Assembly: GCF_030817535.1 (NCBI RefSeq)
Contig: NZ_JAUSZL010000002.1
Location: 186,001 to 250,000 of the forward strand
Direction: 5' to 3'
DNA: 64,000 bases
Source: Streptomyces sp. V3I8
GTDB taxonomy: Bacteria > Actinomycetota > Actinomycetes > Streptomycetales > Streptomycetaceae
Part shown: one piece after another, positions 1 to 64,000 of the stretch
How the letters are laid out: each line of letters begins with the position of its first letter
How positions within the stretch are numbered: position 1 is the stretch's first letter
Position numbers and translations under genes: made by a program
Notes under the pieces: model-generated
Told to the model about the DNA's origin: nothing
What the model saw: the letters and a program-made list of their open reading frames with translations, nothing else
Databases searched by the model: none

Positions 1-23
1 TCGACAAGATCAACGCGGGCTGA
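1..23 (+). CDS. C-terminal end of an upstream gene (partial)
   Basis: The first bases read as a short open frame ending in TGA at 21-23 and encode a tail of Asp-Lys-Ile-Asn-Ala-Gly. This looks like the last codons of a gene cut by the window edge, because codon use is typical and the next 800 bases carry no gene. The protein cannot be identified from six residues, and a chance frame cannot be excluded. Confidence 0.3.
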
Positions 24-121
24 GCGGCGGGCTGGGGCGCGGCCTGGCGCCGGGCGCCTGGACGCCTGCAGTCGGGCCGCCTGCTGCCGCACGGACGCCG
101 CTGCGGGCCGGCTCCGCGCGA

Positions 122-155
122 GTGGCTGGTGGCTGGTGGCTGGTGGCTGGTGGCT
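122..155. repeat. Tandem GTGGCTG repeat (nearly 5 copies)
   Basis: A perfect 7-base unit, GTGGCTG, is repeated four full times plus six bases. It is non-coding and may vary in copy number between strains. Confidence 0.9.
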
Positions 156-410
156 CAGCCGTACTGTCTGCCGTCGGGGTGCCGTGCCGGGATCCGGCCG
201 CCGGTGGCCGGCCGTGCCGGACGCCCCGCACGTGAGGCGGACGTCACCGGGCGGCGGCACGGTGCGGGCCGCCGCCTTGCGCGGGCCGCCTGGTTCCAGC
301 TCGGCGTCCCGAGGGCGCGGCCGGGCGCGGCGGGTGTGGCGGGACACAAAGGGAGACGCCCGGGTTCTCGTGCGTACGGGGCAGCTGGGCCACCGGGCCA
401 CCTGTCTCAC

Positions 411-458
411 CGTGTCGCCGTGTCGCCGTGTCGCCGTGTCGCCGTGTCGCCGTGTCGC
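411..458. repeat. Tandem CGTGTCGC repeat (6 copies)
   Basis: Six perfect copies of an 8-base unit, CGTGTCGC, followed by a degenerate edge. An 8-base period does not preserve a reading frame, which supports a non-coding reading. It could be a slippage hotspot. Confidence 0.9.
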
Positions 459-867
459 CGGGCGGTGTCGAGCACGCCTGTGGTGAATCCTTCCCGTACC
501 GGAAGCCCACGTTCGTGGCTGCTGGTGCTAGCGTGACGGTCATGACCGCGTACCCGATCCTGTGTGACGACCGGCCGAAGAGCCGTGTCGCACGTGGTGT
601 GTGCGCTCCCCGCGGCCTGTGCTTCCTGCGCCGCCGCGGCCGGGTCGGGTCTCCCCCGGTCCCCGCCTCTTCCTGTTACTGACCCGACGCCCCACCGGAT
701 CCGCCGCCCCGCCCACCTGCCCGGCGCCGCGATCCCCGCTCGAGGTCCGCCCCGCCCCGCCACCGGTGTCACCATCGCCTGCGATCCGCAGGGCGGGCCC
801 ACGCCAGGTGTTCCACGCCTTCCGTTCGACGGCCGTGTCCGCCCCCGATCACCAGGAGATGTTCCCG

Positions 868-1824
868 TTGACCACCACCACACCGCCCGTCTCCCCCGTC
901 CTTCCCTCCTTCCCGGTCCTGCGCGACCACCGCATACCCGCCGACGGGCTCTACGAGGGCACCCGCATCCTTGAACGGCTGCCCACCGGGGTCCCTGAAC
1001 GCCCGTACGAACGCTTCGAGTTGGTGCCACAGGCACGTACGATCGGTGCGGTGGTGCGGAGCGTGGACCTGTCCCGGCCCCTGACGGACGAGCTGCGCGA
1101 GGAGCTGAACCGTGCCCTGCTGGAGTGGAAGGTGCTCTTCTTCCGCGGTCAGCACCTCACCTCCGCCGCCCAGCGCGACTTCGCCCGCAACTGGGGTGAG
1201 CTGGAGACCAATCCGCTGCTCGCGACCGGTGACGCCGCCGAGGTGGTGCGCTTCGACAAGGCGACGGGGGCGGCTCCGACGTTCGAGAACGTCTGGCACA
1301 CCGATGTCACCTTCCGGCCGCGGCCCGCGATGGGCGCGGTGCTGCAACTGCGCGAGGTGCCGCCCTTCGGCGGGGACACCATGTGGGCGGACATGGCCGC
1401 GGCCTACGACAACCTCCCCGAGGACGTGCGGGCCCGTATCGACGGCGCCCGCGCGGTCCACGACTTCCTGCCGGGCTTCGCCCGCTTCTACCCGGCCGAG
1501 CGTCTCGCCCCGTACCAGGAACAGTTCCCGCCGGTCGAACACCCCGTGGTGCGCCGGCACCCGGAGACCGGGCGGCGCATGCTCTTCGTCAACACCTCCT
1601 TCACCACGCGGATCGTCGGCATGGGCCAGGAGGAGAGCGACCGCCTGCTGCGCCTGCTGTTCCAGCAGGCCCATGTGCCCGAGTTCCAGGTGCGGTTCCG
1701 CTGGCAGCAGGGCGACGTCGCGTTCTGGGACAACCGCGCGACCCAGCACTACGCGGTGAACGACTACGCACCGCACGGGCGCGTGGCCGAGCGGGTGGCG
1801 ATCGCCGGGGACCAGCCCTTCTGA
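868..1824 (+). CDS. TauD/TfdA-family Fe(II)/2-oxoglutarate dioxygenase
   Basis: Predicted cytosolic non-haem iron dioxygenase that couples 2-oxoglutarate decarboxylation to oxidation of a small, often sulfonated or acidic, substrate. The 2-His-1-carboxylate iron site is visible as HTD at residues 144-146 and a distal His in TQHYAVNDY near residue 294. The 2-oxoglutarate-binding Arg is in ERVAIAG near residue 309. The length of 318 residues is normal for the family. I chose the TTG at 868 because an AGGAG lies 9 bases upstream; an in-frame ATG at 859 abuts that same AGGAG and is less likely. The substrate is unknown: taurine, alkyl-sulfate or a natural-product intermediate are all possible, and no transporter or partner enzyme lies nearby. 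Confidence 0.9.
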   Translation: MTTTTPPVSPVLPSFPVLRDHRIPADGLYEGTRILERLPTGVPERPYERFELVPQARTIGAVVRSVDLSRPLTDELREELNRALLEWKVLFFRGQHLTSAAQRDFARNWGELETNPLLATGDAAEVVRFDKATGAAPTFENVWHTDVTFRPRPAMGAVLQLREVPPFGGDTMWADMAAAYDNLPEDVRARIDGARAVHDFLPGFARFYPAERLAPYQEQFPPVEHPVVRRHPETGRRMLFVNTSFTTRIVGMGQEESDRLLRLLFQQAHVPEFQVRFRWQQGDVAFWDNRATQHYAVNDYAPHGRVAERVAIAGDQPF

Positions 1825-1926
1825 GGGGCCGTAGGAGAAAACCCTTACGGCGCTGTCGGTTGCCCCTGTTAGTTTCGAGCGCTCGTGTGATCCACGAGCC
1901 TCAACCGCTCACGCAGGAGGCACAAG

Positions 1927-4077
1927 TTGACAGGGTTCAGAAGGACGGGCCGACGCAGACGGACGGCGGTGGGGAGCTGTGCGGTGGCGCTGCTCGTCAC
2001 CGCCGCCGGGACGGCGCACGCGGTGGACAACCTGCCGCCGAAGCAGCCGCTCGTCCAGGACCTCCGGTCGGGGAGCAAGGCCTGCGCGACCGGCGACGAC
2101 ACGGCATACGTGTCGGCGCCGCCCAGGCTCGACGCGGTGCTGTACGACCCCGAGGAGGACAACCAGCCCTCCGAGAGCAGCCCGGTCAGCGGCGAGTTCG
2201 AGGCCTGGTGGACGGACGCGGCCGGGGCGGAGCAGCGGCTGACGTACACCACCATCACGCTGACGTCGGGGTCGCACCAGTACTGGAGGATGCCGGACGA
2301 CGTCCCGGCGAACACCGTCGTCTCCTGGCACGTGCGCGCGAACGACGGCAAGGCGACCTCCGCCTGGAGCGACGAGGGCGACGGGGCGGTCTGCTCGTTC
2401 GTGTACGACGACGAGAGCCCGGCGAAGGCGACGATCACCTCTCCCGAATACCCCGAGCCGGAGAACGTCTTCTGGGTGGACGGGGTGGGTGTCTACGGCC
2501 ACTTCACCGTCGACTCGCCCTCGGACGACGTGGTGTCGTACGTGTACGGCTTTGCGGGCGGCCCTTACGGAACAGTCGCCGCGGAGCGACCGGGCTCGGC
2601 CGTGACCCTTCCCTACCTGCCGCTCTCCTCGGGGCCCAAGTCGCTGACGATCCGCGCGATCGACCGGGCGGGCCGGAGCAGCGGGGAGTCCCTGTACAGG
2701 TTCAACGTGAAGGCCGGCCGCGCTCCCGTCGCCCGCTGGAAGCTGGACGACCCGGCGGGTTCCCGCTCCGCCGGCGCCGAGTCGGGCACCGCCGCACGGG
2801 CCGGGACCGGTGTGGCCTTCGGCGGCCCGGCGCCCTCGCGCACCGGAGCCTCCGCCACGGCCCGCCTCGACGGCAGCGGTCACGGCTTCCTCACCCCGGA
2901 CGTCCCGGTGGCCGACATCCGCAAGACTTTCGCGGTGAGCGCCTGGGTGCGTCCCGCCGGGACCGGCCGGAACATGACTGTCGCCAGTCAGGACGCGGAC
3001 GGGGCCCCCGGCTTCGCCCTCGGGCTGCGGCAGCAGGACTCCGGTGCCGCCTGGTCGTTCGCGATCGGCGGCGCGCGAGTGACCGGCGGCGCCCCCGAGA
3101 GCGGCGAATGGGCCCAGGTGCTGGGCCTGTACGACGCCGAGACCGGGAAGGCACGGCTGTACGTCAACGGGCACGAGGTCGGTACGGCGGCGCAGGCGTC
3201 CCCCGTCGAGGCGGCCGGCGCCTTCCAGATCGGGCGTGCCCGCGGGTCGGCCGGCTACCGGGACCGGTGGCACGGAGACATCGGTGACGTACAGGTGCAC
3301 GACCGGGTCGTGGTGCCGGACGAGGCGGCCGAACTGGCCTACCGCAAGCCGGAGCTGCTCGGTCACTGGTCGCTGGACAGCGCCACGGACGGTACGAGTC
3401 CCGAGCAGTCCGGCGGCGCGCCGCTGCGGCTCGGCACGGGAGCTTCGGTTTACCGGGGCTCCGACAGTCCCTGCATCCCGGACCTCGACCCCGACTGCAC
3501 CTACGTACCGCCGCCCCTCGTCGGCGACGGACATCTGCGTCTGGACGGCGAGAACGGGTACGCCGCTGCCGACGGGCCCGTCGTGGACACCAGGGACAGC
3601 TTCACCCTCGGCGTCGTCGTACGCCTCGCGGACTCCGAGCCCGCCCACCCGATGACCGTGCTGTCACAGGCCGGCGAGCACACCGACGCGTTCAAGGTGC
3701 GCTACGAGCCCTCCGCCCACACCTGGCAGCTGGTGATGCCGGAGAAGGACGAGGCCGGGGCCCCCGAGAGGGTGGTGTCCCAGATCGAGGGCGCGGACGG
3801 AGGAGAGGGCCAGGGCCACCGTCTGGCCGTGGTCTATGACGACGCGGCCGACGCGATCAGGCTCTACCTCGACGGTTACACCCATGCCGGGGCGACCGGG
3901 ACCCTGCCGGACGGCTGGAAGAGCACCGGTGCCCTGCAGATCGGTCGCTCCCAGGCCGGTGACGGCTGGGGTGAGTACCTGCACGGCGACGTGGACGAGG
4001 TGCAGGCCTACGCCGGTGCCCTGCGGGACGGTGACATCGGTGGGCTGGGGTCGGGGGGAGGGCCCTGCCTGTGCTGA
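1927..4077 (+). CDS. Secreted protein with two LamG-like jellyroll domains
   Basis: Predicted extracellular carbohydrate- or surface-binding protein of 716 residues. It opens with a twin-arginine-rich basic stretch and a hydrophobic core ending in AHA, so cleavage after residue 32 is likely. Residues 33-260 resemble a beta-rich Ig/fibronectin-like region. Two LamG/concanavalin-type domains follow, roughly 265-475 and 480-710, each with the LYVNGHEVG- or LYLDGYTHAG-type strand followed by LQIGR and an HGD(I/V)D(E/D)VQ strand. The TTG start at 1927 is supported by AGGAGG at 1915-1920, six bases upstream. No catalytic motif is visible. Streptomyces LamG proteins are often larger and may carry toxin or sugar-binding modules; this one has neither an RHS nor a toxin tail. 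The last residues (GGGPCLC) include two cysteines. Confidence 0.82.
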   Translation: MTGFRRTGRRRRTAVGSCAVALLVTAAGTAHAVDNLPPKQPLVQDLRSGSKACATGDDTAYVSAPPRLDAVLYDPEEDNQPSESSPVSGEFEAWWTDAAGAEQRLTYTTITLTSGSHQYWRMPDDVPANTVVSWHVRANDGKATSAWSDEGDGAVCSFVYDDESPAKATITSPEYPEPENVFWVDGVGVYGHFTVDSPSDDVVSYVYGFAGGPYGTVAAERPGSAVTLPYLPLSSGPKSLTIRAIDRAGRSSGESLYRFNVKAGRAPVARWKLDDPAGSRSAGAESGTAARAGTGVAFGGPAPSRTGASATARLDGSGHGFLTPDVPVADIRKTFAVSAWVRPAGTGRNMTVASQDADGAPGFALGLRQQDSGAAWSFAIGGARVTGGAPESGEWAQVLGLYDAETGKARLYVNGHEVGTAAQASPVEAAGAFQIGRARGSAGYRDRWHGDIGDVQVHDRVVVPDEAAELAYRKPELLGHWSLDSATDGTSPEQSGGAPLRLGTGASVYRGSDSPCIPDLDPDCTYVPPPLVGDGHLRLDGENGYAAADGPVVDTRDSFTLGVVVRLADSEPAHPMTVLSQAGEHTDAFKVRYEPSAHTWQLVMPEKDEAGAPERVVSQIEGADGGEGQGHRLAVVYDDAADAIRLYLDGYTHAGATGTLPDGWKSTGALQIGRSQAGDGWGEYLHGDVDEVQAYAGALRDGDIGGLGSGGGPCLC

Positions 4078-4399
4078 TGTCCGTCCGGTGGGCTTCGGTC
4101 TTCTGACAGGTTCACTCGTTCGGCCCCGCCCGGCCGCGCCTCGGGGCGTGCCGTGGGCGGGGGTGCGGCCTGCGGTCCCGCCTGGCGGGGGCCCGTGGGC
4201 GGAACGAAACGTTCGAATTCGAGCGACTTCTCGCGGATGCGTGGTCGCGGGGTGGCACGGAGTCTGAAGGGCGTCACCGCCGCGGCTCGTACCGCCGCGC
4301 GAACGACCGCTTCTGCGGACCGCGAAGGACTGCCGGCCGTCCCCCGTCCCGACCTCGGGGACCGGCCGTGTCCAGCGGGCGAGTCGAACGGAGAGAGCA
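4078..4399. other. Intergenic region upstream of the inositol/YcaO operon
   Basis: This 320-base gap should hold the promoter of the nine-gene operon that follows. No gene is supported. The AT-richer patch at 4201-4222 has overlapping palindromes (see separate entry). No short RiPP-precursor-like ORF with its own ribosome binding site was found here, which matters because the operon encodes a YcaO protein. Confidence 0.5.
4205..4221. promoter_or_regulatory. Overlapping palindromes, possible operator of the YcaO operon
   Basis: CGAA-ACG-TTCG (4205-4215) runs directly into the perfect palindrome CGAATTCG (4214-4221). The patch is markedly AT-richer than its surroundings and lies about 180 bases upstream of the first gene of the operon. 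A regulatory role is inference; no regulator gene lies in the operon. Confidence 0.3.
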
Positions 4400-5695
4400 A
4401 TGAGCGGACCGATCGAGGCACGGGCTCCCCGGCACGGACGAGCAGGAGCCCCGGCCGGCCGGCTGGGCGCCGCGGTCGTCGGCCTGGGCGGAGCGGTGGC
4501 CACCACCGCCGTGGCCGGGGTGGAACTGCTCAAGCTCGGCGTCTGCGGCCAGGACGGGCTGCCGCTCGCGGCCCGCACGGACCTGGTGCCCTACGAGGCG
4601 ATGGTGTTCGGCGGCTGGGACGTGTCGGCCGACGACCTGGCCAAGGCCGCCCATCTGCACCGGGTCCTCGAACCCGCGCAGATCGAGGCCGTCGCCGGTC
4701 AGCTCCAGCGGCTGCGGCCGTGGCCCGCCGTGGCCGACTCCGACTACTGCCGCGCGGTCACCGGCGCCAACGTCGTCGCCATCGACGGCCTGCGGGAACG
4801 GACCGAGCGCATCCGGGAGGACCTGCGGCGTTTCCGGGACGACCAGGACCTGGACGAGGTGGTCGTGGTCAACCTGGCGTCCACCGAGCGGCTGCCCGAC
4901 CCGGCGTCGCCCGCCCTCGCCTCCGTCGAGGCGTTCGAGGCGGCACTGGACACCGGCGACGAGGCGGTCACGCCTTCCATGCTCTACGCCTACGCGGCCC
5001 TGCGGGAGGGCATGGCGTATCTGAACTTCACCCCGAGCTCCGGCGCCGGCGTGCCCGCGCTGACCCTGCTGGCCGAGCGGCAGGGCGTGCCGGTCGCCGG
5101 CAAGGACGGCAAGACCGGGCAGACCATGGTCAAGACGGTGCTCGCCCCCGCCCTGCGCTCGCGGGCCCTGCGCGTGGAGGGCTGGTACTCCACCAACCTG
5201 CTGGGCAACCGCGACGGACAGGCGCTGGAGGACCCCGACTCGCTGGCCAGCAAGACGGCCACCAAGGAGTCGGTGCTGGACGAGGTGCTCGGGTACCCGG
5301 TGGAGGACCACAAGGTCCGCATCGAGTACTACCGGCCGCGCGGCGACGAGAAGGAGGCCTGGGACAACATCGACCTCGTGGGCTTCCTCGGCCGCCGTAT
5401 GCAGATGAAGATCGACTTCCTGTGCCGGGACTCCGTCCTGGCCGCTCCGCTGGTGCTGGACCTGGTCCGGCTGCTGGCCGAGGCGCGCCGCCGCGGTGAG
5501 CGCGGGGTGCAGGAGCAGTTCGGGTACTTCTTCAAGGCCCCCATGACCGCCGACGGCAAGGCCCCGGAGCACGCCCTCCACCGCCAGGAACAGGTCCTGC
5601 TGGACTGGCTCGACGGCACGGACCGGGTCGGCACGGACCAGGTAGGCACGGACCGGGTCGGCGCCGACCCGGTCGGGTGGAGTGGGCGCTCATGA
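4400..5695 (+). CDS. myo-Inositol-1-phosphate synthase family protein
   Basis: Predicted NAD-dependent isomerase/cyclase converting glucose 6-phosphate to inositol 3-phosphate (1L-myo-inositol 1-phosphate), in the cytosol. The N-terminus has the Rossmann signature VVGLGGAVATT near residues 25-35. The family's catalytic Lys region appears as GKDGKTGQTMVK, followed by the STNLLGNRDGQAL segment. The C-terminal half has KEAWDNIDLVGFLGRRM and DSVLAAPLVLDLVRLL, which match the family core. An upstream GGAGAG four bases from the ATG fixes the start. The last ~20 residues are four copies of a five-residue repeat (GTDRV-type) not expected in this family. It is the first gene of a nine-gene operon and overlaps the next by ATGA. 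It is likely a pathway-specific paralog of the housekeeping enzyme, supplying an inositol-phosphate acceptor to the downstream GT4 enzyme. Confidence 0.88.
   Translation: MSGPIEARAPRHGRAGAPAGRLGAAVVGLGGAVATTAVAGVELLKLGVCGQDGLPLAARTDLVPYEAMVFGGWDVSADDLAKAAHLHRVLEPAQIEAVAGQLQRLRPWPAVADSDYCRAVTGANVVAIDGLRERTERIREDLRRFRDDQDLDEVVVVNLASTERLPDPASPALASVEAFEAALDTGDEAVTPSMLYAYAALREGMAYLNFTPSSGAGVPALTLLAERQGVPVAGKDGKTGQTMVKTVLAPALRSRALRVEGWYSTNLLGNRDGQALEDPDSLASKTATKESVLDEVLGYPVEDHKVRIEYYRPRGDEKEAWDNIDLVGFLGRRMQMKIDFLCRDSVLAAPLVLDLVRLLAEARRRGERGVQEQFGYFFKAPMTADGKAPEHALHRQEQVLLDWLDGTDRVGTDQVGTDRVGADPVGWSGRS
5615..5674 (+). repeat. Coding 15-base tandem repeat (4 copies) in the synthase tail
   Basis: Four 15-base units of the form GGCACGGACCGGGTC encode GTDRV, GTDQV, GTDRV and GADPV at the extreme C-terminus of the inositol-phosphate synthase. 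The unit is a multiple of three, so copy-number change would lengthen or shorten the tail without a frameshift. Confidence 0.9.
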
Positions 5696-6675
5696 CGCAG
5701 ACCGCTCCCCGCCCGTCACGGCAGGATGTCGTGGAGGTGCCGCGCGACGCCCTGCGGGCGGCCCTCCCCCTGCTGCGCGAGATCGGTGACCTCAAGCGGG
5801 TCCGTACCGCCGACGGTGGCGGTACGGACGGAGCCGACAGCGGTGCGTCGGCGGCCGAGCGTGCCTTCCGCCGGTCGTGGGCGGAGCTGGCGCACGGCGC
5901 GGATCCCCACGACGTGGCCGTGCGCGCGGGTGCGGCCGCCGTCGCCGGAGCCCGTCTGGCCGGGGTCGACGGACCCGTGCTGCGCAGGTGCGGGCTCACG
6001 GCGGACGAGGCGGCGGCCGTACTGGGGCGCTCGGTCGCACAGCACGCGGACGGCCTGGGTCCGCGGACGTCCGCCCTCCTGAGCGCGGCGCTGCAGAGCC
6101 TGACGCAGGACCCGTGCGGGGCCTGCGAGGTCCCGGTCCCGGAGTTCGCCGCGGCCCTGTGCGCCCAGCCCCGCGCGGGTGCCACCTGCCCGGGGCGGCC
6201 CCGGCTGATGGTGGAACCGCCCGAGAGCCACGGCGACCACTGCTGGGCGGTGGCGGTCTACGGGGTGCTGCTGGCCGAGGCGTTCGGCGCCGAGCCCGGT
6301 GACGTCTTCCTGCTCGGTCTGGGGCACCACCTGCACAACGCCGTGCTGCCCGACGCCGGTTTCAGCGGGGAGGAACTGCTCGGCGGGCACCTGCCCGCCG
6401 TGGTCGCACGCCTGACGCAGGAGCAGCTCGCCGTGCTGCCCGGCCCCCTCGCCGCGCGCCTCGGCTCACTGCTCGCCCTGCGGGAGGCCGCCGAGGCACC
6501 GGTCGCGCGGGCGTTCCACGCCGCCGACGTCCTCGACCGCGTGCTGCAGGTACGCCATCACGCACGGGCCGCCGCCTTCACCGCCGAACAGGCGCTGGAC
6601 GACCTTGACCTGGTACACCCCTGCGCGGTGTCAGGCTTCCACCGGGCCGTGCTGGACGCGGCGGAGGCGGCGTGA
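5692..6675 (+). CDS. HD-domain-like protein with altered metal motif
   Basis: I do not recognise a named family, but the middle of this 327-residue protein reads like an HD-superfamily fold. It has a His in SHGDHCWAVAVYG, a following helix AEAFGAEPGDVFLLGL, then GHHLHNAVLPDAGF where LHN sits where LLHD is usual, and a late Asp in HAADVLDRV. The canonical His-Asp pair is therefore His-Asn, so it may be a weak phosphohydrolase, a diiron oxygenase-like variant (myo-inositol oxygenase is also an HD-fold enzyme), or non-catalytic. A Cys-rich patch (DPCGACEV, ATCPG) lies just before the domain. The ATG at 5692 overlaps the previous stop as ATGA and has GGAG nine bases upstream. It is translationally coupled within the operon. 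The role in the pathway is inference. Confidence 0.75.
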   Translation: MTQTAPRPSRQDVVEVPRDALRAALPLLREIGDLKRVRTADGGGTDGADSGASAAERAFRRSWAELAHGADPHDVAVRAGAAAVAGARLAGVDGPVLRRCGLTADEAAAVLGRSVAQHADGLGPRTSALLSAALQSLTQDPCGACEVPVPEFAAALCAQPRAGATCPGRPRLMVEPPESHGDHCWAVAVYGVLLAEAFGAEPGDVFLLGLGHHLHNAVLPDAGFSGEELLGGHLPAVVARLTQEQLAVLPGPLAARLGSLLALREAAEAPVARAFHAADVLDRVLQVRHHARAAAFTAEQALDDLDLVHPCAVSGFHRAVLDAAEAA

Positions 6676-7889
6676 AGGCCGCGGCGGGGCGTACGGCGGC
6701 CGGGCGCTCGCCGGCGCCGGTCGCGTCCGGACTGATCAGTCCCGGCAACGGGGCCCCGCTGCGTTCCTGCGGTCCCGGGCTCCTCACCGACGGGGAGCGG
6801 CGCTGGCCCGTCGTGGCCGGCATCCCCTGGCTGCGTACCGGTCGCGAGGAGTTGCGCGAACGGGCCGTGCGCGGCATCGAGGAGGGCGATCCGGACAGCG
6901 CCGCGCTCGTCCTGCTGGCCGACGCCGACGACTGGTGGGACGGTCCCGTCCCCTCCCCCGGCACACTGCGCGGCGCGTTGCGGGCGGCCTGTCTGCGCGA
7001 GGCCGTCTCGTTGCTGGGCATGGGCAGGGTCGGCGACTACTTCCTGCACCGGTGGAGCGATCCGACCTGGCTGGCCGTGCTGGCCCTGACGGCGCGCCAC
7101 TCCCCGGGCTCGGGGCCGGCGGCGTTGCCGGTGCTGGAACTGGCGTGCGGCGCAGGCCACTTGCTGCGCCAGCTGGAACTGCGCGGGCACCGGGACCTGA
7201 CCGGCGTCGACGTGGTCTTCGCCAAGCTGTGGCTGGCCCGGCACTTCGTCGCGCCCCGGGCCCGGCTGGTGTGCGCGGACGTCACCGCGCCCTGGCCGCT
7301 GCCGCCGCCGGGCCGCCCGGCCTATGTGGCCTGCCACGACGCGCTGTACTTCCTGCCGCACAAGGCGGAGGTGGTCCGTCGTGCCGTGGAGTACGCCGCC
7401 GGTGGCGGCGTCGTCCTCGGCCACTGCCACAACTCCCTGGTCCCCGGGCCCGTTTCCGGGCTGCCGCTGGACCCGGACGGCTGGCGGTCGCTGCTGCCCG
7501 GGGCCCTGTGCTACGACGACGCGGACCTGACACGCGCCTTGCTGGAGCAGCGCGTGCCGCAGCCGCGCACGGCCGCGGAGCTGGCCGGCAGCGAGGCCGT
7601 CGCCCTGGTCGCCACCCCGCCGCCGCCCGCCGGGTACGGCCCCTTCGCACCCGACCGTCCGGTCCCCGGGCGGCCCCTGCGGCCCAACCCGCTCTACCAC
7701 GACGGGGTGCTGCGCTGGCCGGGCGACCGGTGGCGGGACGAGTACGGGCCGGGCGCCGCCGCCTACCTGCCCGACCGCGTCGACCTCTCCCCCGGCCTGC
7801 TCGCCGACGCGCGGGCCGGACGCCTGACGTGCGAGGTGACCGCTCTCGCCCGGTGTCGGGTGCTGCTGGACCTCCCGGAGCGATGGTGA
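6672..7889 (+). CDS. Class I SAM-dependent methyltransferase domain protein
   Basis: 405-residue cytosolic protein with a class I methyltransferase motif I, VLELACGAGHLLRQL, near residues 157-171, followed by GVDVVFAKLWLAR and a motif II-like CADVTAPWPL. A HDALYFL segment follows where the post-I acidic and motif III strands are expected. Before the domain lies a ~100-residue region with LRSCGPGLLTDGERRWPVVAGIPWLR, a short Trm112/zinc-ribbon-like linker seen in front of some methyltransferases, and after it a ~110-residue Pro-rich region. The GTG start forms a GTGA overlap with the upstream stop. The substrate is unknown; by context it is a sugar, an inositol or an amide/thioamide product of the same operon. 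The gene also overlaps the next one by seven bases. Confidence 0.82.
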   Translation: MKAAAGRTAAGRSPAPVASGLISPGNGAPLRSCGPGLLTDGERRWPVVAGIPWLRTGREELRERAVRGIEEGDPDSAALVLLADADDWWDGPVPSPGTLRGALRAACLREAVSLLGMGRVGDYFLHRWSDPTWLAVLALTARHSPGSGPAALPVLELACGAGHLLRQLELRGHRDLTGVDVVFAKLWLARHFVAPRARLVCADVTAPWPLPPPGRPAYVACHDALYFLPHKAEVVRRAVEYAAGGGVVLGHCHNSLVPGPVSGLPLDPDGWRSLLPGALCYDDADLTRALLEQRVPQPRTAAELAGSEAVALVATPPPPAGYGPFAPDRPVPGRPLRPNPLYHDGVLRWPGDRWRDEYGPGAAAYLPDRVDLSPGLLADARAGRLTCEVTALARCRVLLDLPERW

Positions 7890-9496
7890 ACGCCGACGGG
7901 TGGGCCGCCGCCCCGGCCGAGTGCCGGTGGGCGGTCGCCGGCTGCGGCTGGGTGGCCCGGGACCACTTCCTGCCGGGGCTGCTGGAGGCCGCCGCGAGCA
8001 CCGCGGACGGTGCGCGAGGACCGCACGGCCCGCGCGACGCCACGGGCACGGCGAGCGCGGGCGGCCCCCGTGACGAGAGCGGCTCCAGCGGCAAGGGCGG
8101 TACGGGCGGTTCGCGGCGCGCAGGCGCTCCGTACGGCGTCGTCGACGCGACCGGCGCAGGCAGGATCAGCAGCCGGGGCGGCCCCGCCGGCGGCCCGGAC
8201 GTTCCGCGCGGCACGCGCGACGCGGACCGCGCCGACGGTCCGGGCGGGACACGCGGGGCGGACAGCGCGGGTGACCGGAGCGACACGCACGACACGAGCG
8301 GCGTGAGCGGCGTGAGCGATCGAAGCGGCGTGCGCGGTCGAAGCGGTGTGCGCGGTCGAAGCGGTGTGCGCGACGCGGGCCCTGGGGGCGGGCCGAGCGA
8401 CGCCGGTGGCGCCGGCCGCGCGGACGGCCCCGTACCGCGGCTCGTCGCCGTGACCGACGTCGATCCCGCGGCCGCCGCCCTGCTGGCGGGCCGTGCCCCC
8501 GGCGTCCGGACCTCCGCCGGTCTCGCCGAGCTGCTGGCCGCCTACCGGCCCGACGCCGTGTACGTCGCGACGCCCAACCACGCCCACCGCTCCGCGGTCG
8601 AGGCGGCGGCCGCGGCGGGCGCTGCGGTGCTGTGCGAGAAGCCGCTGGCCGCCGACCTCGGCGAGGCCGAGCGGCTGGTCGCGGCCTGCCGGCGGGCGGG
8701 CACCCTCGCGGCGACCGCCTTCGACCAGCGCTTCCACCCCGCCCACCGGGCCGTGCGCGACGCCGTGGCCTCCGGGGTGCTGGGCACCGTCACCGCGGTG
8801 CGCATCACCTACTGCTGCTGGCTGCCGCCCGCCTGGTCGCCGGACGGCCGGCCGTACGACAACTGGCGTGCCGATCCGGCGCGGGCGGGCGGCGGGGCGG
8901 CGCTCGACCTGGCGCCGCACGGTCTCGACCTGGTGGGTGTGCTGCTCGGCGGGGACGACGTGGCGGAGCTGACCGCGCTGGTGCAGCACCGGGTGCACCC
9001 GTACCCGGTCGACGACGGCGCCGTCCTGGCCGGCCGGACCGGCGGCGGCGTACTGGCCACCCTGCACCTGGCGTACAACACGCCCGACACCCTGCCCCGG
9101 CGGCGCCTCGAAGTGGTCGGCACCCGCGGGCAGCTGACCGCGACGGACACCCTCGGCCAGGACGCCGGGGGAATGCTGCTGCACATCGACGCGCGTACGG
9201 GGGAAGGCGTGCCGGTGCCCTTCGACACCCGTGTGTCCCCGTTCGCCGAGCAGGTGCGGGAGTTCTCCGCGGCCGTGGCCGCGGTGCGGGGCGGCACCCC
9301 GGTGGAGCGTGCCTGGCCGTGGCCGCTGCGGCGCGACCTGGCGCTGCACCGCCTGCTGCTGGAGGCACTGTCCCGCGCGACCCCCTCGTCCGCGCCGACG
9401 ACTGCACCGGAACACGTGCCGGCACGCGCACCGGCACATGTGTCCGCGCCGGCACGGGCACCGGGCCCGTCCACCGTCGAGGAAGGCCGACGATGA
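7883..9496 (+). CDS. Gfo/Idh/MocA-family oxidoreductase with a ~145-residue insertion
   Basis: Predicted NAD(P)-dependent sugar or inositol dehydrogenase. The dinucleotide-binding loop WAVAGCGWVARDHFLPGL is at residues ~15-33. The fold is then broken by about 145 residues of Gly/Arg/Ser/Asp/Ala low-complexity sequence before the second strand, RLVAVTDVD, resumes near residue 186. The hallmark CEKPLA lies near residue 253, and the substrate-domain segments (GGGAALDLAPHGLDLV, YNTPDTLPRRRLEVVGTRG) follow. At 537 residues it is far longer than the usual 330-380. The C-terminus has an Ala/Pro/His-rich tail of about 35 residues. Start: ATG at 7883, inside the last codons of the methyltransferase; the GTG at 7886 is an alternative. 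The following gene overlaps by ATGA. By context the substrate could be inositol, scyllo-inosose or a nucleotide/pseudo-sugar. Confidence 0.88.
   Translation: MVNADGWAAAPAECRWAVAGCGWVARDHFLPGLLEAAASTADGARGPHGPRDATGTASAGGPRDESGSSGKGGTGGSRRAGAPYGVVDATGAGRISSRGGPAGGPDVPRGTRDADRADGPGGTRGADSAGDRSDTHDTSGVSGVSDRSGVRGRSGVRGRSGVRDAGPGGGPSDAGGAGRADGPVPRLVAVTDVDPAAAALLAGRAPGVRTSAGLAELLAAYRPDAVYVATPNHAHRSAVEAAAAAGAAVLCEKPLAADLGEAERLVAACRRAGTLAATAFDQRFHPAHRAVRDAVASGVLGTVTAVRITYCCWLPPAWSPDGRPYDNWRADPARAGGGAALDLAPHGLDLVGVLLGGDDVAELTALVQHRVHPYPVDDGAVLAGRTGGGVLATLHLAYNTPDTLPRRRLEVVGTRGQLTATDTLGQDAGGMLLHIDARTGEGVPVPFDTRVSPFAEQVREFSAAVAAVRGGTPVERAWPWPLRRDLALHRLLLEALSRATPSSAPTTAPEHVPARAPAHVSAPARAPGPSTVEEGRR
8321..8374 (+). 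repeat. Coding 18-base tandem repeat (3 copies) inside the oxidoreductase insertion
   Basis: Three copies of an 18-base unit (CGAAGCGGYGTGCGCGGT type) encode repeated SGVRGR. They lie inside the low-complexity insertion of the Gfo/Idh protein, and a related GGCGTGAGC doublet lies just upstream. The pattern suggests growth of the insertion by slippage. Confidence 0.9.
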
Positions 9497-10320
9497 CCCT
9501 CACCCTGTACGCGTGCGCCAACTGCGGCCACTGGCAACGGTGGTTCGGTCCCCCGCCCGCCTGCCCGGTCTGCTGCGACGTGCGCAACGCGCTGCCGGAG
9601 GAGGGCTGGGACTTCCGTGAGGAGAAGGCGGTCGGGGACCTGCTGGCCGCCGACTGGGACCGGCCCGTGCCTGGCGTCACCGGGTTCCGTACCGTTCCGT
9701 CCTTCGGACTGGGTTCGACGGGCTGGCTGATCGAGGCCGAGGGCGGCAACGTCGCCTGGGAGGCGGCTCCCCACTACTCGCGCGACGCGCTCGCCGAGAT
9801 CGAGCGGCTCGGCGGCATCACCCGGCTCGGCGCGAGCCACGTCCACGGCTACGGAGCGCTGTGGCAGCTGCAACAGCACTTCGAGCCGCCGGTGGTGGCC
9901 GTCGGCGTACAGGACCTGACCTGGACGAAGGCCTTCCGGGTGACCTGGCCGGTGGACGAGCGCCTGGAACTGGCGCCCGGCCTGACCGTCCACCGCACCG
10001 GCGGTCACTTCCCCGGCCACTGCGTGCTGCACGACGCGCGCCGCGGAATCCTGTTCTGCGGCGACACCCTCAAGGTCGACCTGGCAGGCACCGTGCCCCG
10101 CGCCCTGTCCTGCCACAAGGCCTACCACGCCCGGATCCCGCTCTCCCACGACGAGGTGCGCCACTACCGGCGGGTGATCGCCGGCCTGGACTTCGAAGCG
10201 GTGGCCACGCCCTTCGAGTTCGCCGCCCCCGTGACCACCGCGGACGTGCTGCGCCTGTTCGACCACCAGTTGACCGGCCGGCCCAGTACGGCCGCCCTAC
10301 CGTTGGGAGCCGGACGATGA
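9493..10320 (+). CDS. Zinc-ribbon metallo-beta-lactamase-fold protein
   Basis: 275 residues. A rubredoxin/zinc-ribbon-like knuckle, with Cys8-x2-Cys11 and Cys24-x2-Cys27, precedes an MBL-fold domain. The usual HxHxDH motif is replaced by H116-V-H118-G-Y-G. Later metal ligands are plausible at His172/His176 (GHFPGHCVLH) and Asp191 (CGDTLKVD). The fold suggests a hydrolase or, with the rubredoxin-like module, a redox or dioxygenase-type enzyme; the missing Asp/His pair argues against a standard binuclear zinc hydrolase. The ATG at 9493 overlaps the upstream stop, and the downstream YcaO gene overlaps by ATGA, so the three proteins should be co-translated. The substrate is unknown. Confidence 0.85.
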   Translation: MTLTLYACANCGHWQRWFGPPPACPVCCDVRNALPEEGWDFREEKAVGDLLAADWDRPVPGVTGFRTVPSFGLGSTGWLIEAEGGNVAWEAAPHYSRDALAEIERLGGITRLGASHVHGYGALWQLQQHFEPPVVAVGVQDLTWTKAFRVTWPVDERLELAPGLTVHRTGGHFPGHCVLHDARRGILFCGDTLKVDLAGTVPRALSCHKAYHARIPLSHDEVRHYRRVIAGLDFEAVATPFEFAAPVTTADVLRLFDHQLTGRPSTAALPLGAGR

Positions 10321-11840
10321 CCCCCACGACGGACCCCGCCACGGAACATCCGGTGGTGGAGGCCTACCGCGCCGCGCTCGCCCCCGGTGAGCAGCAGGAC
10401 TTCGACATCGGCGCCGCCGACCGCACCGGTCTGCCGGTCGTCGCGGCCGACCACCTGGACGCGGCCGGTGTCCGCAAGGGCGCCTACGGATACGGGGCGG
10501 ATCCCGACCAGGCCCGCGTCGGTGCCTACGGCGAGCTCACCGAGACCGTCCTATTGGCCCGGCACCTGGCCCGCACCGGCCGCCGTCGCGCCTCCTACGC
10601 GGAGCTGGTGCGCGAACGCGGCCGGGACCGGGTCGCCGACCCGGTGGAACTCGTCCTGCCCGCGGGCGCCGACTACGGCCCCGAGCGCCCTCTGGACTGG
10701 GTGCCCGCGCGCCGGCTGCGTACCGGTGAGGAGGTGCTGGTGCCCGCCGAGTCCGCCGCGACCTGCGGTTCCGACCTGCCCGGCGACCCGCCGCCCGGTG
10801 GCCGGCTGACCACGCCGATCACCAACGGGCTGGGCGCCGGCGACACCTTCGAGCGTGCCGTGTCCCACGCGCTCCTGGAGATCCTGCAGCGCGACGGCAA
10901 CGCCACCGCGCACCGGGCCATGGACGAGGGCGTGGTCATCGGCCTGGACGCGGTGACCGATCCGGTCACGCTCTCCCTGCTCGACCGGCTGCGGGACGCC
11001 GGGGTCGAGGTGCTGCCCAAGCTCGCCGCCACCCGCTTCGGTCTGGCCGACGTCCACGTCGTCGGCACGGACGCCCCTGGTGGCCCGGAGGGATCCTCGA
11101 CACCGCTGACGCTCACCGCGTGCGGCGAGGCCGCCCACCCGGACCGGGAGGTCGCGCTGCGCAAGGCGCTCACGGAGTACATGTCCTCCCGGGCGCGCAA
11201 GACCTTCTCGCACGGCCCGTTGACCGAGGTCGCCCGGATCGCCCCGCCCGGCTACCTGGAGCGCGAGATGTCCGTCCCCCTGGCGGCGCAGGAACCCCGG
11301 GCGCTGCGGGAGATGACGGCGTGGGCCGCCATGGACGCCGTACGCCTGCGGAAGCTGCTGGAGCCCACCGTGTTGTCCCGGCGCTCCACCGTGCCGTTCT
11401 CGTCCCTGCCGACCGTGCCGGCCGGCTCGCTGGACGACCCCGCCGCTCTCCTCGACGACCTGCTGCTGCGGCTGGCGGACTTCGACGTCCTGGTGGTCTC
11501 GACGGGCGGGCCCGGGGCCCACGCGGTCAAGGTGCTCGTCCCCGGCATGGAGGTGGAGACGATGTCGTACGCGCGGATCGGGGAACGCGGTGTGCGGCGG
11601 CTGGTCGAGCGCGGACATCCGCTGGCCGGGGTGGGTCCTGTCCCGCACTCCGGGGCACGGCCGGTGCACCTGACCGCCGAGGGCCGCGAACGGCTGGGCG
11701 GCCCGGCCTGGTTCGACGTCGACGCCGCCCGCAGGACGGTGGGGGAGCTGTATCCCCTCTACCGCGAACCGGACCGCCACGCGGTGGCCCGTACGGCGGC
11801 GGGAATGACAGCGGGAACGGGGACGGGGGCCGTGCGATGA
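10317..11840 (+). CDS. YcaO-family ATP-dependent amide-activating protein
   Basis: 507 residues, probably cytosolic. YcaO enzymes phosphorylate amide oxygens to form azolines, thioamides or amidines. The characteristic ATP/Mg-binding acidic motifs are present in order: E73/E76 in GELTETV, E179 and E188 in TFERAVSHALLEILQRD, and E278/E287 in REVALRKALTEYMSSRARK, preceded by the family's ACGEAAHPD. The C-terminus lacks the PxPxP tail of azoline-forming YcaO proteins. There is no neighbouring TfuA, E1-like/ocin-ThiF partner, radical-SAM enzyme or precursor peptide. By position between an MBL-fold protein and a TIM-barrel isomerase, in an inositol/glycosyl operon, it may act on a small molecule or carrier-bound amide rather than a ribosomal peptide; that is inference. 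ATGA overlaps link it to both neighbours. Confidence 0.9.
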   Translation: MTPTTDPATEHPVVEAYRAALAPGEQQDFDIGAADRTGLPVVAADHLDAAGVRKGAYGYGADPDQARVGAYGELTETVLLARHLARTGRRRASYAELVRERGRDRVADPVELVLPAGADYGPERPLDWVPARRLRTGEEVLVPAESAATCGSDLPGDPPPGGRLTTPITNGLGAGDTFERAVSHALLEILQRDGNATAHRAMDEGVVIGLDAVTDPVTLSLLDRLRDAGVEVLPKLAATRFGLADVHVVGTDAPGGPEGSSTPLTLTACGEAAHPDREVALRKALTEYMSSRARKTFSHGPLTEVARIAPPGYLEREMSVPLAAQEPRALREMTAWAAMDAVRLRKLLEPTVLSRRSTVPFSSLPTVPAGSLDDPAALLDDLLLRLADFDVLVVSTGGPGAHAVKVLVPGMEVETMSYARIGERGVRRLVERGHPLAGVGPVPHSGARPVHLTAEGRERLGGPAWFDVDAARRTVGELYPLYREPDRHAVARTAAGMTAGTGTGAVR

Positions 11841-12835
11841 CCACCTCCGCCGACGGCCTGCGCTATGCCTACAACACCAACGGCATGACCTCGCACCGGC
11901 TGGACGACGCGCTGTCGCTGCTGGCCGACACCGGGTACGACGGGGTCGCGCTCACCGTGGACGTGGCCCACCACGACCCGTTCGCACCGGACCTGGTGTC
12001 CCGCACCGCCGCGCTGGCCCGGCGTCTGGAGCGGCTGGGTCTGGGCAGCACCGTGGAGACCGGGGCGCGTTTCCTGCTGGACCCGCGGCGCAAGCACGAG
12101 CCGACCCTGGTCACCGCCGACCCGGCCGGGCGGGCCCGCCGGCTGTCGTTCCTGCGCCGGTGCGTGGACATCGCCGCCGACCTGGGCAGCGAGGCGGTCT
12201 CGTTCTGGGCCGGCGTACCGGCGCCGGGCACCGACACCTCCCCCGGCGCGGCGGCCTGGGACCACCTGGCCGAGGGGGTGCGCGCCGTCGTGGCGTACGC
12301 GGCCGAGCGGGGTGTGCCGGCGGCCTTCGAGCCCGAGCCGGGCATGCTCGTGGAGGACTGCGCGCACTGGTCCCGGCTGGCGGCCCTCGCTCCGGGCCTG
12401 CGGCTGGCCCTGGACACCGGACACTGCCTGGTCACCGGCGAACTGACACCGCATCAGGCGGTACGGCGGCACGCCGGGGACCTCGGTGCGGTCGCCGTGG
12501 AGGACATGCCCCGCGGCCGGCACGAGCACCGCGCGCCGGGCGAGGGCGACATGGATCTGCCCGCCGTCCTGGGCGCGCTGCGCACCGTGCGGTACGGCGG
12601 TCTGGTGAGCCTGGAGCTGTCACGCGACGCGCACCGCGCCGACACGCTGGTGCCCGCCGCGCTGGAGGCGATGCGACACGCCGAGCGCACCTGGGCGGAC
12701 GGCGCCCAGGACACGGTCCCGGGCGCCTCCGCCCCGCCGTCCGGCATGCCCTCCGCATCCGTCCCTCCCATCCCTTCCATTTCTTCCGGCACGTCCGTCC
12801 CGCACGGCGTGGCCGCATCGGAGGTCGCGCGATGA
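11837..12835 (+). CDS. Xylose-isomerase-like TIM-barrel (AP endonuclease 2 fold) protein
   Basis: 332-residue predicted sugar or cyclitol isomerase/epimerase. Hallmarks of the fold are FEPEPGMLVED (metal-binding Glu), LALDTGHC (Asp/His), VEDMPRGRHEHRAPGEGDMDL (the H-x-H...PGxGxxD metal/substrate signature) and SLELSRDAH (final Glu). It opens with LRYAYNTNGMTSHRLDDALSLLADTGYDGV, a normal first strand and helix. The last ~45 residues are a Pro/Ser/Ala-rich tail outside the fold. Family members include inosose isomerases/dehydratases (IolI/IolE-like), which suits an inositol pathway, but substrate assignment is inference. The ATG overlaps the YcaO stop by ATGA and the GT4 start overlaps its own stop. 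Confidence 0.87.
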   Translation: MTTSADGLRYAYNTNGMTSHRLDDALSLLADTGYDGVALTVDVAHHDPFAPDLVSRTAALARRLERLGLGSTVETGARFLLDPRRKHEPTLVTADPAGRARRLSFLRRCVDIAADLGSEAVSFWAGVPAPGTDTSPGAAAWDHLAEGVRAVVAYAAERGVPAAFEPEPGMLVEDCAHWSRLAALAPGLRLALDTGHCLVTGELTPHQAVRRHAGDLGAVAVEDMPRGRHEHRAPGEGDMDLPAVLGALRTVRYGGLVSLELSRDAHRADTLVPAALEAMRHAERTWADGAQDTVPGASAPPSGMPSASVPPIPSISSGTSVPHGVAASEVAR

Positions 12836-14448
12836 GGATCTGCTTCGTCTCACGCCGCTACTGGCCGGCCGTGTCGGGCATGAGCGCCTACGCGGAGAAC
12901 CTGCTGCGGTCCCTGACCGCGGTGGGACACGAGGTCGTCCTGGTGTCCCAGTACCGCGGCGACCGGCAGGGCCGCGCGGTCTACGGCGGCGGCCCTCCCC
13001 CGCCCGAACGGGTCCCCGACGGCGTGCGTCTGGTCGCGATGGAGTCCCTGGGCGAGCAGGCCGTCGGAGCCGGGCTGCCCGCGGACTTCGAGGCCGACGT
13101 GGCCGCGCTGTCCGACACGATCGCCGGCCTGCACGCGAGCGAACCGCTCGACGTGCTGCACGCGCAGTACGGATATCCGCCGGGGCTGGCCGTGCTGGAC
13201 GCCTCCGACCGGCTCGGCGTCCCGGCCGTGGTCTCCATCCAGGGTGGCGACGGCCACTGGGTCGGCACCTGCTGCACCACCCACCGCGCGGCGATCCGCC
13301 GCGTGCTGCGGGACACCCCGGCCCTGCTGATCGGCTCGCCCTCCTTCCGGGCCGAGGTCGCCGCCCGCCACGGGGTGCCGGCCGAGCGCTTCACGGTGGT
13401 CCCCGGAGCCACCGACACCGACCGCTTCCGTCCTGTGCCCGGCCGCCGCCCGGGTACGGCCGGTGATCCGCCGGTGCTGCTGTACCACGGCCGGATCGAC
13501 GTACGGAAGGGCGTGCTGGACCTGCTGGAGGCGGTAGGGCTGCTGCTCGCCGAGGGCAGGCGGCTGCGGCTGCTGGTCTCCGGTGCCGGACCCGACCTGG
13601 ACCGGCTGCGGCGCCGGGCCCGGCGGGCCGACCTGGCCGACGCGGTGGAGGTACTGGGCCCGACCGGCTACCACGACGCCCCCGAGGTCTACCGCAGGGG
13701 CGACGTCTTCGTGAGCCCCACCTGGGCCGAGGGCTTCTCCAACACCATCCTGGAGGCGATGGCGACCGGGCTGCCGGTGGTGTCCACCGACACGGTCGGG
13801 GTGGTGGACTGCGTACGGGACGGCGTCAACGGGCTGCTGGTGCCGCCGCACGATCCGCACGCGCTGGCCGCGGCCGTCGGCCGGATGCTCGACGACACGC
13901 AGTTGCGGCACCGGCTGGCGGAGACCGCCCTGCGGCAGGTGGTGGCCCGGTGGTCCTGGCCGGTGGCCGCCGCGCGCATCGGCGCCGTGTACGAGCAGGT
14001 GTGCGCCGCATGGGCGACGAAGGCCGCCCCGACCGGGACGGCTCCGGCCGACGGACCCGAACCGGCTCCGGTCGGCGGGACAGGACAGGCTCCGGCCGGT
14101 GGAACCGAGCAGGCTCCGGTCCGCGGGACCGGGCAGACTCCGGCCGACCGGACCGGGACGGCTCCGGTTGACGGGACCGGGCGGGCTCGGCACGACGCAA
14201 CCGGGCTGCCCGGTCGCGGGAGCGGCGGGTCCGACGGCCGGGTCGCGGAGCCCGGCGCGCGGCCGGCCGCGGCGCGGATCGCGGTGCCCGCCGTGCACCG
14301 GACCATGGGGGCCGCCGCCACGGTGCGAACCGCGGAACAGGTCGCCGAGCAGGTCTCGGCACAGATCACGGCGGGTGCCGCGGAGCGGACCGCGCCGCCC
14401 CCCGTGGACCTGTCCTGCCGGTTCCGCTACGAGCCCCACCTGCTGTGA
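12832..14448 (+). CDS. GT4-family glycosyltransferase with repeat-rich C-terminal tail
   Basis: 538 residues. A GT-B retaining glycosyltransferase occupies residues 1-395: an N-terminal Rossmann half starting MRICFVSRRYWPAVSGMSAYAE, then LLYHGRIDVRKGVLDLLEA and the E-x7-E donor motif in EGFSNTILEAMATG (E300/E308). The family includes MshA, which joins GlcNAc to inositol 3-phosphate, and this gene shares its operon with an inositol-phosphate synthase and a PIG-L deacetylase. Residues ~404-451 are six 8-residue repeats (APVGGTGQ type), followed by ~85 residues ending in a more ordered VDLSCRFRYEPHLL. The tail is foreign to the family and may be a linker to a short C-terminal motif. It overlaps by ATGA upstream and GTGA downstream. 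Donor and acceptor are inferred only. Confidence 0.9.
   Translation: MRICFVSRRYWPAVSGMSAYAENLLRSLTAVGHEVVLVSQYRGDRQGRAVYGGGPPPPERVPDGVRLVAMESLGEQAVGAGLPADFEADVAALSDTIAGLHASEPLDVLHAQYGYPPGLAVLDASDRLGVPAVVSIQGGDGHWVGTCCTTHRAAIRRVLRDTPALLIGSPSFRAEVAARHGVPAERFTVVPGATDTDRFRPVPGRRPGTAGDPPVLLYHGRIDVRKGVLDLLEAVGLLLAEGRRLRLLVSGAGPDLDRLRRRARRADLADAVEVLGPTGYHDAPEVYRRGDVFVSPTWAEGFSNTILEAMATGLPVVSTDTVGVVDCVRDGVNGLLVPPHDPHALAAAVGRMLDDTQLRHRLAETALRQVVARWSWPVAAARIGAVYEQVCAAWATKAAPTGTAPADGPEPAPVGGTGQAPAGGTEQAPVRGTGQTPADRTGTAPVDGTGRARHDATGLPGRGSGGSDGRVAEPGARPAAARIAVPAVHRTMGAAATVRTAEQVAEQVSAQITAGAAERTAPPPVDLSCRFRYEPHLL
14041..14184 (+). repeat. Coding 24-base tandem repeat (6 copies) in the glycosyltransferase tail
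   Basis: Six imperfect 24-base units encode APADGPEP, APVGGTGQ, APAGGTEQ, APVRGTGQ, TPADRTGT and APVDGTGR. The period is exact and in frame. Confidence 0.9.
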
Positions 14449-15308
14449 ACGCGCCCCCGCCCGCGCCGGACGTCCCCACCGCCGTGGCCGTCAGCCCGCA
14501 CCTGGACGACGCGGTCTTCTCCGCAGGCGGGATCCTGGCGCTGCTGGCCCGGGCCGGCTGGCGGGTGCGGGTCGTCACCTGCTTCACCGCGTCGGTCGAC
14601 GACCCCGGCCCCTTCGCCCTGTCGACCCAGCTCGACAAGGGACTTGCGGCCGACGTCGACTACATGGCGCTGCGCCGCGCCGAGGACCGCGCCGCCCAGC
14701 GGGCACTGGGCACGTCGGCCCCGGTGCACCTGCCGTTGCCCGAGGCCCCGCACCGCGGGTACGGCAGCGCGCCGGAACTGTTCACGCCCCCGCACCCCGA
14801 CGACCCGGCCGGGACGGAGCTGCCGCGGCTGCTGGCCCCCCACCTGGCAGCGGCCGACCTGGTGCTCGCACCCCTGGGGATCGGGGACCACGTCGACCAC
14901 CTGCTCACCGCCCGCGCCGTCGCCGCCACCGTGCCGTACGCGCGGGTCGGCCGGTGGCGCGACGTCCCCTACATCGCCCGGGCGGCGGTCCGGGCGGCGG
15001 ACCGGGACGAGGCCGGAGCGGCGGCCGAGCTGACGGCCGACATCGGTGCCGTCCTGACGGCCAAGACCGCCGCGGCGAGGTGCTACGCCACCCAGCTCGG
15101 CTTCCAGTTCGGCGGCTCCGGACGGACCGGTGAGGTCCTGTCCGCCGTGGCCCGCTCGGAGGCCGCACGCGCGGGGGCGCCGTACGTCCACGGCGAGACG
15201 CTGCAAGCGGGAGAGACCGCCCGACGGCTGCTGCGGGCCGGCCTGTTCGCGGCATGCCGGTACGGCCGGTACGGCCGGTACGAGCGGATGGAGCGGCGTA
15301 TCACGTAG
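14445..15308 (+). CDS. PIG-L-family (MshB-like) N-deacetylase
   Basis: 287-residue zinc-dependent deacetylase of the LmbE/PIG-L family. The metal ligands are visible: P18-H-L-D-D22 in SPHLDDAVFSAGG and H149/H152 in GDHVDH. The family removes N-acetyl groups from GlcNAc conjugates, as MshB does on GlcNAc-inositol, so it logically follows the GT4 enzyme upstream. The GTG start is set by a GTGA overlap with the GT4 stop. This is the last gene of the operon. The C-terminus includes a short RYG repeat (15255-15281). No cysteine ligase or acetyltransferase (MshC/MshD-like) follows, so this is not a complete second mycothiol locus. Confidence 0.9.
   Translation: MNAPPPAPDVPTAVAVSPHLDDAVFSAGGILALLARAGWRVRVVTCFTASVDDPGPFALSTQLDKGLAADVDYMALRRAEDRAAQRALGTSAPVHLPLPEAPHRGYGSAPELFTPPHPDDPAGTELPRLLAPHLAAADLVLAPLGIGDHVDHLLTARAVAATVPYARVGRWRDVPYIARAAVRAADRDEAGAAAELTADIGAVLTAKTAAARCYATQLGFQFGGSGRTGEVLSAVARSEAARAGAPYVHGETLQAGETARRLLRAGLFAACRYGRYGRYERMERRIT
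15255..15281 (+). repeat. Coding 9-base tandem repeat (3 copies) at the deacetylase C-terminus
   Basis: Three 9-base units (GGCCGGTAC type) encode repeated Cys/Gly-Arg-Tyr near the end of the PIG-L protein. Confidence 0.85.
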
Positions 15309-15442
15309 GACCGGTCGTGGACCCCGCAGCGGAACCGGCCGGGCCGGGGCGCCCGTGCGGTTCCCCGGGGTGCGCGATCCTCCGAACGGTCAGTACGGTG
15401 CTGTCCTGGCGTTCGGCGTTCGACCCGGCGGGTGGAGGCGGC

Positions 15443-16249
15443 ATGGCCGACAAGAAGGCGGCGGCGAAGTTGCCGCGCACACCGTACGAGCGCGAATTGC
15501 TGCGCCTGCAGACGGAGTTGGTGAAACTTCAGGAATGGGTACGGGCGGAGGGTGCCCGGCTCGTCGTCGTCTTCGAGGGGCGCGACGCCGCGGGCAAGGG
15601 CGGCACCATCAAGCGGGTCGCCGAGCACCTCAACCCGCGCGTCGCCCGGATCGCGGCCCTGCCCAGGCCCACCGAACGCCAGAGCACCCAGTGGTACTTC
15701 CAGCGCTACGCCGAACACCTCCCCGCGGCCGGCGAGATCGTGCTGTTCGACCGCAGCTGGTACAACCGGGCCGGTGTCGAGCACGTCATGGGCTTCTGCA
15801 CGAAAGAGGAGTACCAGCGCTTCCTGCGCCAGTGCCCCGTCTTCGAGCGGATGCTGGTGGAGGACGGGATCGTGCTGCGCAAGTACTGGTTCTCGGTGAG
15901 TGACGCCGTGCAGCAGGAGCGGTTCCGGCGCCGGCTCGAGGATCCGGTGCGGCGCTGGAAACTCTCCCCGATGGACCTGGAGTCGATCACCCACTGGGAG
16001 GCGTACTCACGGGCCAAGGACGAGATGTTCGTCCACACGGACATTCCCGAGGCGCCGTGGTTCGTCGTCGAGAGCGACGACAAGCGGCGGGCCCGTCTCA
16101 ACATGATCGCCCACCTGCTGGGTTCGCTCCCCTACCACGACGTACCGCCACCCGTGCTGGAGCTGCCGGCGCGCCCGCCCTCGACCGGCTACGAGCGGCC
16201 ACCGCGCGAGCTGCAGACCTACGTACCCGACCACGCGGCAACCCTCTGA
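15443..16249 (+). CDS. ppk2: Polyphosphate kinase 2 (PPK2)
   Basis: 268-residue cytosolic kinase that moves phosphate between polyphosphate and nucleoside di-/monophosphates. Walker A is GRDAAGKGGT near residues 51-60 and the lid/Walker B segment is LFDRSWYNRAGVEHVMGFC. The conserved TERQSTQWYFQRY, KYWFSVSD and RWKLSPMDL blocks are present, as is the single-domain length of ~270 residues expected of a class I enzyme. I chose ATG 15443 because GGAGG lies four bases upstream; upstream in-frame starts have no ribosome binding site. It is separated from the YcaO operon by 134 bases and is probably transcribed separately. Confidence 0.95.
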   Translation: MADKKAAAKLPRTPYERELLRLQTELVKLQEWVRAEGARLVVVFEGRDAAGKGGTIKRVAEHLNPRVARIAALPRPTERQSTQWYFQRYAEHLPAAGEIVLFDRSWYNRAGVEHVMGFCTKEEYQRFLRQCPVFERMLVEDGIVLRKYWFSVSDAVQQERFRRRLEDPVRRWKLSPMDLESITHWEAYSRAKDEMFVHTDIPEAPWFVVESDDKRRARLNMIAHLLGSLPYHDVPPPVLELPARPPSTGYERPPRELQTYVPDHAATL

Positions 16250-16305
16250 GGCCGGCGGCCTCCCACCGGCGGCCTGCGGCCTGCTCACGGGAGGGACGGC
16301 GCCGG

Positions 16306-16941
16306 TCAACGCCCGTCGGGACCGGGCCCCTCGGCGGCACAGGCGTCGGTCGCCGCGTCGACCTCGTCACTCACGTCGAACACACTCTCCCGTAGCGCCC
16401 TGATGACCGCGTCCAGCTCGGCCACTCCCCGCATCAGCCGCCGCTGCGCCGACCCCTCGCCGATCATCGCGGCCGTGCCGTGCAGATCCAGCCCGGCTTC
16501 GAAGATCCTGCGCACGATGCTCTCGCCGAGATCGGCGGCGATACGGTCCCGCAGACCATGCGCGGCCACGGTGATCAGTCCACTGAGGGCGCTCCAGAGC
16601 AGCACGCGCCTGAGGACCACGTCACCGGGCACGGCCTGGGCGACGGACGACACCAGCTGGACGGTGACCACCGCCACCACCACGTATGCCGGCGCCCACC
16701 GGCGGTGGAACAGCACCGACCAGATCAGCGGCACCAGAACCGGGGTCCACGCCGGCAGCCGTCGCCATGGCAGGAGGAAGGTTCCCGCACATAGGAACAG
16801 GAGCACGACGCTGGAGACGTACTCCGGCCAGGAGGGCACGTCACCGTCCGGCACCAGGACGCTGAGCGCGGCCACCACGGCTACCAGTGCGAACGGTGCG
16901 GCCCCCGACACCAGGCCGGGCCGACCGAACTGCCACCCCAC
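16306..16941 (-). CDS. Membrane protein with degenerate DevS/DosS-like kinase dimerisation helix
   Basis: About 211 residues from the GTG at 16941. Four hydrophobic helices make up the N-terminal half. The C-terminal ~75 residues match the HisKA_3 dimerisation/phosphoacceptor region of NarL-type kinases: RDRIAADLGESIVRRIFEAG and the following helix with LDAVIRALRESVFD. In true kinases the box reads DLHD; here it is DLGE, so the phosphoacceptor His is missing, and no ATPase domain follows. It is therefore not a kinase but could dimerise with one. The longest frame begins at a TTG at 17160 but its Cys/Pro-rich leader looks untranslated, and a TATGAT hexamer at 17002-17007 on this strand suits transcription starting nearer 16995. 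It converges with ppk2. Confidence 0.7.
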   Translation of the reverse strand: MGWQFGRPGLVSGAAPFALVAVVAALSVLVPDGDVPSWPEYVSSVVLLFLCAGTFLLPWRRLPAWTPVLVPLIWSVLFHRRWAPAYVVVAVVTVQLVSSVAQAVPGDVVLRRVLLWSALSGLITVAAHGLRDRIAADLGESIVRRIFEAGLDLHGTAAMIGEGSAQRRLMRGVAELDAVIRALRESVFDVSDEVDAATDACAAEGPGPDGR

Positions 16942-17253
16942 GGTGTCCCCGTCGGCCGGAGCGCTCGAAGGCCCCGCCGTGAGGCATGTGCGACCGTGCG
17001 CATCATATTGACTTGACGCACTCCCCCGACATACAGGGAAGTTGCACGCGAAACGGTGACAGGACCGCTCGGGATCGGCTACGTCGCCACCGGGACAGGC
17101 GGCCGTTCCCGCCGCCGGCCCCGGCCACGGAGCGCACAGCGAGTGCGGCAGGTCCGTCAAGTCATGAAATGCACTTTCCCGTGAACCGCCCTAGCCTGAC
17201 AGATATCGCTGGAGCGGTCGACGGCCGGTAACGCCGGCGGAGGGTGAGCTTCC
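16942..17253. promoter_or_regulatory. Divergent promoter region of the membrane protein and glpF
   Basis: A 312-base divergent gap, AT-richer than its flanks around 17000-17050. A -10-like TATGAT lies at 17002-17007 on the minus strand. The plus strand holds the glpF leader with a GGAGG-type ribosome binding site near 17236. No clear operator for a GylR-type regulator was recognised. Confidence 0.35.
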
Positions 17254-18099
17254 ATGGCTGAGCGGCGCATTCGGTCCGGTATGGTCGGCGAGTTGTCGGC
17301 CGAGTTCGCGGGCACGCTGATTCTGATCCTCTTCGGCTGCGGTGTGGTGGCGCAGGTGTCCGCGGGTGGCGCCCTGACGGATCCGGCGGGCGGTCTCGGC
17401 GACCACGACAGCATCTCCTGGGCGTGGGGGCTGGGTGTCACCCTGGGTGTCTACGTGGCGGCGAGGCTGAGCGGCGCCCATCTCAATCCCGCGGTGACCG
17501 TCGCACTCGCCGCGTTCAAGGGATTCCCGTGGCGCAAGGTGGCCCCGTACGCACTGGCCCAGACGGCCGGCGCCTTCGTGGCCGCGCTCCTCGTCCGCTG
17601 GAACTACAGCGAGGCGCTGGCGAAGGCCGACCCGGGGCACACCCTCAAGACCCAGGGCGTGTTCTCCACGCTGCCGGGCAACGGCAACCCCGCTCTCCCG
17701 GTCCACGAGTGGGGCGCCTTCCGCGACCAGGTCATCGGCACGGCCATCCTGCTCCTGCTGATCATGGCCATCACGGACCTGCTGAACACACCGCCGGGCG
17801 CGAACCTGGCGCCGTTCGTCATCGGCCTGGTCGTGGTGGCCATCGGCATGGCCTGGGGGACGAACGCGGGGTACGCCATCAATCCGGCCCGGGACTTCGG
17901 ACCGCGCCTGGCCAGCTTCTTCACCGGTTACGGCGGAGCGTGGCGGGACCAGTACGGGAACCTCTACTTCTGGGTGCCCATCATCGGCCCGCTGATCGGC
18001 GGCCTGCTCGGCGCGGGCCTGTACAAGGTCTTCATCGGCCGCTTCCTGCCCTCGGCGGGGACCGAGCCGCCGGGACGCGTGCCCGCACCGGAGGACTGA
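17254..18099 (+). CDS. glpF: Glycerol uptake facilitator (aquaglyceroporin)
   Basis: 281-residue integral membrane channel that lets glycerol cross the cytoplasmic membrane. It has the two half-helix NPA signatures, HLNPAV at residues 77-81 and NPAR at 210-213, the second followed by Asp214 as in glycerol-conducting members. The hydrophobic segments fit the six-helix MIP fold. The start at 17254 has a GGAGGGTGA ribosome binding site. It is followed 82 bases later by glpK on the same strand, so the pair imports and traps glycerol. Unlike the classic Streptomyces glycerol operon there is no gylR upstream and no glycerol-3-phosphate dehydrogenase downstream in this window. Confidence 0.96.
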
Positions 18100-18181
18100 C
18101 CGCAGGAGCACGGCGGCACAAGAACACAGGCACAAGAACACAAGGGCACGGACCGACCACGACGGCCGGAGGCGGCGAACC

Positions 18182-19699
18182 ATGGCGGACTTCATCGGCG
18201 CGGTGGACCAGGGCACCACCAGCACCCGATTCATGATCTTCGACCACACCGGCAACGAGGTGGCCAAGCACCAGCTGGAGCACGCCCAGATCCTGCCGCG
18301 CTCGGGCTGGGTGGAGCACGACCCGGTGGAGATCTGGGAACGCACCAACTCGGTGATGCAGAACGCCCTGCGCTACGGCGGCCTGTCGGCGGCCGACCTG
18401 CACGCGATCGGCATCACCAACCAGCGCGAGACCACGGTCGTCTGGGACCCGCGCGACGGCCGCCCGTACTACAACGCCATCGTGTGGCAGGACACCCGTA
18501 CCGACGCGATCGCCGCGGCCCTGGAACGCTCGGGCCGCGGTGACGTCATCCGCCGCAAGGCCGGGCTGCCACCGGCCACGTACTTCTCCGCGGGCAAGGT
18601 CCAGTGGATCCTGGAGAACGTCGACGGGGTGCGCGAGGCCGCGGAGCGGGGCCACGCCCTGTTCGGCAACACGGACGCCTGGGTCCTGTGGAACCTCACG
18701 GGCGGCCCGGACGGCGGCATCCACGCCACCGACGTGACCAACGCCAGCCGCACCATGCTGATGGACCTGGAGACCCTCGACTGGGACGACGAGCTGCTGG
18801 GCTTCTTCGGCATCCCCCGGGCCATGCTGCCGGCCATCAAACCCTCGTCGCACGCGCAGGCGTACGGCGTCACCCGCACCTCGCGGCCGCTGCGCGCCGC
18901 CGTCCCCATCGGGGGCGTGCTCGGCGACCAGCAGGCGGCGACCGTCGGACAGGTCTGCTTCGCGCCCGGTGAGGCCAAGAACACCTACGGCACGGGCAAC
19001 TTCCTCCTGCTCAACACCGGTACCGAGTTGGTCCGCTCGCAGCACGGTCTGCTCACCACGGTGGCGTACAAGTTCGGCGACGAGCCCGTGGTGTACGCGC
19101 TCGAGGGGTCCATCGCGGTGACCGGTTCGGCCGTGCAGTGGCTGCGCGACCAGATGAGGATCATCAAGACCGCCGCCGAGAGCGAGGAGCTGGCCCGTAC
19201 CGTCGAGGACAACGGCGGCATGTACTTCGTCCCGGCCTTCTCCGGGCTGTTCGCGCCGTACTGGCGCTCCGACGCCCGCGGGGCGATCGTCGGGCTGGCC
19301 CGCTACAACGACAACGCGCACCTGGCGCGGGCGACCCTGGAAGCCATCTGCTACCAGAGCCGTGACGTCGTGGAGGCCATGGAACAGGACTCCGGGGTCC
19401 ACCTCGACGTGCTCAAGGTCGACGGCGGAGTCACCGCCAACGACCTCTGCATGCAGATCCAGGCCGACGTCCTGGGCGTCCCCGTGAGCCGTCCCGTGGT
19501 CGCCGAGACGACCGCGCTCGGGGCCGCCTACGCGGCGGGGCTGGCCACCGGCTTCTGGCAGGACACCGACGAACTGCGCACGCACTGGCAGGAGTCGAAG
19601 CGCTGGCAGCCCCAATGGTCCGAGGAGCGACGGGCGGAGGGCTACGCCGGCTGGAAGAGAGCCGTGGAACGTACGCTGGAATGGGTCAAGGTTCCGTAA
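18182..19699 (+). CDS. glpK: Glycerol kinase
   Basis: 505-residue FGGY-family kinase that phosphorylates glycerol to glycerol 3-phosphate with ATP. It opens [18 protein letters not shown], the family phosphate-binding loop, and has the glycerol-contact motif [36 protein letters not shown] and the C-terminal adenosine-site [19 protein letters not shown]. Length is normal and no active-site residue appears lost. GGAGG lies just upstream of the ATG. It follows glpF in a two-gene unit. Confidence 0.97.
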
Positions 19700-19765
19700 C
19701 CTGCCAACCCCTCCCCTGCCGGTCCCTTCCCCGTCGGCCCGGCTCCCACCGGGCCCGGAAGACGG

Positions 19766-20371
19766 TCAGGTCCGCGTCAGCGCCCGGGACCAGTGCCCGG
19801 TGACCTGGCTCCGCAGCAGTTCCGTGTCGACGCGCTCGGGATCCACCAGCCGCTGCATGCCGATCCCGCGGAGCTGCGCGACGAGGGCGATCGCGGTCAG
19901 GCGGGGTGTCACGTCGGCGCGGATCGTGCCGTCGGCGATTCCGGCAGTGAGGTCCTCGCACAGGTCGTCGTGGAACGCCTCGGTGCGCCGGCGGAAGACC
20001 TGGGCCAGTTCGGGCGCCGTGGCGGCCTCGGTCCACAGTTTGAGGAAGACCCTGTTCAGCAGTCCCATACGGCCCAGTCCCGCGACGTAACCGTCGATCA
20101 GCCGCAGGAGCCGGTCCAGCCCCGGGGGCAGGCCGTCCAGTCCGGGCACGAATCCGGCCTGGGCCGCGTGCGCCAGGCGTTCGATCAAGGTCTGCTTCGA
20201 CCCGAAGTAGTGCGTCACGAGCCCGCGGCTGTAGCCGGCCCGCTCCCCCACCCGGGCCAGCGTCAGTGCGCGTACCCCCTGCTCGTCGACCAGTTCGGCG
20301 GCGGCACCGAGCAGCGCCGCTTCGGCCTCTTCACGGCGCTGCTTCTGCGTACGGCGGGTGGCGGTGGTCAT
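19766..20371 (-). CDS. TetR/AcrR-family regulator
   Basis: 201-residue repressor. The N-terminal HTH reads ALTLARVGERAGYSRGLVTHYFGSKQTLIERL; the C-terminal ligand domain is helical and not diagnostic. A perfect inverted repeat, ACTTGT-N10-ACAAGT, lies 20 bases upstream of its ATG (20391-20412) and is a likely autoregulatory operator. It converges with glpK with 66 bases between, so it is not an obvious glp regulator. The target is unknown. Confidence 0.92.
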   Translation of the reverse strand: MTTATRRTQKQRREEAEAALLGAAAELVDEQGVRALTLARVGERAGYSRGLVTHYFGSKQTLIERLAHAAQAGFVPGLDGLPPGLDRLLRLIDGYVAGLGRMGLLNRVFLKLWTEAATAPELAQVFRRRTEAFHDDLCEDLTAGIADGTIRADVTPRLTAIALVAQLRGIGMQRLVDPERVDTELLRSQVTGHWSRALTRT

Positions 20372-20390
20372 GGGCCGAACCGTACAACAA

Positions 20391-20412
20391 ACTTGTCATA
20401 CGGCCAACAAGT
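20391..20412. promoter_or_regulatory. Inverted repeat, probable TetR operator
   Basis: ACTTGT (20391-20396) and ACAAGT (20407-20412) form a perfect 6-base inverted repeat with a 10-base spacer, immediately upstream of the TetR gene at 20371. Only the position implies that it is that protein's site. It could also control the divergent TetR gene at 20532. Confidence 0.65.
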
Positions 20413-20531
20413 GGAGCAGAATGGCGGCGCCGGTGACGTGATCACAGGGTTCCCTCCGTGCGGACCCCGGCGTGTGGGGACGCGCCCCCTGAAGGCGGGT
20501 CACGGACCGGACGGAAGGCAGGCGGACGCGG

Positions 20532-21089
20532 ATGCGACCCTCTGGACGTGCTCCCCGATCGGACGCCCGGGAGAACCGCGCCCGCATCATCGAGGCCGGA
20601 CGCGCCGTCTTCGCCGGCGACCGCTCGGCGAGCCTGCAGGCCGTCGCGAAGGCGGCCGGTGTCGGCCAGGGAACGATGTACCGGCACTTCCCCGACCGCG
20701 AGGCCCTGCTCCTGGCCGTCTACGAGGAGGAGCTGGCGGCGCTCGTCGCCGCCGCCGCGCGCCTGTTGTCGGGGCACGAGCCGCTGGAGGCGCTCCGGCT
20801 CTGGTTCGAGCGCCTCGCCGCGGACGCGGACGGCGCGCACGGAGCGTCCCTGGCCGTGGACGCCGCCACCCGTCCCGGCCGCCACCACCCGCCGCTCGTC
20901 GCCGCGTTGGAGCTGCTGCTCCGCGCGGGGAAGGAGGCACGGCAGGTGCGGCCGGACGCCGCGGCGGACGAGGTCATGCTCCTGGGGTCCTGCCTGTGGA
21001 GGAACGACGGCGGACCCGCGTGCCCGGAACGCGGCCGCCGTATGCTCACCGTCATCATCGACGGCCTGCGCGCCGGGGCACACCGCTGA
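20532..21089 (+). CDS. TetR-family regulator
   Basis: 185 residues. The HTH segment is SLQAVAKAAGVGQGTMYRHFPDREALLLAVYE, giving high confidence for the family. The C-terminal domain resembles the SbtR-like group with LRLWFERLA. It starts at ATG 20532 with only a weak upstream purine patch. It is orphaned: divergent from one TetR gene and convergent with the beta-glucosidase gene, whose end lies 20 bases away. Target and ligand cannot be told from the sequence. Confidence 0.9.
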   Translation: MRPSGRAPRSDARENRARIIEAGRAVFAGDRSASLQAVAKAAGVGQGTMYRHFPDREALLLAVYEEELAALVAAAARLLSGHEPLEALRLWFERLAADADGAHGASLAVDAATRPGRHHPPLVAALELLLRAGKEARQVRPDAAADEVMLLGSCLWRNDGGPACPERGRRMLTVIIDGLRAGAHR

Positions 21090-21109
21090 CGTCGCACGTC
21101 ACGGCGGAC

Positions 21110-22570
21110 TCACCGCTGCTCGGCGCCCCCGTCCGGGAGCGTGCCGGTGCGGGCCACGCCCGCGTACCACCGTGCGCTGGCCTTGGGGATGCGCCGGCCG
21201 GTCGGGTAGTCGACGTAGACGGCGCCGAAGCGCTTGCTGTAGCCGTAGCCCCACTCGAAGTTGTCCAGCAGGGACCACAGGAAGTAGCCCCGCACGTCGA
21301 CGCCGGCCACGATCGCCCGCTGCACGGCCGCCAGGTGACCCCGCAGATAGGCGATGCGGTCCGGGTCGGCCACCTCGCCCTCCGGGTTGACGTAGTCGTC
21401 GAAGGCGGCCCCGTTCTCGGTGATCATCAGGGGCATCGCGGGGAAGTCCGCCTTCAGCCGCGTCAGCAGGTCGTACAGACCGCTGGGATCGACCGCCCAG
21501 CCCATCGCGGTGGTGCTGCCCTCGGGACGGTGGAAGGCGACGTGGTCGGCGCCCGGCCAGGGGCTGTGCTCGCTGGCCCCGTGGCCGTCGGAGCCGTGGC
21601 TCGCCCCGTCGGTGGCGGCCGAGACGACGGTGGGCGTGTAGTAGTTGACGCCCAGGAAGTCCAGCGGCTGGTGGATCGTGGCGACGTCGCCGTCCTGCAC
21701 GAAGGACCAGTCGGTCAGGCCGGCCGTGTCCTCGATGAGGTCCTGCGGGTACGCGCCCTCCAGCTGCGGACCGGTGAAGACGCGGTTGGCCAGCGCGTCG
21801 ATCCGGCGCGCCGCGTCCAGGTCCTCGGCCGCCTCGGTCAGCGCGCGGACGTGGTGGATGTTGAGCGTGATGGACGCCCGGGCGTAGGAGGGCAGTTCGG
21901 CCCGCAGCGCCTGAACGGCCTTGCCGTGGGCGAGGTTGAGGTGGTGCGCCGCGCGCAGGGCCGCCACCGGGTCGGTGCGGCCGGGGGCGTGCACACCGGA
22001 GCCGTATCCGAGAAAGGCGCTGCACCAGGGCTCGTTGAGGGTGGTCCAGGTCTTCACCCGGTCCCCCAGCGCGCGGGCCGCCAGCGTCGCGTAGTCGGCG
22101 AACCGGTCGGTGGTGACGCGCTCCGGCCAGCCGCCCGCGTCCTCCAGGTCCTGGGGCAGGTCCCAGTGGTAGAGCGTGACGACCGGTTCGATGCCCTTCT
22201 CCAGCAGTGCGTCGGTGAGGGCCCGGTAGAAGTCGAGCCCCTTCTGGACGGCCGGGCCGCGGCCGGTCGGCTGCACCCGCGGCCACGACAGCGAGAACCG
22301 GTAGGCGCTCACCCCGAGGTCCGCCATGATCTCGACGTCCTCGCGCCAGCGGTGGTAGTGGTCGGTGGCCACGTCTCCGGTGTCGCCGTTGCGCACCCTG
22401 CCGGGTGTGTGCGAGTAGGTGTCCCAGATCGAGGGGGTGCGGCCGTCCTCGCGGGCGGCGCCCTCGATCTGGTACGCGGCGGTCGCCGTGCCCCAGGTGA
22501 ACCCCGGCGGGAAACGGACGGCGGTGGTGTTTTCCGGGGCGGGCGCGACGCGTCGGGTAACGGTGGTCAC
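21110..22570 (-). CDS. bglC: GH1 beta-glucosidase (BglC-like)
   Basis: 486-residue cytosolic glycoside hydrolase family 1 enzyme, without a signal peptide. The acid/base Glu is E180 in TTLNEPWC and the nucleophile Glu is E385 in [10 protein letters not shown]. It starts [19 protein letters not shown] and ends with the aglycone-site [18 protein letters not shown]. It is the last gene of a cebE-cebF-cebG-bglC-type unit read leftwards and should hydrolyse imported cellobiose-type disaccharides to glucose. About 90 bases separate it from cebG. The ATG is preceded by a GGAAGGACT-type site. Confidence 0.95.
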
Positions 22571-22661
22571 GGGAGTCCTTCCAGAGGTACTGCGGGACGG
22601 GAGGGGCGTAGCGGGGTCCGGGGCGCGGGAGGGCCACGGGAGACGGAGGGCGGCGGGCCGC

Positions 22662-23606
22662 TCATCCCTTGACCGCTCCCTGCATGATGCCGCCGACGAT
22701 CTGACGGCCGAAGACGATGAACATGGCGAGCAGCGGGAGCGTGCCGAGCAGGGCGCCCGCCATGATCAGCGACTGGTCGCGCACATATCCCGCGCTGAGC
22801 TGGGTGAGGGCGACGGGCACCGTCGGGTTGGTCATGTCGAGCACGATGAACGGCCAGAAGAAGTCGTTCCAGGCGTGCACGAACGTGATCATGAACAGCA
22901 CGGCCATGGGCGGCCGGGCGATCGGCAGGACGATGCTCCAGAAGATGCGCAGGGAGTGCGCACCGTCCACCCGGCCCGCCTCGATGAGTTCGTCGGGCAG
23001 CGCCTCGGTGAGGTACTGCCGCATGAAGAACACGCCGACGGCGCTGACGAGCGTGGGGAAGATGACGGCGGGCAGCTTCTGGCCCCAGCCCAGCTCCGTC
23101 ATCATCATGAACAGCGGTACGACGCCGAGCTGCGGCGGTACCAGCATCGTGCCGATCACCAGCATGAGCAGGACGTTGCGGCCCTTGAAGCGCAGTTTCG
23201 CGAAGGCGAAGCCGGCGAGGGTGGCGAACAGCACGGTGGACAGGGCGATCACGCCGGCCACGATCAGGCTGTTGAGCATGGCCTTGCCGAGCGCGGCGTC
23301 CTGCCAGGCCTTGCCGAGGTTGTCCAGGAGGTGCGGTCCGGGCAGGAACGGCGGGGGCGTCTGGGTCACGCGCGTGTTGTCGGTCGACGCCGCCACCATC
23401 GTCCAGTACAGCGGGAAGAGCGAGAACAACGCCGCGATCCCCAGCAGGATGTAGGCGACGGGACCCGCGTGGTGCTGGCGTCCGGCGCCCGGGTGCCGGA
23501 ACAGCATGCGGTTGCGGCCGCGGGGCGCGGTGCCCTTGCCCGGCTTCTTCTGTGCGGTCCCGGGGCGTGCGTCCGCCGTCCGGACCGGGATGCTGTCTGT
23601 GGTCAT
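22662..23606 (-). CDS. cebG: Sugar ABC transporter permease, CebG-like
   Basis: 314-residue inner-membrane permease of the MalG type with about six membrane helices. The EAA loop is [23 protein letters not shown], which docks the shared ATPase (MsiK in streptomycetes, not encoded here). An N-terminal cytosolic tail of ~50 residues is basic and disordered. The segment [20 protein letters not shown] is typical of CebG proteins. It lies 13 bases downstream of cebF in the same transcript. Confidence 0.92.
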
Positions 23607-23619
23607 GAGGATCTCCCGG

Positions 23620-24615
23620 TCAGGCCCTGCGCGCCAGGACGCGCTTGACGACTTGCTGGACGGCGAACACGACGATGAGCAGCAGGAACATCGCCCAGGC
23701 GACCGTGGCGGCCCGGCCCATCTGGTAGTTCTTCCAGCCCTCCTCGTACAGCAGCAGTCCCAGCGTCTGGTACTGGTTGTCCGCTCCCCCGGTGATGCCG
23801 TTCGGGCCCTGGCCGAAGATCAGGGGTTCACCGAAGAGCTGGGTGGCGCCGATCGTGGACAGGACGATGGTGAACACGATGGTGGCGCGGATGCCGGGGA
23901 CGGTGACCTTCAGGAACTGCTGCCAGCGCGAGGCGCCGTCGATGGCCGCGGCTTCGTAGCGGTCACGCGGGATGGCCTGCATCGCGGCGAGGTAGAGCAG
24001 GGCGTTGTAGCCGGTCCAGCGCCAGATGACGATCGTGGAGATGGCCGTCTGCGCGGCCCACTTGTTGTTCTCGAAGTCGATGTTGTCGATGCCGACCAGG
24101 CTCAGCATCCAGTTGATCATGCCGAAGTCGCGCTCGAAGAGCATCGTGAAGACGAGGGCCGCGGCGCCCACCGACGTGGCGTACGGCGTCAGGGCGGCGA
24201 CGCGGAAGAACGTGGAGCCGCGCAGCTGGTAGTTGAGCAGGTGCGCGAGTCCGAGCGCCATCATCAGCTGCGGCACGGTCGACAGCACGCCGATGGTGAT
24301 GGTGTTGAGCAGCGCGTTCCAGAAGCGGTCGTCCTCCCACAGGGCCGTGTAGTTGTCGAAGCCGACCCACTCCATGACGTTCAGGGTGGACAGTTCCACG
24401 CGGTGCAGGGAGATCCACGAGGTGTAGATCAGCGGGTAGAAGCTGAAGGCGGCGAAGACGACGAAGAACGGGGCGACGAAGGCGTACGGGGCGCCGTGCA
24501 GGTCGAGCCGGTGCAGCAGCGTGCGGCGGCGCTGGCGCTCCGCGCCGGTGCCGGTCCCGTCCGGCGGGGCGGCGGCGGGCGCACCGTCTGGGGATGTCGA
24601 GGTGGAGATGGCCAC
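23620..24615 (-). CDS. cebF: Sugar ABC transporter permease, CebF-like
   Basis: 331-residue MalF-type permease. After a short Pro/Ala-rich cytosolic leader it has RLDLHGAPYAFVAPFFVVFAAF, then membrane helices and the EAA loop YEAAAIDGASRWQQFLKVTVP. It partners CebG to form the channel of a cello-oligosaccharide-type importer. The gap of 166 bases to cebE is longer than elsewhere in the operon, so differential expression of the binding protein is possible. Confidence 0.92.
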   Translation of the reverse strand: MAISTSTSPDGAPAAAPPDGTGTGAERQRRRTLLHRLDLHGAPYAFVAPFFVVFAAFSFYPLIYTSWISLHRVELSTLNVMEWVGFDNYTALWEDDRFWNALLNTITIGVLSTVPQLMMALGLAHLLNYQLRGSTFFRVAALTPYATSVGAAALVFTMLFERDFGMINWMLSLVGIDNIDFENNKWAAQTAISTIVIWRWTGYNALLYLAAMQAIPRDRYEAAAIDGASRWQQFLKVTVPGIRATIVFTIVLSTIGATQLFGEPLIFGQGPNGITGGADNQYQTLGLLLYEEGWKNYQMGRAATVAWAMFLLLIVVFAVQQVVKRVLARRA

Positions 24616-24781
24616 CGGAAGGCGTCCTTCCTGGAGGGTGAAGGGGCGGGGCCGGCAGGGGCCCGGCGGCCCGCACGGATGGTGAGCGGGTCGCCGGGCG
24701 GCTGCGGAGGCGGACGTCGGGGGCTGGTCGTCGGGTGTCGGGCGTCAGCCGTCGGGGCTGAGGCCCAGGCCTGGCCCGAGG

Positions 24782-26095
24782 TCAGCCGGCAGCCTTCTCG
24801 ATGCGCTTGTCCGTGGTCTTCCAGGCCTCGTCCGGCGTCTTGTTCTGCGCTTCGATCAGCGTCAGGCCCTGCGAGAAGATGTCCTTGATGGTGCCGTCCT
24901 TGCGGCCGAGCACCTGCTCGTCGGGGATCTCCTTGGCCGCGTCCCCGAAGATCTGTCCGATGGGGGCGCCCGCGAAGTAGTCGGACTTGGCGTCGACGAC
25001 TTCGGGCATCTCCAGCGCCTTCTGCGAGGAGGGGAAGTTGCCGATCTTCTCGAAGAGGTAGGCCTGCTGCTCGGGCGCGGTGAGCCAGGCGACGAGCTCC
25101 TGGGCCTCCTTCTTGACGGGGCTCTTCTCCATCACCCCGAGGAACGAGCCGCCCCAGTTGGCGCCCTTCGGGGCCTTGGCGACGTCCCACTTGCCCTTGT
25201 TCGCCGGGCCCGCCTTCTCACTGATGTGCGCGAGCATCCACGCGGGGCAGACGGTGGTGGCGAAGGTGCTGTTCGCCAGACCGGGGTCCCAGCCGGGCTG
25301 GAACTGGCGGAGCTTGGCGGTCAGATCGGACGTGGCCGCCTCGGAGGCCAGCTTCCACGCGTTCTTGACGACGGGGTTGGTCCCGTAGATGAGCTCACCC
25401 TGCTTGTCGTAGAACTGCTGGGAGTCGCCGTAGATCATGGCGTTGAACAGGCCGCTGGAGCTGTCCATGAAGGCGACCTTGTCGGCCTTGGACTTCTGCT
25501 TGAACTTCTTGCCCGCGTCCACGTACTTCGACCAGTCGCCCTCCCACAGCTTGGCGACCTCGTCGCGGTCGGTGGGCAGACCCGCCTGCTCGAACAGGTC
25601 CTTGCGGTAACAGACCGCCATCGGGCCGATGTCGGTGCCCAGGCCGATGACCTTCTTGTCCTCGGTGGTGACCTGGCTCTGCTTCCACGGCAGGAAGTGG
25701 TCCGTCCCGGCCGCGCCGGCCAGGTCGACGAACTTGTCCTGCTGCGTGTCGGACAGTTCCTTGGCCCGGCCGATCTCTATGCCCTGGATGTCCTTGAGTC
25801 CGCTGCCGGCCGCGAGGTGGGTCTGCAGGGCGGTGTAGTAGGTCTGCTCGTCGCCCGCGACGTCCGCCTTGATGACGACGTCGGGGTGTTCCTTCATGTA
25901 CTTGTCGAGCAGCCCGGTCTCCTTGAACCCCATGACGCCGAAGAGCCCCATGGTGATGGTGACCTTGCCGTCCTTCTTCCCCCCGCCGGTCCCCCCGCCG
26001 TCACTGCTGCCACAGCCCACGACCAGACCGAGAGCCGACACAACCGATACGGCGGCCACGGCTCGTGTACGCGACATCCTTCGGACCTTGCCCAT
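24782..26095 (-). CDS. cebE: Sugar-binding lipoprotein, CebE-like
   Basis: 437-residue extracellular solute-binding protein of family 1, anchored by a lipid. A signal peptide ends in the lipobox LVVGC with the acylated Cys near residue 28, followed by a Gly/Ser linker. The mature part has the SBP signature EHPDVVIKADVAGDEQTYYTA and the GTDIGPMAVCYRKDLFEQAG segment. AGGAGG six bases before the ATG at 26095 fixes the start. It is the first gene of the unit and delivers beta-glucosides to CebF/G. The two LacI-type operators upstream imply sugar-responsive repression. Confidence 0.9.
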   Translation of the reverse strand: MGKVRRMSRTRAVAAVSVVSALGLVVGCGSSDGGGTGGGKKDGKVTITMGLFGVMGFKETGLLDKYMKEHPDVVIKADVAGDEQTYYTALQTHLAAGSGLKDIQGIEIGRAKELSDTQQDKFVDLAGAAGTDHFLPWKQSQVTTEDKKVIGLGTDIGPMAVCYRKDLFEQAGLPTDRDEVAKLWEGDWSKYVDAGKKFKQKSKADKVAFMDSSSGLFNAMIYGDSQQFYDKQGELIYGTNPVVKNAWKLASEAATSDLTAKLRQFQPGWDPGLANSTFATTVCPAWMLAHISEKAGPANKGKWDVAKAPKGANWGGSFLGVMEKSPVKKEAQELVAWLTAPEQQAYLFEKIGNFPSSQKALEMPEVVDAKSDYFAGAPIGQIFGDAAKEIPDEQVLGRKDGTIKDIFSQGLTLIEAQNKTPDEAWKTTDKRIEKAAG

Positions 26096-26172
26096 TTCGT
26101 CCTCCTAGCGGCGGCGCTGACGCACCGGAGTTCGAGTCCTACGGTCCGCTCCGTAAGACCCGATTTGTCCGG

Positions 26173-26186
26173 TGGGTACGTTCCCA
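26173..26186. promoter_or_regulatory. LacI-type operator, site 1
   Basis: TGGGTACGTTCCCA, a 14-base near-palindrome with central CG. The half-sites TGGG/CCCA equal those of the CebR/CelR box TGGGAGCGCTCCCA, but the inner bases differ. Confidence 0.75.
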
Positions 26187-26194
26187 AATGCCGA

Positions 26195-26208
26195 TGGGAA
26201 CGTGCCCA
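26195..26208. promoter_or_regulatory. LacI-type operator, site 2
   Basis: TGGGAACGTGCCCA, almost the reverse complement of site 1. Its start is 22 bases from site 1, so the two sites lie on the same DNA face about two helical turns apart. Confidence 0.75.
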
Positions 26209-26401
26209 CTCAGAGGCCCGAAGCCTGGCCGCCGCAAAAGGGTCCTGTCAAGAAGTTGAAACGACTTCGTTGCCGAAAGATGTCGCGCCCGTGGCGCCCC
26301 GTCGTCCGCGGACCCGCGGGACGGCCCCCGCCGGCCTCCCACGGGTCTGGCACAATGCGCAGGTGACAGCGGCTCGGACACCGCGCGAGCGAGGAGGCGG
26401 C

Positions 26402-27418
26402 ATGGGAGGCAGACAGCGCCCGACCATCAAGACCGTGGCCGCGCGCGCCGGCGTCGGGCGCACCACGGTTTCACGAGTCATCAACGGCTCGGAGCTCGTC
26501 AGCGACAAGGCCAGGACCGCCGTGCTCGCCGCGATCGAGGAACTGAACTACGTCCCGAACTCGGTCGCCCGGGGCCTGGTGACGAGCAGGACCAACTCCG
26601 TGGCCCTGGTGATCCCCGAGTCGGAGAGCAGGCTGGGCTCCGAACCCTACTTCTCGGCCGTCATCCGCGGGGTCAGCACCGCGCTCGCGAAGACCCGGAC
26701 ACAGCTCCAACTGGTCCTGGTACGCGACCAGTTGGAGCGGGACCAGTTGACCGAGTCGGTGGCGGAACGGCGGGTCGACGGGGTGCTCCTGGTCTCGGTG
26801 CACGAGCACGACCCGCTGCCGGGGCTGCTGGAGGACATGGGGCTGCCCACGGTGCTCGCCGGGCGCCGCTCCCCCGACGAGTCGCTCAGCCACGTGCACT
26901 CCGACAACGCGGGCGGGGCCGAGGCGGCCGTCGCCCATCTGCTCGAGCGGGGGCGACGCACCATCGCCACGATCAGCGGCCCCCTCGACATGGACGTGAC
27001 GCGCAGCCGGCTCCAGGGATGGCGCGAGGCCCTCGAGAAGGCGGGCCACGAGGCGCCGGAGCACCTGGCCGCCTCGGGCGACTTCACCGAGGAGGGCGGC
27101 GCGGCCGCGATGCGTTCACTCCTTGAACAAGTCCCGTCACTGGACGCCGTGTTCGTGGCCTCGGACGTGATGGCGGCGGGGGCGCTGCTGGAGCTGCGCA
27201 GGCAGGGGCGCCGCGTTCCGGACGAGGTGGCGGTGGTCGGATTCGACGACTCCATCATCGCCCGCCACACCAACCCGTCCCTCACCAGCGTGCGCCAGCC
27301 GGTCGAGGAGATCGGCAACACGATCGCGCACATCCTCCTGGAGGAGATCGGCGACCCGGAGCAACCACGCCGCCATGTGGTCCTGCCCACCGAGCTGGTG
27401 GTGCGCGAGTCGTCGTGA
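26402..27418 (+). CDS. LacI-family regulator (CebR-like)
   Basis: 338-residue repressor. The HTH reads TIKTVAARAGVGRTTVSRVINGSELVSDKAR with hinge helix NSVARGLVTSRTN; the periplasmic-binding-like core and C-terminal VAVVGFDDSIIARHTNPSLTSVRQP follow. It is divergent from cebE and most likely represses that operon and itself through the sites at 26173-26208. ATG 26402 has GAGGAGG about five bases upstream. Because its operators depart from the canonical CebR box, I leave the symbol open: it may be a CebR paralog with altered recognition and inducer. Confidence 0.93.
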   Translation: MGGRQRPTIKTVAARAGVGRTTVSRVINGSELVSDKARTAVLAAIEELNYVPNSVARGLVTSRTNSVALVIPESESRLGSEPYFSAVIRGVSTALAKTRTQLQLVLVRDQLERDQLTESVAERRVDGVLLVSVHEHDPLPGLLEDMGLPTVLAGRRSPDESLSHVHSDNAGGAEAAVAHLLERGRRTIATISGPLDMDVTRSRLQGWREALEKAGHEAPEHLAASGDFTEEGGAAAMRSLLEQVPSLDAVFVASDVMAAGALLELRRQGRRVPDEVAVVGFDDSIIARHTNPSLTSVRQPVEEIGNTIAHILLEEIGDPEQPRRHVVLPTELVVRESS

Positions 27419-27458
27419 GGGCCGGACCGCCTCCTGCCCGTCGGAGGCGGTCCGGCCC
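27419..27458 (+). terminator. Strong terminator hairpin after the LacI gene
   Basis: A perfect 16-base stem (GGGCCGGACCGCCTCC and its complement) with an 8-base loop starts at the base after the stop codon. No T-run follows, as is usual in streptomycetes. Confidence 0.85.
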
Positions 27459-27622
27459 GGCCGCGCAGGCGGCCGGGTAGGCGGCCAGGTAGGCCGGCCC
27501 CGACCGCGGGGCCGCAGTCGTGGTCGTCGCCGTCCAGGGCGGTGTCACCGCGCCCCTGTCCCGGACGGCTGAGGGGCGGCCCCCTGGGTTGCCCCTCACT
27601 CGTGCTCATCCCCGCACCGCTT

Positions 27623-28309
27623 CTACCAGGGCACTTCCCCGTTCTCGTCCTGGAACGTTCCCGTCGGGCCGTCCGCGCCGAGAGTCGCGAAGCGCACGAC
27701 GACCGCGGCACTCTCCTGCGGCGTCCTGCCGATTCCGAACGCCGCGGTCATGTCGGTCGCGGTGGTGCCGGGCTCGACCGCGTTGAACTTGATGCCCGGC
27801 TGGGACTTGGCATAGTGGACCGTGAGCATGGTGGCCGCCGCCTTCGAGGCGGAATAGAGCGCCAACGGCAGACCGAATTCAGGCCGGTCCGGATTCGTCA
27901 CGGCCCAGAACGATCCGGCACTGCTCGAAACGTTGACCACGGTCGGGTTCGACGATCTGCGCAGGAGGGGAAGTGCCGCCTCCGTGACCCGTACGATTCC
28001 CACCGCGTTGGTGTCGAAAGCCCGAAGTGCCGTGGGGCCGTCGGTGATTCCGGCCCCGAGGACGCCCGCGTTGTTCACCAGGACGTCGAGCCGCCCCTCG
28101 GCCGCATCTATCGTCGCCAGTGCTCGGCCCACCGAGGCGTCGTCGGTCACGTCGAGCTGCACGAACCGTGCGCCGAGTGCCGCCGCGGCCTTCTCACCCC
28201 GCTCGACGTCACGCGCGCCGATGTAGACGACATGGCCCGACGCCAGAAGCTGTGCGGCCGTCTCGAAGCCGATGCCTTTGTTGGCTCCGGTGATCAGTGT
28301 GATGGTCAT
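27623..28309 (-). CDS. Short-chain dehydrogenase/reductase
   Basis: 228-residue NAD(P)-dependent oxidoreductase. The cofactor motif TGANKGIG is at residues ~7-14, NNAG follows VLV, and the catalytic Tyr/Lys are in YSASK with a Ser in NVSSSAG. The start is the ATG at 28309 with AAGGA six bases upstream; a longer upstream frame lacks a ribosome binding site. It resembles the carbonyl reductase/SDR group with a PDRPEFGLP insertion. It is probably co-transcribed with the SnoaL-like gene 91 bases upstream and controlled by the divergent TetR at 28947. The substrate is unknown. Confidence 0.93.
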   Translation of the reverse strand: MTITLITGANKGIGFETAAQLLASGHVVYIGARDVERGEKAAAALGARFVQLDVTDDASVGRALATIDAAEGRLDVLVNNAGVLGAGITDGPTALRAFDTNAVGIVRVTEAALPLLRRSSNPTVVNVSSSAGSFWAVTNPDRPEFGLPLALYSASKAAATMLTVHYAKSQPGIKFNAVEPGTTATDMTAAFGIGRTPQESAAVVVRFATLGADGPTGTFQDENGEVPW

Positions 28310-28400
28310 TGTGTGTCCTTGCGCATCAGGTGGCCCGGGCGGGCCGTCGGCGGTGTTCCGCATGTCTCTGGGGCGTTCGGTCGGTCAACCGGCCGGTCGG

Positions 28401-28793
28401 TCAGCCGGCCAGCTGCCGGAGCAATTCGCCGGCGTCGTGCAGGGCGGTCATGTGCACGAACCGCCCGTCGCGGACCTGGTAGACGGCGTACTCGACGATC
28501 TCGAACGAGGCTCCGGTGGGAGACACACCGAGCCACTCCTTCACCGGAGTACCGGTGTTGACCAGACGCGCGGCCAGCCGGTCACCGTCGAAGAGCAGTT
28601 CCTTGAGCTCCCAGTGGAGGTCCGGAACCGCGTCCACGTCATGCTTCTGGACCGAGACGAGGTCGTCCCGGGTGGCGGGCTCACCGTTCAGGGTGGTCCG
28701 GTCGTCGATGAACTCGTCCATACCGTCGAACTCGTGGGCGTTGAGCGCCTCGACGTAGCGCAGGTAGAACGCGCTCAGATCACTGTCGGACAT
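28401..28793 (-). CDS. SnoaL-like/ester cyclase-type small protein
   Basis: 130 residues, NTF2-like fold expected. It has the [21 protein letters not shown] start, the [20 protein letters not shown] middle and the [17 protein letters not shown] end seen in SnoaL-like polyketide cyclase homologues; many act instead as small-molecule binders or epoxide-type hydrolases. Start ATG 28793 has a weak AAAGG site. It is divergent from the TetR gene, and two palindromes with a GCGATCGC core lie in the gap. Confidence 0.88.
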
Positions 28794-28875
28794 GGGATGA
28801 ACCTTTCCCCGGGGTAGGGGGCCGCGCCGGTGATTCCCATGGTTGCCATGGATGGTTCCGCCCTCTTCGAATTCT

Positions 28876-28889
28876 GTAGCGATCGCTAC
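28876..28889. promoter_or_regulatory. TetR operator, proximal palindrome
   Basis: GTAGCGATCGCTAC, a perfect 14-base palindrome between the SnoaL-like gene and its divergent TetR gene. It shares the core GCGATCGC with the second site, whose centre is 37 bases away. Confidence 0.8.
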
Positions 28890-28907
28890 GGAAGTCGAAC
28901 GGTAGCA

Positions 28908-28931
28908 CTTCTGCAGCGATCGCTGCAGAAG
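28908..28931. promoter_or_regulatory. TetR operator, 24-base perfect palindrome
   Basis: A perfect 24-base palindrome around TGCAGCGATCGCTGCA, sixteen bases upstream of the TetR start codon. Sharing the AGCGATCGCT core with the neighbouring site makes a single regulator the likely binder. Confidence 0.85.
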
Positions 28932-28946
28932 CGGTAGGCTGGGCGG

Positions 28947-29555
28947 GTGCAGACGAGACAGAGCGGCTCCATCGGCCGACCGCGGGGCTTCGACACCGAG
29001 GAGGCCCTCGAGCGCGCCATGCTGGTTTTCTGGAAGCACGGTTACGAGGGAGCCAGCACCGCCAACCTGACGAACGCGATGGGCATCTCCACCACGAGCA
29101 TGTACGCGGCGTTCGGCAACAAGGAGAAGCTGTTCCGCAAGGTTCTGGAGCGCTACAGCGAAGGCCCGAGCGCGTACCTCGACCGAGCCCTCGAAGAGCC
29201 GACCGCCCTCGAGGTCGCCACCGCGCTCCTGGCCGGCACCGTGCGGACCACCACCCGCCCGACCGACCCCCAGGGATGCCTGGGGGTCCAGAGCGCCCTG
29301 ACCGCCAGCGACTCCGGGCAGGAGATCCGCGACCTCCTCGTCGCCTGGCGCAACGACGGCTACTCCCACGTCCGCGAGCGGTTCCAGCGAGCCGTCGACG
29401 ACGGCGACCTGCCCGCGGGCACCGATGCGGGGCTGCTGGCCCGCTACGTCACGACCATCGGCTACGGCATCGCCGTGCAGGCCGCGAGCGGTGTCTGCCG
29501 CGATGAGCTCCAGGAGCTGGCCGACGCCGCTCTGCGCAACTGGCCCCTCCCCTGA
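28947..29555 (+). CDS. TetR-family regulator of the SDR/SnoaL-like pair
   Basis: 202-residue repressor. The HTH is [34 protein letters not shown], and the [16 protein letters not shown] leader and the C-terminal domain with [15 protein letters not shown] are the AcrR-like type often linked to redox-active small molecules. The GTG at 28947 is the only plausible start before the HTH. It lies sixteen bases from a 24-base palindrome, so autoregulation and repression of the divergent pair are likely. Confidence 0.93.
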
Positions 29556-29570
29556 GCCGTATCCGCATCC

Positions 29571-29606
29571 GCGTTCGCGTTCGCGTTCGCGTTCGCGTTC
29601 GCGTTC
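29571..29606. repeat. Tandem GCGTTC hexamer (6 copies)
   Basis: Six perfect copies of GCGTTC follow the end of the TetR gene, flanked by degenerate copies (GTATCC, GCATCC). It is non-coding on the annotated strands. Confidence 0.9.
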
Positions 29607-29698
29607 GCGCCAGGGCTCCGGACCGGCCCGAGCCCGCCTTCGGGGACGGCGCGCCTCCGACACCTGCCGCCGGACGAGCAGGCCGACACGCCCGTAAG

Positions 29699-29735
29699 CG
29701 GGCCGACGGGTACCGCCCGCAGCACCGTCGGCCCG
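29699..29735. terminator. Convergent terminator hairpin
   Basis: A perfect 11-base stem (CGGGCCGACGG/CCGTCGGCCCG) with a 15-base loop lies between the rightward TetR and the leftward flavin monooxygenase, so it can end both. Confidence 0.75.
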
Positions 29736-29757
29736 ACCTTGGCCGGGCCCGGCCCGG

Positions 29758-31071
29758 TCAGACCTGGACGGGCGCCGCGGCGCGCGCCGGCAGTTCGAGG
29801 CCCAGGTTCTCCCGCAGCGTCGTGCCCGTGTAGTCGTTCGCGACGATCTTCCGTTTGCGCAGCTCGTGCAGCAGGCCGTTCACGGCGAAGTCGTGCTGGC
29901 GCGGGTCCGCCAGGCCGCTCAGCGTGATCACGTCGAGGACACCCGCGCGGAACCGTTCCTCGACCGCGTCGGCGAGTTGCTCGGGCGTGCCCGCCGCGGC
30001 CCAGTGTCCGGTGTCCTGGGCGGCGATGACGAGTTCACGCAGTGTGTAACCCTGTCGCGCGTACCCGGCGAAGATCTCGACCCGGCCGCGACGGCGGTTC
30101 ACGGAGGTGACATCGGGCAGCAGGCTCTCCGGCAGCTTCGAGTCGAGCGGGATCTCCGACAGGTCGACCCCGCCACCGAGCATGTCCGCCACCTGGGCGC
30201 GGCCCCGCTCGAAGTCGATCGCCTCGCGCCTCTCCCGTACGAGCCGCTGCGCCTCCTCCTCGGTGGCACCGTACGTGGCGTGCAGCGAGCTGAAGATCAG
30301 GGGCAGTCCGCCGGCCCGCCCCAACCGCTCCGCCCGGCTGCGGATCCTGCGCGTGAAGTCCTTCGCGATGTCGAGGGTGGGCAGTGAGGTGAAGACGATC
30401 TCGGCGTACCGGGCGCCCAGCGCCGCCCCCGCTTCGGACTGCCCCGCCTGGATCTGTACCGGGCGGCGCTGCGGCAGCGGCGGGATGTTCAGCGGGCCCG
30501 CCACGGTGAAGAACCGGCCCGCGTGGCCGATCGGATGCACCCGGTCGCGGTGCAGTACCGCCTTCCCGTCCGCGCCGACGGTCAGCGCACCGGGTTCCCA
30601 GCTGTCCCACAGCGCGTTGACCACTTCCAGCGTCTCCGCCGCACGCGCGTAACGCTCCTCGGGGCCGGGCAGTTCGCCCGGTCCGAAGTTCTCCTCGCCG
30701 ATCGAGGAGGTCACCAGGTTCCAGGCGGCCCGCCCGTTGCTGACGTGGTCGAGGGTCCCGAACAGCCGGGCCAGGTTGAACGGGTGCTGGAACGTGCTCG
30801 ACATGGTGGCGATCAGGCCGATCCGCGACGTCACCTGGCTCAGTGCCGAGACGAAGACCAGCGGCTCCTGCGACCCGATGGGGCCCTGCGCGTCGAAGCT
30901 GAGCAGATCGGCGGTGAACAGGGCGTCGATCCTGGCGGCCTCGGCGAGTTTCGCCACTTCCACGGCGGTGTCGAGGGTGGATCGGGTCGGGTCGATCGCC
31001 AGGTCGTAGGTCTCCGACGTGCCGCCTGCTCCGGTCACGGTCTTCAGCGTCCTGGGGCGTTCTGCGCTCAC
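29758..31071 (-). CDS. LLM-class flavin-dependent monooxygenase (NtaA/SnaA/DszA-type)
   Basis: About 437 residues from GTG 31071. Predicted FMNH2-using TIM-barrel monooxygenase, two-component type. It has [22 protein letters not shown], then [22 protein letters not shown], the signature of the NtaA/SnaA/DszA subgroup, and [12 protein letters not shown]. Substrates in this group include chelators, sulfonates and thioethers; none can be singled out. The longer frame from ATG 31110 begins inside a 14-base direct repeat and is less likely. No flavin reductase is adjacent. It is convergent with the TetR at 28947 and preceded by a long gene-free region. Confidence 0.9.
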
Positions 31072-31101
31072 GAATCGTCCAATCTCACCGGGTGACGGGT
31101 G

Positions 31102-31145
31102 ACAGGTCATGGATCACAGGTCATGGATCACAGGTCACAGGTCAC
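31102..31145. repeat. Direct repeat of a 14-base unit
   Basis: ACAGGTCATGGATC occurs twice back to back, then partial copies (ACAGGTC, ACAGGTCAC) continue. It overlaps the upstream alternative start of the flavin monooxygenase. Confidence 0.8.
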
Positions 31146-31250
31146 GAGTGGCGTCCAGGGGAGGGCGGGTAACTCCGGCCGTGCGCGGTCGTCCGGGTAC
31201 GGCGGGATCGGACACGGCCGGCGGGGCGAGGGCTGCGGCGGCACGCGTGC

Positions 31251-31303
31251 GCACAGGTACGCGGGCACACAGGTACGCGGGCACCCGGGCACACAGGCAC
31301 GCG
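31251..31303. repeat. Imperfect direct repeats of an ACAGGTACGCGGGCAC-type unit
   Basis: About three copies of a ~16-base unit rich in CACAGGYACGCGG. It is non-coding. Confidence 0.7.
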
Positions 31304-32171
31304 GCCTGCCGGGCGGGGAAGCCGGAACGAGGGGCCGTTCCGGAACGAGGGGTCAGCTACAGAGCGCGGCGTGCGTCCGGCACAGGTCCACGTGCCGACG
31401 CTTCGTCCCGACCGGCAGCGCGACCGCGCTGCGGACCGGCCCGCCGTGTGACGCCCTCAAGGTGACTCCCATCGGTCCTGGCGTCGGCGGGCGCCGACGC
31501 CGTGGATCACCACGCGTGGTTGCTGCGGCTTCGCCGAGCCGGATCGCTCAGCCGGTCGGCCGCTCCTGACGGTTGCGGAATGAAAGTACGTCGCGGATGG
31601 GCGCCCCTGTCAAGGGCGCACCCCGGTCACCCGCTCCCGCGACGGTGACCGAGTGGCTGAGATCCAGCCGCCCGCTTCGCGATCGACCGATCAAGAACGC
31701 CGTGCGCCTGATGCGTCCCGGCAGACACAGACTGCCGGCCGCCGGAACGGCCCTCGTGGCACTGACGGCGATCCCGTCCGCCGCCACAGCCGATCTCGAC
31801 CTGTCCGCTCTCCCCGACCACGTTGCCAGCGCCGGGGCCAGGAGCGGCGACCGCCTGGTGGCCGCTCCTGGCACACCCAGGGGTCCCCGTACCCGACCTC
31901 CACCCGGACCGAGTGGGGCTTCGTGTCGGCGGCTCCCCAGAGGGTGAGAGCGGCCTGCTGCCGCTGGTGCGGCTGGACTGCCGGATCCCGACGGCGACCG
32001 ACGGCACGGCCGGCCGGACGGCCGGACGGACCAGGAGAAAGCACCGCTGAGGTAAGGCCCCGGAGCCCTTCCGGGACCCTTCGGAGCCGCCCAGGATCTT
32101 CGACCGGTCCCTTCCGGGTCTTGACCGCACGCGGAACCCCTCCTAAAGTCCTCGCACTTCCGCAGGTACAT

Positions 32172-32192
32172 CGATTAACCACTCGTTAACCG
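32172..32192. promoter_or_regulatory. Palindromic operator upstream of the GH5/GH3 sugar operon
   Basis: A 21-base imperfect palindrome: CGATTAAC, five central bases, then GTTAACCG, so the two outer halves nearly mirror each other around TTAAC/GTTAA. It lies 22-43 bases upstream of the GTG of the binding protein, and is strikingly AT-rich. It is probably the site of the LacI protein encoded within the operon; that pairing is inference. Confidence 0.65.
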
Positions 32193-32214
32193 CCATGGTT
32201 GGAGACACCCCGCT

Positions 32215-33507
32215 GTGCGCCCACCGCTGACTCGGCGCGGCTTCCTCGCCGCCGGTTCCGGCCTCACCGCCGCGACCGCCCTGCCCGCTCTGTCCGGCTG
32301 CTCCGCGCTGGCCGCGGCGGACTCCGATCCCGACACACTCGTGGTGCACAGCCAGCTGGGCACCACCGCACCCGGGTCGCCCACCTATCTGGCCTCCCTG
32401 GACCGCTTCCGCAAGGAGAACCCGGGGCTCAAGGTCAGGAACCTCGTCAACGGCGACGACCTCGCCCAGGTCTACGAGACCTCCCGGCTGGCCCGCAAGG
32501 AGCCGGACGTCGTCATGGTCAACCTCTACGACAAGACCCTGGCCTGGACCGATGTCGGCGCCACGGTCGACGTGCAGGGGTACATGGACGACTGGGGGCT
32601 GCGCGAGCGCGTCCTGCCGGTGGCCCTGGACGCCTGGACCGACGACAGGAAGAGGCTGCGGGCCTTCCCCTACTTCGCCACCAACTGGCCGGTCGCCTAC
32701 AACCGCTCGCTCCTCGACAGGGCGGGCGTGGACGAGATCCCGGTCACCGGGGACCAGCTGATCGCCGCGGCCCGCAGACTGCGGGCCAAGGGCATCGGCC
32801 CCGTCACCACCGGCGGCAACGACTGGACCGGGCAGAAACTCCTGGCCCAGATCATCCAGACCTTCCTCACCGAGGACGAGGCGCGGCACGTCTACTCCAC
32901 CGGCGACTTCAGCGGGAGCAGGGGCGCGAAGGAGGGCATCGAGTACTTCGTGGCGCTGCGTGACGCCGGGGTGTTCGTCGACAAGGCGCAGGGTCTGACC
33001 TCGGACCTGATGACCACGCAGTACAACACCGGGTCCGCCGCCATCCAGTCGGCGATGTCGTCGGCGCTCGCGAAGGTGCCCGGGCCGGTCGCACGCCACA
33101 CGGACGTGGGCGGCTGGCCGCTCGCCCCGGGCGCCGCCCACGACCGCCCGACGATCCTGCGGACGTACACCCTGATCGGTTTCTGGATCAGTCCGAACGG
33201 CACGAAGAAGATCGACACCGTCGAGAAGTTCCTGCGGTTCATGTACCGCCCGGACACCGTGTCCCGGTTCATCCGGGAGAGCGGCCGCGACATGGCGCTG
33301 CGCTCCGACACGGTCAGTACGGACTTCCCGCTGGTCGCGGCCGCCCAGCGGCTGGGGGACGACGTGAGCCAGGTCCTGCTGCCCGACGTGTACGTGCCGC
33401 CCGCGGCGACCCAGCCGCTCATCACCGCGACCAGTACCTCCTTCACCCGCGGCACCGGCGCGGCGAAGGTGCGGGCCGCGCTCGAAGCCGCGTACCGCTC
33501 CGCGTGA
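32215..33507 (+). CDS. Tat-type sugar-binding lipoprotein
   Basis: 430-residue solute-binding protein of an ABC importer. The N-terminus has a twin-arginine motif (LTRRGFLAAGSG) and a lipobox (LSGC, Cys about residue 29), so it is probably exported folded and lipidated. The mature protein has the family's FRKENPGLKVRNL and a TGGNDWTGQKLLAQ segment. The GTG start has GGAGA about ten bases upstream. It is the first gene of a six-gene operon with two permeases, a LacI regulator, a GH5-like and a GH3 enzyme, all rightward. The sugar is unknown; the hydrolases suggest a beta-linked manno-, gluco- or galacto-oligosaccharide. Confidence 0.92.
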   Translation: MRPPLTRRGFLAAGSGLTAATALPALSGCSALAAADSDPDTLVVHSQLGTTAPGSPTYLASLDRFRKENPGLKVRNLVNGDDLAQVYETSRLARKEPDVVMVNLYDKTLAWTDVGATVDVQGYMDDWGLRERVLPVALDAWTDDRKRLRAFPYFATNWPVAYNRSLLDRAGVDEIPVTGDQLIAAARRLRAKGIGPVTTGGNDWTGQKLLAQIIQTFLTEDEARHVYSTGDFSGSRGAKEGIEYFVALRDAGVFVDKAQGLTSDLMTTQYNTGSAAIQSAMSSALAKVPGPVARHTDVGGWPLAPGAAHDRPTILRTYTLIGFWISPNGTKKIDTVEKFLRFMYRPDTVSRFIRESGRDMALRSDTVSTDFPLVAAAQRLGDDVSQVLLPDVYVPPAATQPLITATSTSFTRGTGAAKVRAALEAAYRSA

Positions 33508-33583
33508 AACCCCAGGCCCCGCCCCCGCACCTGTCGCCGCCCCCTCCCCCGCGTCCCGCGCCCCAGTCCATCGGAGTCACCGC

Positions 33584-34522
33584 ATGACGACGTTGACGCC
33601 CACACCGGGCGACACCACGGTCCGCCGCCCCGGCCCGCCGTCCGCCACCGCCGGCCGGCGCCCGCCCCGGCAGGGCGGCACCGTCCTCGCCGTGCCGGCC
33701 CTGATCTGGTACCTGGTCTTCATGGTCGGGCCGCTGGTCGCGATCTTCGTGGTCGCCGTCCTGCACTGGCCGGGCATGCTGCAGCCGGTGTCGTTCGCCG
33801 GCCTCGGCAACGTGCGTACGGTCATGGACGACCCGGTCTTCTGGGACGCGGTGCGCAACACCGCCGTCCAGCTCGCCGTCGCCCTGCCGGTCATGATCGT
33901 GTGCGCCTACATGCTGGGCTACTACGTGGCGCAGAAGCCGCCGGGGCACCGGGTGATCCGCTACCTGCTCTTCATCCCGGGGCTCATCTCGACCCCGGCG
34001 AAGGCCATGGTCTTCTACGCCGCCCTGTCCCCGGACGGCCTCGCCAACGGCGCCCTGGAGTCCGTCGGCCTCGGCTCGCTCACCGACGCCTGGCTCGCCT
34101 CGCCGTCCACCGCCCTGGCCTGTCTGATCGCGCTCGACGTGTGGGCCGGGATCGGCTTCACCGCCGTGCTGTTCGCGGCCCGGCTCGGCAGTGTGCCCGA
34201 GGAACTCGGCGAGGCCGCGCAGCTCGACGGCGCCGGGCACTGGCGCACGATGTGGCTCGTCCACTTCCCCGTCATCCGCGACTACGTCGGCGTCGTGACG
34301 ATGCTCCAGTTCCTGTGGACGCTCTTCGGGTCCGCCCAGCACGTCCTGCTGCTCACCCAGGGCGGACCGGGCAGTTCGTCCACCACCCTGTCGTTCCTCG
34401 TCTACCAGAAGGCGTTCATCGCGGCCGACCTGGGCTACAGCCAGACCGTCGGCGTCGTCCTCTTCCTCGCCGGGCTCGCCGGACTGCTCACCATCCGCCG
34501 CGCATTCCGCCAGAACTACTGA
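33584..34522 (+). CDS. Sugar ABC transporter permease (MalF type)
   Basis: 312-residue membrane permease. After a Pro/Arg-rich cytosolic leader of ~30 residues there are about six helices and the EAA loop ELGEAAQLDGAGHWRTMWLVHFP. It forms the channel with the next gene. No ATPase is encoded in the operon, so a shared MsiK-type ATPase probably energises it. 76 bases follow the binding-protein gene. Confidence 0.94.
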   Translation: MTTLTPTPGDTTVRRPGPPSATAGRRPPRQGGTVLAVPALIWYLVFMVGPLVAIFVVAVLHWPGMLQPVSFAGLGNVRTVMDDPVFWDAVRNTAVQLAVALPVMIVCAYMLGYYVAQKPPGHRVIRYLLFIPGLISTPAKAMVFYAALSPDGLANGALESVGLGSLTDAWLASPSTALACLIALDVWAGIGFTAVLFAARLGSVPEELGEAAQLDGAGHWRTMWLVHFPVIRDYVGVVTMLQFLWTLFGSAQHVLLLTQGGPGSSSTTLSFLVYQKAFIAADLGYSQTVGVVLFLAGLAGLLTIRRAFRQNY

Positions 34523-34537
34523 TCGGAGCCGCTCACC

Positions 34538-35365
34538 ATGAAGCTCGGCAAGCGCTGGCTGCCCGCGCACGTCCTGGTGTGGTCCTACGCGGTCCTGCTG
34601 ATCGTGCCGCTGTACTACTTCCTCGCCTCGGCCTTCAAGACGAACGACGAGATCTTCGCGCACCCCTTCGCCCTGCCCACCTCGTTCGGGTTCGGCAATT
34701 TCCGCACCGCCTTCGACAGCGCCGACCTCGGGCTCGCCGTCGTGAACTCGACGCTGGTGACGGTCCTCGCGCTCGTGCTGACCCTGGGGCTCGCGCTGCC
34801 CGCGGCGTTCGCCCTCGCCCGGTCCACCGGCCGGCTCGCGTCGGCCGTGGAGAAGGTCTTCTCGCTCGGCTTCCTCGTCCCCACCTTCGCGGCGCTCTTC
34901 CCGACGTTCCTGCTGGCCGCGGCGACCGGGCTGTTCCACACCCGTACGTTCATGGTGCTGTTCCTGCCCGCGACCGCGATGCCGCTGTCCGTGGTGATCC
35001 TGATGCAGTTCATGCGGACCATCCCGAAGGAGATGGAGGAGGCCGCCCGGATGGACGGCGCCTCCACGTTCGCGGTCCTGCGGCACGTCTACGTCCCGAT
35101 GTGCATGCCCGGCATCGCGACCGTCCTGCTGCTGAACTTCCTCACCTTCTGGAACGAGTACCTGTACTCGCTGGTGATCATCGGGCCCGACCCGGCGCAG
35201 CGCACGGTCCAGGTCGCCCTGCCCACCCTGAAGTCGATCACCGGCACCGACTACGGTGTCCTGACCGCCGGCACGGTCCTCACGCTCGTACCGGTGTGGG
35301 TCGTCTACACGCTGCTGCAGAAGCGCATGCAGCAGGCGCTCGTCAGCGGGGCGGTGAAGATGTGA
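34538..35365 (+). CDS. Sugar ABC transporter permease (MalG type)
   Basis: 275-residue membrane permease with the EAA loop KEMEEAARMDGASTFAVLRHVYVP and a FLTFWNEYLYSLVII segment typical of the MalG type. It starts 15 bases after the previous stop with a GGAGC site. Its stop overlaps the LacI start as GTGA, tying transporter and regulator translation together. Confidence 0.94.
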   Translation: MKLGKRWLPAHVLVWSYAVLLIVPLYYFLASAFKTNDEIFAHPFALPTSFGFGNFRTAFDSADLGLAVVNSTLVTVLALVLTLGLALPAAFALARSTGRLASAVEKVFSLGFLVPTFAALFPTFLLAAATGLFHTRTFMVLFLPATAMPLSVVILMQFMRTIPKEMEEAARMDGASTFAVLRHVYVPMCMPGIATVLLLNFLTFWNEYLYSLVIIGPDPAQRTVQVALPTLKSITGTDYGVLTAGTVLTLVPVWVVYTLLQKRMQQALVSGAVKM

Positions 35366-36426
35366 GCACGCCGACCGACGGGCCCGGCGCCCCGGGGAGG
35401 CCCGGCAGCAGGCGTCCCACCATCAAGGCCGTCGCGGCGGCCGCCGGTGTGTCGACCGCGGCCGTGTCCCAGGCCTTCAACGACAAGGGCCGGCTGTCCT
35501 CGGCGACCCGCCGCCGCATCCTCGACACCGCGCTGGAACTGGGCTGGTCGCCGAGCGCGCCGGCCGCCGCGCTGCGCAGCGCCCGCACCCGTACGCTCGC
35601 CCTGGTCGTGCGGCGCCCCACCGACGTCCTGGGCGCGGACCCGCACTTCAGCGAGCTGATCACCGGTATAGAGGGCGAACTCGCCCCGCGGGGTTACGGG
35701 TTGCTGCTGCACCTGGTCGCGGGGGCGCAGGAGGAGAACGTCCTGTACGAGCGGCTCGCCGCCGAGGGCAGGGTGGACGGCGCGGTGCTCACCGACGCGC
35801 GCGCCGACGACCCCCGGCCCGCGCTGCTGACCCGGCTCGGCCTGCCCGCGGTGCTGCTCGGCGCCCCCGACCGTGCGGCGGCCGTGCCGAGGGTCGGCCT
35901 GGGGCAGCAGGGGGCCGGCGTCGAGGAGGTCGTCGCCCACCTGCTTCGGCTCGGCCACCGGCGCATCGCCTACGTGGCGGGTCCCGAGGAGCTGCAGCAC
36001 ACCCGGCTGCGGCTCGGTGCCTTCGACTCGGCCCTGCGTGCCGCGGGCGTACGGCCGGTCGCCGTGCTGCACACCGACTTCTCGCAGGTGTCGGCGGTCG
36101 CCGCGACCGACGCGCTGCTGGCCACCGCCGACCGCCCCACGGCCGTCGTCTACGCCAACGACTCCATGGCGGTGTGCGGCATGGGAGCCGCGCAGCGCGC
36201 CGGCCTGCGCGTCCCGCGCGACCTCTCGGTCGTCGGCTACGACGATCTGCCCCTGGGTCGCTGGCTCCACCCGCGGCTGACCACCGTCGACCAGCAGGTG
36301 CAACGCGTCGGCGCCGCCGCCGCGCGGGTCCTGCTCGCCCGCTGCGGCGAGGACGTCGAGGCCGAACGGCTCGACGACCGGCCCCGTCTGGTCGTCCGCG
36401 AGTCCACGGGCCCCGTGCCCCGCTGA
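35362..36426 (+). CDS. LacI-family regulator inside the GH5/GH3 operon
   Basis: 354 residues. HTH: TIKAVAAAAGVSTAAVSQAFNDKGRLSSATR with a less common AAVSQAF recognition helix in place of TTVSRVL. The C-terminal domain ends LSVVGYDDLPLGRWLHPRLTTVDQQ. The GTG overlaps the permease stop by GTGA. As the fourth gene of the operon it should control its own transcription, and the palindrome at 32172-32192 is the natural candidate site. The inducer is unknown. Confidence 0.94.
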   Translation: MSTPTDGPGAPGRPGSRRPTIKAVAAAAGVSTAAVSQAFNDKGRLSSATRRRILDTALELGWSPSAPAAALRSARTRTLALVVRRPTDVLGADPHFSELITGIEGELAPRGYGLLLHLVAGAQEENVLYERLAAEGRVDGAVLTDARADDPRPALLTRLGLPAVLLGAPDRAAAVPRVGLGQQGAGVEEVVAHLLRLGHRRIAYVAGPEELQHTRLRLGAFDSALRAAGVRPVAVLHTDFSQVSAVAATDALLATADRPTAVVYANDSMAVCGMGAAQRAGLRVPRDLSVVGYDDLPLGRWLHPRLTTVDQQVQRVGAAAARVLLARCGEDVEAERLDDRPRLVVRESTGPVPR

Positions 36427-36528
36427 CCGCTCCCCCGTCCCCGCTCCCGCCCCGTCGCCGACCCGCGTTCGTACCCGTACCCGTACTCGCACCCGCGCCC
36501 GTAGAACCCGATCGATCCGAGAAGGACC

Positions 36529-38463
36529 ATGCGACGCCACAGCGCCCACCTGACCCACGACTCCGCCGTACTGCCCTGGCTCGGCGCCAACTTCTGGTCC
36601 CGCACCGGCGGTCCCCTGATGTGGCGCGACTACGACCCGAAGACGGTCCGCGAGGAACTCGGGGTGCTGCGCGAGCACGGCCTGACCATGACGCGCTCCT
36701 TCTTCTACTGGCCCGACTTCCACCCCGAGCCGCACCGCGTCGACGAGGTCCTGTGCGAACGCTTCGCGGACTTCCTGGACGCGCACACCGAGGCGGGCAT
36801 GGGCACCGTGCCGACCTTCATCGTCGGCCACATGTCCGGCGAGAACTGGGACCCCGTCTGGCGCGGCGGACGGGACCTGTACGAGGACGTGTGGATGGTC
36901 GGCCGCCAGGCGTGGTTCGCCTCGCAGATGACCCGCCGCTTCAAGGACCACCCCGCGGTCACCGGCTGGCTCGTCACCAACGAGATGCCGGGCTACGGCC
37001 GTGTCTACCAGGAGAACCCGCCCTCGTCCGACGTCGTCACGGCCTGGGCGCAGGCCATGTGCAACGCCGTACGGGCGGCGGGCGGCACCCAGCCCGTCTC
37101 CCTCGGGGACGGCGCCTGGGGCATCGAGGTGACCGGCCGCGACAACGGCTTCTCGCTGCGCGACACCGCCGAGTACGTCGACTTCGTCGGCCCGCACGTC
37201 TACCGCTCGGACACCGACCGGCCCCGCCAGCACCACCGGGCCGCCTTCGAGTGCGAGCTGGCATCGGTGACGGAACAGCCCGTCGTACTGGAGGAGTTCG
37301 GGCTCTCCACCGACACCGTGTCCGCCGAGAACGCCGGGATCTACTACCGCCAGACCCTGCACAACAGCCTGCTCGGCGGTGCCACGGGCTGGATCGCCTG
37401 GAACAACACCGACTACGACGGCCTGTGGGACCGCTCGCCGTACGACCACCACCCCTTCGAGATGCACTTCGGCATCACGGACAGCGAGGGCGCGCCGAAG
37501 GCTCCGCTGCTCGAACTCGCCGCGTTCGCCGACGTGTTGGAAGCGGTGGACTTCGCCCGCTGCAGGCGGGCCGACACCGACGCCGCCCTGGTCGTGCCCT
37601 CGTTCCTGGAGCGCGGATACCCGTACAGCAGGCCCGCCGACCGGCCGCTGATCTTCACCTCGCTGCACCAGGCGTACGTCGCCGCGCGCGCCGCCGACCT
37701 GCCGGCCGGACTGGTCCGCGAGGCCGACGGCCTGCCCGGCCGTGCCAAGCTCTACCTGCTGCCCGCCACCCGGCAGCTGACCACCCGTACCCGGCGTGAA
37801 CTGGCCCGCCGGGCGCAGGAGGGGGCGACGGTCTACCTGTCGTTCTGCTCCGGTGAGCACCCCGGCACGCGCGGGCCGTGGTTCGACGACCTCGACGGAC
37901 TCTTCGGGGTCGAACTGCAACTGTCGTACGGGGTCGCCGAGCCGGTGACCGACGACGTGCTGGAGATGACGTTCACGCAGGACTTCGGGCCGCTCACGGC
38001 GGGCGAGACCCTCACCTTCCCGGTGGCGGGCAACGAGGACAGCCGCGCCTATCTGCCGGTCGTCCCGCGCGACGCCCGGGTGGTCGCCGTGGACGGGCAC
38101 GGCCGGCCGGCCCTGCTGGTGCGCGAGACGGGACGGGGGCGGACCGTCCTCGCGACCTACCCGCTGGAGCACATGGCCGCCCGCACCGCGCACGTCAACC
38201 CCGAGCAGACCCACCGTCTGTACGCGGCGCTCGCGGACGTCGCCGGCGCCGTCCGCCCGGTCACCGTGGACAGCCCGTACGTGGGCGCCGACCTGCTCGT
38301 GCACGAGGACGGGCGGCGCTTCGTGTGGCTGGTCAGCCAGTGCGCCGAGGAGCTGACCGTACGCCCGCGGGCGGCCGGCACCCTGCACGACATGTCCACC
38401 GGTGAGCAGGTCACCGACGTACGGCTCGCCCCGTACGGGGTCGTCGTCCTGGAGCTGACATGA
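36529..38463 (+). CDS. GH5-like intracellular glycoside hydrolase
   Basis: 644 residues with no signal peptide. The catalytic TIM barrel spans residues ~15-350 with acid/base E152 in WLVTNEMPGYG and nucleophile E256 in VVLEEFG, the spacing of clan GH-A enzymes. A following ~280-residue region holds a Rossmann-like and beta-sandwich part similar to the trimerisation domain of some beta-galactosidases. The ATG at 36529 follows a GAGAAGGACC ribosome binding site. It is preceded by a 102-base gap with GTACCC-type simple repeats. It may act as a beta-mannosidase or beta-glycosidase on the oligosaccharide imported by the operon; substrate assignment is inference. It overlaps the GH3 gene by ATGA. 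Confidence 0.9.
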   Translation: MRRHSAHLTHDSAVLPWLGANFWSRTGGPLMWRDYDPKTVREELGVLREHGLTMTRSFFYWPDFHPEPHRVDEVLCERFADFLDAHTEAGMGTVPTFIVGHMSGENWDPVWRGGRDLYEDVWMVGRQAWFASQMTRRFKDHPAVTGWLVTNEMPGYGRVYQENPPSSDVVTAWAQAMCNAVRAAGGTQPVSLGDGAWGIEVTGRDNGFSLRDTAEYVDFVGPHVYRSDTDRPRQHHRAAFECELASVTEQPVVLEEFGLSTDTVSAENAGIYYRQTLHNSLLGGATGWIAWNNTDYDGLWDRSPYDHHPFEMHFGITDSEGAPKAPLLELAAFADVLEAVDFARCRRADTDAALVVPSFLERGYPYSRPADRPLIFTSLHQAYVAARAADLPAGLVREADGLPGRAKLYLLPATRQLTTRTRRELARRAQEGATVYLSFCSGEHPGTRGPWFDDLDGLFGVELQLSYGVAEPVTDDVLEMTFTQDFGPLTAGETLTFPVAGNEDSRAYLPVVPRDARVVAVDGHGRPALLVRETGRGRTVLATYPLEHMAARTAHVNPEQTHRLYAALADVAGAVRPVTVDSPYVGADLLVHEDGRRFVWLVSQCAEELTVRPRAAGTLHDMSTGEQVTDVRLAPYGVVVLELT

Positions 38464-40757
38464 CCCGGCCCCTCTACCGGGACCCGGACGCGCCGGCCGG
38501 GGCCCGGGTGCGCGACCTGCTGGGCCGCATGACCCTGCGGGAGAAGGTCGGCCAGGTCAACCAGCGCCTGTACGGCTGGGACGCGTACGAGCGGACGCCC
38601 GAGGGGCATGACGGGCGGACGCCGTCCGGTGGGCACCGGCTCACCGAGGCCTTCCGTGCCGAGGTCGCCGCCCATGACGGCATGGGCGCCCTCTACGGGC
38701 TCCAGCGCGCCGACCCCTGGTCCGGCGTGGGTTTCGCGGACGGCATCACGGCGGCCGACGGCGCCCGGGTCTCGGACGACGTGCAGCGGTACGTCGTGGA
38801 GAACACCCGCCTGGGGGTGCCGGTGCTGTTCGTGGAGGAGGTGCCGCACGGCCACCAGGCCCTGGACGGCACCGTCCTGCCGGTGAACCTCGCCGTGGGC
38901 GCCACCTGGGACCCCGGCCTGTACGAGGCCGCCGCCGAGGCGGCGGGCGCCGAACTGCGGTCGCGTGGGGGCCATGTGGCGCTCGTGTCGGCCCTCGACC
39001 TGGTGCGCGACCCGCGCTGGGGCCGCGCCGAGGAGTGCTTCGGCGAGGATCCGTACCTGGCGGCCCGGTTCACCGAGGCGCTGGTGCGCGGTATGCGCAG
39101 GGCGGACACCGCGGTCGTCCTCAAGCACTTCGCCGGGCAGGGGGCGACGGTCGGCGGACGCAACAGCGCGGCCACCGAACTCGGGCCGCGGGAACTGCAC
39201 GAGATCCACCTCGCGGCGGCGCGCGCGGGCGTCCGGGCCGGCGCGGCCGGCGTGATGGCCGCGTACAACGAACTGGACGGCCTGCCCTGTGTCGCCGACC
39301 GGTCCCTGCTGACCGGGCTCCTGCGCGAGCGGTGGGGTCACGACGGGATCGTCATGGCGGACGGCGGCGCCGTCGACCGCCTGGTCCGCCTCACCGGCGA
39401 CCCGGTGGCCGCGGGCGCCACGGCCCTGGCGGCGGGCTGCGACCTGAGCCTGTGGGACGCCTCCTACGCCCGGCTGGCCGAGGCCGTCACCCGTGGACTC
39501 GTTCCCGAGGCGACGCTCGACACCGCGGTCGCCCGGGTCCTCACGCTCAAGTTCCGCCTCGGCCTCTTCGAGCAGCCGTACGCGTCCGGGCGCCCCGTCC
39601 ACGAACCGCCCTTCCCGGTGAGGGACCTGAGCGAGCGGATCGCCAGGGCCTGTGTCGTCCTGCTCGAACACGACGGACGGACCCTGCCGTTGACGCCTTC
39701 CACCCGGCGGATCGCCGTACTGGGGCCCAACGCCGACTCCGTACCGCACCAGATCGGCGACTACACCGCGCCCCAGCGGCCCGGGACCGGCGTCACCGTC
39801 CTCGCGGGCATCCGCGCGGCCGCGCCCGAGGGCGTCGAGGTCACCCATGCCGCCGGGTGCGCGCCGACCGGCGACGATCTCTCCGGCATCCCCGAAGCGG
39901 TCGCCCTGGCCGCCGGGGCGCAGGTGGCCGTGCTGGTGCTGGGCGGTTCCAGCGCTCGTGACGGCTCCACGGCGTTCGACGACAACGGCGCGGCGCGGGT
40001 CGGTTCGGCCACGCCGAGCGGCATGACCTGCGGCGAGGGCGTCGATCTGGCCGAACTGACGCTGCCGACCGGTCAGTTGCGGCTGATCGAGGCGGTGGCC
40101 GCTACCGGCACACCGGTCGTCGTGGTCCTGGTCCAGGGGCGCCCGCACGCCCTGCCGGACCTCTCCGGTACGGCGGGGGCCGTGCTGAGCGCGTGGTACC
40201 CGGGGCCGTGGGGCGGCCGGGCGGTCGCCGACGTCCTCTTCGGCCGGGCCGAACCGCGGGGGCGCCTGCCCGTCTCGGTCCCGCGCTCGGCGGCGCACCT
40301 GCCCGTCTTCTACAACGGCAAGGACCACGGCTACCGGGGTTATGTGGACCAACCGGCGTCCGCCCGCCACCCGTTCGGCCACGGGCTGTCGTACACGACC
40401 GTGGCCTACGGCCCACCGCGGCTGTCGCGTACGTCCGTGTCCGCGCAGGCACCCACCCTGACCTGTACGGTCTCCGTCACTAACACGGGAGAGCGGCCGG
40501 TGTCCGAGACCGTGCAGTTGTACGTGCGGCGGTTGTCGGGCGGTTCGTCGTGGCCCAGGACGCGGGAACTGCGCGGGTTCACGTGTGTTCCGCTGCGGCC
40601 GGGTGAGACCGCCGAGGCCGTGTTCGGCATCGACGCGGACACGCTCGCCTCGGTGACGCGCGACCTCACCTCGGGCGTGGAGGCGGGCGAGATCCTGCTG
40701 GAGACCGGACCGTCGTCGGACAGGACGAGTGCGGCGCCCCTGACGGTCGGGCCGTGA
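38460..40757 (+). CDS. GH3 beta-glucosidase/beta-glycosidase
   Basis: 765-residue cytosolic glycoside hydrolase family 3 enzyme, no signal peptide. Order: the (beta/alpha)8 domain (MTLREKVGQVNQRL; LDLVRDPRWGRAEECFGEDPYL; KHFAGQG), the nucleophile D301 in GIVMADGGAVDRL (SDW-type motif altered to ADG), the alpha/beta sandwich with VLVLGGSSARDG, and the C-terminal FnIII-like domain (LTCTVSVTNTGERPVSETVQLYV). The ATG overlaps the GH5 stop as ATGA. It probably finishes degradation of the imported oligosaccharide. Confidence 0.95.
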   Translation: MTRPLYRDPDAPAGARVRDLLGRMTLREKVGQVNQRLYGWDAYERTPEGHDGRTPSGGHRLTEAFRAEVAAHDGMGALYGLQRADPWSGVGFADGITAADGARVSDDVQRYVVENTRLGVPVLFVEEVPHGHQALDGTVLPVNLAVGATWDPGLYEAAAEAAGAELRSRGGHVALVSALDLVRDPRWGRAEECFGEDPYLAARFTEALVRGMRRADTAVVLKHFAGQGATVGGRNSAATELGPRELHEIHLAAARAGVRAGAAGVMAAYNELDGLPCVADRSLLTGLLRERWGHDGIVMADGGAVDRLVRLTGDPVAAGATALAAGCDLSLWDASYARLAEAVTRGLVPEATLDTAVARVLTLKFRLGLFEQPYASGRPVHEPPFPVRDLSERIARACVVLLEHDGRTLPLTPSTRRIAVLGPNADSVPHQIGDYTAPQRPGTGVTVLAGIRAAAPEGVEVTHAAGCAPTGDDLSGIPEAVALAAGAQVAVLVLGGSSARDGSTAFDDNGAARVGSATPSGMTCGEGVDLAELTLPTGQLRLIEAVAATGTPVVVVLVQGRPHALPDLSGTAGAVLSAWYPGPWGGRAVADVLFGRAEPRGRLPVSVPRSAAHLPVFYNGKDHGYRGYVDQPASARHPFGHGLSYTTVAYGPPRLSRTSVSAQAPTLTCTVSVTNTGERPVSETVQLYVRRLSGGSSWPRTRELRGFTCVPLRPGETAEAVFGIDADTLASVTRDLTSGVEAGEILLETGPSSDRTSAAPLTVGP

Positions 40758-40779
40758 ACCCGCCGGGAGCGGTACGTGC

Positions 40780-41589
40780 CTACTCCACCCCGGCCGTGAC
40801 GTCACCGTTGACGGTGGTGAGCGTCATGCTGCGGTCGTCCTTTCCGCCGGTGGGGACGGTGACCGTCGGGCGGCCGTTGTCGGTGGTCGCCGCGATCCGG
40901 TAGGCGGGCGCGTCGTGCGGCACGGTGACCCGGACCGAGCCGTTGGTGGAGACGGCGCCGACGCCGTCCGGCGGGGTGGCACAGCCGAGCGTCACATCGC
41001 CGTTCACCGTCTCGGCGTGCAGTTCGCCCGCGCGCAGGGTGCCCGCGCGCACGGATCCGTTGCGGGTCTCCAGCCGGACGGCCGCGTCCTTTCGGCCCGA
41101 CCTGGTCACGGTCACGTCGCCGTTGACGGTCGTGAGGTCGAGTGCCGCAAAGACCCCGGCCACGTCGATGCCCGCGTTGCGCGCGGAGACCGTGACGGAC
41201 GTGCCGTCCGGTACGTCGACCTCGGGCATACGGGAACACTCCCGGCCCTCTTCGTCGCCGCTCCCGTCCTCGGCATCGTCCCCGGCGCCGTTCCCGTCCC
41301 GCGTCGGGCACGACAGGTCGAGGACCCAGGTGCCGTCCCGGTGTGACCACGCGTGCCGGACATGTCCCCCGACACCGACCCGGTCACCGTCGGCCGGCCG
41401 CAGCCGTACCCCGTTGTCGGTGCTGATCACGAGGTCGGCGCCGCGGGGCACGACCGGCCGCGCCCCGGCCGCCCATGAGCCGTCGTCGCCGTCGCTCCCG
41501 CCGGAGCCCCCACCGCACGCAGCAACCAGAGGGGCCACCGCCAGCAGGGCAACCAGGCGCCGTGCGCGCGTCGTTGTCGTTGCGTCCAT
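40780..41589 (-). CDS. DUF4097-type beta-repeat lipoprotein
   Basis: 269 residues. A signal peptide with lipobox VAAC near residue 24 is followed by a Gly/Ser/Asp linker, so a membrane-anchored extracytoplasmic protein is predicted. Repeating short strands (LDLTTVNGDVTVTRSG, LHAETVNGDVTLGC, LTTVNGDVTAG) give the right-handed beta-helix pattern of the DUF4097 family. The start ATG 41589 is chosen because it places the signal peptide at the N-terminus. It is separated from the GH3 gene by only 22 bases and is convergent with it. Function unknown. Confidence 0.85.
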   Translation of the reverse strand: MDATTTTRARRLVALLAVAPLVAACGGGSGGSDGDDGSWAAGARPVVPRGADLVISTDNGVRLRPADGDRVGVGGHVRHAWSHRDGTWVLDLSCPTRDGNGAGDDAEDGSGDEEGRECSRMPEVDVPDGTSVTVSARNAGIDVAGVFAALDLTTVNGDVTVTRSGRKDAAVRLETRNGSVRAGTLRAGELHAETVNGDVTLGCATPPDGVGAVSTNGSVRVTVPHDAPAYRIAATTDNGRPTVTVPTGGKDDRSMTLTTVNGDVTAGVE

Positions 41590-41656
41590 GCCCGTCGGCT
41601 TCCCCGTGGCGGCCCGTCCATGACTCCCGGGGCCCCTCCGGGAACTCGGCACCCCC

Positions 41657-42808
41657 CTATGCGGCGCCGGATCCGCCGGGTCCGGCGGTGAAGAACTCGA
41701 CCATGCGCTCCAGCCCGTGCTCGCCGAACATGGTCTCCAGATGGGCGGCGGATTCGGCGGCGGACGCCGTGCCGCGCGGGAACAGGGCCTCTTCGTACGC
41801 GGCCAGCGCCGCCTCGATGTCGCCGGGGTGGGCGGCGATCGCCAGACCGAGCTCGGCCCCGTCGAGCATGGCCAGGTTGGCGCCCTCGCCGGCGAAGGGT
41901 GACATCAGGTGCGCCGCGTCGCCCAGCAGCGTCACCCCCGGGACGCGGGGCCAGCGGTGTCCGACCGGCAGGGCGTGGATCAGACGCGGTACCAGCTCAC
42001 CGTCGGCGTCGGCCACGAGTCCGCGCAGGCCCTCGTCCCAGCCTTCGAAGCGGCCGAGGACGGTGGCCTTGGCCTTGGCGGTGTCGCCGAAGTCGACGGT
42101 GTCCAGCCAGCCCTCGTCGGCCCTGAGCGCCGTGTAGACGTGCAGGCTGCCGTCGCTCTCCCGGTGCGCGAGGAAGGCCTGCGGGCCGCCGAGGCAGAAG
42201 AGGGAGCCGCGGCCGACGACCGCGGCGCTGCGGGGGTGTCGGACATCCGCTTCCTGCAGGTCGGTCTCGACGAAGGAGATGCCGGTGTAGGCGGGCTCGG
42301 CGTCGGAGACCAGCGGCCGCACCCGCGACCAGGCCCCGTCGGCGCCGATGAGGAGGTCGGTGGTGACGGTCGAGTCGTCGGCGAAGGTCACCTCGTGGCG
42401 TCCGCCGTCCAGCGTGCGGGTGCCGGTGACCTTCCTGCCCCAGCGGACGGTGCCGTCGGGAAGCGAACCGAGCAGGAGCGCGCGGAGGTCTCCCCGGTCC
42501 ACCTCCGGGCGGCCGTGGCCGGCGCCGCCGTTCTCCTCCACGTGGACGGTGCCGTCCGGGCCGAGCAGGCGCATGGCCTCACCGCCCTCGTGGATGATCC
42601 CGCGGAAGCCCTCGAAGAGGCCGGCGGCACGCAGCGCCTCCTGCCCGCTCTCCTCGTGGATGTCGAGCATGCCGCCCTGGGTGCGGGCCTGTGCCGAGGC
42701 CTCCAGGTCGAAGACGGCCGCCTCGATGCCGTTGACGTGCAGGACGCGGGCGGCGGTGAGGCCGCCGAGCCCTGCGCCGATGATCGCGACGGGGACATGG
42801 GTGTTCAT
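41657..42808 (-). CDS. FAD-dependent monooxygenase (TetX-like)
   Basis: 383-residue class A flavoprotein hydroxylase. FAD-binding AIIGAGLGGLTAARVL at the start, an RGDLRALLL substrate/DG-region, and the second FAD motif GDAAHLMSPFAGEGANLAMLDG are present. TetX, which inactivates tetracyclines, has this layout, but so do many aromatic hydroxylases; substrate specificity cannot be read here. The start is the ATG at 42808 with an AGGAGG site seven bases upstream; an upstream extension is not needed. The TetR gene at 42982-43674 lies upstream on the same strand, and shared GAAC-N2-GTTC sites precede both genes. Confidence 0.93.
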   Translation of the reverse strand: MNTHVPVAIIGAGLGGLTAARVLHVNGIEAAVFDLEASAQARTQGGMLDIHEESGQEALRAAGLFEGFRGIIHEGGEAMRLLGPDGTVHVEENGGAGHGRPEVDRGDLRALLLGSLPDGTVRWGRKVTGTRTLDGGRHEVTFADDSTVTTDLLIGADGAWSRVRPLVSDAEPAYTGISFVETDLQEADVRHPRSAAVVGRGSLFCLGGPQAFLAHRESDGSLHVYTALRADEGWLDTVDFGDTAKAKATVLGRFEGWDEGLRGLVADADGELVPRLIHALPVGHRWPRVPGVTLLGDAAHLMSPFAGEGANLAMLDGAELGLAIAAHPGDIEAALAAYEEALFPRGTASAAESAAHLETMFGEHGLERMVEFFTAGPGGSGAA

Positions 42809-42860
42809 GGGTGCCTCCTGAAGTGCGTGCCTGCGGTGCCTCTGCGACACCCTCACCGTA

Positions 42861-42889
42861 ACGAACATGTTCGTCACGAACAAGTTCGC
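42861..42889. promoter_or_regulatory. Two tandem TetR operators before the monooxygenase
   Basis: ACGAACATGTTCGT (42861-42874) is a perfect 14-base palindrome; ACGAACAAGTTCGC (42876-42889) repeats it with two changes, fifteen bases further on. Both lie in the short leader of the monooxygenase gene. Confidence 0.85.
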
Positions 42890-42981
42890 CCGAGGGTGGC
42901 GCGACGCACGGACCGGAGCGGAACGGCGTTCGCGGGATCCGGCGTCGCTCGAGAAGGCCCGAGGAGGATCGAGGAGGGAGG

Positions 42982-43674
42982 TCAGCCGTCGGCGCGGAGA
43001 ACGGGGGTGCTCGTGATGCCGTTGATCAGTACCTCGAAACCCCAGCTCATCCGCCCGTCCGCGCCACTGATGAGGGCAGGCATATGGGCCTTGATCGCGG
43101 GGTACCTGGACCCGTCCACGGCGTGCAGGGCCCGGGTGAGCGTGTCCCAGTCGTCCTGGGCCGCGGGATCCTGGTCCCGGGTGGACTGCTCGGCGGCGGT
43201 GGCGGTGGCCATCTGCAGCAGCCGGTCGACCCCCCAGGCCGCCTGCCCGACATCGGCCCCGCCGCGCGCCAGCAGGTCCAGGACGCGGTCCACCAGCCGG
43301 AAGTAGTGCGCACCGCTGGGGCGCGCCACCAGGGCCGACCGCGCGAGCTGCGGGTGCTGGAACAGCACGAGGGTGTACGACGTCAGCACGGCCAGCAGTT
43401 GCTCACGCCAGCCGTCCCCGCTCCCCTCCTCCGCGAGGTCGACCTCGCCCAGCAGCGCGTCGAGCACCGCCGCGTGCAGCTCCGCGGTGTTGGCCACGTA
43501 GACGTAGAGCGAGGCGGGGCCGGTGTCCAGCTCCTTCGCGAGCCGGCGCATGGTGACCTTCTCCAGCCCCTCGGCACGCATGATCCGTACGGCGGTGTCC
43601 ACGATCCACTGCCGGGACAGCGCGGGCTTGGCGGGACGCTGCCGACGGCTCGCCGGCTCTCTTCTCTCAGTCAC
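42982..43674 (-). CDS. TetR-family regulator with TetR_C-like domain
   Basis: 230 residues from GTG 43674. HTH: VTMRRLAKELDTGPASLYVYVANTAELHAAVLDALL, the classic TetR-class recognition helix. The ligand domain includes HYFRLVDRVLDLLARGG and WDTLTRALHAVDGSRYP. An operator of the same type as those before the monooxygenase lies 13 bases upstream (43687-43700), so autoregulation together with repression of the monooxygenase is likely. The gene order TetR-then-monooxygenase resembles antibiotic-inactivation pairs, though that is inference. Confidence 0.93.
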   Translation of the reverse strand: MTERREPASRRQRPAKPALSRQWIVDTAVRIMRAEGLEKVTMRRLAKELDTGPASLYVYVANTAELHAAVLDALLGEVDLAEEGSGDGWREQLLAVLTSYTLVLFQHPQLARSALVARPSGAHYFRLVDRVLDLLARGGADVGQAAWGVDRLLQMATATAAEQSTRDQDPAAQDDWDTLTRALHAVDGSRYPAIKAHMPALISGADGRMSWGFEVLINGITSTPVLRADG

Positions 43675-43686
43675 CCGCCGATCGTA

Positions 43687-43700
43687 ACGAACGCGTTCGC
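43687..43700. promoter_or_regulatory. TetR operator upstream of its own gene
   Basis: ACGAACGCGTTCGC, with perfect palindromic core CGAACGCGTTCG, shares ACGAAC-N2-GTTCG with the two sites at 42861-42889. Confidence 0.85.
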
Positions 43701-43949
43701 GTGGGCCGGTTCGTCGGTCACGAAGCACCGCTGCAGCGGGCGCGCCGCGGTGAAACGGGCGAGGAAGCGCGGCCTTCGCCCCGCGCCGTACGGCTCATTC
43801 GGGTCACCGACCCCCGGGTCACCTGCGAGAGGGCGGTGGCGCCCTGATGTTTGTGCGGCAAGTGAAGGGTAGGTGTGAAGGATTGGCCGATGCGCAGCCG
43901 CAGCGGACGGACGACGAATTGACGAACGGGGTCTGGAAGAGTGACGACC

Positions 43950-44753
43950 ATGGATGTCGAGCGCAGGAACAACGTCACCGTCACAGGTGACCCGTCGGGA
44001 CCGACGGTGGTACTGGCGCACGGCTTCGGCTGCGACCAGAACATGTGGCGGCTGACGGTGCCCGCTCTGGCGGACGACTACCGGGTGGTGCTCTTCGACT
44101 ACGTGGGTTCGGGCCGCTCGGACCTGTCGGCGTTCTCGCAGGACCGTTACTCCACCCTGGACGGTTACGCCCGGGACGTGGTGGAGGTGTGCGAGGCGCT
44201 CGACCTGCGCGACGCGATCTTCGTGGGGCACTCGGTCAGCGCGATGATCGGCGTCCTGGCCGCGGCCCTCGTCCCGGAGCGCATCGGGGCCCTGGTGATG
44301 GTCGGGCCGTCTCCCCGGTACATCGACGAGGACGGCTACCGGGGCGGGTTCAGCGAGCAGGACATCGACGAGCTGCTGGCGTCCCTGGATTCGAACTACC
44401 TGGGCTGGTCGGCCGCGATGGCACCGGTGATCATGGGCAATCCGGACCGGCCCGAGCTGGGCGAGGAGCTGACGAACAGCTTCTGCGCCACCGACCCGGA
44501 GATGGCACGCGTCTTCGCCCGGACCACGTTCACCTCGGATTCGCGGGACCAGCTGAAGGACGTACAGGTGCCGACCCTGGTCCTGGAGTGCACCCAGGAC
44601 GCCATCGCCCCGCGCGAGGTCGGTGCCTTCGTCCACCGTGCGGTCCCCGGGTCGACGCTGGTCACGCTCGACGCCACCGGCCACTGCCCGCACCTGTCGG
44701 CGCCGGACGCCACCAACGCGGCGATCACCGGCTTCCTGGCGGGCCTACGGTGA
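43950..44753 (+). CDS. RsbQ-like alpha/beta hydrolase
   Basis: 267 residues from ATG 43950. Oxyanion region LAHGFGCDQNMWR, nucleophile Ser in GHSVSAM, and a His in DATGHCPHLSAP; the cap is small, as in RsbQ, which binds a small hydrophobic ligand to activate the RsbP phosphatase in Bacillus. The next gene is indeed a PAS-PP2C phosphatase whose ATG overlaps the stop by one base (TGATG), so the pair is almost certainly co-translated. ATG 43950 has GGAAGA nine bases upstream; GTG 43941 is an alternative. The same alpha/beta fold is used by strigolactone receptors, so it may sense rather than hydrolyse. Confidence 0.9.
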   Translation: MDVERRNNVTVTGDPSGPTVVLAHGFGCDQNMWRLTVPALADDYRVVLFDYVGSGRSDLSAFSQDRYSTLDGYARDVVEVCEALDLRDAIFVGHSVSAMIGVLAAALVPERIGALVMVGPSPRYIDEDGYRGGFSEQDIDELLASLDSNYLGWSAAMAPVIMGNPDRPELGEELTNSFCATDPEMARVFARTTFTSDSRDQLKDVQVPTLVLECTQDAIAPREVGAFVHRAVPGSTLVTLDATGHCPHLSAPDATNAAITGFLAGLR

Positions 44754-46117
44754 TGTGCCCTCCCGGGCAGCAGCCCGACCCGCACAACGCCGACACCGAC
44801 GTGGGCATGGACATGGGCATGGACATGGGCATGGACATGGACGCCGGGAGAACATCGGACGCGGCGTTCGCGGCGCTGCTGGAGGGCAGCGCCGAGGAAC
44901 TCTACGAGAGCGCGCCCTGCGGCTATCTGTCCACGCTCATGGACGGCACCATCGCCAAGATCAACCGCACCCTCCTGGGCTGGCTCGGCCTGGAGCGGGA
45001 GTCGGTGGTGGGCCGGATGCGGTTCACCGACCTGCTGACGGTGGGCGGCAGGCTGTACCACGAGACGCACTTCGCACCGCTGCTGCGGATGCAGGGCCGG
45101 ATCCAGGGCATCGCCCTCGACATCAAGCAGGCCGACGGCGGCCGGCTGCCCGTACTGGTCAGCTCCGCCGTCAAGCACGGCAGCACCGGCGAGCCCCTGC
45201 TGATCCGCACCACGGTCTTCGATGCCCGGGACCGCCGCGCCTACGAGGAGGAGCTCCTGCGGGCCCGCAAGGCGGCCGAGGAAGCCCGCAGGGCGTCCGA
45301 CGAGGCACGCAGACAGGCGGAGGCAGACCGCGCCCGGCTGCAGGACGCCCTGGCCGTGCTGCAGGAGTCGCTGCTGCCCGCCACCCTGCCGCCGGTGCCC
45401 GGGGTGGAGACAGCCGTCCACTACCGCGCCGCTTCCCCCGACCGGCTCGGCGGCGACTTCTACGACCTCTTCCCCGTCGACGGCACGCGCTTCGCCTTCT
45501 TCCTCGGAGACGTGTGCGGCAAGGGTCCGCAGGCCGCCGCCCTCACCTCGCTGACCCGCTACACCCTGCGCACCGCAGCCCTGCACGACGCCGACCCCGT
45601 CTCCGCACTGACGACCCTCAACAAGGTGCTGCACGAGCGCTACACGGGCAGCGATCCGCGCTACTGCACCGTCATCTTCGGCATCCTGGAGCCCGACCCC
45701 GTGACCGGCCGGGTCACCGTCCGCCTCGCCTCGGGCGGCCATCCGCCGGCGCTCGTCCTGCGGGCCGACGGCACGAGCGACTTCCTGCGGACCCGCGGCG
45801 GCCTAATAGTCGGTGTGCTGCCCGAGGCGCCCTTCGTCACAGCCGTCACCACGCTCGCTCCCGGCGACACCGTCCTGCTCTACACCGACGGCCTCACCGA
45901 AGCACGTACCGGTGAGGACCGCACCACCCTCTACGGAGACGAGGCCTTGCGTACCTTCACGACCGGTTACGCCGGACAGCCCCCGCATGCCGTCGTCCAG
46001 GCCCTGACCGGCCTGCTGGACGGCTTCGGTGACGGTCTCGACGACGACACCGCCCTGCTCGCCCTCGGCGTCCCAGCCCACCCCGGCGCCGCCTCCACGA
46101 CGGCGGTCGCCGGATGA
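44753..46117 (+). CDS. RsbP-like PAS-coiled-coil-PP2C phosphatase
   Basis: 454 residues. A Met/Asp/Gly repeat tail (residues ~17-30), a PAS domain with CGYLSTLMDGTIAKINRTLLGWLG at ~50-160, a basic Ala/Arg coiled-coil (ARKAAEEARRASDEARRQAEADRARLQ), then a SpoIIE-type PP2C domain (LGGDFYDLFPVDGTRFAFFLGDVCGKG; LLYTDGLTEAR; GLDDDTALL). By analogy with Bacillus RsbP it should dephosphorylate a STAS antagonist, here probably the next gene's product. The start overlaps the hydrolase stop, the end overlaps the STAS start, and the three genes form one operon. Confidence 0.92.
   Translation: MCPPGQQPDPHNADTDVGMDMGMDMGMDMDAGRTSDAAFAALLEGSAEELYESAPCGYLSTLMDGTIAKINRTLLGWLGLERESVVGRMRFTDLLTVGGRLYHETHFAPLLRMQGRIQGIALDIKQADGGRLPVLVSSAVKHGSTGEPLLIRTTVFDARDRRAYEEELLRARKAAEEARRASDEARRQAEADRARLQDALAVLQESLLPATLPPVPGVETAVHYRAASPDRLGGDFYDLFPVDGTRFAFFLGDVCGKGPQAAALTSLTRYTLRTAALHDADPVSALTTLNKVLHERYTGSDPRYCTVIFGILEPDPVTGRVTVRLASGGHPPALVLRADGTSDFLRTRGGLIVGVLPEAPFVTAVTTLAPGDTVLLYTDGLTEARTGEDRTTLYGDEALRTFTTGYAGQPPHAVVQALTGLLDGFGDGLDDDTALLALGVPAHPGAASTTAVAG
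44801..44842 (+). repeat. Coding tandem repeat (GMDM) in the PP2C N-terminus
   Basis: Three 12-base units (ATGGGCATGGAC type; the first begins GTG) plus six bases encode GMDMGMDMGMDM-type sequence near the N-terminus. Copy number could vary in frame. Confidence 0.9.
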
Positions 46118-46452
46118 GCCCGCTGACCGTCACCGTCCGGGAGGCCGCCACCGGCCCGGTGCTGGAGGTCGCGGGCGAGCTCGACTACGACACCGCGGGC
46201 GAGCTGCGCGAACGGCTCGCCGCGCTCACCCTCCGGCCGGGCCGGCGCCTCGTCCTGGACCTGACGGCCATGGAGTTCTGCGACTCCAGCGGTATCGCCG
46301 CGCTGATCGCGGCCCGCAACGCCGCGCTCGCCGCCGACGCCGACATCGCGCTCGCCGGTGTCCCGGACAACACCCTGCGCGTTCTCCGCGTCGTCGGCCT
46401 CGACCAGATCTTCTCCGTGCACCCCGACAGCAGGACCGCCACCCAGGCCTGA
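46114..46452 (+). CDS. STAS-domain anti-sigma factor antagonist (RsbV-like)
   Basis: 112 residues. A STAS fold with LVLDLTAMEFCDSSGIAALIAARN, where Ser in the DSSG motif is the phosphorylation site. The start overlaps the phosphatase stop as ATGA. In the unphosphorylated state it should bind a Ser kinase/anti-sigma protein and free a sigma factor; no RsbW-type kinase is visible in the window. Confidence 0.93.
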   Translation: MSPLTVTVREAATGPVLEVAGELDYDTAGELRERLAALTLRPGRRLVLDLTAMEFCDSSGIAALIAARNAALAADADIALAGVPDNTLRVLRVVGLDQIFSVHPDSRTATQA

Positions 46453-46707
46453 GGGGCGGCGGGGAGCCGGCGCGGCCGGCGCCGTGCGTACCAATATCGA
46501 GGCGATCCGCCGTTCGCAATCGGTTTGGTGGTTACTCACTCGTTCGGATGACATCCCGAATGGATGCATCGTTTCTGCGCATCCGTCGCGCCCTAGCGTG
46601 CAACTGCGGCGACCTTGCCCCTGTCAGCCGGCAGCAACCGATCGGTCGCCTCCGTACCGCTGTGACGAAGCGGAGGAGACCCGGATGACGTCCATGGTGA
46701 GGCCCTC

Positions 46708-47112
46708 ATGTCGTTGCTCAACTCCGCTTCCCTTTCCGCTTCCCTTCCGGTCACGCACCTGCCCGGCGCCCACGCGCGACGCTTCCGACGCGGCGAGACC
46801 ACCGTGGTGGAGCTGCACGGGGAGATCGACCTCTGCACCGCTGCCGCGCTCAGCGCCGAACTCGACACCGCGACCGAGCCGTACGCACCCCACGTCCTCA
46901 TCGACCTGCGGCCCGTGACCTTCATCGACTCCAGCGGACTGGACCTGCTGCACCGCGCTCACTGCCGTGCCCGTTCCCGCGACGGCTGGGTCCGCCTGGT
47001 CGTCGACAAGCCGCGCGTCCGCCAGCTGGTGCGCCTGGCCGCACCCGGCCTGCTCCCCCTCTGCGCCACCCCCGACGACACCCCCGCGACCGGCCGTGCG
47101 GGCCGCGGGTAG
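46708..47112 (+). CDS. STAS-domain anti-sigma factor antagonist
   Basis: 134 residues with a 40-residue divergent leader, then VVELHGEIDLCTAAALSAELD and FIDSSGLDLLHRAH, where the Ser of DSSG is the expected phosphoacceptor. The start ATG 46708 has GTGAGG five bases upstream. A stronger GGAGGAG lies further upstream, before an ATG at 46685 in another frame that overlaps this start, hinting at translational coupling through a short leader. It converges with the next gene, 15 bases away. Confidence 0.9.
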   Translation: MSLLNSASLSASLPVTHLPGAHARRFRRGETTVVELHGEIDLCTAAALSAELDTATEPYAPHVLIDLRPVTFIDSSGLDLLHRAHCRARSRDGWVRLVVDKPRVRQLVRLAAPGLLPLCATPDDTPATGRAGRG

Positions 47113-47127
47113 CGCCGCACCGAGTTC

Positions 47128-48336
47128 TCAGCCGAGGCGGGCGGGCAGACCGCTCCAGTCGAGGCGGAGCACGGCCAGGTCGTCGGTGTGCCGGCCGGCG
47201 TTCAGCGCGTGGGTCTCCTTTATGAGCAGGTCGACATGGGCGGCCGGGTCCGCCGTCGGCAGCTTCACGATCAACGCGAGCAGCCCCTCGACACCGAGCC
47301 GGTCGCTGTCCGTCCCGTTGTGCCCTTCGGTGAGGCCGTCGGTGTAGAGCGTCAGGGCTCCGGCGGGCGGCAGCGGGATGACCGTGGAGGGCCAGCTGCG
47401 GACCTCGGGAACGATCCCCAGGGCGATGCCGTGCGCGGCGGTCAGTTCCCAGGTCCCCTCGGCCGTGGTGAGGAGGGGTTCGTGGTGGCCGGCCAGATGG
47501 AGGGTGGCGGTGCCTGCGCGCTGGTCGAGGGTGAGGAGGGAGCAGGTGGCGAACAGTTGCTGGCTGCCGCGTTCGGCGACCAGGATGCGTTCCATCAGGT
47601 GCAGCAGGTCGTCCCCGCGGTGTCCGCCGAGCACGAGGGAACGCCAGGCGATCCGCAGGCAGACTCCGAGCGCGGCGGCGTCGGGTCCGTGGCCGCTGAC
47701 GTCGCCCACCACCGCGTGCAGCAGCCCGTCGTCCCCCTCCACCACGTCGAGGAAGTCCCCGCCGAGCAGAGCCATCTCGGCGCCGGGCAGGTAGCGGGAG
47801 GTCACGCGCACCGTGGACGTGTCGAGGATCGGCTGAGGCAGCAGCCCGCGTTCCAGGCGGGCGTTCTCCTCCGCCCGCAGCCGAATGGCCTGGGCCTCGG
47901 CGCTCGCGCGTTCGGTCTGGCTGCGGTAGACGGCGTACCGCAGCGTCCGCTGCAGCAGGTCGGCCTCGACCTTCCCCTTGACGAGGTAGTCCTGGGCGCC
48001 CGCGGCCATGGCGTCGGTGCCCGCCCGGTCCTCGGACAGCCCGGTCAGGACGATCACCGCGATGTGCGGAGCCAGCTGCCGGACGGCGGTCACCGCGTCG
48101 ATGCCCGACACGTCGGGCAGGTGCAGGTCGAGGAGCACGCAGTCGAGCGGGCTCCCGGCCAGTTCGGCGCGCGCCTCGGCCAGCGTGGTCCGGGTCGTGA
48201 GCGTGAACCGCAGTCCCGTGTCGTGGAGGAGCTCCTCCACCAGCAGGGCGTCGCCCAGGTCGTCCTCGATCAGGAGGATGCGGTACGTGGGATCGCCGGA
48301 GACCGCTTCCGGAACACCCGTCATGGCTGTCGTCAT
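47128..48336 (-). CDS. Response regulator with PP2C (SpoIIE-type) output
   Basis: 402 residues. N-terminal receiver domain: ILLIEDDLGDALLVEELL, phosphoacceptor D70 in VLLDLHLPD, Lys in YLVKGK. A short linker, then a PP2C/SpoIIE domain with LGGDFLDVVEGDDGLLHAVVGDVSGHG, TLYTDGLTEG and TDDLAVL. Two-component input would regulate dephosphorylation of a STAS antagonist, linking the sensor kinase next door to the Rsb-type block. The start overlaps the kinase stop by ATGA. Confidence 0.94.
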   Translation of the reverse strand: MTTAMTGVPEAVSGDPTYRILLIEDDLGDALLVEELLHDTGLRFTLTTRTTLAEARAELAGSPLDCVLLDLHLPDVSGIDAVTAVRQLAPHIAVIVLTGLSEDRAGTDAMAAGAQDYLVKGKVEADLLQRTLRYAVYRSQTERASAEAQAIRLRAEENARLERGLLPQPILDTSTVRVTSRYLPGAEMALLGGDFLDVVEGDDGLLHAVVGDVSGHGPDAAALGVCLRIAWRSLVLGGHRGDDLLHLMERILVAERGSQQLFATCSLLTLDQRAGTATLHLAGHHEPLLTTAEGTWELTAAHGIALGIVPEVRSWPSTVIPLPPAGALTLYTDGLTEGHNGTDSDRLGVEGLLALIVKLPTADPAAHVDLLIKETHALNAGRHTDDLAVLRLDWSGLPARLG

Positions 48337-49940
48337 CGTGCCGGCTCCGCGTCGGCGCGGGTGGCCTCGGGCAGGGGGGAGGCGCCGGCCACCTCCGGCG
48401 GCCGGGGTGCGAGGGTGAAGGTGATGCGTGCGCCGTCACGGTACTCGGGGTCGACGCCGATGGTGCCGCCGTGGAATTCGACGATCTTCTTGCACATGGC
48501 GAGGCCGATGCCGCTCCCGGCGTAGGCGTCCTTGGTGTGCAGCCGCTGGAAGATGACGAAGATCTTGTCGGCGTACTCCGGCGCGATGCCGATGCCGTTG
48601 TCGGTGACGGTGAACCGCCACAGCTCGCCCTCCCGGGCCGCCGTGATGTGGACCTTCGGCGCCTCGTCCGGGCGGCGGAACTTGACGGCGTTGCCGATCA
48701 GGTTCTGCCAGAGCATGCCCAGCTGGGTGGGGTCCGCGACCAGGGTCGGCAGCGGATCGTGCGTGATCGTCGCGCCGGCCTCCTCGATGCCGACACTCAG
48801 CGAGGACAGGGTCCCTTCCAGCACCTTGTCCAGGTCGACGCTCTGGTGGGCGTTGTGCACCCGTCCGACCCGGGAGAAGTCGAGCAGGTCGTTGATGAGG
48901 ACCTGCATGCGGTTCGCCCCGTCGACCGCGAAGTCGATGTACTGGTCGGCCCGGCTGTCGAGCTGTCCTCCGTAGCGCCGCTGGAGGAGCTGGGTGAAAC
49001 TGGACACCTTGCGCAGCGGTTCCTGCAGGTCGTGGGAGGCCACGTACGCGAACTGCTCCAGCTCGGCGTTGGAACGCTGCAGGTCGGCGGCCTGCGCGTC
49101 CAGCCGTAGCCTCGTCTCCTCACTGCTGGCCAGCTCCCGCACGAGACGGCGGCGCATGAAGTCGATCTCGCCGCTGAGGCGCCGCAGGTCCGCGGGGCCG
49201 GTCGGGGTGATGGGGTGGTCGAAGTCACCGCCGGAGATGGCCCGGGCGTCCGCGCCGAGCTGCTCCAGCGGCCGGTTGATGCCGCGGCGCAGTCCCTCGA
49301 AGACCAGCGCCGTCAGGACGACGATGAGTACGGCGATGGCGCTGAACACCCAGTTGCGCACGGCCATCGTGGTCATCAGGTCGTCCCTCGCCCGCGCGCG
49401 GTCCGCGCGCAGGGTCTCCTGCTGGTGGCTCAGGGCGGCGCGTACGTCGTCGAAGGCCGCCTTGCCCTCCGTGGCCCGTTCGGTGGCCAGCGGCGAGGGC
49501 GAGCCGGGCGGCTGGGCGGCCACGGGCTCGGCGATCAGCTCCTGCCACTTCCGCACGGCGTCCTGGACGGCCTTCAGGTCCTCGAGCCCCACGCCGTCGT
49601 CCTCGAGCAGTTCGGTGAGCTGCGCGGTGTACGTCTTCTGCTCGGTGACCCCCTGCCGGTAGGGCGTGAGGAAGTCCTTCGTACCGGTGAGCCCGAAGCC
49701 GCGGATGCCGGTCTCCTGGTCGAGCACGGCCGTCTCCAGGCGGATCGCGACAGTCAGCGCGGGAGAGCGTACGTCCACGAGGTCCCTGCTGATCGTCCCG
49801 GTCCGGCTCAGGACATACGCGCCGGCCGTCCCGAGCAGGGCCAGGACCACCAAGGACGCGGCCACCCCGACGCGAAGCCACCGCCTGGTCGTCCACGTGG
49901 ACAGCCCTCGCGTACGCGATCGCCGCTCATCGCCGCTCAT
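48333..49940 (-). CDS. Membrane sensor histidine kinase (CHASE3-like, HAMP)
   Basis: 535 residues. Membrane helices at ~22-45 and ~195-215 flank a CHASE3-like extracellular region with LDQETGIRGFGLTGTKDFLTPY. A HAMP linker leads to the H-box YVASHDLQEPLRK (H303), and the catalytic part has N (LIGNAVKF), G1 (FTVTDNGIGI), F (IFVIFQRLH) and G2 (GSGIGLAMCKKIVEFHGG) boxes. All catalytic residues appear intact. Phosphate would pass to the receiver-PP2C encoded by the overlapping next gene and perhaps to the HTH-receiver protein at 50039. Confidence 0.94.
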   Translation of the reverse strand: MSGDERRSRTRGLSTWTTRRWLRVGVAASLVVLALLGTAGAYVLSRTGTISRDLVDVRSPALTVAIRLETAVLDQETGIRGFGLTGTKDFLTPYRQGVTEQKTYTAQLTELLEDDGVGLEDLKAVQDAVRKWQELIAEPVAAQPPGSPSPLATERATEGKAAFDDVRAALSHQQETLRADRARARDDLMTTMAVRNWVFSAIAVLIVVLTALVFEGLRRGINRPLEQLGADARAISGGDFDHPITPTGPADLRRLSGEIDFMRRRLVRELASSEETRLRLDAQAADLQRSNAELEQFAYVASHDLQEPLRKVSSFTQLLQRRYGGQLDSRADQYIDFAVDGANRMQVLINDLLDFSRVGRVHNAHQSVDLDKVLEGTLSSLSVGIEEAGATITHDPLPTLVADPTQLGMLWQNLIGNAVKFRRPDEAPKVHITAAREGELWRFTVTDNGIGIAPEYADKIFVIFQRLHTKDAYAGSGIGLAMCKKIVEFHGGTIGVDPEYRDGARITFTLAPRPPEVAGASPLPEATRADAEPAR

Positions 49941-49997
49941 TCTGTGGGCTCCTCGCTGTGCCAGTGCCGTGAAAGTTTCGGCAGCACACTTTAAGGG

Positions 49998-50017
49998 GCG
50001 ACAACCCTTGTTGTCGC
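49998..50017. promoter_or_regulatory. Inverted repeat in the kinase/regulator divergent promoter
   Basis: GCGACAAC-CCTT-GTTGTCGC, a perfect 8-base inverted repeat. It lies between the kinase and the HTH-receiver gene and could be an operator or an RNA hairpin; an outer CACTTTA/TAAAGTG pair frames it with a shifted centre. Confidence 0.5.
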
Positions 50018-50038
50018 GCGGCTGCTCAGGGACCTAAA

Positions 50039-50815
50039 GTGCCGGGTATGCCAGGCAAGGACTTCGTACCGCGGATCACTCCGCAGGAGACGGCCACCAT
50101 CGCTGACGCGGCGGTCGGCCGGCTCGCGCAGCGCCTTGCCCACCGGCTGCTGGAAGCCCCGTCACCCCCGCCGGACGACCCCGCACAAGCTCTGGCCCTG
50201 CTCCACGTACTGGACCATCTGAAGCAGGCCACCGAACGGCTGCAGCAGGAAGCGGCCGTGGCGGCCGCCCGCGCGGGTGCCGGCTACCCGCAGATCGGCG
50301 CCGCCTGCGGCATGACCCGGCAGGGCGCCCGGCGGCGCTGGCCGGGGCTCTTCAACCACTCCACCGAGAAACCCACGGAGCACCCGACAATGACCAGCCC
50401 CATCCGTCCCTTCGACGTCCTGCTCGTCGAAGACGACATCGCCGACGCCATGCTCATCGAGGAAGCCCTCTCCGAGCGCGGTGCCCGCAACCTGGTCCAG
50501 GTCACCGACGGCGTCGCCGCGCTGGAACACCTGCGGACCCCGGGCACCCCGCGGCCCGACCTGATCGTCCTCGACCTGAACATGCCCCGGATGAACGGCC
50601 GTGACCTGCTCAAGGTGCTGAAGGGCGACGACGACCTCCAGACGATCCCCGTGGTCGTCCTCACCACGTCCACCGCTCCGGACGACGTCACGGGCGCGTA
50701 CAGCAGTCACGCCAACGCCTACGTGACCAAGCCCGTCAACCTCGAGGAGTTCGAGCGGGCCGTCCAGAGCATCGACGCCTTCTACCTCGACACCGCCACC
50801 CGCCCCCGCCCCTGA
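50039..50815 (+). CDS. HTH-receiver fusion (response regulator)
   Basis: 258 residues. Residues ~1-110 contain a helical leader and an HTH-like segment (GYPQIGAACGMTRQGARRRWP) similar to small streptomycete HTH proteins. Residues ~125-250 are a receiver: VLLVEDDIADAMLIEEAL, phosphoacceptor D179 in LIVLDLNMPRMNG, Lys in VTKPVN. The DNA-binding-then-receiver order is reverse to the usual order. An internal ATG (residue 118) could make a free Rcp1-like receiver. GTG 50039 has AGGGA six bases upstream; ATG 50048 is an alternative. It is divergent from the kinase gene. Confidence 0.85.
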   Translation: MPGMPGKDFVPRITPQETATIADAAVGRLAQRLAHRLLEAPSPPPDDPAQALALLHVLDHLKQATERLQQEAAVAAARAGAGYPQIGAACGMTRQGARRRWPGLFNHSTEKPTEHPTMTSPIRPFDVLLVEDDIADAMLIEEALSERGARNLVQVTDGVAALEHLRTPGTPRPDLIVLDLNMPRMNGRDLLKVLKGDDDLQTIPVVVLTTSTAPDDVTGAYSSHANAYVTKPVNLEEFERAVQSIDAFYLDTATRPRP

Positions 50816-50821
50816 GCACGC

Positions 50822-50855
50822 CGGCGGGGCGGCGCCGGTGCGCGCCGCCCCGCCG
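50822..50855 (+). terminator. Terminator hairpin after the HTH-receiver gene
   Basis: A perfect 13-base GC stem (CGGCGGGGCGGCG/CGCCGCCCCGCCG) with an 8-base loop lies seven bases past the stop. Confidence 0.8.
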
Positions 50856-50966
50856 CCGGACCGGCCGTGGTGAGCGGTCCGTGCGCCGACGCAGAACCAC
50901 GGCCGGCCCCGGCACCAGCCGGTGGCCGGCCGTCCGGTGAGCGTCCTCACTTCATTTTGTCATGCA

Positions 50967-50976
50967 CCTGTACAGG
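50967..50976. promoter_or_regulatory. Short palindrome upstream of the GH2 gene
   Basis: CCTGTACAGG, a perfect 10-base palindrome about 145 bases before the GH2 start; a related TTGTACAGG lies at about 51021. TGTCATGC direct repeats flank the area. A regulatory role is uncertain. Confidence 0.3.
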
Positions 50977-51122
50977 GGCCCCGGGTCGTGCTGTCATGCC
51001 AACTACCGCCCTTTCCAACGTTGTACAGGCCGACGCGGCGAACCGCCAGGTGTCTCGGCCGCCCCTGCCGCTCTCCGTACGTGCGCGTCCTCGCCCCCAC
51101 ACCCGCGACCCAAGGAGTCACG

Positions 51123-53483
51123 ATGCGCAGCACTCCGGTCCCCCGCCCCCGGGCAGCCTGGCTGAGACGGCGGGCACGACGCGTCACCACCACGCTCGCC
51201 ACGCTCGCGCTGGTGTGCACGGCCGCGCTGACGGCCACGGGCGCCCAGGCCGCACCGGCCGCATGGACCCCCAAGCCCTCCCCCATGACCACCCCGTGGA
51301 CGAACCAGGTCCCGGTCGACAAGCCGCTGCCGGAGTACCCGCGCCCGCAGCTCACCCGTCCCGACTGGGCCAATCTCAACGGCATCTGGGACTTCGCGGT
51401 CACCGGGGCGGACGCGGGTCAGCCGTCCTCGTTCTCCGACCAGATCCGGGTGCCCTTCGTCGCCGAGTCCGCGCTCTCCGGCATCCAGCGCAGGATCACC
51501 CAGAACGACAAGCTCTGGTACAAGCGCACCTTCACGGTCCCCGCGGGCTGGAACGGCCGCCACGTCCAGCTCAACTTCGGTGCCAGCGACTGGCGTACGA
51601 CGGTCTGGGTCAACGGCACGCAGGCCGGCGGCACGCACAGCGGGGGCTACGACTCCTTCTCGTACGACATCACGAGCCTGCTCAACGGCGGCACCAACAC
51701 GGTCGTGGTGTCGGTCTGGGACCCGACCCAGACGGGCGGCCAGGCGGTCGGCAAGCAGCGCATCAGCGACGTGACCCCGCATCCGGGGGGCGGCATCTTC
51801 TACACCGCGGCCTCCGGCATCTGGCAGACGGTGTGGCTGGAGCCGACGGCCGCGGCGCACATCACGCGGCTGGACATGGTGCCCGACCTCACGAACAACA
51901 CCCTGAAGGTCACCGTGAGGGGTGACGGCGTCTCGGGGCAGAGCGCCAGGGTGACCGTGTCCACCGGCTCGACCACGGTGGGCAGTGCGACCGGCGCGGT
52001 CGGCGCCACGTTCACGGTGCCCGTCCCGAACCCGCGTCTGTGGACGCCCGAGGACCCGTTCCTGTACGACGTGAAGGCGGACCTGCTCTCCGGTTCGGCG
52101 ACGGTCGACTCCGTGGGCGGCTACACCGGGATGCGCTCCGTGGGGACCGCGCGGGTCGACGGCGTCCTGCGCCCCGTCCTCAACGGGAAGTTCGTCTTCC
52201 AGACCGGCACCCTCGACCAGGGCTACTGGCCGGACGGCATCTACACCGCGCCGACCGACGACGCCCTCAAGTACGACCTGCAGAAACACAAGGACCTCGG
52301 CTTCAACATGGTGCGCAAGCACATCAAGGTCGAGCCGCAGCGGTGGTTCTACTGGGCGGACAGGCTGGGGCTGCTGGTCTGGCAGGACATGCCCGCGATG
52401 GACACCCGCACGCCGGACGGCGCCGCCCGGACGCAGTGGGAGGCCGAGTACGACCGCATCATCGACCAGCACCGCAGCTCACCGTCCGTGGTGATGTGGG
52501 TCGACCAGAACGAGGGCTGGGGGCAGTACGACCAGGCCCGTATCGCCGATCACGTGAAGGCGTACGACCCCTCGCGGCTGGTGAACAACATGAGCGGCAT
52601 CAACTGCTGCGGCGCCGTCGACGGCGGGAACGGCGACGTCCTCGACCATCACGTCTACGTGGGACCCGGCACCACCGTGCCCAGCGCGACCCGCGCCGCC
52701 GTCCTCGGCGAGTACGGCGGACTGGGGTTCAAGGTCGCCGGTCACGAGTGGTATCCGGGCGGTGGCTTCAGTTACGAGGACCAGGCCGACCAGGGCCGTC
52801 TCAACAACCGACTGGTCGGACTCATCGACGCCCTGCGCGAGTTGCGCCTGCCGGCCGGTCTCTCCGCCTCCGTCTACACGGAGATCACCGATGTGGAGAA
52901 CGAGGCGAACGGGCTCCTCACCTACGACCGGCAGGTCGTCAAGGTGGACGCGGCGCGGGTCCAGGCCGCCAACCGCGCCCTCATCGACACCTCCCGGGCG
53001 CCGGTCACGCCCGTCACCCTGCCCACCGGCCAGTACAGGTCCCTGCGGGTGACCACGCCGGGTTACACGAACCGCTATCTGCGCCACCGGGACGGGGCCG
53101 CGTACACCGACGTGGTCGACGCGAACAGTGACGGCCTGCTCAAGAACGACGCCACCTGGAAGGTCGTACCGGGCCTCGCCAACGGTGCCTGCTACTCCTT
53201 CGAGTCACGCAACTACCCCGGCCAGTACCTGCGTCACCGTGAGTACCGCGTGTACAAGGAGTCGGGCAGCGGGGCCGTGTTCCAGGCCGACGCGACCTTC
53301 TGCGCCGTGCGCGGCGCGGGCGGCGGGGTCCGGCTGTCCGCGTCGAACTTCCCCGAGCAGTACCTGCGCCACTACAACGCCGAGTTGTGGCTGGCCACTC
53401 CGGGCGGTGCCCACGCCTGGGACAACCCGGCCTCGTTCACCGAGGACACCACCTGGGCCGTCGAAGCGCCCTGGGCCCCCTGA
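51123..53483 (+). CDS. Secreted GH2 beta-galactosidase-like enzyme with AbfB/CBM42 module
   Basis: 786 residues. A Tat/Sec-like signal with RRRARR and a hydrophobic core ends at AQAAP, near residue 43. A GH2 sugar-binding domain and immunoglobulin-like domain lead to the barrel, with acid/base E464 in WVDQNEGWG and nucleophile E530 in LGEYGGLG. Residues ~640-780 are an AbfB domain with repeated RYLRHRDGAAYT, QYLRHREYRVY and QYLRHYNAELW, which typically bind arabinofuranose side chains (CBM42). AAGGAG lies upstream of ATG 51123. It probably attacks arabinosylated plant polysaccharides outside the cell; the bond cleaved is inference. Confidence 0.93.
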   Translation: MRSTPVPRPRAAWLRRRARRVTTTLATLALVCTAALTATGAQAAPAAWTPKPSPMTTPWTNQVPVDKPLPEYPRPQLTRPDWANLNGIWDFAVTGADAGQPSSFSDQIRVPFVAESALSGIQRRITQNDKLWYKRTFTVPAGWNGRHVQLNFGASDWRTTVWVNGTQAGGTHSGGYDSFSYDITSLLNGGTNTVVVSVWDPTQTGGQAVGKQRISDVTPHPGGGIFYTAASGIWQTVWLEPTAAAHITRLDMVPDLTNNTLKVTVRGDGVSGQSARVTVSTGSTTVGSATGAVGATFTVPVPNPRLWTPEDPFLYDVKADLLSGSATVDSVGGYTGMRSVGTARVDGVLRPVLNGKFVFQTGTLDQGYWPDGIYTAPTDDALKYDLQKHKDLGFNMVRKHIKVEPQRWFYWADRLGLLVWQDMPAMDTRTPDGAARTQWEAEYDRIIDQHRSSPSVVMWVDQNEGWGQYDQARIADHVKAYDPSRLVNNMSGINCCGAVDGGNGDVLDHHVYVGPGTTVPSATRAAVLGEYGGLGFKVAGHEWYPGGGFSYEDQADQGRLNNRLVGLIDALRELRLPAGLSASVYTEITDVENEANGLLTYDRQVVKVDAARVQAANRALIDTSRAPVTPVTLPTGQYRSLRVTTPGYTNRYLRHRDGAAYTDVVDANSDGLLKNDATWKVVPGLANGACYSFESRNYPGQYLRHREYRVYKESGSGAVFQADATFCAVRGAGGGVRLSASNFPEQYLRHYNAELWLATPGGAHAWDNPASFTEDTTWAVEAPWAP

Positions 53484-53490
53484 GCGTGCG

Positions 53491-53525
53491 GGGGGGGGCG
53501 GCGCCCTTCGGGGCCGCCGTCCCCC
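53491..53525. terminator. Convergent terminator hairpin after the GH2 gene
   Basis: A G-run and GGCGGCGCCC face GGGCCGCC and a C-run across a TTC loop, with one or two mismatches. It sits between the convergent GH2 and GH16-like genes. Confidence 0.65.
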
Positions 53526-53550
53526 GCTCTCCCCTCCTCACGGTGGCCCT

Positions 53551-54225
53551 TCAGTGCGCAGCGGCGTCACCACCTGCCGGACGGCGTACGAGCAGGTGCT
53601 CCACGGTGTACGACATCTCCTCGGTCCGCGGGTCGGGCGGCGGGTGGTAGCGCCCGGCGCAGACCGAGAGGTTGACGATGAGATAGGCGTGCCAGTTCGG
53701 GCCGACGCCACGTCCGTCGGCGAAGGTCTCCACCCCGTTCACCCACCAGACGACGGAGTGGGCGCCGAACTCCACCCGCAGATCGACGTGTCCGCCGGGA
53801 CGGACGGTTTCGTCACGGTGGTAGAGGTGCCCGCCTCGCACGTGGTTGGAGAGCTCCAGCAGGTCCGGATGTTCGGGGTGGTACTCGAACACGTCGATCT
53901 CCTGGCCACCGTCCCGCCAGGTCCACACCGCCGGCCAGGCCCCCACTTCGGTGGGCAGGCGCACCCGGGTCTCCAGGACGTCCCCCGCGCGTACGACGAA
54001 GTCTTCCTCGCTCCCCTCGGTGGTCAGCAGGCCCGTGTTCCACAGACCGTCCGGCCGCCGGGTGGCGCGGAAGGTTCCGGTGCGGGAGTAGGCCGGGTCG
54101 GACACCAGGTGGTCGAGCTTGTCGTCGAACGGATTGACCGGACCGCCCTCGGGATAGGCCCATGAGCGGCCGGCCACCCACTGGCTGCACGAACCGAAAT
54201 CGGCCGTGAAGACGATGTCGGACAC
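53551..54225 (-). CDS. GH16-like glycoside hydrolase
   Basis: 224 residues from GTG 54225. The catalytic GH16 motif is visible as EIDVFEYHPE, with the E-x-D-x2-E residues in place, and the fold flanks (FTADFGSC, WPAVWTWRDGG, WHAYLIVNLSV) are consistent with a laminarinase-like enzyme. No signal peptide is seen, which is odd for this family. GAGGAG nine bases upstream of the GTG supports the start. It is convergent with GH2 and may work with it on beta-glucans; a cytosolic or leaderless role is possible. Confidence 0.87.
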   Translation of the reverse strand: MSDIVFTADFGSCSQWVAGRSWAYPEGGPVNPFDDKLDHLVSDPAYSRTGTFRATRRPDGLWNTGLLTTEGSEEDFVVRAGDVLETRVRLPTEVGAWPAVWTWRDGGQEIDVFEYHPEHPDLLELSNHVRGGHLYHRDETVRPGGHVDLRVEFGAHSVVWWVNGVETFADGRGVGPNWHAYLIVNLSVCAGRYHPPPDPRTEEMSYTVEHLLVRRPAGGDAAAH

Positions 54226-54449
54226 AGGCCGGCTCCTCGCTGTTCGACGGAGGTGCACGTCCGCGGACGGCGGAGGCGACGATCTCACGCTCCGTTACTC
54301 CCCGGCGGGCCGCCGCTCAAGCATCGGCCGGCCGCGCGGCGCCGGAAACAACCCGAAGGAGTGAGCCCAGGTCACCGGTGGCTCCCGGCGGAGAAGAACG
54401 CACAGCTGGATGCGCGGAAAGAGTCCGAAGGTGCGGGGTCGAACGGTGG

Positions 54450-54905
54450 TCAGCGGGCGTGGGCGGCCGCGGCGCGCGCCGCCGTCGTCCTGCGCAGCAC
54501 GTCGGCGAGCGTGATCTCCCGCAGGGACCCGCACAGGGCCTCGGTCGCCTGCCGGTAGACGTCCGACAACGCGCACTCGATACCGGCGCCGACGTCGCAC
54601 TCCAGGTCGGGGGTCGAGGCGGGCATCCCGAAGACCGGCTCGTCGGGCAGCGCCCGGTAGACGTCCAGGAGGGTGATGTCCGCCGCCGGGCGCGCCAGGT
54701 TCCATCCACCGCCCCGGCCGTGGGTGACCGTCACCAGCGCGCCGTCCTTCAACTGTCCCAGACAGCGCCGGATGACCACCGGATTCGTCTGCACGCTCGT
54801 CGCGATGCGCTGTGACGTCGCGACCTCCTTGCCGGTCCCCCGGCGGTCGTACGCCAGCCAGGTCAGGATGTGCACGGCCAGACTCATACGGCTGTTGGCA
54901 CTCAT
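54450..54905 (-). CDS. Rrf2-family transcription regulator
   Basis: 151 residues from ATG 54905 (GGGAGGAG upstream). Winged HTH with MSLAVHILTWLAYDR, ATSQRIATSVQTNPVVIRRCLGQLKDGALV and the HGRGGGWNLARPAADITLLDVYRAL block characteristic of Rrf2 proteins. Two Cys (LECDVGAGIEC) occur where NsrR/IscR-type members carry iron-sulfur ligands, but only two are visible, so cluster binding is uncertain. Its target is unknown; the KAS III cassette lies upstream on the same strand but is separated by more than 200 bases. Confidence 0.93.
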   Translation of the reverse strand: MSANSRMSLAVHILTWLAYDRRGTGKEVATSQRIATSVQTNPVVIRRCLGQLKDGALVTVTHGRGGGWNLARPAADITLLDVYRALPDEPVFGMPASTPDLECDVGAGIECALSDVYRQATEALCGSLREITLADVLRRTTAARAAAAHAR

Positions 54906-55113
54906 GGCGCACTCCTCCCGACTTTTTTCCCGAAAGCGGCGGTGACTTCTCCCGGAAGGCCGCACCCGGAAGTCCAACCGTAAGTGTTTCCACGGGACTT
55001 GGCGGTCTCTCTCCGGTTACGGTCCGTTCGCATTCGGCACGGAGCGGGAGGACGACGGCGTTCCGCCCCGCCCCGCCGAATCCCGGAGCACGTGCAAACG
55101 ACCCGGTTGCTTT

Positions 55114-56097
55114 TCAGCGGGCTCCCGGGACACTCCGTCCGAAATATTCCGGCGCGGTCGCGTAGGGAAGGTCGTCGAGCGGCAGGTCGGTGAGGAAGCG
55201 CAGGACCAGGTCGGCGTATTCGGCTTCCCGTTCGAGATGCACCATGTGGTCGGCGTCATGGACGAGGAGGAACGTCGAATGCGCGATGGCGGCCGCCACG
55301 GCACGGTTCTCGTCCGGCGTGCTGACGTCGTCGTGCTCGCCGGTGAACACCAGTGCGCGCACGGCGTCGACGGCCGCGGACGGCAGCAGGTCCGCGGCAC
55401 GCAGCCGCTGGTGGCAGACCGCGTGGCGGCGGGCCTCGGCCGGAGTGATCCGGGCGAACTGCCGGTGCAGCATCCGGGCCACGGCGGGACCCTGCGCGAC
55501 CCGGTCCCCGGCGCCGGTGTTCAGCAGCGCGGCGACGGCGTGGGCCGCGATCTCGTGCGAACCGGAGTCCGACACACTCCCGTCGGCGTCGTCCGCGAGT
55601 GCGGCACGGGCACTCCACACCTGTTCGCAGTCGGACACCAGGCGCGGGTTCATCCGGTGCGTGGCGCCGGCCAGCACGAGCCGCGCGATCGTCGCCGGGC
55701 GGCTCAGGGCGGCGCGGTAGGCGATCGGTGCGCCGTACGAGGCCCCCAGCAGATTGATCCGGTCGTACCCGAGCCGGTCGGCGACGGCCAGGGCGGCTTC
55801 GGCCAGCGCGTCGAAACCCTGCTCGACGGGCAGGTCGTCGGCGGTCCCGACACCGGGGAGGTCGACGAACACCAGGGGCATGTGGGCGCTGAGCCTGCGC
55901 TCCAGCCGGGGCCATGCGTACATGTCCTGCAGCGCGCCGCCGAGCAGCAGCAGGGGTTCGGTGGCCGGCGGCCGGTCCGAGGTGATGACACGGCAGGTGT
56001 AGCGCAGACCGCGCCATCGCAGGGGGACGAGTTCCTCCCTGGTCCGCTCGGGCACGTTCCATTCGGGCGGCTTCCACGCGGCGCGGGTGGTCGGCAT
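55114..56097 (-). CDS. Alpha/beta hydrolase of the KAS III/ACP cassette
   Basis: 327 residues. The nucleophile is Ser120 in LLGASYGAPIAYR, with an Asp in TGEHDDVSTP and a His in HDADHMVHLERE. The ATG at 56097 overlaps the stop of the acyl carrier protein gene (TGATG). It could release an acyl product from the carrier or cleave a lactone. Because it is last in the three-gene set its most likely job is a thioesterase/hydrolase, but no family-specific motif proves it. Confidence 0.92.
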   Translation of the reverse strand: MPTTRAAWKPPEWNVPERTREELVPLRWRGLRYTCRVITSDRPPATEPLLLLGGALQDMYAWPRLERRLSAHMPLVFVDLPGVGTADDLPVEQGFDALAEAALAVADRLGYDRINLLGASYGAPIAYRAALSRPATIARLVLAGATHRMNPRLVSDCEQVWSARAALADDADGSVSDSGSHEIAAHAVAALLNTGAGDRVAQGPAVARMLHRQFARITPAEARRHAVCHQRLRAADLLPSAAVDAVRALVFTGEHDDVSTPDENRAVAAAIAHSTFLLVHDADHMVHLEREAEYADLVLRFLTDLPLDDLPYATAPEYFGRSVPGAR

Positions 56098-56339
56098 CAC
56101 CGGCTCCCGGCGGCTCGGCTCGCGATGAGGTCGGCCAGGGCTGTGACGGTGGGGGCGCACGAGAGTTCGTCCTCGGTGAGGAACAGGCCCATGCGGTCCT
56201 CCAGTTGCATGGACAGCACGGTCACGGCCATGGAGTCGATACCCGCGTCGGCCAGGGTCGCGTCGGCGGTGATGGGCGTGGGGGGCAGCCCGGCCTGTGT
56301 GGTGAGGATGCCTTTGAGTTCTTCGAGCACGTGCTTCAT
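56097..56339 (-). CDS. Acyl/peptidyl carrier protein
   Basis: 80 residues with the phosphopantetheine site S36 in DAGIDSMAVT. Small, acidic and helical, as in stand-alone ACPs. AAGGAA lies very close upstream of ATG 56339. The gene is 28 bases downstream of KAS III, and its stop overlaps the hydrolase start. Confidence 0.92.
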   Translation of the reverse strand: MKHVLEELKGILTTQAGLPPTPITADATLADAGIDSMAVTVLSMQLEDRMGLFLTEDELSCAPTVTALADLIASRAAGSR

Positions 56340-56367
56340 TTCCTTACGCTCCCGGCCTGATGGATCC

Positions 56368-57408
56368 CTACAACTGCGCGGTGACGCCCGGAGGCCACAC
56401 GAACGTGGTGGCGGCCCAGGCGAGCCCGCTGCCGAAAGCGACAACGAGCACGCGGTGCCCAGGTTTCAGCAGACCTTCGTCCGCGGCGTGGGCGAGCAGC
56501 AGCGGGACGGAGGCCGCGGCGGTGTTGCCGACGGCGGCGATGTTGGAGGGCGTGCGCTCGGGCGGGATGCCGAGCGCGTCGGCGACGGAGGCGGCGATAC
56601 GCCCGTTGGCCTGGTGGACGATCAGGCGGTCGACCTCGTCGAGTGTCCATCCCGCGGCCGCGGCCGCGTCCCGGGCGGCCTGGCTCATGCGGCGCACGGC
56701 GTGCCGGAACACCTCGTTACCGCGCATGTGAACGAAGAAGTCACTCGCGGGCGCGGTGTCCCGCCGGTGGCGCTCGCGGGCCCCGCCCGCGGGGATGACG
56801 ATGGCGTCCGCGAGCGAGCCGTCGCTGCCGCAGACGAAGGGTCCGAGGCGGCCTTCCTGCCCCTCGGCCCCGGCCTCCAGGACCATGGCTCCCGCGCCGT
56901 CACCGAAAAGAGGCGCCGTCGCACGGTCGTCCGGGTCGATGATGGCCGACATCGTCTCCGCGCCCACGACCAGGACCCGCCGGGCGCTGCCCGCGCTGAT
57001 GAGACCGGCGGCCACGGCCGACGCGTACACGAAGCCCGCGCACCCCGCGGTGACGTCGAAGGCGATCACGTCGCGCAGTCCGAGGCGGTGGGCGACCGCG
57101 GGAGCGGTGGCCGGGCAGTGGTGGTCCGGGGTGGTCGTGGCCAGGACCAGGGCGTCGACGTCCGGCACACCCGCCGATCGCATCGCCCGCCGGGCGGCCT
57201 CCAGCGCGAGATCCCCCGTGGACACCGCCGTGTCCGCGCGGCGACGCTCCTGGATGCCGATTCTCTCCCGGATCCACGCGTCGCTGCTGTCCAGCCGGGC
57301 GCACAGCTCGTCGTTGGTCACCCGACGGGGCGGGAGATACGAACCCACACCGGTCACCACGGCGGCCGGTCCCGACGTCTCCTGGAGGTCCGCGCTCGAA
57401 ACGTTCAT
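56368..57408 (-). CDS. 3-Oxoacyl-ACP synthase III-like ketosynthase
   Basis: 346 residues, thiolase fold. The catalytic triad is C123 in VTAGCAGF, H265 in IVHQANGRI and N295 in AVGNTAAASVP, all intact. Start ATG 57408, with a hyphenated palindrome CAAG-CGTA-CTTG at 57414-57425 right upstream. KAS III proteins condense an acyl-CoA with malonyl-ACP or esterify/transfer acyl groups in specialised pathways; clustering with one ACP and a hydrolase suggests a small dedicated acyl-chain pathway and not the housekeeping fabH. Confidence 0.93.
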   Translation of the reverse strand: MNVSSADLQETSGPAAVVTGVGSYLPPRRVTNDELCARLDSSDAWIRERIGIQERRRADTAVSTGDLALEAARRAMRSAGVPDVDALVLATTTPDHHCPATAPAVAHRLGLRDVIAFDVTAGCAGFVYASAVAAGLISAGSARRVLVVGAETMSAIIDPDDRATAPLFGDGAGAMVLEAGAEGQEGRLGPFVCGSDGSLADAIVIPAGGARERHRRDTAPASDFFVHMRGNEVFRHAVRRMSQAARDAAAAAGWTLDEVDRLIVHQANGRIAASVADALGIPPERTPSNIAAVGNTAAASVPLLLAHAADEGLLKPGHRVLVVAFGSGLAWAATTFVWPPGVTAQL

Positions 57409-57626
57409 TCACCAAGCGTACTTGAGTGAAACCGGAGAGTTACCGGTGCGCCCGTGATCCCGTGGGCCGGGAGCGCGGCGGAACACCCGGCGGGAGACCG
57501 GGCGAGCGACCCGGGAGGAGAACAAACCGTCATGGATGGGTTCATATAGGCTGCGCAGGCTGCCTTTTGTAGTCTTGTCCCCCAGCCTTGTCCCTCAGCC
57601 TTGCCCCTGCCCAGGAGAGCCGCCCC

Positions 57627-58832
57627 GTGACCGTAGTGACCACTCAGCCCGAACCGGCCGTCCCGTCCGCCGACCAGGTGCCCGGCCAGTCGACCGCGGA
57701 AACGGGGGAGTTCTGGGTCGAGCCGGCGACGTCCGCGGGAGAGACGCCGACGGACCATGCGCAGGACGATGCCCACGATGCGCACGCCGAGGTTCCGGCG
57801 GACGAGCGTGCGGATGACGCGATCGGTGACGCCATCGGTGACGTGCACGCCGATGTCGCCCGGGACGCCGCCGACTTCGGGGCGTACGTGCGGGCCGGCG
57901 GCTGGGCGTTCGCGCTGAAGGTGGCACGCAGCGTGCGGCCCGGGGGTGAGCTCGCGGGAGAGACGGCGAAGGTCTCGGCGAAGGGCTTCGCCGAGCTGGC
58001 CGGGTGCTCGCCCGAGCGGGTCATGCGCTACTACAAGGCGTGGGACAAGGCGGCCGACGACGGTCTCGTCCCGTACTTCGAGGCGCTGGCCCCGGGCCAG
58101 GAGGTGGAGCTGCCGGACTCCGACCTCTGGCACTCCTACTACGTCTCCCGTTCCAGCGCCGCCTCCGAGCGCGGTACGGCGATCACCGCGGCGGCCGAGG
58201 CCGAGGGCATCCGGCCGACCAAGGCCCTGGAGGTCGCCGAGAACCCCACCGCGCTGCGGGCCGCGATCCTGGCCGACCCCTCCACCGCGCAGGCGGCGAG
58301 GGCCGCGCTCCTCGACCGGCTCCAGGAGGACCCGGCGCTGCAGACGGAACTGGCCCGTGACATCGCCCGTACCGACGACCTGAAGAAGGCGGTCGCGACC
58401 GAGACGCAGGCGGCGAGCCGCATCGGTTACGTCCGTCAGATCGTGGAGAACGGCCAGGTCAAGACCCCGGCCGGGCAGACCATCGACGCTCCCGCCGAGC
58501 TGCGCGCCGAGGCCGAGCGCCATCTCTCCCTCATCGACGAGCTGGACGCGAACGAGGACACCAGCGAGTGGGCCTCCGAGGCGTACGACTCCGTGAAGGA
58601 CATCGTCGCGCAGACCATCCAGGCCGACCCCGAACTCCGCCTGCAGGAACGCCGCACGAAGTTCTACAGCAGCCTGACGAAGGCGACCAAGGTCTTCGAG
58701 GAACTGACCTTCGACGACGTCGACGACCTCGACACCATCTACGAGGACGACATGCTGCAGCGCCTGGAGGAACTCCAGGAGGCCATCAGCACGTGCATCA
58801 CCGCCCTGCGCAAGGCGGCACCGGGCGAGTGA
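57627..58832 (+). CDS. Conserved acidic protein with HTH-like segment (unknown function)
   Basis: 401 residues from GTG 57627 with AGGAGAG seven bases upstream. I do not recognise a named family. Residues 1-100 are an acidic, Asp/Ala/Glu-rich, probably disordered leader with a short GDAIGDVH repeat. Residues ~105-200 contain FAELAGCSPERVMRYYKAWDKAADDGLVP, which looks like an HTH, followed by LWHSYYVSRSSAASERGTA. The remainder is helical with EDDMLQRLEELQEAISTCITALRKA at the end. It is probably a chromosome- or plasmid-borne DNA-associated protein; that is inference. The upstream 218 bases hold TTGT-rich short repeats. Confidence 0.8.
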   Translation: MTVVTTQPEPAVPSADQVPGQSTAETGEFWVEPATSAGETPTDHAQDDAHDAHAEVPADERADDAIGDAIGDVHADVARDAADFGAYVRAGGWAFALKVARSVRPGGELAGETAKVSAKGFAELAGCSPERVMRYYKAWDKAADDGLVPYFEALAPGQEVELPDSDLWHSYYVSRSSAASERGTAITAAAEAEGIRPTKALEVAENPTALRAAILADPSTAQAARAALLDRLQEDPALQTELARDIARTDDLKKAVATETQAASRIGYVRQIVENGQVKTPAGQTIDAPAELRAEAERHLSLIDELDANEDTSEWASEAYDSVKDIVAQTIQADPELRLQERRTKFYSSLTKATKVFEELTFDDVDDLDTIYEDDMLQRLEELQEAISTCITALRKAAPGE

Positions 58833-58902
58833 GCGCGAGCGCGCGGCCCCTGCGGACCACCGGGGCGAGCCGCGCGCCGTGGCGGCCCACCGGTTCGCGC
58901 GC

Positions 58903-59670
58903 TCACCCGGCGGCGTTCGTGACGCCTTCCCTCCCGGCCTCGGGGAGCGTTATCCGGCGGTGGGCGTCCTCGACCAGGTTCCGTATCGACATGCGGAAGA
59001 CCTCGGCCTGGTGGTCGCCGAGGAACGCGGTGTGCCCGAACACCTCCAGGACCACCATGCCGTGCATGTGCCCCCAGGCGCTCATGAGAAGAGCGGTCGC
59101 GGCCGGCGGCAGCTTCCGCCGGCCGGTGGGCGGCAACCGGTCCAGGTACTCCACGAACGACGGCGAGAGGTCAGGGGTGCTGGCCGCGGCCAGTTGGAGT
59201 TCGGTGAACCCGCCGAACAGCTCCTGCTCGAAGAGCGCGGACATCCGGCGCGTCGCCTGCGTCGTCGGACCCTCGGCGGGGGCCGCGTAGTAGCGCAGCG
59301 GTGTGCCGTAGAGGAGTTGGAACCGCTCGGGGTTGGCGATGGCCCATCGGCGGTATCCCTCTGCCGCGATGATCACGCGCTCCACGGGCGAGTCGTCCTC
59401 GGCGGTCTCGATGGCGGTCCGTACGGCCTCGGCCAGCGCGTCGTACGCCTTGGCGATGAGGGCGGTGACGAGGTCGTCCCGGCTCGGGAAGTAGTGGTAC
59501 AGCGCCTGCACGGTCATCCCCAGGCTCCGGGCGACCGCGCGCAGGGACAGGGCCGCCGGCCCGTCCTCGGCGATCTGGCGCTCGGCGGCCTCCAGGATCT
59601 CCCGCACGGCGGCGGCGCGCCGCCGCTCGCGCAGGGTGAACGGGGCGGTTGCTTCTCGGTCGACGGTCAT
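58903..59670 (-). CDS. TetR-family regulator of the divergent MMPL exporter
   Basis: 255 residues. HTH: LSLRAVARSLGMTVQALYHYFPSRDDLVTALIAKAY; the large ligand domain with RFQLLYGTPLRYYAAPAEGP is the type often linked to drug exporters (TetR_C_13/WHG). ATG 59670 is the start. A GTGTCA-N8-TGACAC inverted repeat lies 50 bases upstream, between it and the divergent MMPL gene, so it is expected to repress both. Confidence 0.93.
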   Translation of the reverse strand: MTVDREATAPFTLRERRRAAAVREILEAAERQIAEDGPAALSLRAVARSLGMTVQALYHYFPSRDDLVTALIAKAYDALAEAVRTAIETAEDDSPVERVIIAAEGYRRWAIANPERFQLLYGTPLRYYAAPAEGPTTQATRRMSALFEQELFGGFTELQLAAASTPDLSPSFVEYLDRLPPTGRRKLPPAATALLMSAWGHMHGMVVLEVFGHTAFLGDHQAEVFRMSIRNLVEDAHRRITLPEAGREGVTNAAG

Positions 59671-59991
59671 GCCACGACCGTACGTCGGCAACCGGGCGCG
59701 CACAGCCCGATGTCGAACGGTGTCAAGTAAATCTGACACTGCCAAATCTTCCGTCGTCTCACTAACGTCGGCACGGCGACGACATGCGTGTCATCTCTCG
59801 CGAAGGCCTCTCGCACGGGGCCCGCGACGGCATTTCGCCTCGGCATCGCAATGGCCTCACGACGGCCTCACAACGGTCTCCCGTTCCGGCGTCCGCCGGG
59901 ATCAAGTACCGCTGTGGGCCGTTGTGTCGGCCTCGCGACAGCGCCGTACGCATCGCGTCGCTTTCATGTTGGGACTCAAAGGAGACTGTCC
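59671..59991. promoter_or_regulatory. Divergent control region of the TetR and MMPL genes
   Basis: A 321-base gap. It contains the operator at 59720-59739, an AT-richer patch near 59720-59765 and a long MMPL leader of about 220 bases without a supported gene. An in-frame ATG upstream of 59992 has no good ribosome binding site. Confidence 0.5.
59720..59739. promoter_or_regulatory. TetR operator of the MMPL exporter
   Basis: GTGTCA-AGTAAATC-TGACAC, a 6-base perfect inverted repeat with an 8-base AT-rich spacer, between the TetR and MMPL genes. Confidence 0.8.
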
Positions 59992-62229
59992 GTGTTTGAA
60001 CGCATGGCCGAACTGGCGATCCGTCGCTCCCGGCTCATACTCGTCGTCGCCGTCGTGGCGCTGGCCCTCATGGGTGTCGCGGGCGCCGGCGCGTTCGGCA
60101 AGTTGCTGGGGGGTGGCTACGACGACCCGGCCTCCCCGTCCAGCCGTGCCGCAAAGGTCATCGACGAGAAGTTCGGCGGGGAGACGAACCTGGTCCTGCT
60201 GGTCCGCGCCGAGGAGGGCCGCGTCGACGCTCCCGCGGCGGAGAAGAGCGGTCGGGCCCTGGTGGCCGACCTCAAGAAGGACGAGAACCTGCAGAACGTG
60301 ATCTCGTACTGGGACACGGACAGCCCCAACCTCCTTTCCAAGGACGCCCGCGAGGCCATGGTGCTCGCCCATGTGAAGGGTGAGGGCACCGAGCGCGACG
60401 AGAACGCCACGGCCGTCATCGACGACTACGCGGGCACGTACGAGGAGGCGTTGACGGTCAAGGCCGGTGGCGGCGCCGCCGTGAACAGCGAGATGGGAGA
60501 GCAGTCGGGCAAGGACCTCCTGCTGGCCGAGGCCATCGCCGTACCGCTGACGCTGCTGCTGCTCCTGGTCGTCTTCGGCAGCGTGGTCTCCGCCCTGCTG
60601 CCGCTGGTGATCGGAATCATCGCGATCATGGGCACGTTCGCGGAGCTCTTCCTCCTCGGCAGCGTCACCGACGTCTCCGTCTTCGCGGTCAACCTGACCA
60701 CGGCGCTGGGGCTGGGCCTCGGCATCGACTACGCCCTCCTGATGGTCAGCCGGTTCCGGGAACAGCTCGCGGGCGGCGCGAGTGTGGACGACGCCGTCCG
60801 GCGGACGGTGAGCACGGCCGGCCGTACGATCGCGTTCTCCGCCGCGACCGTGGCGGCGGCGCTCGGGGCGCTCATGGTGTTCCCGCAGTACTTCCTGCGC
60901 TCGTTCGGCTACGCCGGTGTCGGTGTCGTCGCCATCGCGGCCGTCAGCACCCTGTTCGTCATGCCGGCCCTGTTCGTGGTCCTGGGGCACCGCGTCAACA
61001 GCGGGCGGCTGCCGTGGGCCAGGTCCAAGCAGTCCGACGGCCGGCTGCCGCTCTGGGGGCGTCTCGCCCGCACCGTCATGCGGCGGCCCGCGCTCACCGC
61101 GCTGCCGGTGCTGGCGGTCCTGCTCGTGGCGGCGGCTCCCCTGCTGGGCATCACCTTCGGCACGCCGGACGAACGTGTCCTGCCCGAGGACGCCAACAGC
61201 CGCCAGGTGTCCTCGGTACTGCGGAGCGACTTCTCCGGCAGCGACGACGCGGCCATGCACATCGTCCTCGGCAAGGCCGTGGACAAGGACCCGCTGCAGT
61301 CGTACGCGGCCAGGCTGTCCGAGCTCGAAGGGGTCGTCCGCGTCGAGGCGAGCACGGGCACCTACGCCGAAGGCCGCTCCACGGCGCCGGGTCCGGCCAA
61401 CGCGGCCCTCGGCCGCCCCGACGCACAGCAGATCAACGTGGTGAGCGCCCTGGCGCCGAAGTCGGACGAGGCGCAGAGCCTGGTCGACGAGGTGCGCTCG
61501 GTCGATGCGCCCGCCGGGGTGGACCCCCTGGTCGGCGGGACCGACGCCGTGCTGGTCGACTCCAAGGACTCCGTCGCCGACCGGCTCCCGCTCGCGGTGG
61601 CACTGGTCGCCCTGACGACGTTCGTCCTGCTCTTCCTGTTCACCGGCAGTGTCGTGCAGCCGCTGCGTGCGCTGGCCCTGAACCTGCTCAGCCTGGGAGC
61701 GACCCTCGGCGTCATGACCTGGATCTTCCAGGACGGCCATCTGTCCTCCCTGCTCGGTTTCACCGCGCAGCCGATGGACGTGTCGATGACCGTGCTGATG
61801 TTCTGCATCGCCTTCGGTCTCTCGATGGACTACGAGGTGTTCGTCACCAGCCGGATCAAGGAGCTCCACGACCAGGGCGAGGACAACGAGTCCGCCGTGA
61901 CCAACGGTCTCGGGCACACCGGACGCATCGTCAGCGCGGCGGCCTGCCTGCTCGCGGTGAGCTTCTTCGCCTTCGGAACGGCCAAGCTCAGTTTCATGCA
62001 GATGTTCGGTCTGGGCAGCGGGCTGGCCATCCTCCTCGACGCGGTCGCCGTACGCGGAGTGCTCGTGCCCGCCGCGATGCGCCTGCTCGGACGCTCCGCC
62101 TGGTACGCGCCCGGCTTCCTCCGCGCGTTCCACAACCGCTACGGCCTCAGTGAGGGCGGGCCCGAGCCGGTGGCCGCCGGCGTACCCGTGGCGCGGCCGC
62201 TGCCGGAGAAGAGCCCGACGGAGGTCTGA
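59992..62229 (+). CDS. MMPL/RND-family exporter
   Basis: 745 residues, about twelve membrane helices. N-terminal RSRLILVVAVVALALMGV, then the large extracellular loop, then GLGLGIDYALLMVSRFREQ and later FGLSMDYEVFVTSRIKE, the paired family motifs with the proton-relay Asp. The GTG at 59992 has AAAGGAG seven bases upstream. It likely exports lipids or amphiphilic antibiotics using the proton gradient; the divergent TetR should control it. It is followed by a clear hairpin terminator. Confidence 0.95.
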   Translation: MFERMAELAIRRSRLILVVAVVALALMGVAGAGAFGKLLGGGYDDPASPSSRAAKVIDEKFGGETNLVLLVRAEEGRVDAPAAEKSGRALVADLKKDENLQNVISYWDTDSPNLLSKDAREAMVLAHVKGEGTERDENATAVIDDYAGTYEEALTVKAGGGAAVNSEMGEQSGKDLLLAEAIAVPLTLLLLLVVFGSVVSALLPLVIGIIAIMGTFAELFLLGSVTDVSVFAVNLTTALGLGLGIDYALLMVSRFREQLAGGASVDDAVRRTVSTAGRTIAFSAATVAAALGALMVFPQYFLRSFGYAGVGVVAIAAVSTLFVMPALFVVLGHRVNSGRLPWARSKQSDGRLPLWGRLARTVMRRPALTALPVLAVLLVAAAPLLGITFGTPDERVLPEDANSRQVSSVLRSDFSGSDDAAMHIVLGKAVDKDPLQSYAARLSELEGVVRVEASTGTYAEGRSTAPGPANAALGRPDAQQINVVSALAPKSDEAQSLVDEVRSVDAPAGVDPLVGGTDAVLVDSKDSVADRLPLAVALVALTTFVLLFLFTGSVVQPLRALALNLLSLGATLGVMTWIFQDGHLSSLLGFTAQPMDVSMTVLMFCIAFGLSMDYEVFVTSRIKELHDQGEDNESAVTNGLGHTGRIVSAAACLLAVSFFAFGTAKLSFMQMFGLGSGLAILLDAVAVRGVLVPAAMRLLGRSAWYAPGFLRAFHNRYGLSEGGPEPVAAGVPVARPLPEKSPTEV

Positions 62230-62282
62230 CCCACGGGGCTCCGGCCCATGGAGTTCCGACCTCAGGGAAGGTGACCATACGG

Positions 62283-62309
62283 AGGCGGGCCCCTGGTGCG
62301 GGCCCGCCT
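62283..62309 (+). terminator. Terminator hairpin after the MMPL gene
   Basis: A perfect 10-base stem AGGCGGGCCC/GGGCCCGCCT with a 7-base loop, 53 bases after the stop. Confidence 0.8.
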
Positions 62310-62359
62310 TCCTCGTGCCCGCCTCCTCCGGCGCCCGTGGCTCCCGTGGGGCCCGTGGG

Positions 62360-62686
62360 CCGGACGCCTGTCCGTCGACAGCTTCACCGCGACGCGCACC
62401 CGGCGGGAACTCGGCCCCGAGCGCCTGGCCCGCCGGATCGCCCGGACGCTGGCGGTTCCCTTCGGTCTGTCGACTCTCCTGGAGGAACCGACCCCGGCCG
62501 GACTGGCGCGGTACCTGGACGCGGAGACATCTCCTTCGGCCACACGGTCGTGGGTGCCGGACACGGAGGCGCGGCTGAGTCCCGCCCTGCGGTTCACCCC
62601 CGCACCACAAGAAGCGGACGGCCCGCGCGAGATCCTGCTCACCGGAGCCACGGGGTTCGTCGGCACCTTCCTGCTGGCCGAACTAG
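62360..62686 (+). pseudogene. Relic of an NRPS-like thiolation-reductase junction
   Basis: A frame without start reads the end of a carrier domain (SVDSFTATRTRREL and PFGLSTLLEEPTPAGLARYLD), a linker, and the first strand and glycine loop of a thioester-reductase domain (ILLTGATGFVGTFLLAELA). The sequence then breaks into unrelated sequence just after the loop. An intact reductase would continue for ~350 residues. The upstream adenylation part is also missing, so this is a truncated remnant of a carboxylate-reductase or NRPS protein. Confidence 0.7.
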
Positions 62687-62689
62687 CGA

Positions 62690-62830
62690 GTGGCCCACGG
62701 AATCAACGAAGACCTGAGCGATATCGCCGCCGAGGCGACGGCCGAGGTTTTCGCCGCCGACCTCCAGGAGGAATCGGAGGTGCCGCGCCAGGCCGCGAGG
62801 AAGACACGTACGACCACCGCGCCCGCATAG
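62690..62830 (+). CDS. Short ORF downstream of the reductase relic (unknown)
   Basis: 46 residues from GTG 62690 to TAG 62828-62830. The sequence (acidic, helical, VAHGINEDLSDIAAEATAEV at the start) looks protein-like and is preceded by an in-frame TAG at 62684-62686, at the edge of the reductase relic. It could be a small gene, or the tail of a second broken gene that was joined to the reductase piece. No ribosome binding site supports the GTG. Confidence 0.3.
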   Translation: MAHGINEDLSDIAAEATAEVFAADLQEESEVPRQAARKTRTTTAPA

Positions 62831-63450
62831 CGAGGCCGATGCGGTGACGAGTGCGCTCGACAGCGGAAGTTCGGCGTCCTTGCACGGCTGCGCCGGCATC
62901 GGGAACCGCCTTCGACGCGACGACGACCCTGGGCCGGGCGGAGCTGCGGGCGTTCGACAGCAGCGGTCTCGCCCAGCGGGTCGGCACCTTCCATCCTGGA
63001 CCGCCCTGTCGGGCAGTGCTCCCGGAGCAGCGCGAACACAGTCCATCTCCGCCGCGCTCCGCCCATGGAGCGGAAGCCTTTCGAGGTACGCCGCTGCCGA
63101 AGCCGGCACGGGCGGGCTGACCAGCCGGACGAAGCGGTGCTCGATGTACACCCAGGTCGTGGCCGCATGCCGACCATGGGGAAGACCCATATCGTCCCGT
63201 CCGGGTTTCAGGATCCCGCTCGCCAGGCACCGTGCCGGTGCGGAGCCGTGGGAGACGGGAAACAGGTCCAACCACCCGTCACGGCGGAGGCGACGCATTG
63301 GAGGCGGCCGAACGGGCAAGCCGGCAGATGGCGTGACGGAGTCCGCAGAGGGGCCCTGTCGGCCATGGCCGACGGGGCCCCTCTGAACGGTGTTTCGTTT
63401 ACCAGCGGTACCAGCGGTACCAGCGCCCCTTGCGGCCGCCATGACCGGCA

Positions 63451-63576
63451 GGGCGGATCACCCTCGGGAACCAGGACGCCTGGGTCGTCCTCACGGTGCA
63501 CGACGACGGACCGGGCGTGCCCACCGAGGACGCCGAGCGCATCTTCGGACGCTTCGTCCGGCTCACCGTCCAAGGG
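63451..63576 (+). pseudogene. Relic of a histidine kinase ATPase domain
   Basis: A frame reads RITLGNQDAWVVLTVHDDGP then GVPTEDAERIFGRFVRLTV, i.e. the G1 box (DDGPG) and F box of a HATPase_c domain. The N box upstream and the G2 box downstream are missing and the flanks are unrelated, so only about 40 residues survive. Confidence 0.65.
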
Positions 63577-63803
63577 GCGGCTGCCGCCACGGTGCGGTCG
63601 GCCGACCCGCGCGGCCCTCCCCTGCCGAGCAGGCATTCCGTCTCCATCGTGTCGGGACTGTTGACGCGGACTGAAACATGTCAATAGTTTTTGTATCTTC
63701 GCCTCACCGACGGCCTCCGGAACCGCCGTCGGACCCGTGCGCTTCTCCGATCCGAACGTCCGACCTGAACGTCCGCAGCAGGTACCGACAGGAGACGTGA
63801 TCC

Positions 63804-64000
63804 ATGGGCCGTTACAGCCGGCTGCACCGCATCGAGCGGATGGACCCGCGGCAGGACTACGAGGAGATCTTCCGCCTGATCACCGCGTACGAGTTCCCCT
63901 GGGACTACCTCCAGGGCGTCTCGGTGGCCTTCCTGCGGGACTACGGCGTACCACGCATATCGCAACTCCTGGACCGCACGCAGGAGTTCGAGCGGGTGGG
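63804..64000 (+). CDS. MpaB-family oxygenase (DUF2236), N-terminal part
   Basis: Open from ATG 63804 to the window edge without a stop. The protein starts MGRYSRLHRIERMDPRQDYE and continues EEIFRLITAYEFPWDYLQGV and then VPRISQLLDRTQEFERV, which matches the N-terminus of oxygenase MpaB/latex-clearing-type proteins. An AGGAG about nine bases upstream supports the start. The haem-binding region lies beyond the edge. The function is inferred from the N-terminal match only. Confidence 0.8.
   Translation, partial: MGRYSRLHRIERMDPRQDYEEIFRLITAYEFPWDYLQGVSVAFLRDYGVPRISQLLDRTQEFERV

Follow-up and report, generated by a model that had tools for sequence, protein, structure and literature searches.

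YcaO enzymes have so far been linked almost exclusively to peptide and protein chemistry, and most characterised members act on peptide substrates. Which substrate, then, is served by a YcaO that is encoded together with an inositol-phosphate synthase, a glycosyltransferase and a deacetylase? This question is raised by the window, i.e. the whole analysed stretch of 64,000 nucleotides from Streptomyces sp. V3I8 (C2:186001-250000), in which nine co-directional genes occupy positions 4400–15308 of the + strand in the following order:

4400..5695, + strand: MIPS-type inositol-phosphate synthase (MIPS; PF07994 223.5 bits, PF01658 114.9 bits)
5692..6675, + strand: HD-fold protein, predicted to be phosphatase-like, with the HD motif changed to HH
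6672..7889, + strand: SAM-dependent methyltransferase (MT) with a conserved C-terminal tail and LP..W ending (Methyltransf_25 32.9 bits)
7886..9496, + strand: Gfo/Idh/MocA dehydrogenase (PF22725 89.3 bits, PF01408 69.6 bits)
9493..10320, + strand: MBL-fold protein with an N-terminal zinc ribbon (PF00753 29.3 bits)
10317..11840, + strand: YcaO, predicted to perform ATP-dependent carbonyl/amide activation (PF02624 181.8 bits, cut-off 25.7)
11837..12835, + strand: xylose-isomerase-like TIM barrel (XYL), an IolE/IolI-like putative sugar isomerase or dehydratase (PF01261 117.5 bits)
12832..14448, + strand: GT4 glycosyltransferase with a near-invariant C-terminal tail
14416..14445, + strand: codons of the GT4 C-terminal tail, CRFRYEPHLL (C-x-x-x-x-x-x-H-L-L type ending)
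14445..15308, + strand: PIG-L type de-N-acetylase (PF02585 53.6 bits)

The earlier note had named these nine families and their overlapping junctions. All nine are present in the order stated, and all eight junctions read out from the sequence are four-base stop/start overlaps, either ATGA or GTGA. The MIPS/HD junction is the ATGA at 5692–5695, which places the HD-like start at the ATG at 5692; a GTG at 5677 is the other possible start. Eight of the nine families exceed their Pfam cut-off, the HD-like protein being the exception, slightly under (20.8 bits, cut-off 22.5). The genome encodes a single YcaO.

The check named beforehand, recurrence of the exact gene order in other genomes, gave a positive result across several phyla. 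The identical nine-gene order is found in 36 of the 61 well-covered related loci (Actinomycetota and Pseudomonadota) and thus recurs beyond chance. One shorter contig from Myxococcota likewise carries all nine genes, and reduced or rearranged versions of the set occur in Bacteroidota, Planctomycetota and Armatimonadota. The proteins are co-inherited: pairwise distance-matrix correlations among the nine, compared over 26 of the 36 identical-order loci, range from 0.73 to 0.93. The HD-like gene occurs in seven of 396 sampled genomes (Streptomyces sp. V3I8 counted), each time with an operon-type YcaO 2–4 kb away, and GT4 and HD were found in all five operon genomes tested versus none of the ten YcaO-bearing, operon-free genomes. 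Four records hold plasmid-borne copies of the operon. The set is split in two Actinomycetospora genomes, where XYL-GT4-PIGL remains intact at a separate site and adjoins a homologue of the IclR regulator of the first half (full-length match in A. lemnae, partial matches in both Actinomycetospora genomes). Individual genes can also be missing: MBL is absent from the five Methylobacteriaceae loci examined, MT from five Myxococcota loci, both Hymenobacter loci and loci L062, L068 and L091, and XYL from L042, L068 and L084, so not every pathway step is universal. Among the 122 neighbour proteins, DHQ-synthase and AlkA_N matches number two each, the AlkA genes being at loci other than L045 and L067, and DNA-repair genes are sporadic neighbours of the operon.

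We read the operon as a self-contained unit, exchanged by horizontal transfer, that would make a small pseudodisaccharide of a modified cyclitol and an aminosugar, neither RiPP nor mycothiol, and give this reading an even chance of being correct. The two MIPS Pfam domains and the conserved lysines (K235, K238, K245, K285, K289, K318 and K337, each kept at 95% or more across 54 rows) identify the first enzyme as an inositol-phosphate synthase, most like those of Bacteroides and archaea (7nwr, 1u1i). The best match in the PDB sequence search was 7nwr at 288.7 bits against 56.4 bits for the five-membered-cyclitol-phosphate synthase 6k96, and the ordinary MIPS identity is therefore preferred. The top NCBIfam model for the Gfo/Idh protein is inositol 2-dehydrogenase IolG (88.2 bits, under the cut-off of 355); the protein of Streptomyces sp. 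V3I8 contains a long low-complexity insertion. IolE tops both the PDB and the NCBIfam match lists of the TIM barrel, whose residues E165, D193, H196 and E260 are present in 56 of 56 rows; ‘Art22’ (8z1i) was pursued as a lead for this protein and dropped, as a search of the open-licence literature turned up nothing relevant. Methyltransferase tails with the LP..W ending are conserved in the rows inspected (every third). Membership in a defence system was rejected, the sole PADLOC match being a weak one of the methyltransferase to mad2 (31.3 bits).

The HD-like protein is predicted to adopt an HD-like fold, with a VIA-align match list that covers mainly model residues 31–277 and is compatible with other families too, and several of its relatives carry PF13023. 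Its H...HD...D metal motif is not kept, HH replacing HD in 53 of 53 rows, which makes phosphatase activity uncertain. The MBL protein retains H116, H118, H172, D191 and H208 in 58 of 58 rows and the four cysteines of its zinc ribbon in all 55 rows with letters there (three rows are gapped). The C-terminal LYREP...H of YcaO is kept in the 35 rows of alignment A1. In Hymenobacter setariae both proteins form an in-frame MBL–YcaO fusion of 773 aa. The MBL-fold protein is thus a possible new YcaO partner, and perhaps it helps YcaO to activate a non-peptide carbonyl.

In the strict sense, the ‘mycothiol-like opening’ proposed earlier is unsupported, since the curated mycothiol models exclude MIPS (34.9 bits to the Ino1 model, cut-off 638) and GT4 (96.8 and 97.5 bits to the MshA model TIGR03449, cut-off 462.5), and the GT4 family has no counterpart of a segment of about 15 residues in MshA. 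The broader logic of cyclitol, GT4 and deacetylase found support. The GT4 structure model is closest to BshA and ties with MshA under the 1 Z limit, and the PIG-L metal residues are intact (all 48 rows with letters keep H19/D21/D22, and 50 of 50 keep H149/D151/H152); sequence, however, favours a sucrose-phosphate-synthase-type protein as the top PDB match of GT4 (87.7 bits, versus 78.0 for MshA).

We infer all substrates and the order of steps from family membership. MIPS would convert glucose 6-phosphate into inositol phosphate, which the HD-fold protein may dephosphorylate. Ring oxidation and isomerisation (or dehydration) would fall to Gfo/Idh and the IolE/IolI-like barrel, GT4 would transfer an N-acetylhexosamine from a UDP-sugar, PIG-L would set free the amine of the transferred hexosamine, and the methyltransferase may cap one position. 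YcaO, usually partnered by the zinc-ribbon MBL protein, would consume ATP in activating an amide-type or vinylogous-amide-type C=O; addition of an amine (or ammonia, hydroxyl or sulfide) could give an amidine, azoline, thioamide or enaminone. GalE-type epimerases, the commonest neighbours, are consistent with this route (Epimerase in 10 of the 122 neighbour proteins; GalE cut-off exceeded in both tested). Against it stand the lack of an obvious maker of an amide substrate for YcaO (neither a ligase nor an aminotransferase is present), the HH motif, the best sequence match of GT4, the loci without MBL, MT or XYL, and YcaO relatives that occur without the other eight genes.

A more specific product, to which we attach very little confidence, is a UV-absorbing mycosporine-like aminosugar, made by a pathway that has no relation to the known route and uses YcaO as the carbocycle amine-condensing enzyme. 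Oxidation and dehydration of the MIPS-derived ring would give an enone or dione, whose enol would be methylated; YcaO would phosphorylate the (vinylogous) carbonyl, to which the amine freed by PIG-L would add. Such a product would protect against light and desiccation, in line with the repair genes of the spore-photoproduct-lyase and UDG families that adjoin the operon in several lineages and with the isolation of some hosts from leaves, lichens and air. The UV link is nevertheless only sporadic, since TIGR03886 is found in two of the seven HD-bearing genomes versus 15 of the 389 others; it lies near the operon in one genome (G475) and far from it in Streptomyces sp. V3I8.

Alternative readings were weighed against the pseudodisaccharide unit. 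The shared opening families and the GT4 fold would fit a variant of low-molecular-weight thiol biosynthesis (mycothiol or bacillithiol), which we regard as extremely improbable. The genome has its own MshA (655.5 bits, TIGR03449) at a different site, MshB at C2:3164418 (399.3 bits, TIGR03445) and MshC at C2:7031423, all three above cut-off; as these lie outside the operon and the curated-model scores are too low, a mycothiol operon was rejected. The operon PIG-L is absent from the four genome matches to TIGR03445 at E 0.001, and the missing MshA segment also argues against a thiol variant. Bacillithiol was likewise rejected (BshA 84.3 bits, cut-off 273.7; BshB1 25.9 bits, cut-off 182.5). Moreover, the operon occurs in Pseudomonadota, Myxococcota and Bacteroidota, which to our knowledge do not make mycothiol. 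The absence of a cysteine ligase, TfuA, E1-like partner and precursor from the operon, as noted earlier, was borne out: going by ORF calls and Pfam, none of the nine is a short peptide, an E1-like protein or a cysteine ligase, their Pfam matches include no ocin-ThiF-like partner, and a whole-genome search at E 0.001 gave no TfuA match. With both TfuA and a widely conserved short ORF missing, the operon is not a recognisable RiPP cluster. That a RiPP precursor gene was overlooked or is encoded elsewhere is highly improbable, although characterised YcaOs are mostly peptide-acting. In PMC8442711 (2021), which reports no evidence at that time for non-RiPP YcaO modification in Actinobacteria, only 78 of 231 network-1 precursors had been annotated as genes. 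Against an overlooked precursor, none of the 706 short ORFs flanking the 52 operons compared (up to 2.5 kb away) is common to more than two closely related genera, in a homology-based comparison that a very divergent precursor could escape, and the operon here has no internal gaps.

The target of YcaO could also lie within the operon. The GT4 tail C-R-F-R-x-x-P-H-L-L-COOH, preceded by a linker of variable length, ends 57 of 58 GT4 gene calls (the exception is probably a truncated call), and the thioamidation of ribosomal protein uL16 described in PMC13063428 offers a precedent for a YcaO acting on a protein. We consider this quite unlikely: the last two blocks of the GT4 model of locus L082 average 81 and 67 pLDDT, which would suit a tail that is simply packed against the enzyme, and no tail-bearing ORF was found at the 13 lone-type YcaO loci scanned. 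Decoration of a glycan or lipid, in the cell envelope or secreted, instead of synthesis of a soluble metabolite, is unlikely as well; here GT4, PIG-L and the cyclitol enzymes would act on a polysaccharide or a lipid head group, and YcaO on an N-acyl group there. An MdoH-like GT2 is present in 14 loci (that of the query included), GT61 lies near YcaO in L054 and L081, GalE neighbours occur, and PimA/PimB and sucrose-phosphate-synthase-type folds are in the GT4 structure match list; however, the MdoH-like neighbours are confined to Pseudomonadota, and by Pfam none of the nine proteins is a flippase, a ligase or a membrane protein. Inositol catabolism typically involves Gfo/Idh and IolE-like proteins, and most operon-free YcaO relatives lie beside apparent sugar ABC importers (judged by eye); L053 has a LacI-like regulator and L073 a weak match to a polysaccharide deacetylase. 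These features could point to a unit that salvages or breaks down an aminosugar containing inositol. This is very unlikely, as MIPS and GT4 are biosynthetic rather than degradative and the nine-gene operon has no importer.

For the pseudodisaccharide unit, the same gene order in distant phyla suggests a metabolite of general use, and nine transferable genes would open the question of what else YcaOs activate to direct test. In the open-licence literature, going by titles, the opening lines of abstracts and term counts, no description of the nine-gene set was found. The operon shares a standalone YcaO with streptamidine-type and other YcaO RiPP clusters, and a further likeness is the hydrolase gene of the ami set, but its gene content differs from that set as given in the accessible part of PMC8442711: the precursor, iron and ABC transporters and flavin-dependent dehydrogenase of ami clusters are all absent from the nine genes, and a streptamidine-like cluster was rejected. 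The TfuA-type Corallococcus clusters, as far as described in the part of PMC8120280 at hand, gave no sign of identity with the operon. Compared with mycothiol biosynthesis (MshA–MshD; Ino1), the operon has a MIPS of another subfamily, six extra enzymes and no MshC, and compared with bacillithiol (BshA/BshB) it adds MIPS and YcaO and contains no BshC-type gene. Likeness to the YcaO thioamidation of McrA and uL16 lies in the sole PDB sequence match of YcaO, MJ1094 (6pe3, 57.8 bits), and in the top-scoring NCBIfam model, which is of McrA type (90.4 bits) but misses its cut-off of 365; McrA is a methanogen protein, and the genome is without TfuA. The 6-thioguanine pathway has a YcaO that acts on a small molecule instead of a peptide, and would be alike if the same holds here, with other partners and without purine genes. 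Kasugamycin and fortimicin are inositol-derived aminoglycosides, with amidine-type side groups in kasugamycin and dactimicin. We know of no YcaO in such pathways, and the operon has no aminotransferase, but the logic of MIPS, dehydrogenase, glycosyltransferase and deacetylase is alike.

Nine co-directional genes, all on the forward strand, occupy positions 4400–15308 of the window, which corresponds to 186,001–250,000 of contig NZ_JAUSZL010000002.1 in a 9.3-Mb genome of four contigs. Translation and ORF checks support this gene set, and inspection of the junction sequences revealed a 4-base stop/start overlap at all eight gene junctions. Pfam assigned the proteins to the MIPS, methyltransferase, Gfo/Idh, MBL, YcaO, AP_endonuc_2-type TIM barrel (XYL), GT4 and PIG-L families, with an HD_3 match just under the cut-off for the HD-like protein; the family assignments and overlapping junctions proposed in the earlier note are thereby borne out. 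None of the nine genes reached an NCBIfam equivalog cut-off among the matches listed (for GT4, the best 25 of 38), so that none qualifies as an ordinary member of any named pathway.

The nine genes represent a real, conserved operon family, for which searches of one open-licence library turned up no description. Scanning genomes with an alignment of YcaO sequences yielded 294 encoding stretches among 316, of which the best 80 were retained (loci L014–L093). Their gene content was determined by tblastn with the window proteins and counted for the 61 whose sequence extends at least 6.5 kb upstream and 6 kb downstream. The nine-gene order, whose recurrence the earlier note had left to be checked, is identical in more than half of these.

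Gene content of the 61 well-covered loci
All nine genes in identical order (Actinomycetota and Pseudomonadota): 36
First six genes only: 5
Methyltransferase absent: 2
No detected MIPS: 2
MBL absent: 2
Other rearranged or partial sets: 4
YcaO alone: 10

On a shorter contig, L043 (Corallococcus, Myxococcota) encodes all nine genes and a second YcaO. Hymenobacter (Bacteroidota) lacks the methyltransferase, and two MAGs, one of Isosphaeraceae (Planctomycetota) and one of Armatimonadetes, have reduced or rearranged sets. In the window, the operon is flanked by TauD-like and LamG genes upstream and PPK2 downstream. Across L014–L093, TauD is matched only in L014, the closest relative, and LamG and PPK2 in none, which places these flanks outside the unit. 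Ten further proteins scanned at 17281–53483 include an aquaporin-family protein paired with an FGGY kinase, a solute-binding protein, and GH1, GH3, GH2/AbfB and cellulase-like enzymes; these mark a carbohydrate-use region in which no link to the operon was seen.

Several features of the operon proteins and of their relatives were recorded:
7886–9496 (+), Gfo/Idh with a long internal low-complexity stretch (536 aa vs 305–407 aa in the relatives' whole gene calls listed)
12832–14448 (+), GT4 with a long low-complexity stretch in its linker (538 aa vs mostly 400–440 aa elsewhere)
14416–14445 (+), GT4 C-terminal tail codons, near-invariant in L014–L093
L088 9176–11494, MBL–YcaO fusion in Hymenobacter setariae, one 773-aa ORF
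L040 317–4845, L043 5247–8193 and L044 5202–8177, duplicated or triplicated tandem YcaOs in Myxococcaceae operons (two copies at 79% identity in L043)
L061 11548–12411, bacteriorhodopsin-like gene adjoining a lone YcaO (Modestobacter sp. Leaf380)

After a variable-length linker, GT4 ends in C-R-F-R-x-x-P-H-L-L or a minor variant in 57 of 58 gene calls (model pLDDT means of 81 and 67 for the final two blocks), and the listed methyltransferases share a C-terminal LPxxW. Judged by eye, the lone YcaOs of L049, L052, L053, L059, L073, L078 and L081 adjoin sugar-ABC-importer-like genes, with a weak polysaccharide-deacetylase match also adjoining that of L073.

Co-inheritance shows the nine genes to be one unit. 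Their pairwise protein-distance matrices correlate at 0.73–0.93 (26 of the 36 complete loci), to which common species descent contributes. In an even sample of the phylum (396 genomes), the YcaO clade is present in 10 genomes, including all 7 with the HD-like family, one of which is the window's own; in each of these 7 the two genes lie about 2–4 kb apart on the same contig. Only two families are represented among these genomes, which should therefore not be counted as 7 separate events. GT4 and HD profiles matched all five operon genomes tested vs none of ten lone-YcaO genomes. Two Actinomycetospora genomes carry a split set, with XYL-GT4-PIG-L intact elsewhere in the genome. In A. lemnae, this second half is on the same contig as the first and adjoins a gene homologous to the IclR regulator neighbouring the first half (48% identical over 256 residues); partial matches occur in both genomes.

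All nine genes are also found on plasmid record p546-2 of Roseomonas haemaphysalidis, and eight on those of Hymenobacter volaticus and of two Methylobacterium replicons. Phyla are partly interleaved in the YcaO tree, e.g. Hymenobacter with Rubrobacter (support 96/72, long branch), and the lone-YcaO rows require at least three changes. By operon YcaO, the window's closest relatives are Streptomyces, with 20 named proteins at 75–90% identity among the matches listed. The operon is rare within the sampled genus: 0 of 245 other Streptomyces genomes have a close YcaO match and 11 have distant YcaOs (31–37% identity).

Repair-type genes lie near some operons. UDG-family genes do so in 12 loci, all Pseudomonadota (including plasmid stretches and the query's own). 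Spore-photoproduct-lyase (SPL)-family genes are near it in Roseomonas, Actinomycetospora and Rubrobacter, and in fragmented form in the Isosphaeraceae MAG:
L083 9829–10470, L082 14382–15005 and L029 3981–4646, UDG-superfamily gene adjoining the operon (Roseomonas-type, Methylobacterium-type and Skermanella loci)
L138 14789–16910, L136 5890–6933 (directly 3' of PIG-L), L069 1031–2077 and L042 10176–10695, SPL-family genes near the operon
The genome-wide link between SPL and the operon is weak: SPL occurs in 2 of 7 HD-bearing genomes, just one of which has it close to the operon, vs 15 of the remaining 389.

Our best reading, with about an even chance of being correct, is that the operon makes a cyclitol–aminosugar pseudodisaccharide, with YcaO in a predicted non-peptide role. 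A RiPP cluster is not evident. As the earlier note had it for the operon, TfuA is absent, and no match was found in the whole genome; among 706 short ORFs lying within 2.5 kb of either end of 52 operons and compared by sequence similarity, none recurred more widely than in two genera that are themselves very closely related. Mycothiol was rejected as the product, since MshA (655.5 bits), MshB (399.3) and MshC (675.8) are all encoded elsewhere in the genome, which also carries three MIPS-type genes. In an alignment with this MshA, the operon GT4 family lacks two elements: a ~15-residue segment that follows the acceptor-side region, and the lysine-bearing loop preceding it. In MshA these bind inositol phosphate, so the operon GT4 probably uses an acceptor other than the inositol phosphate of MshA.
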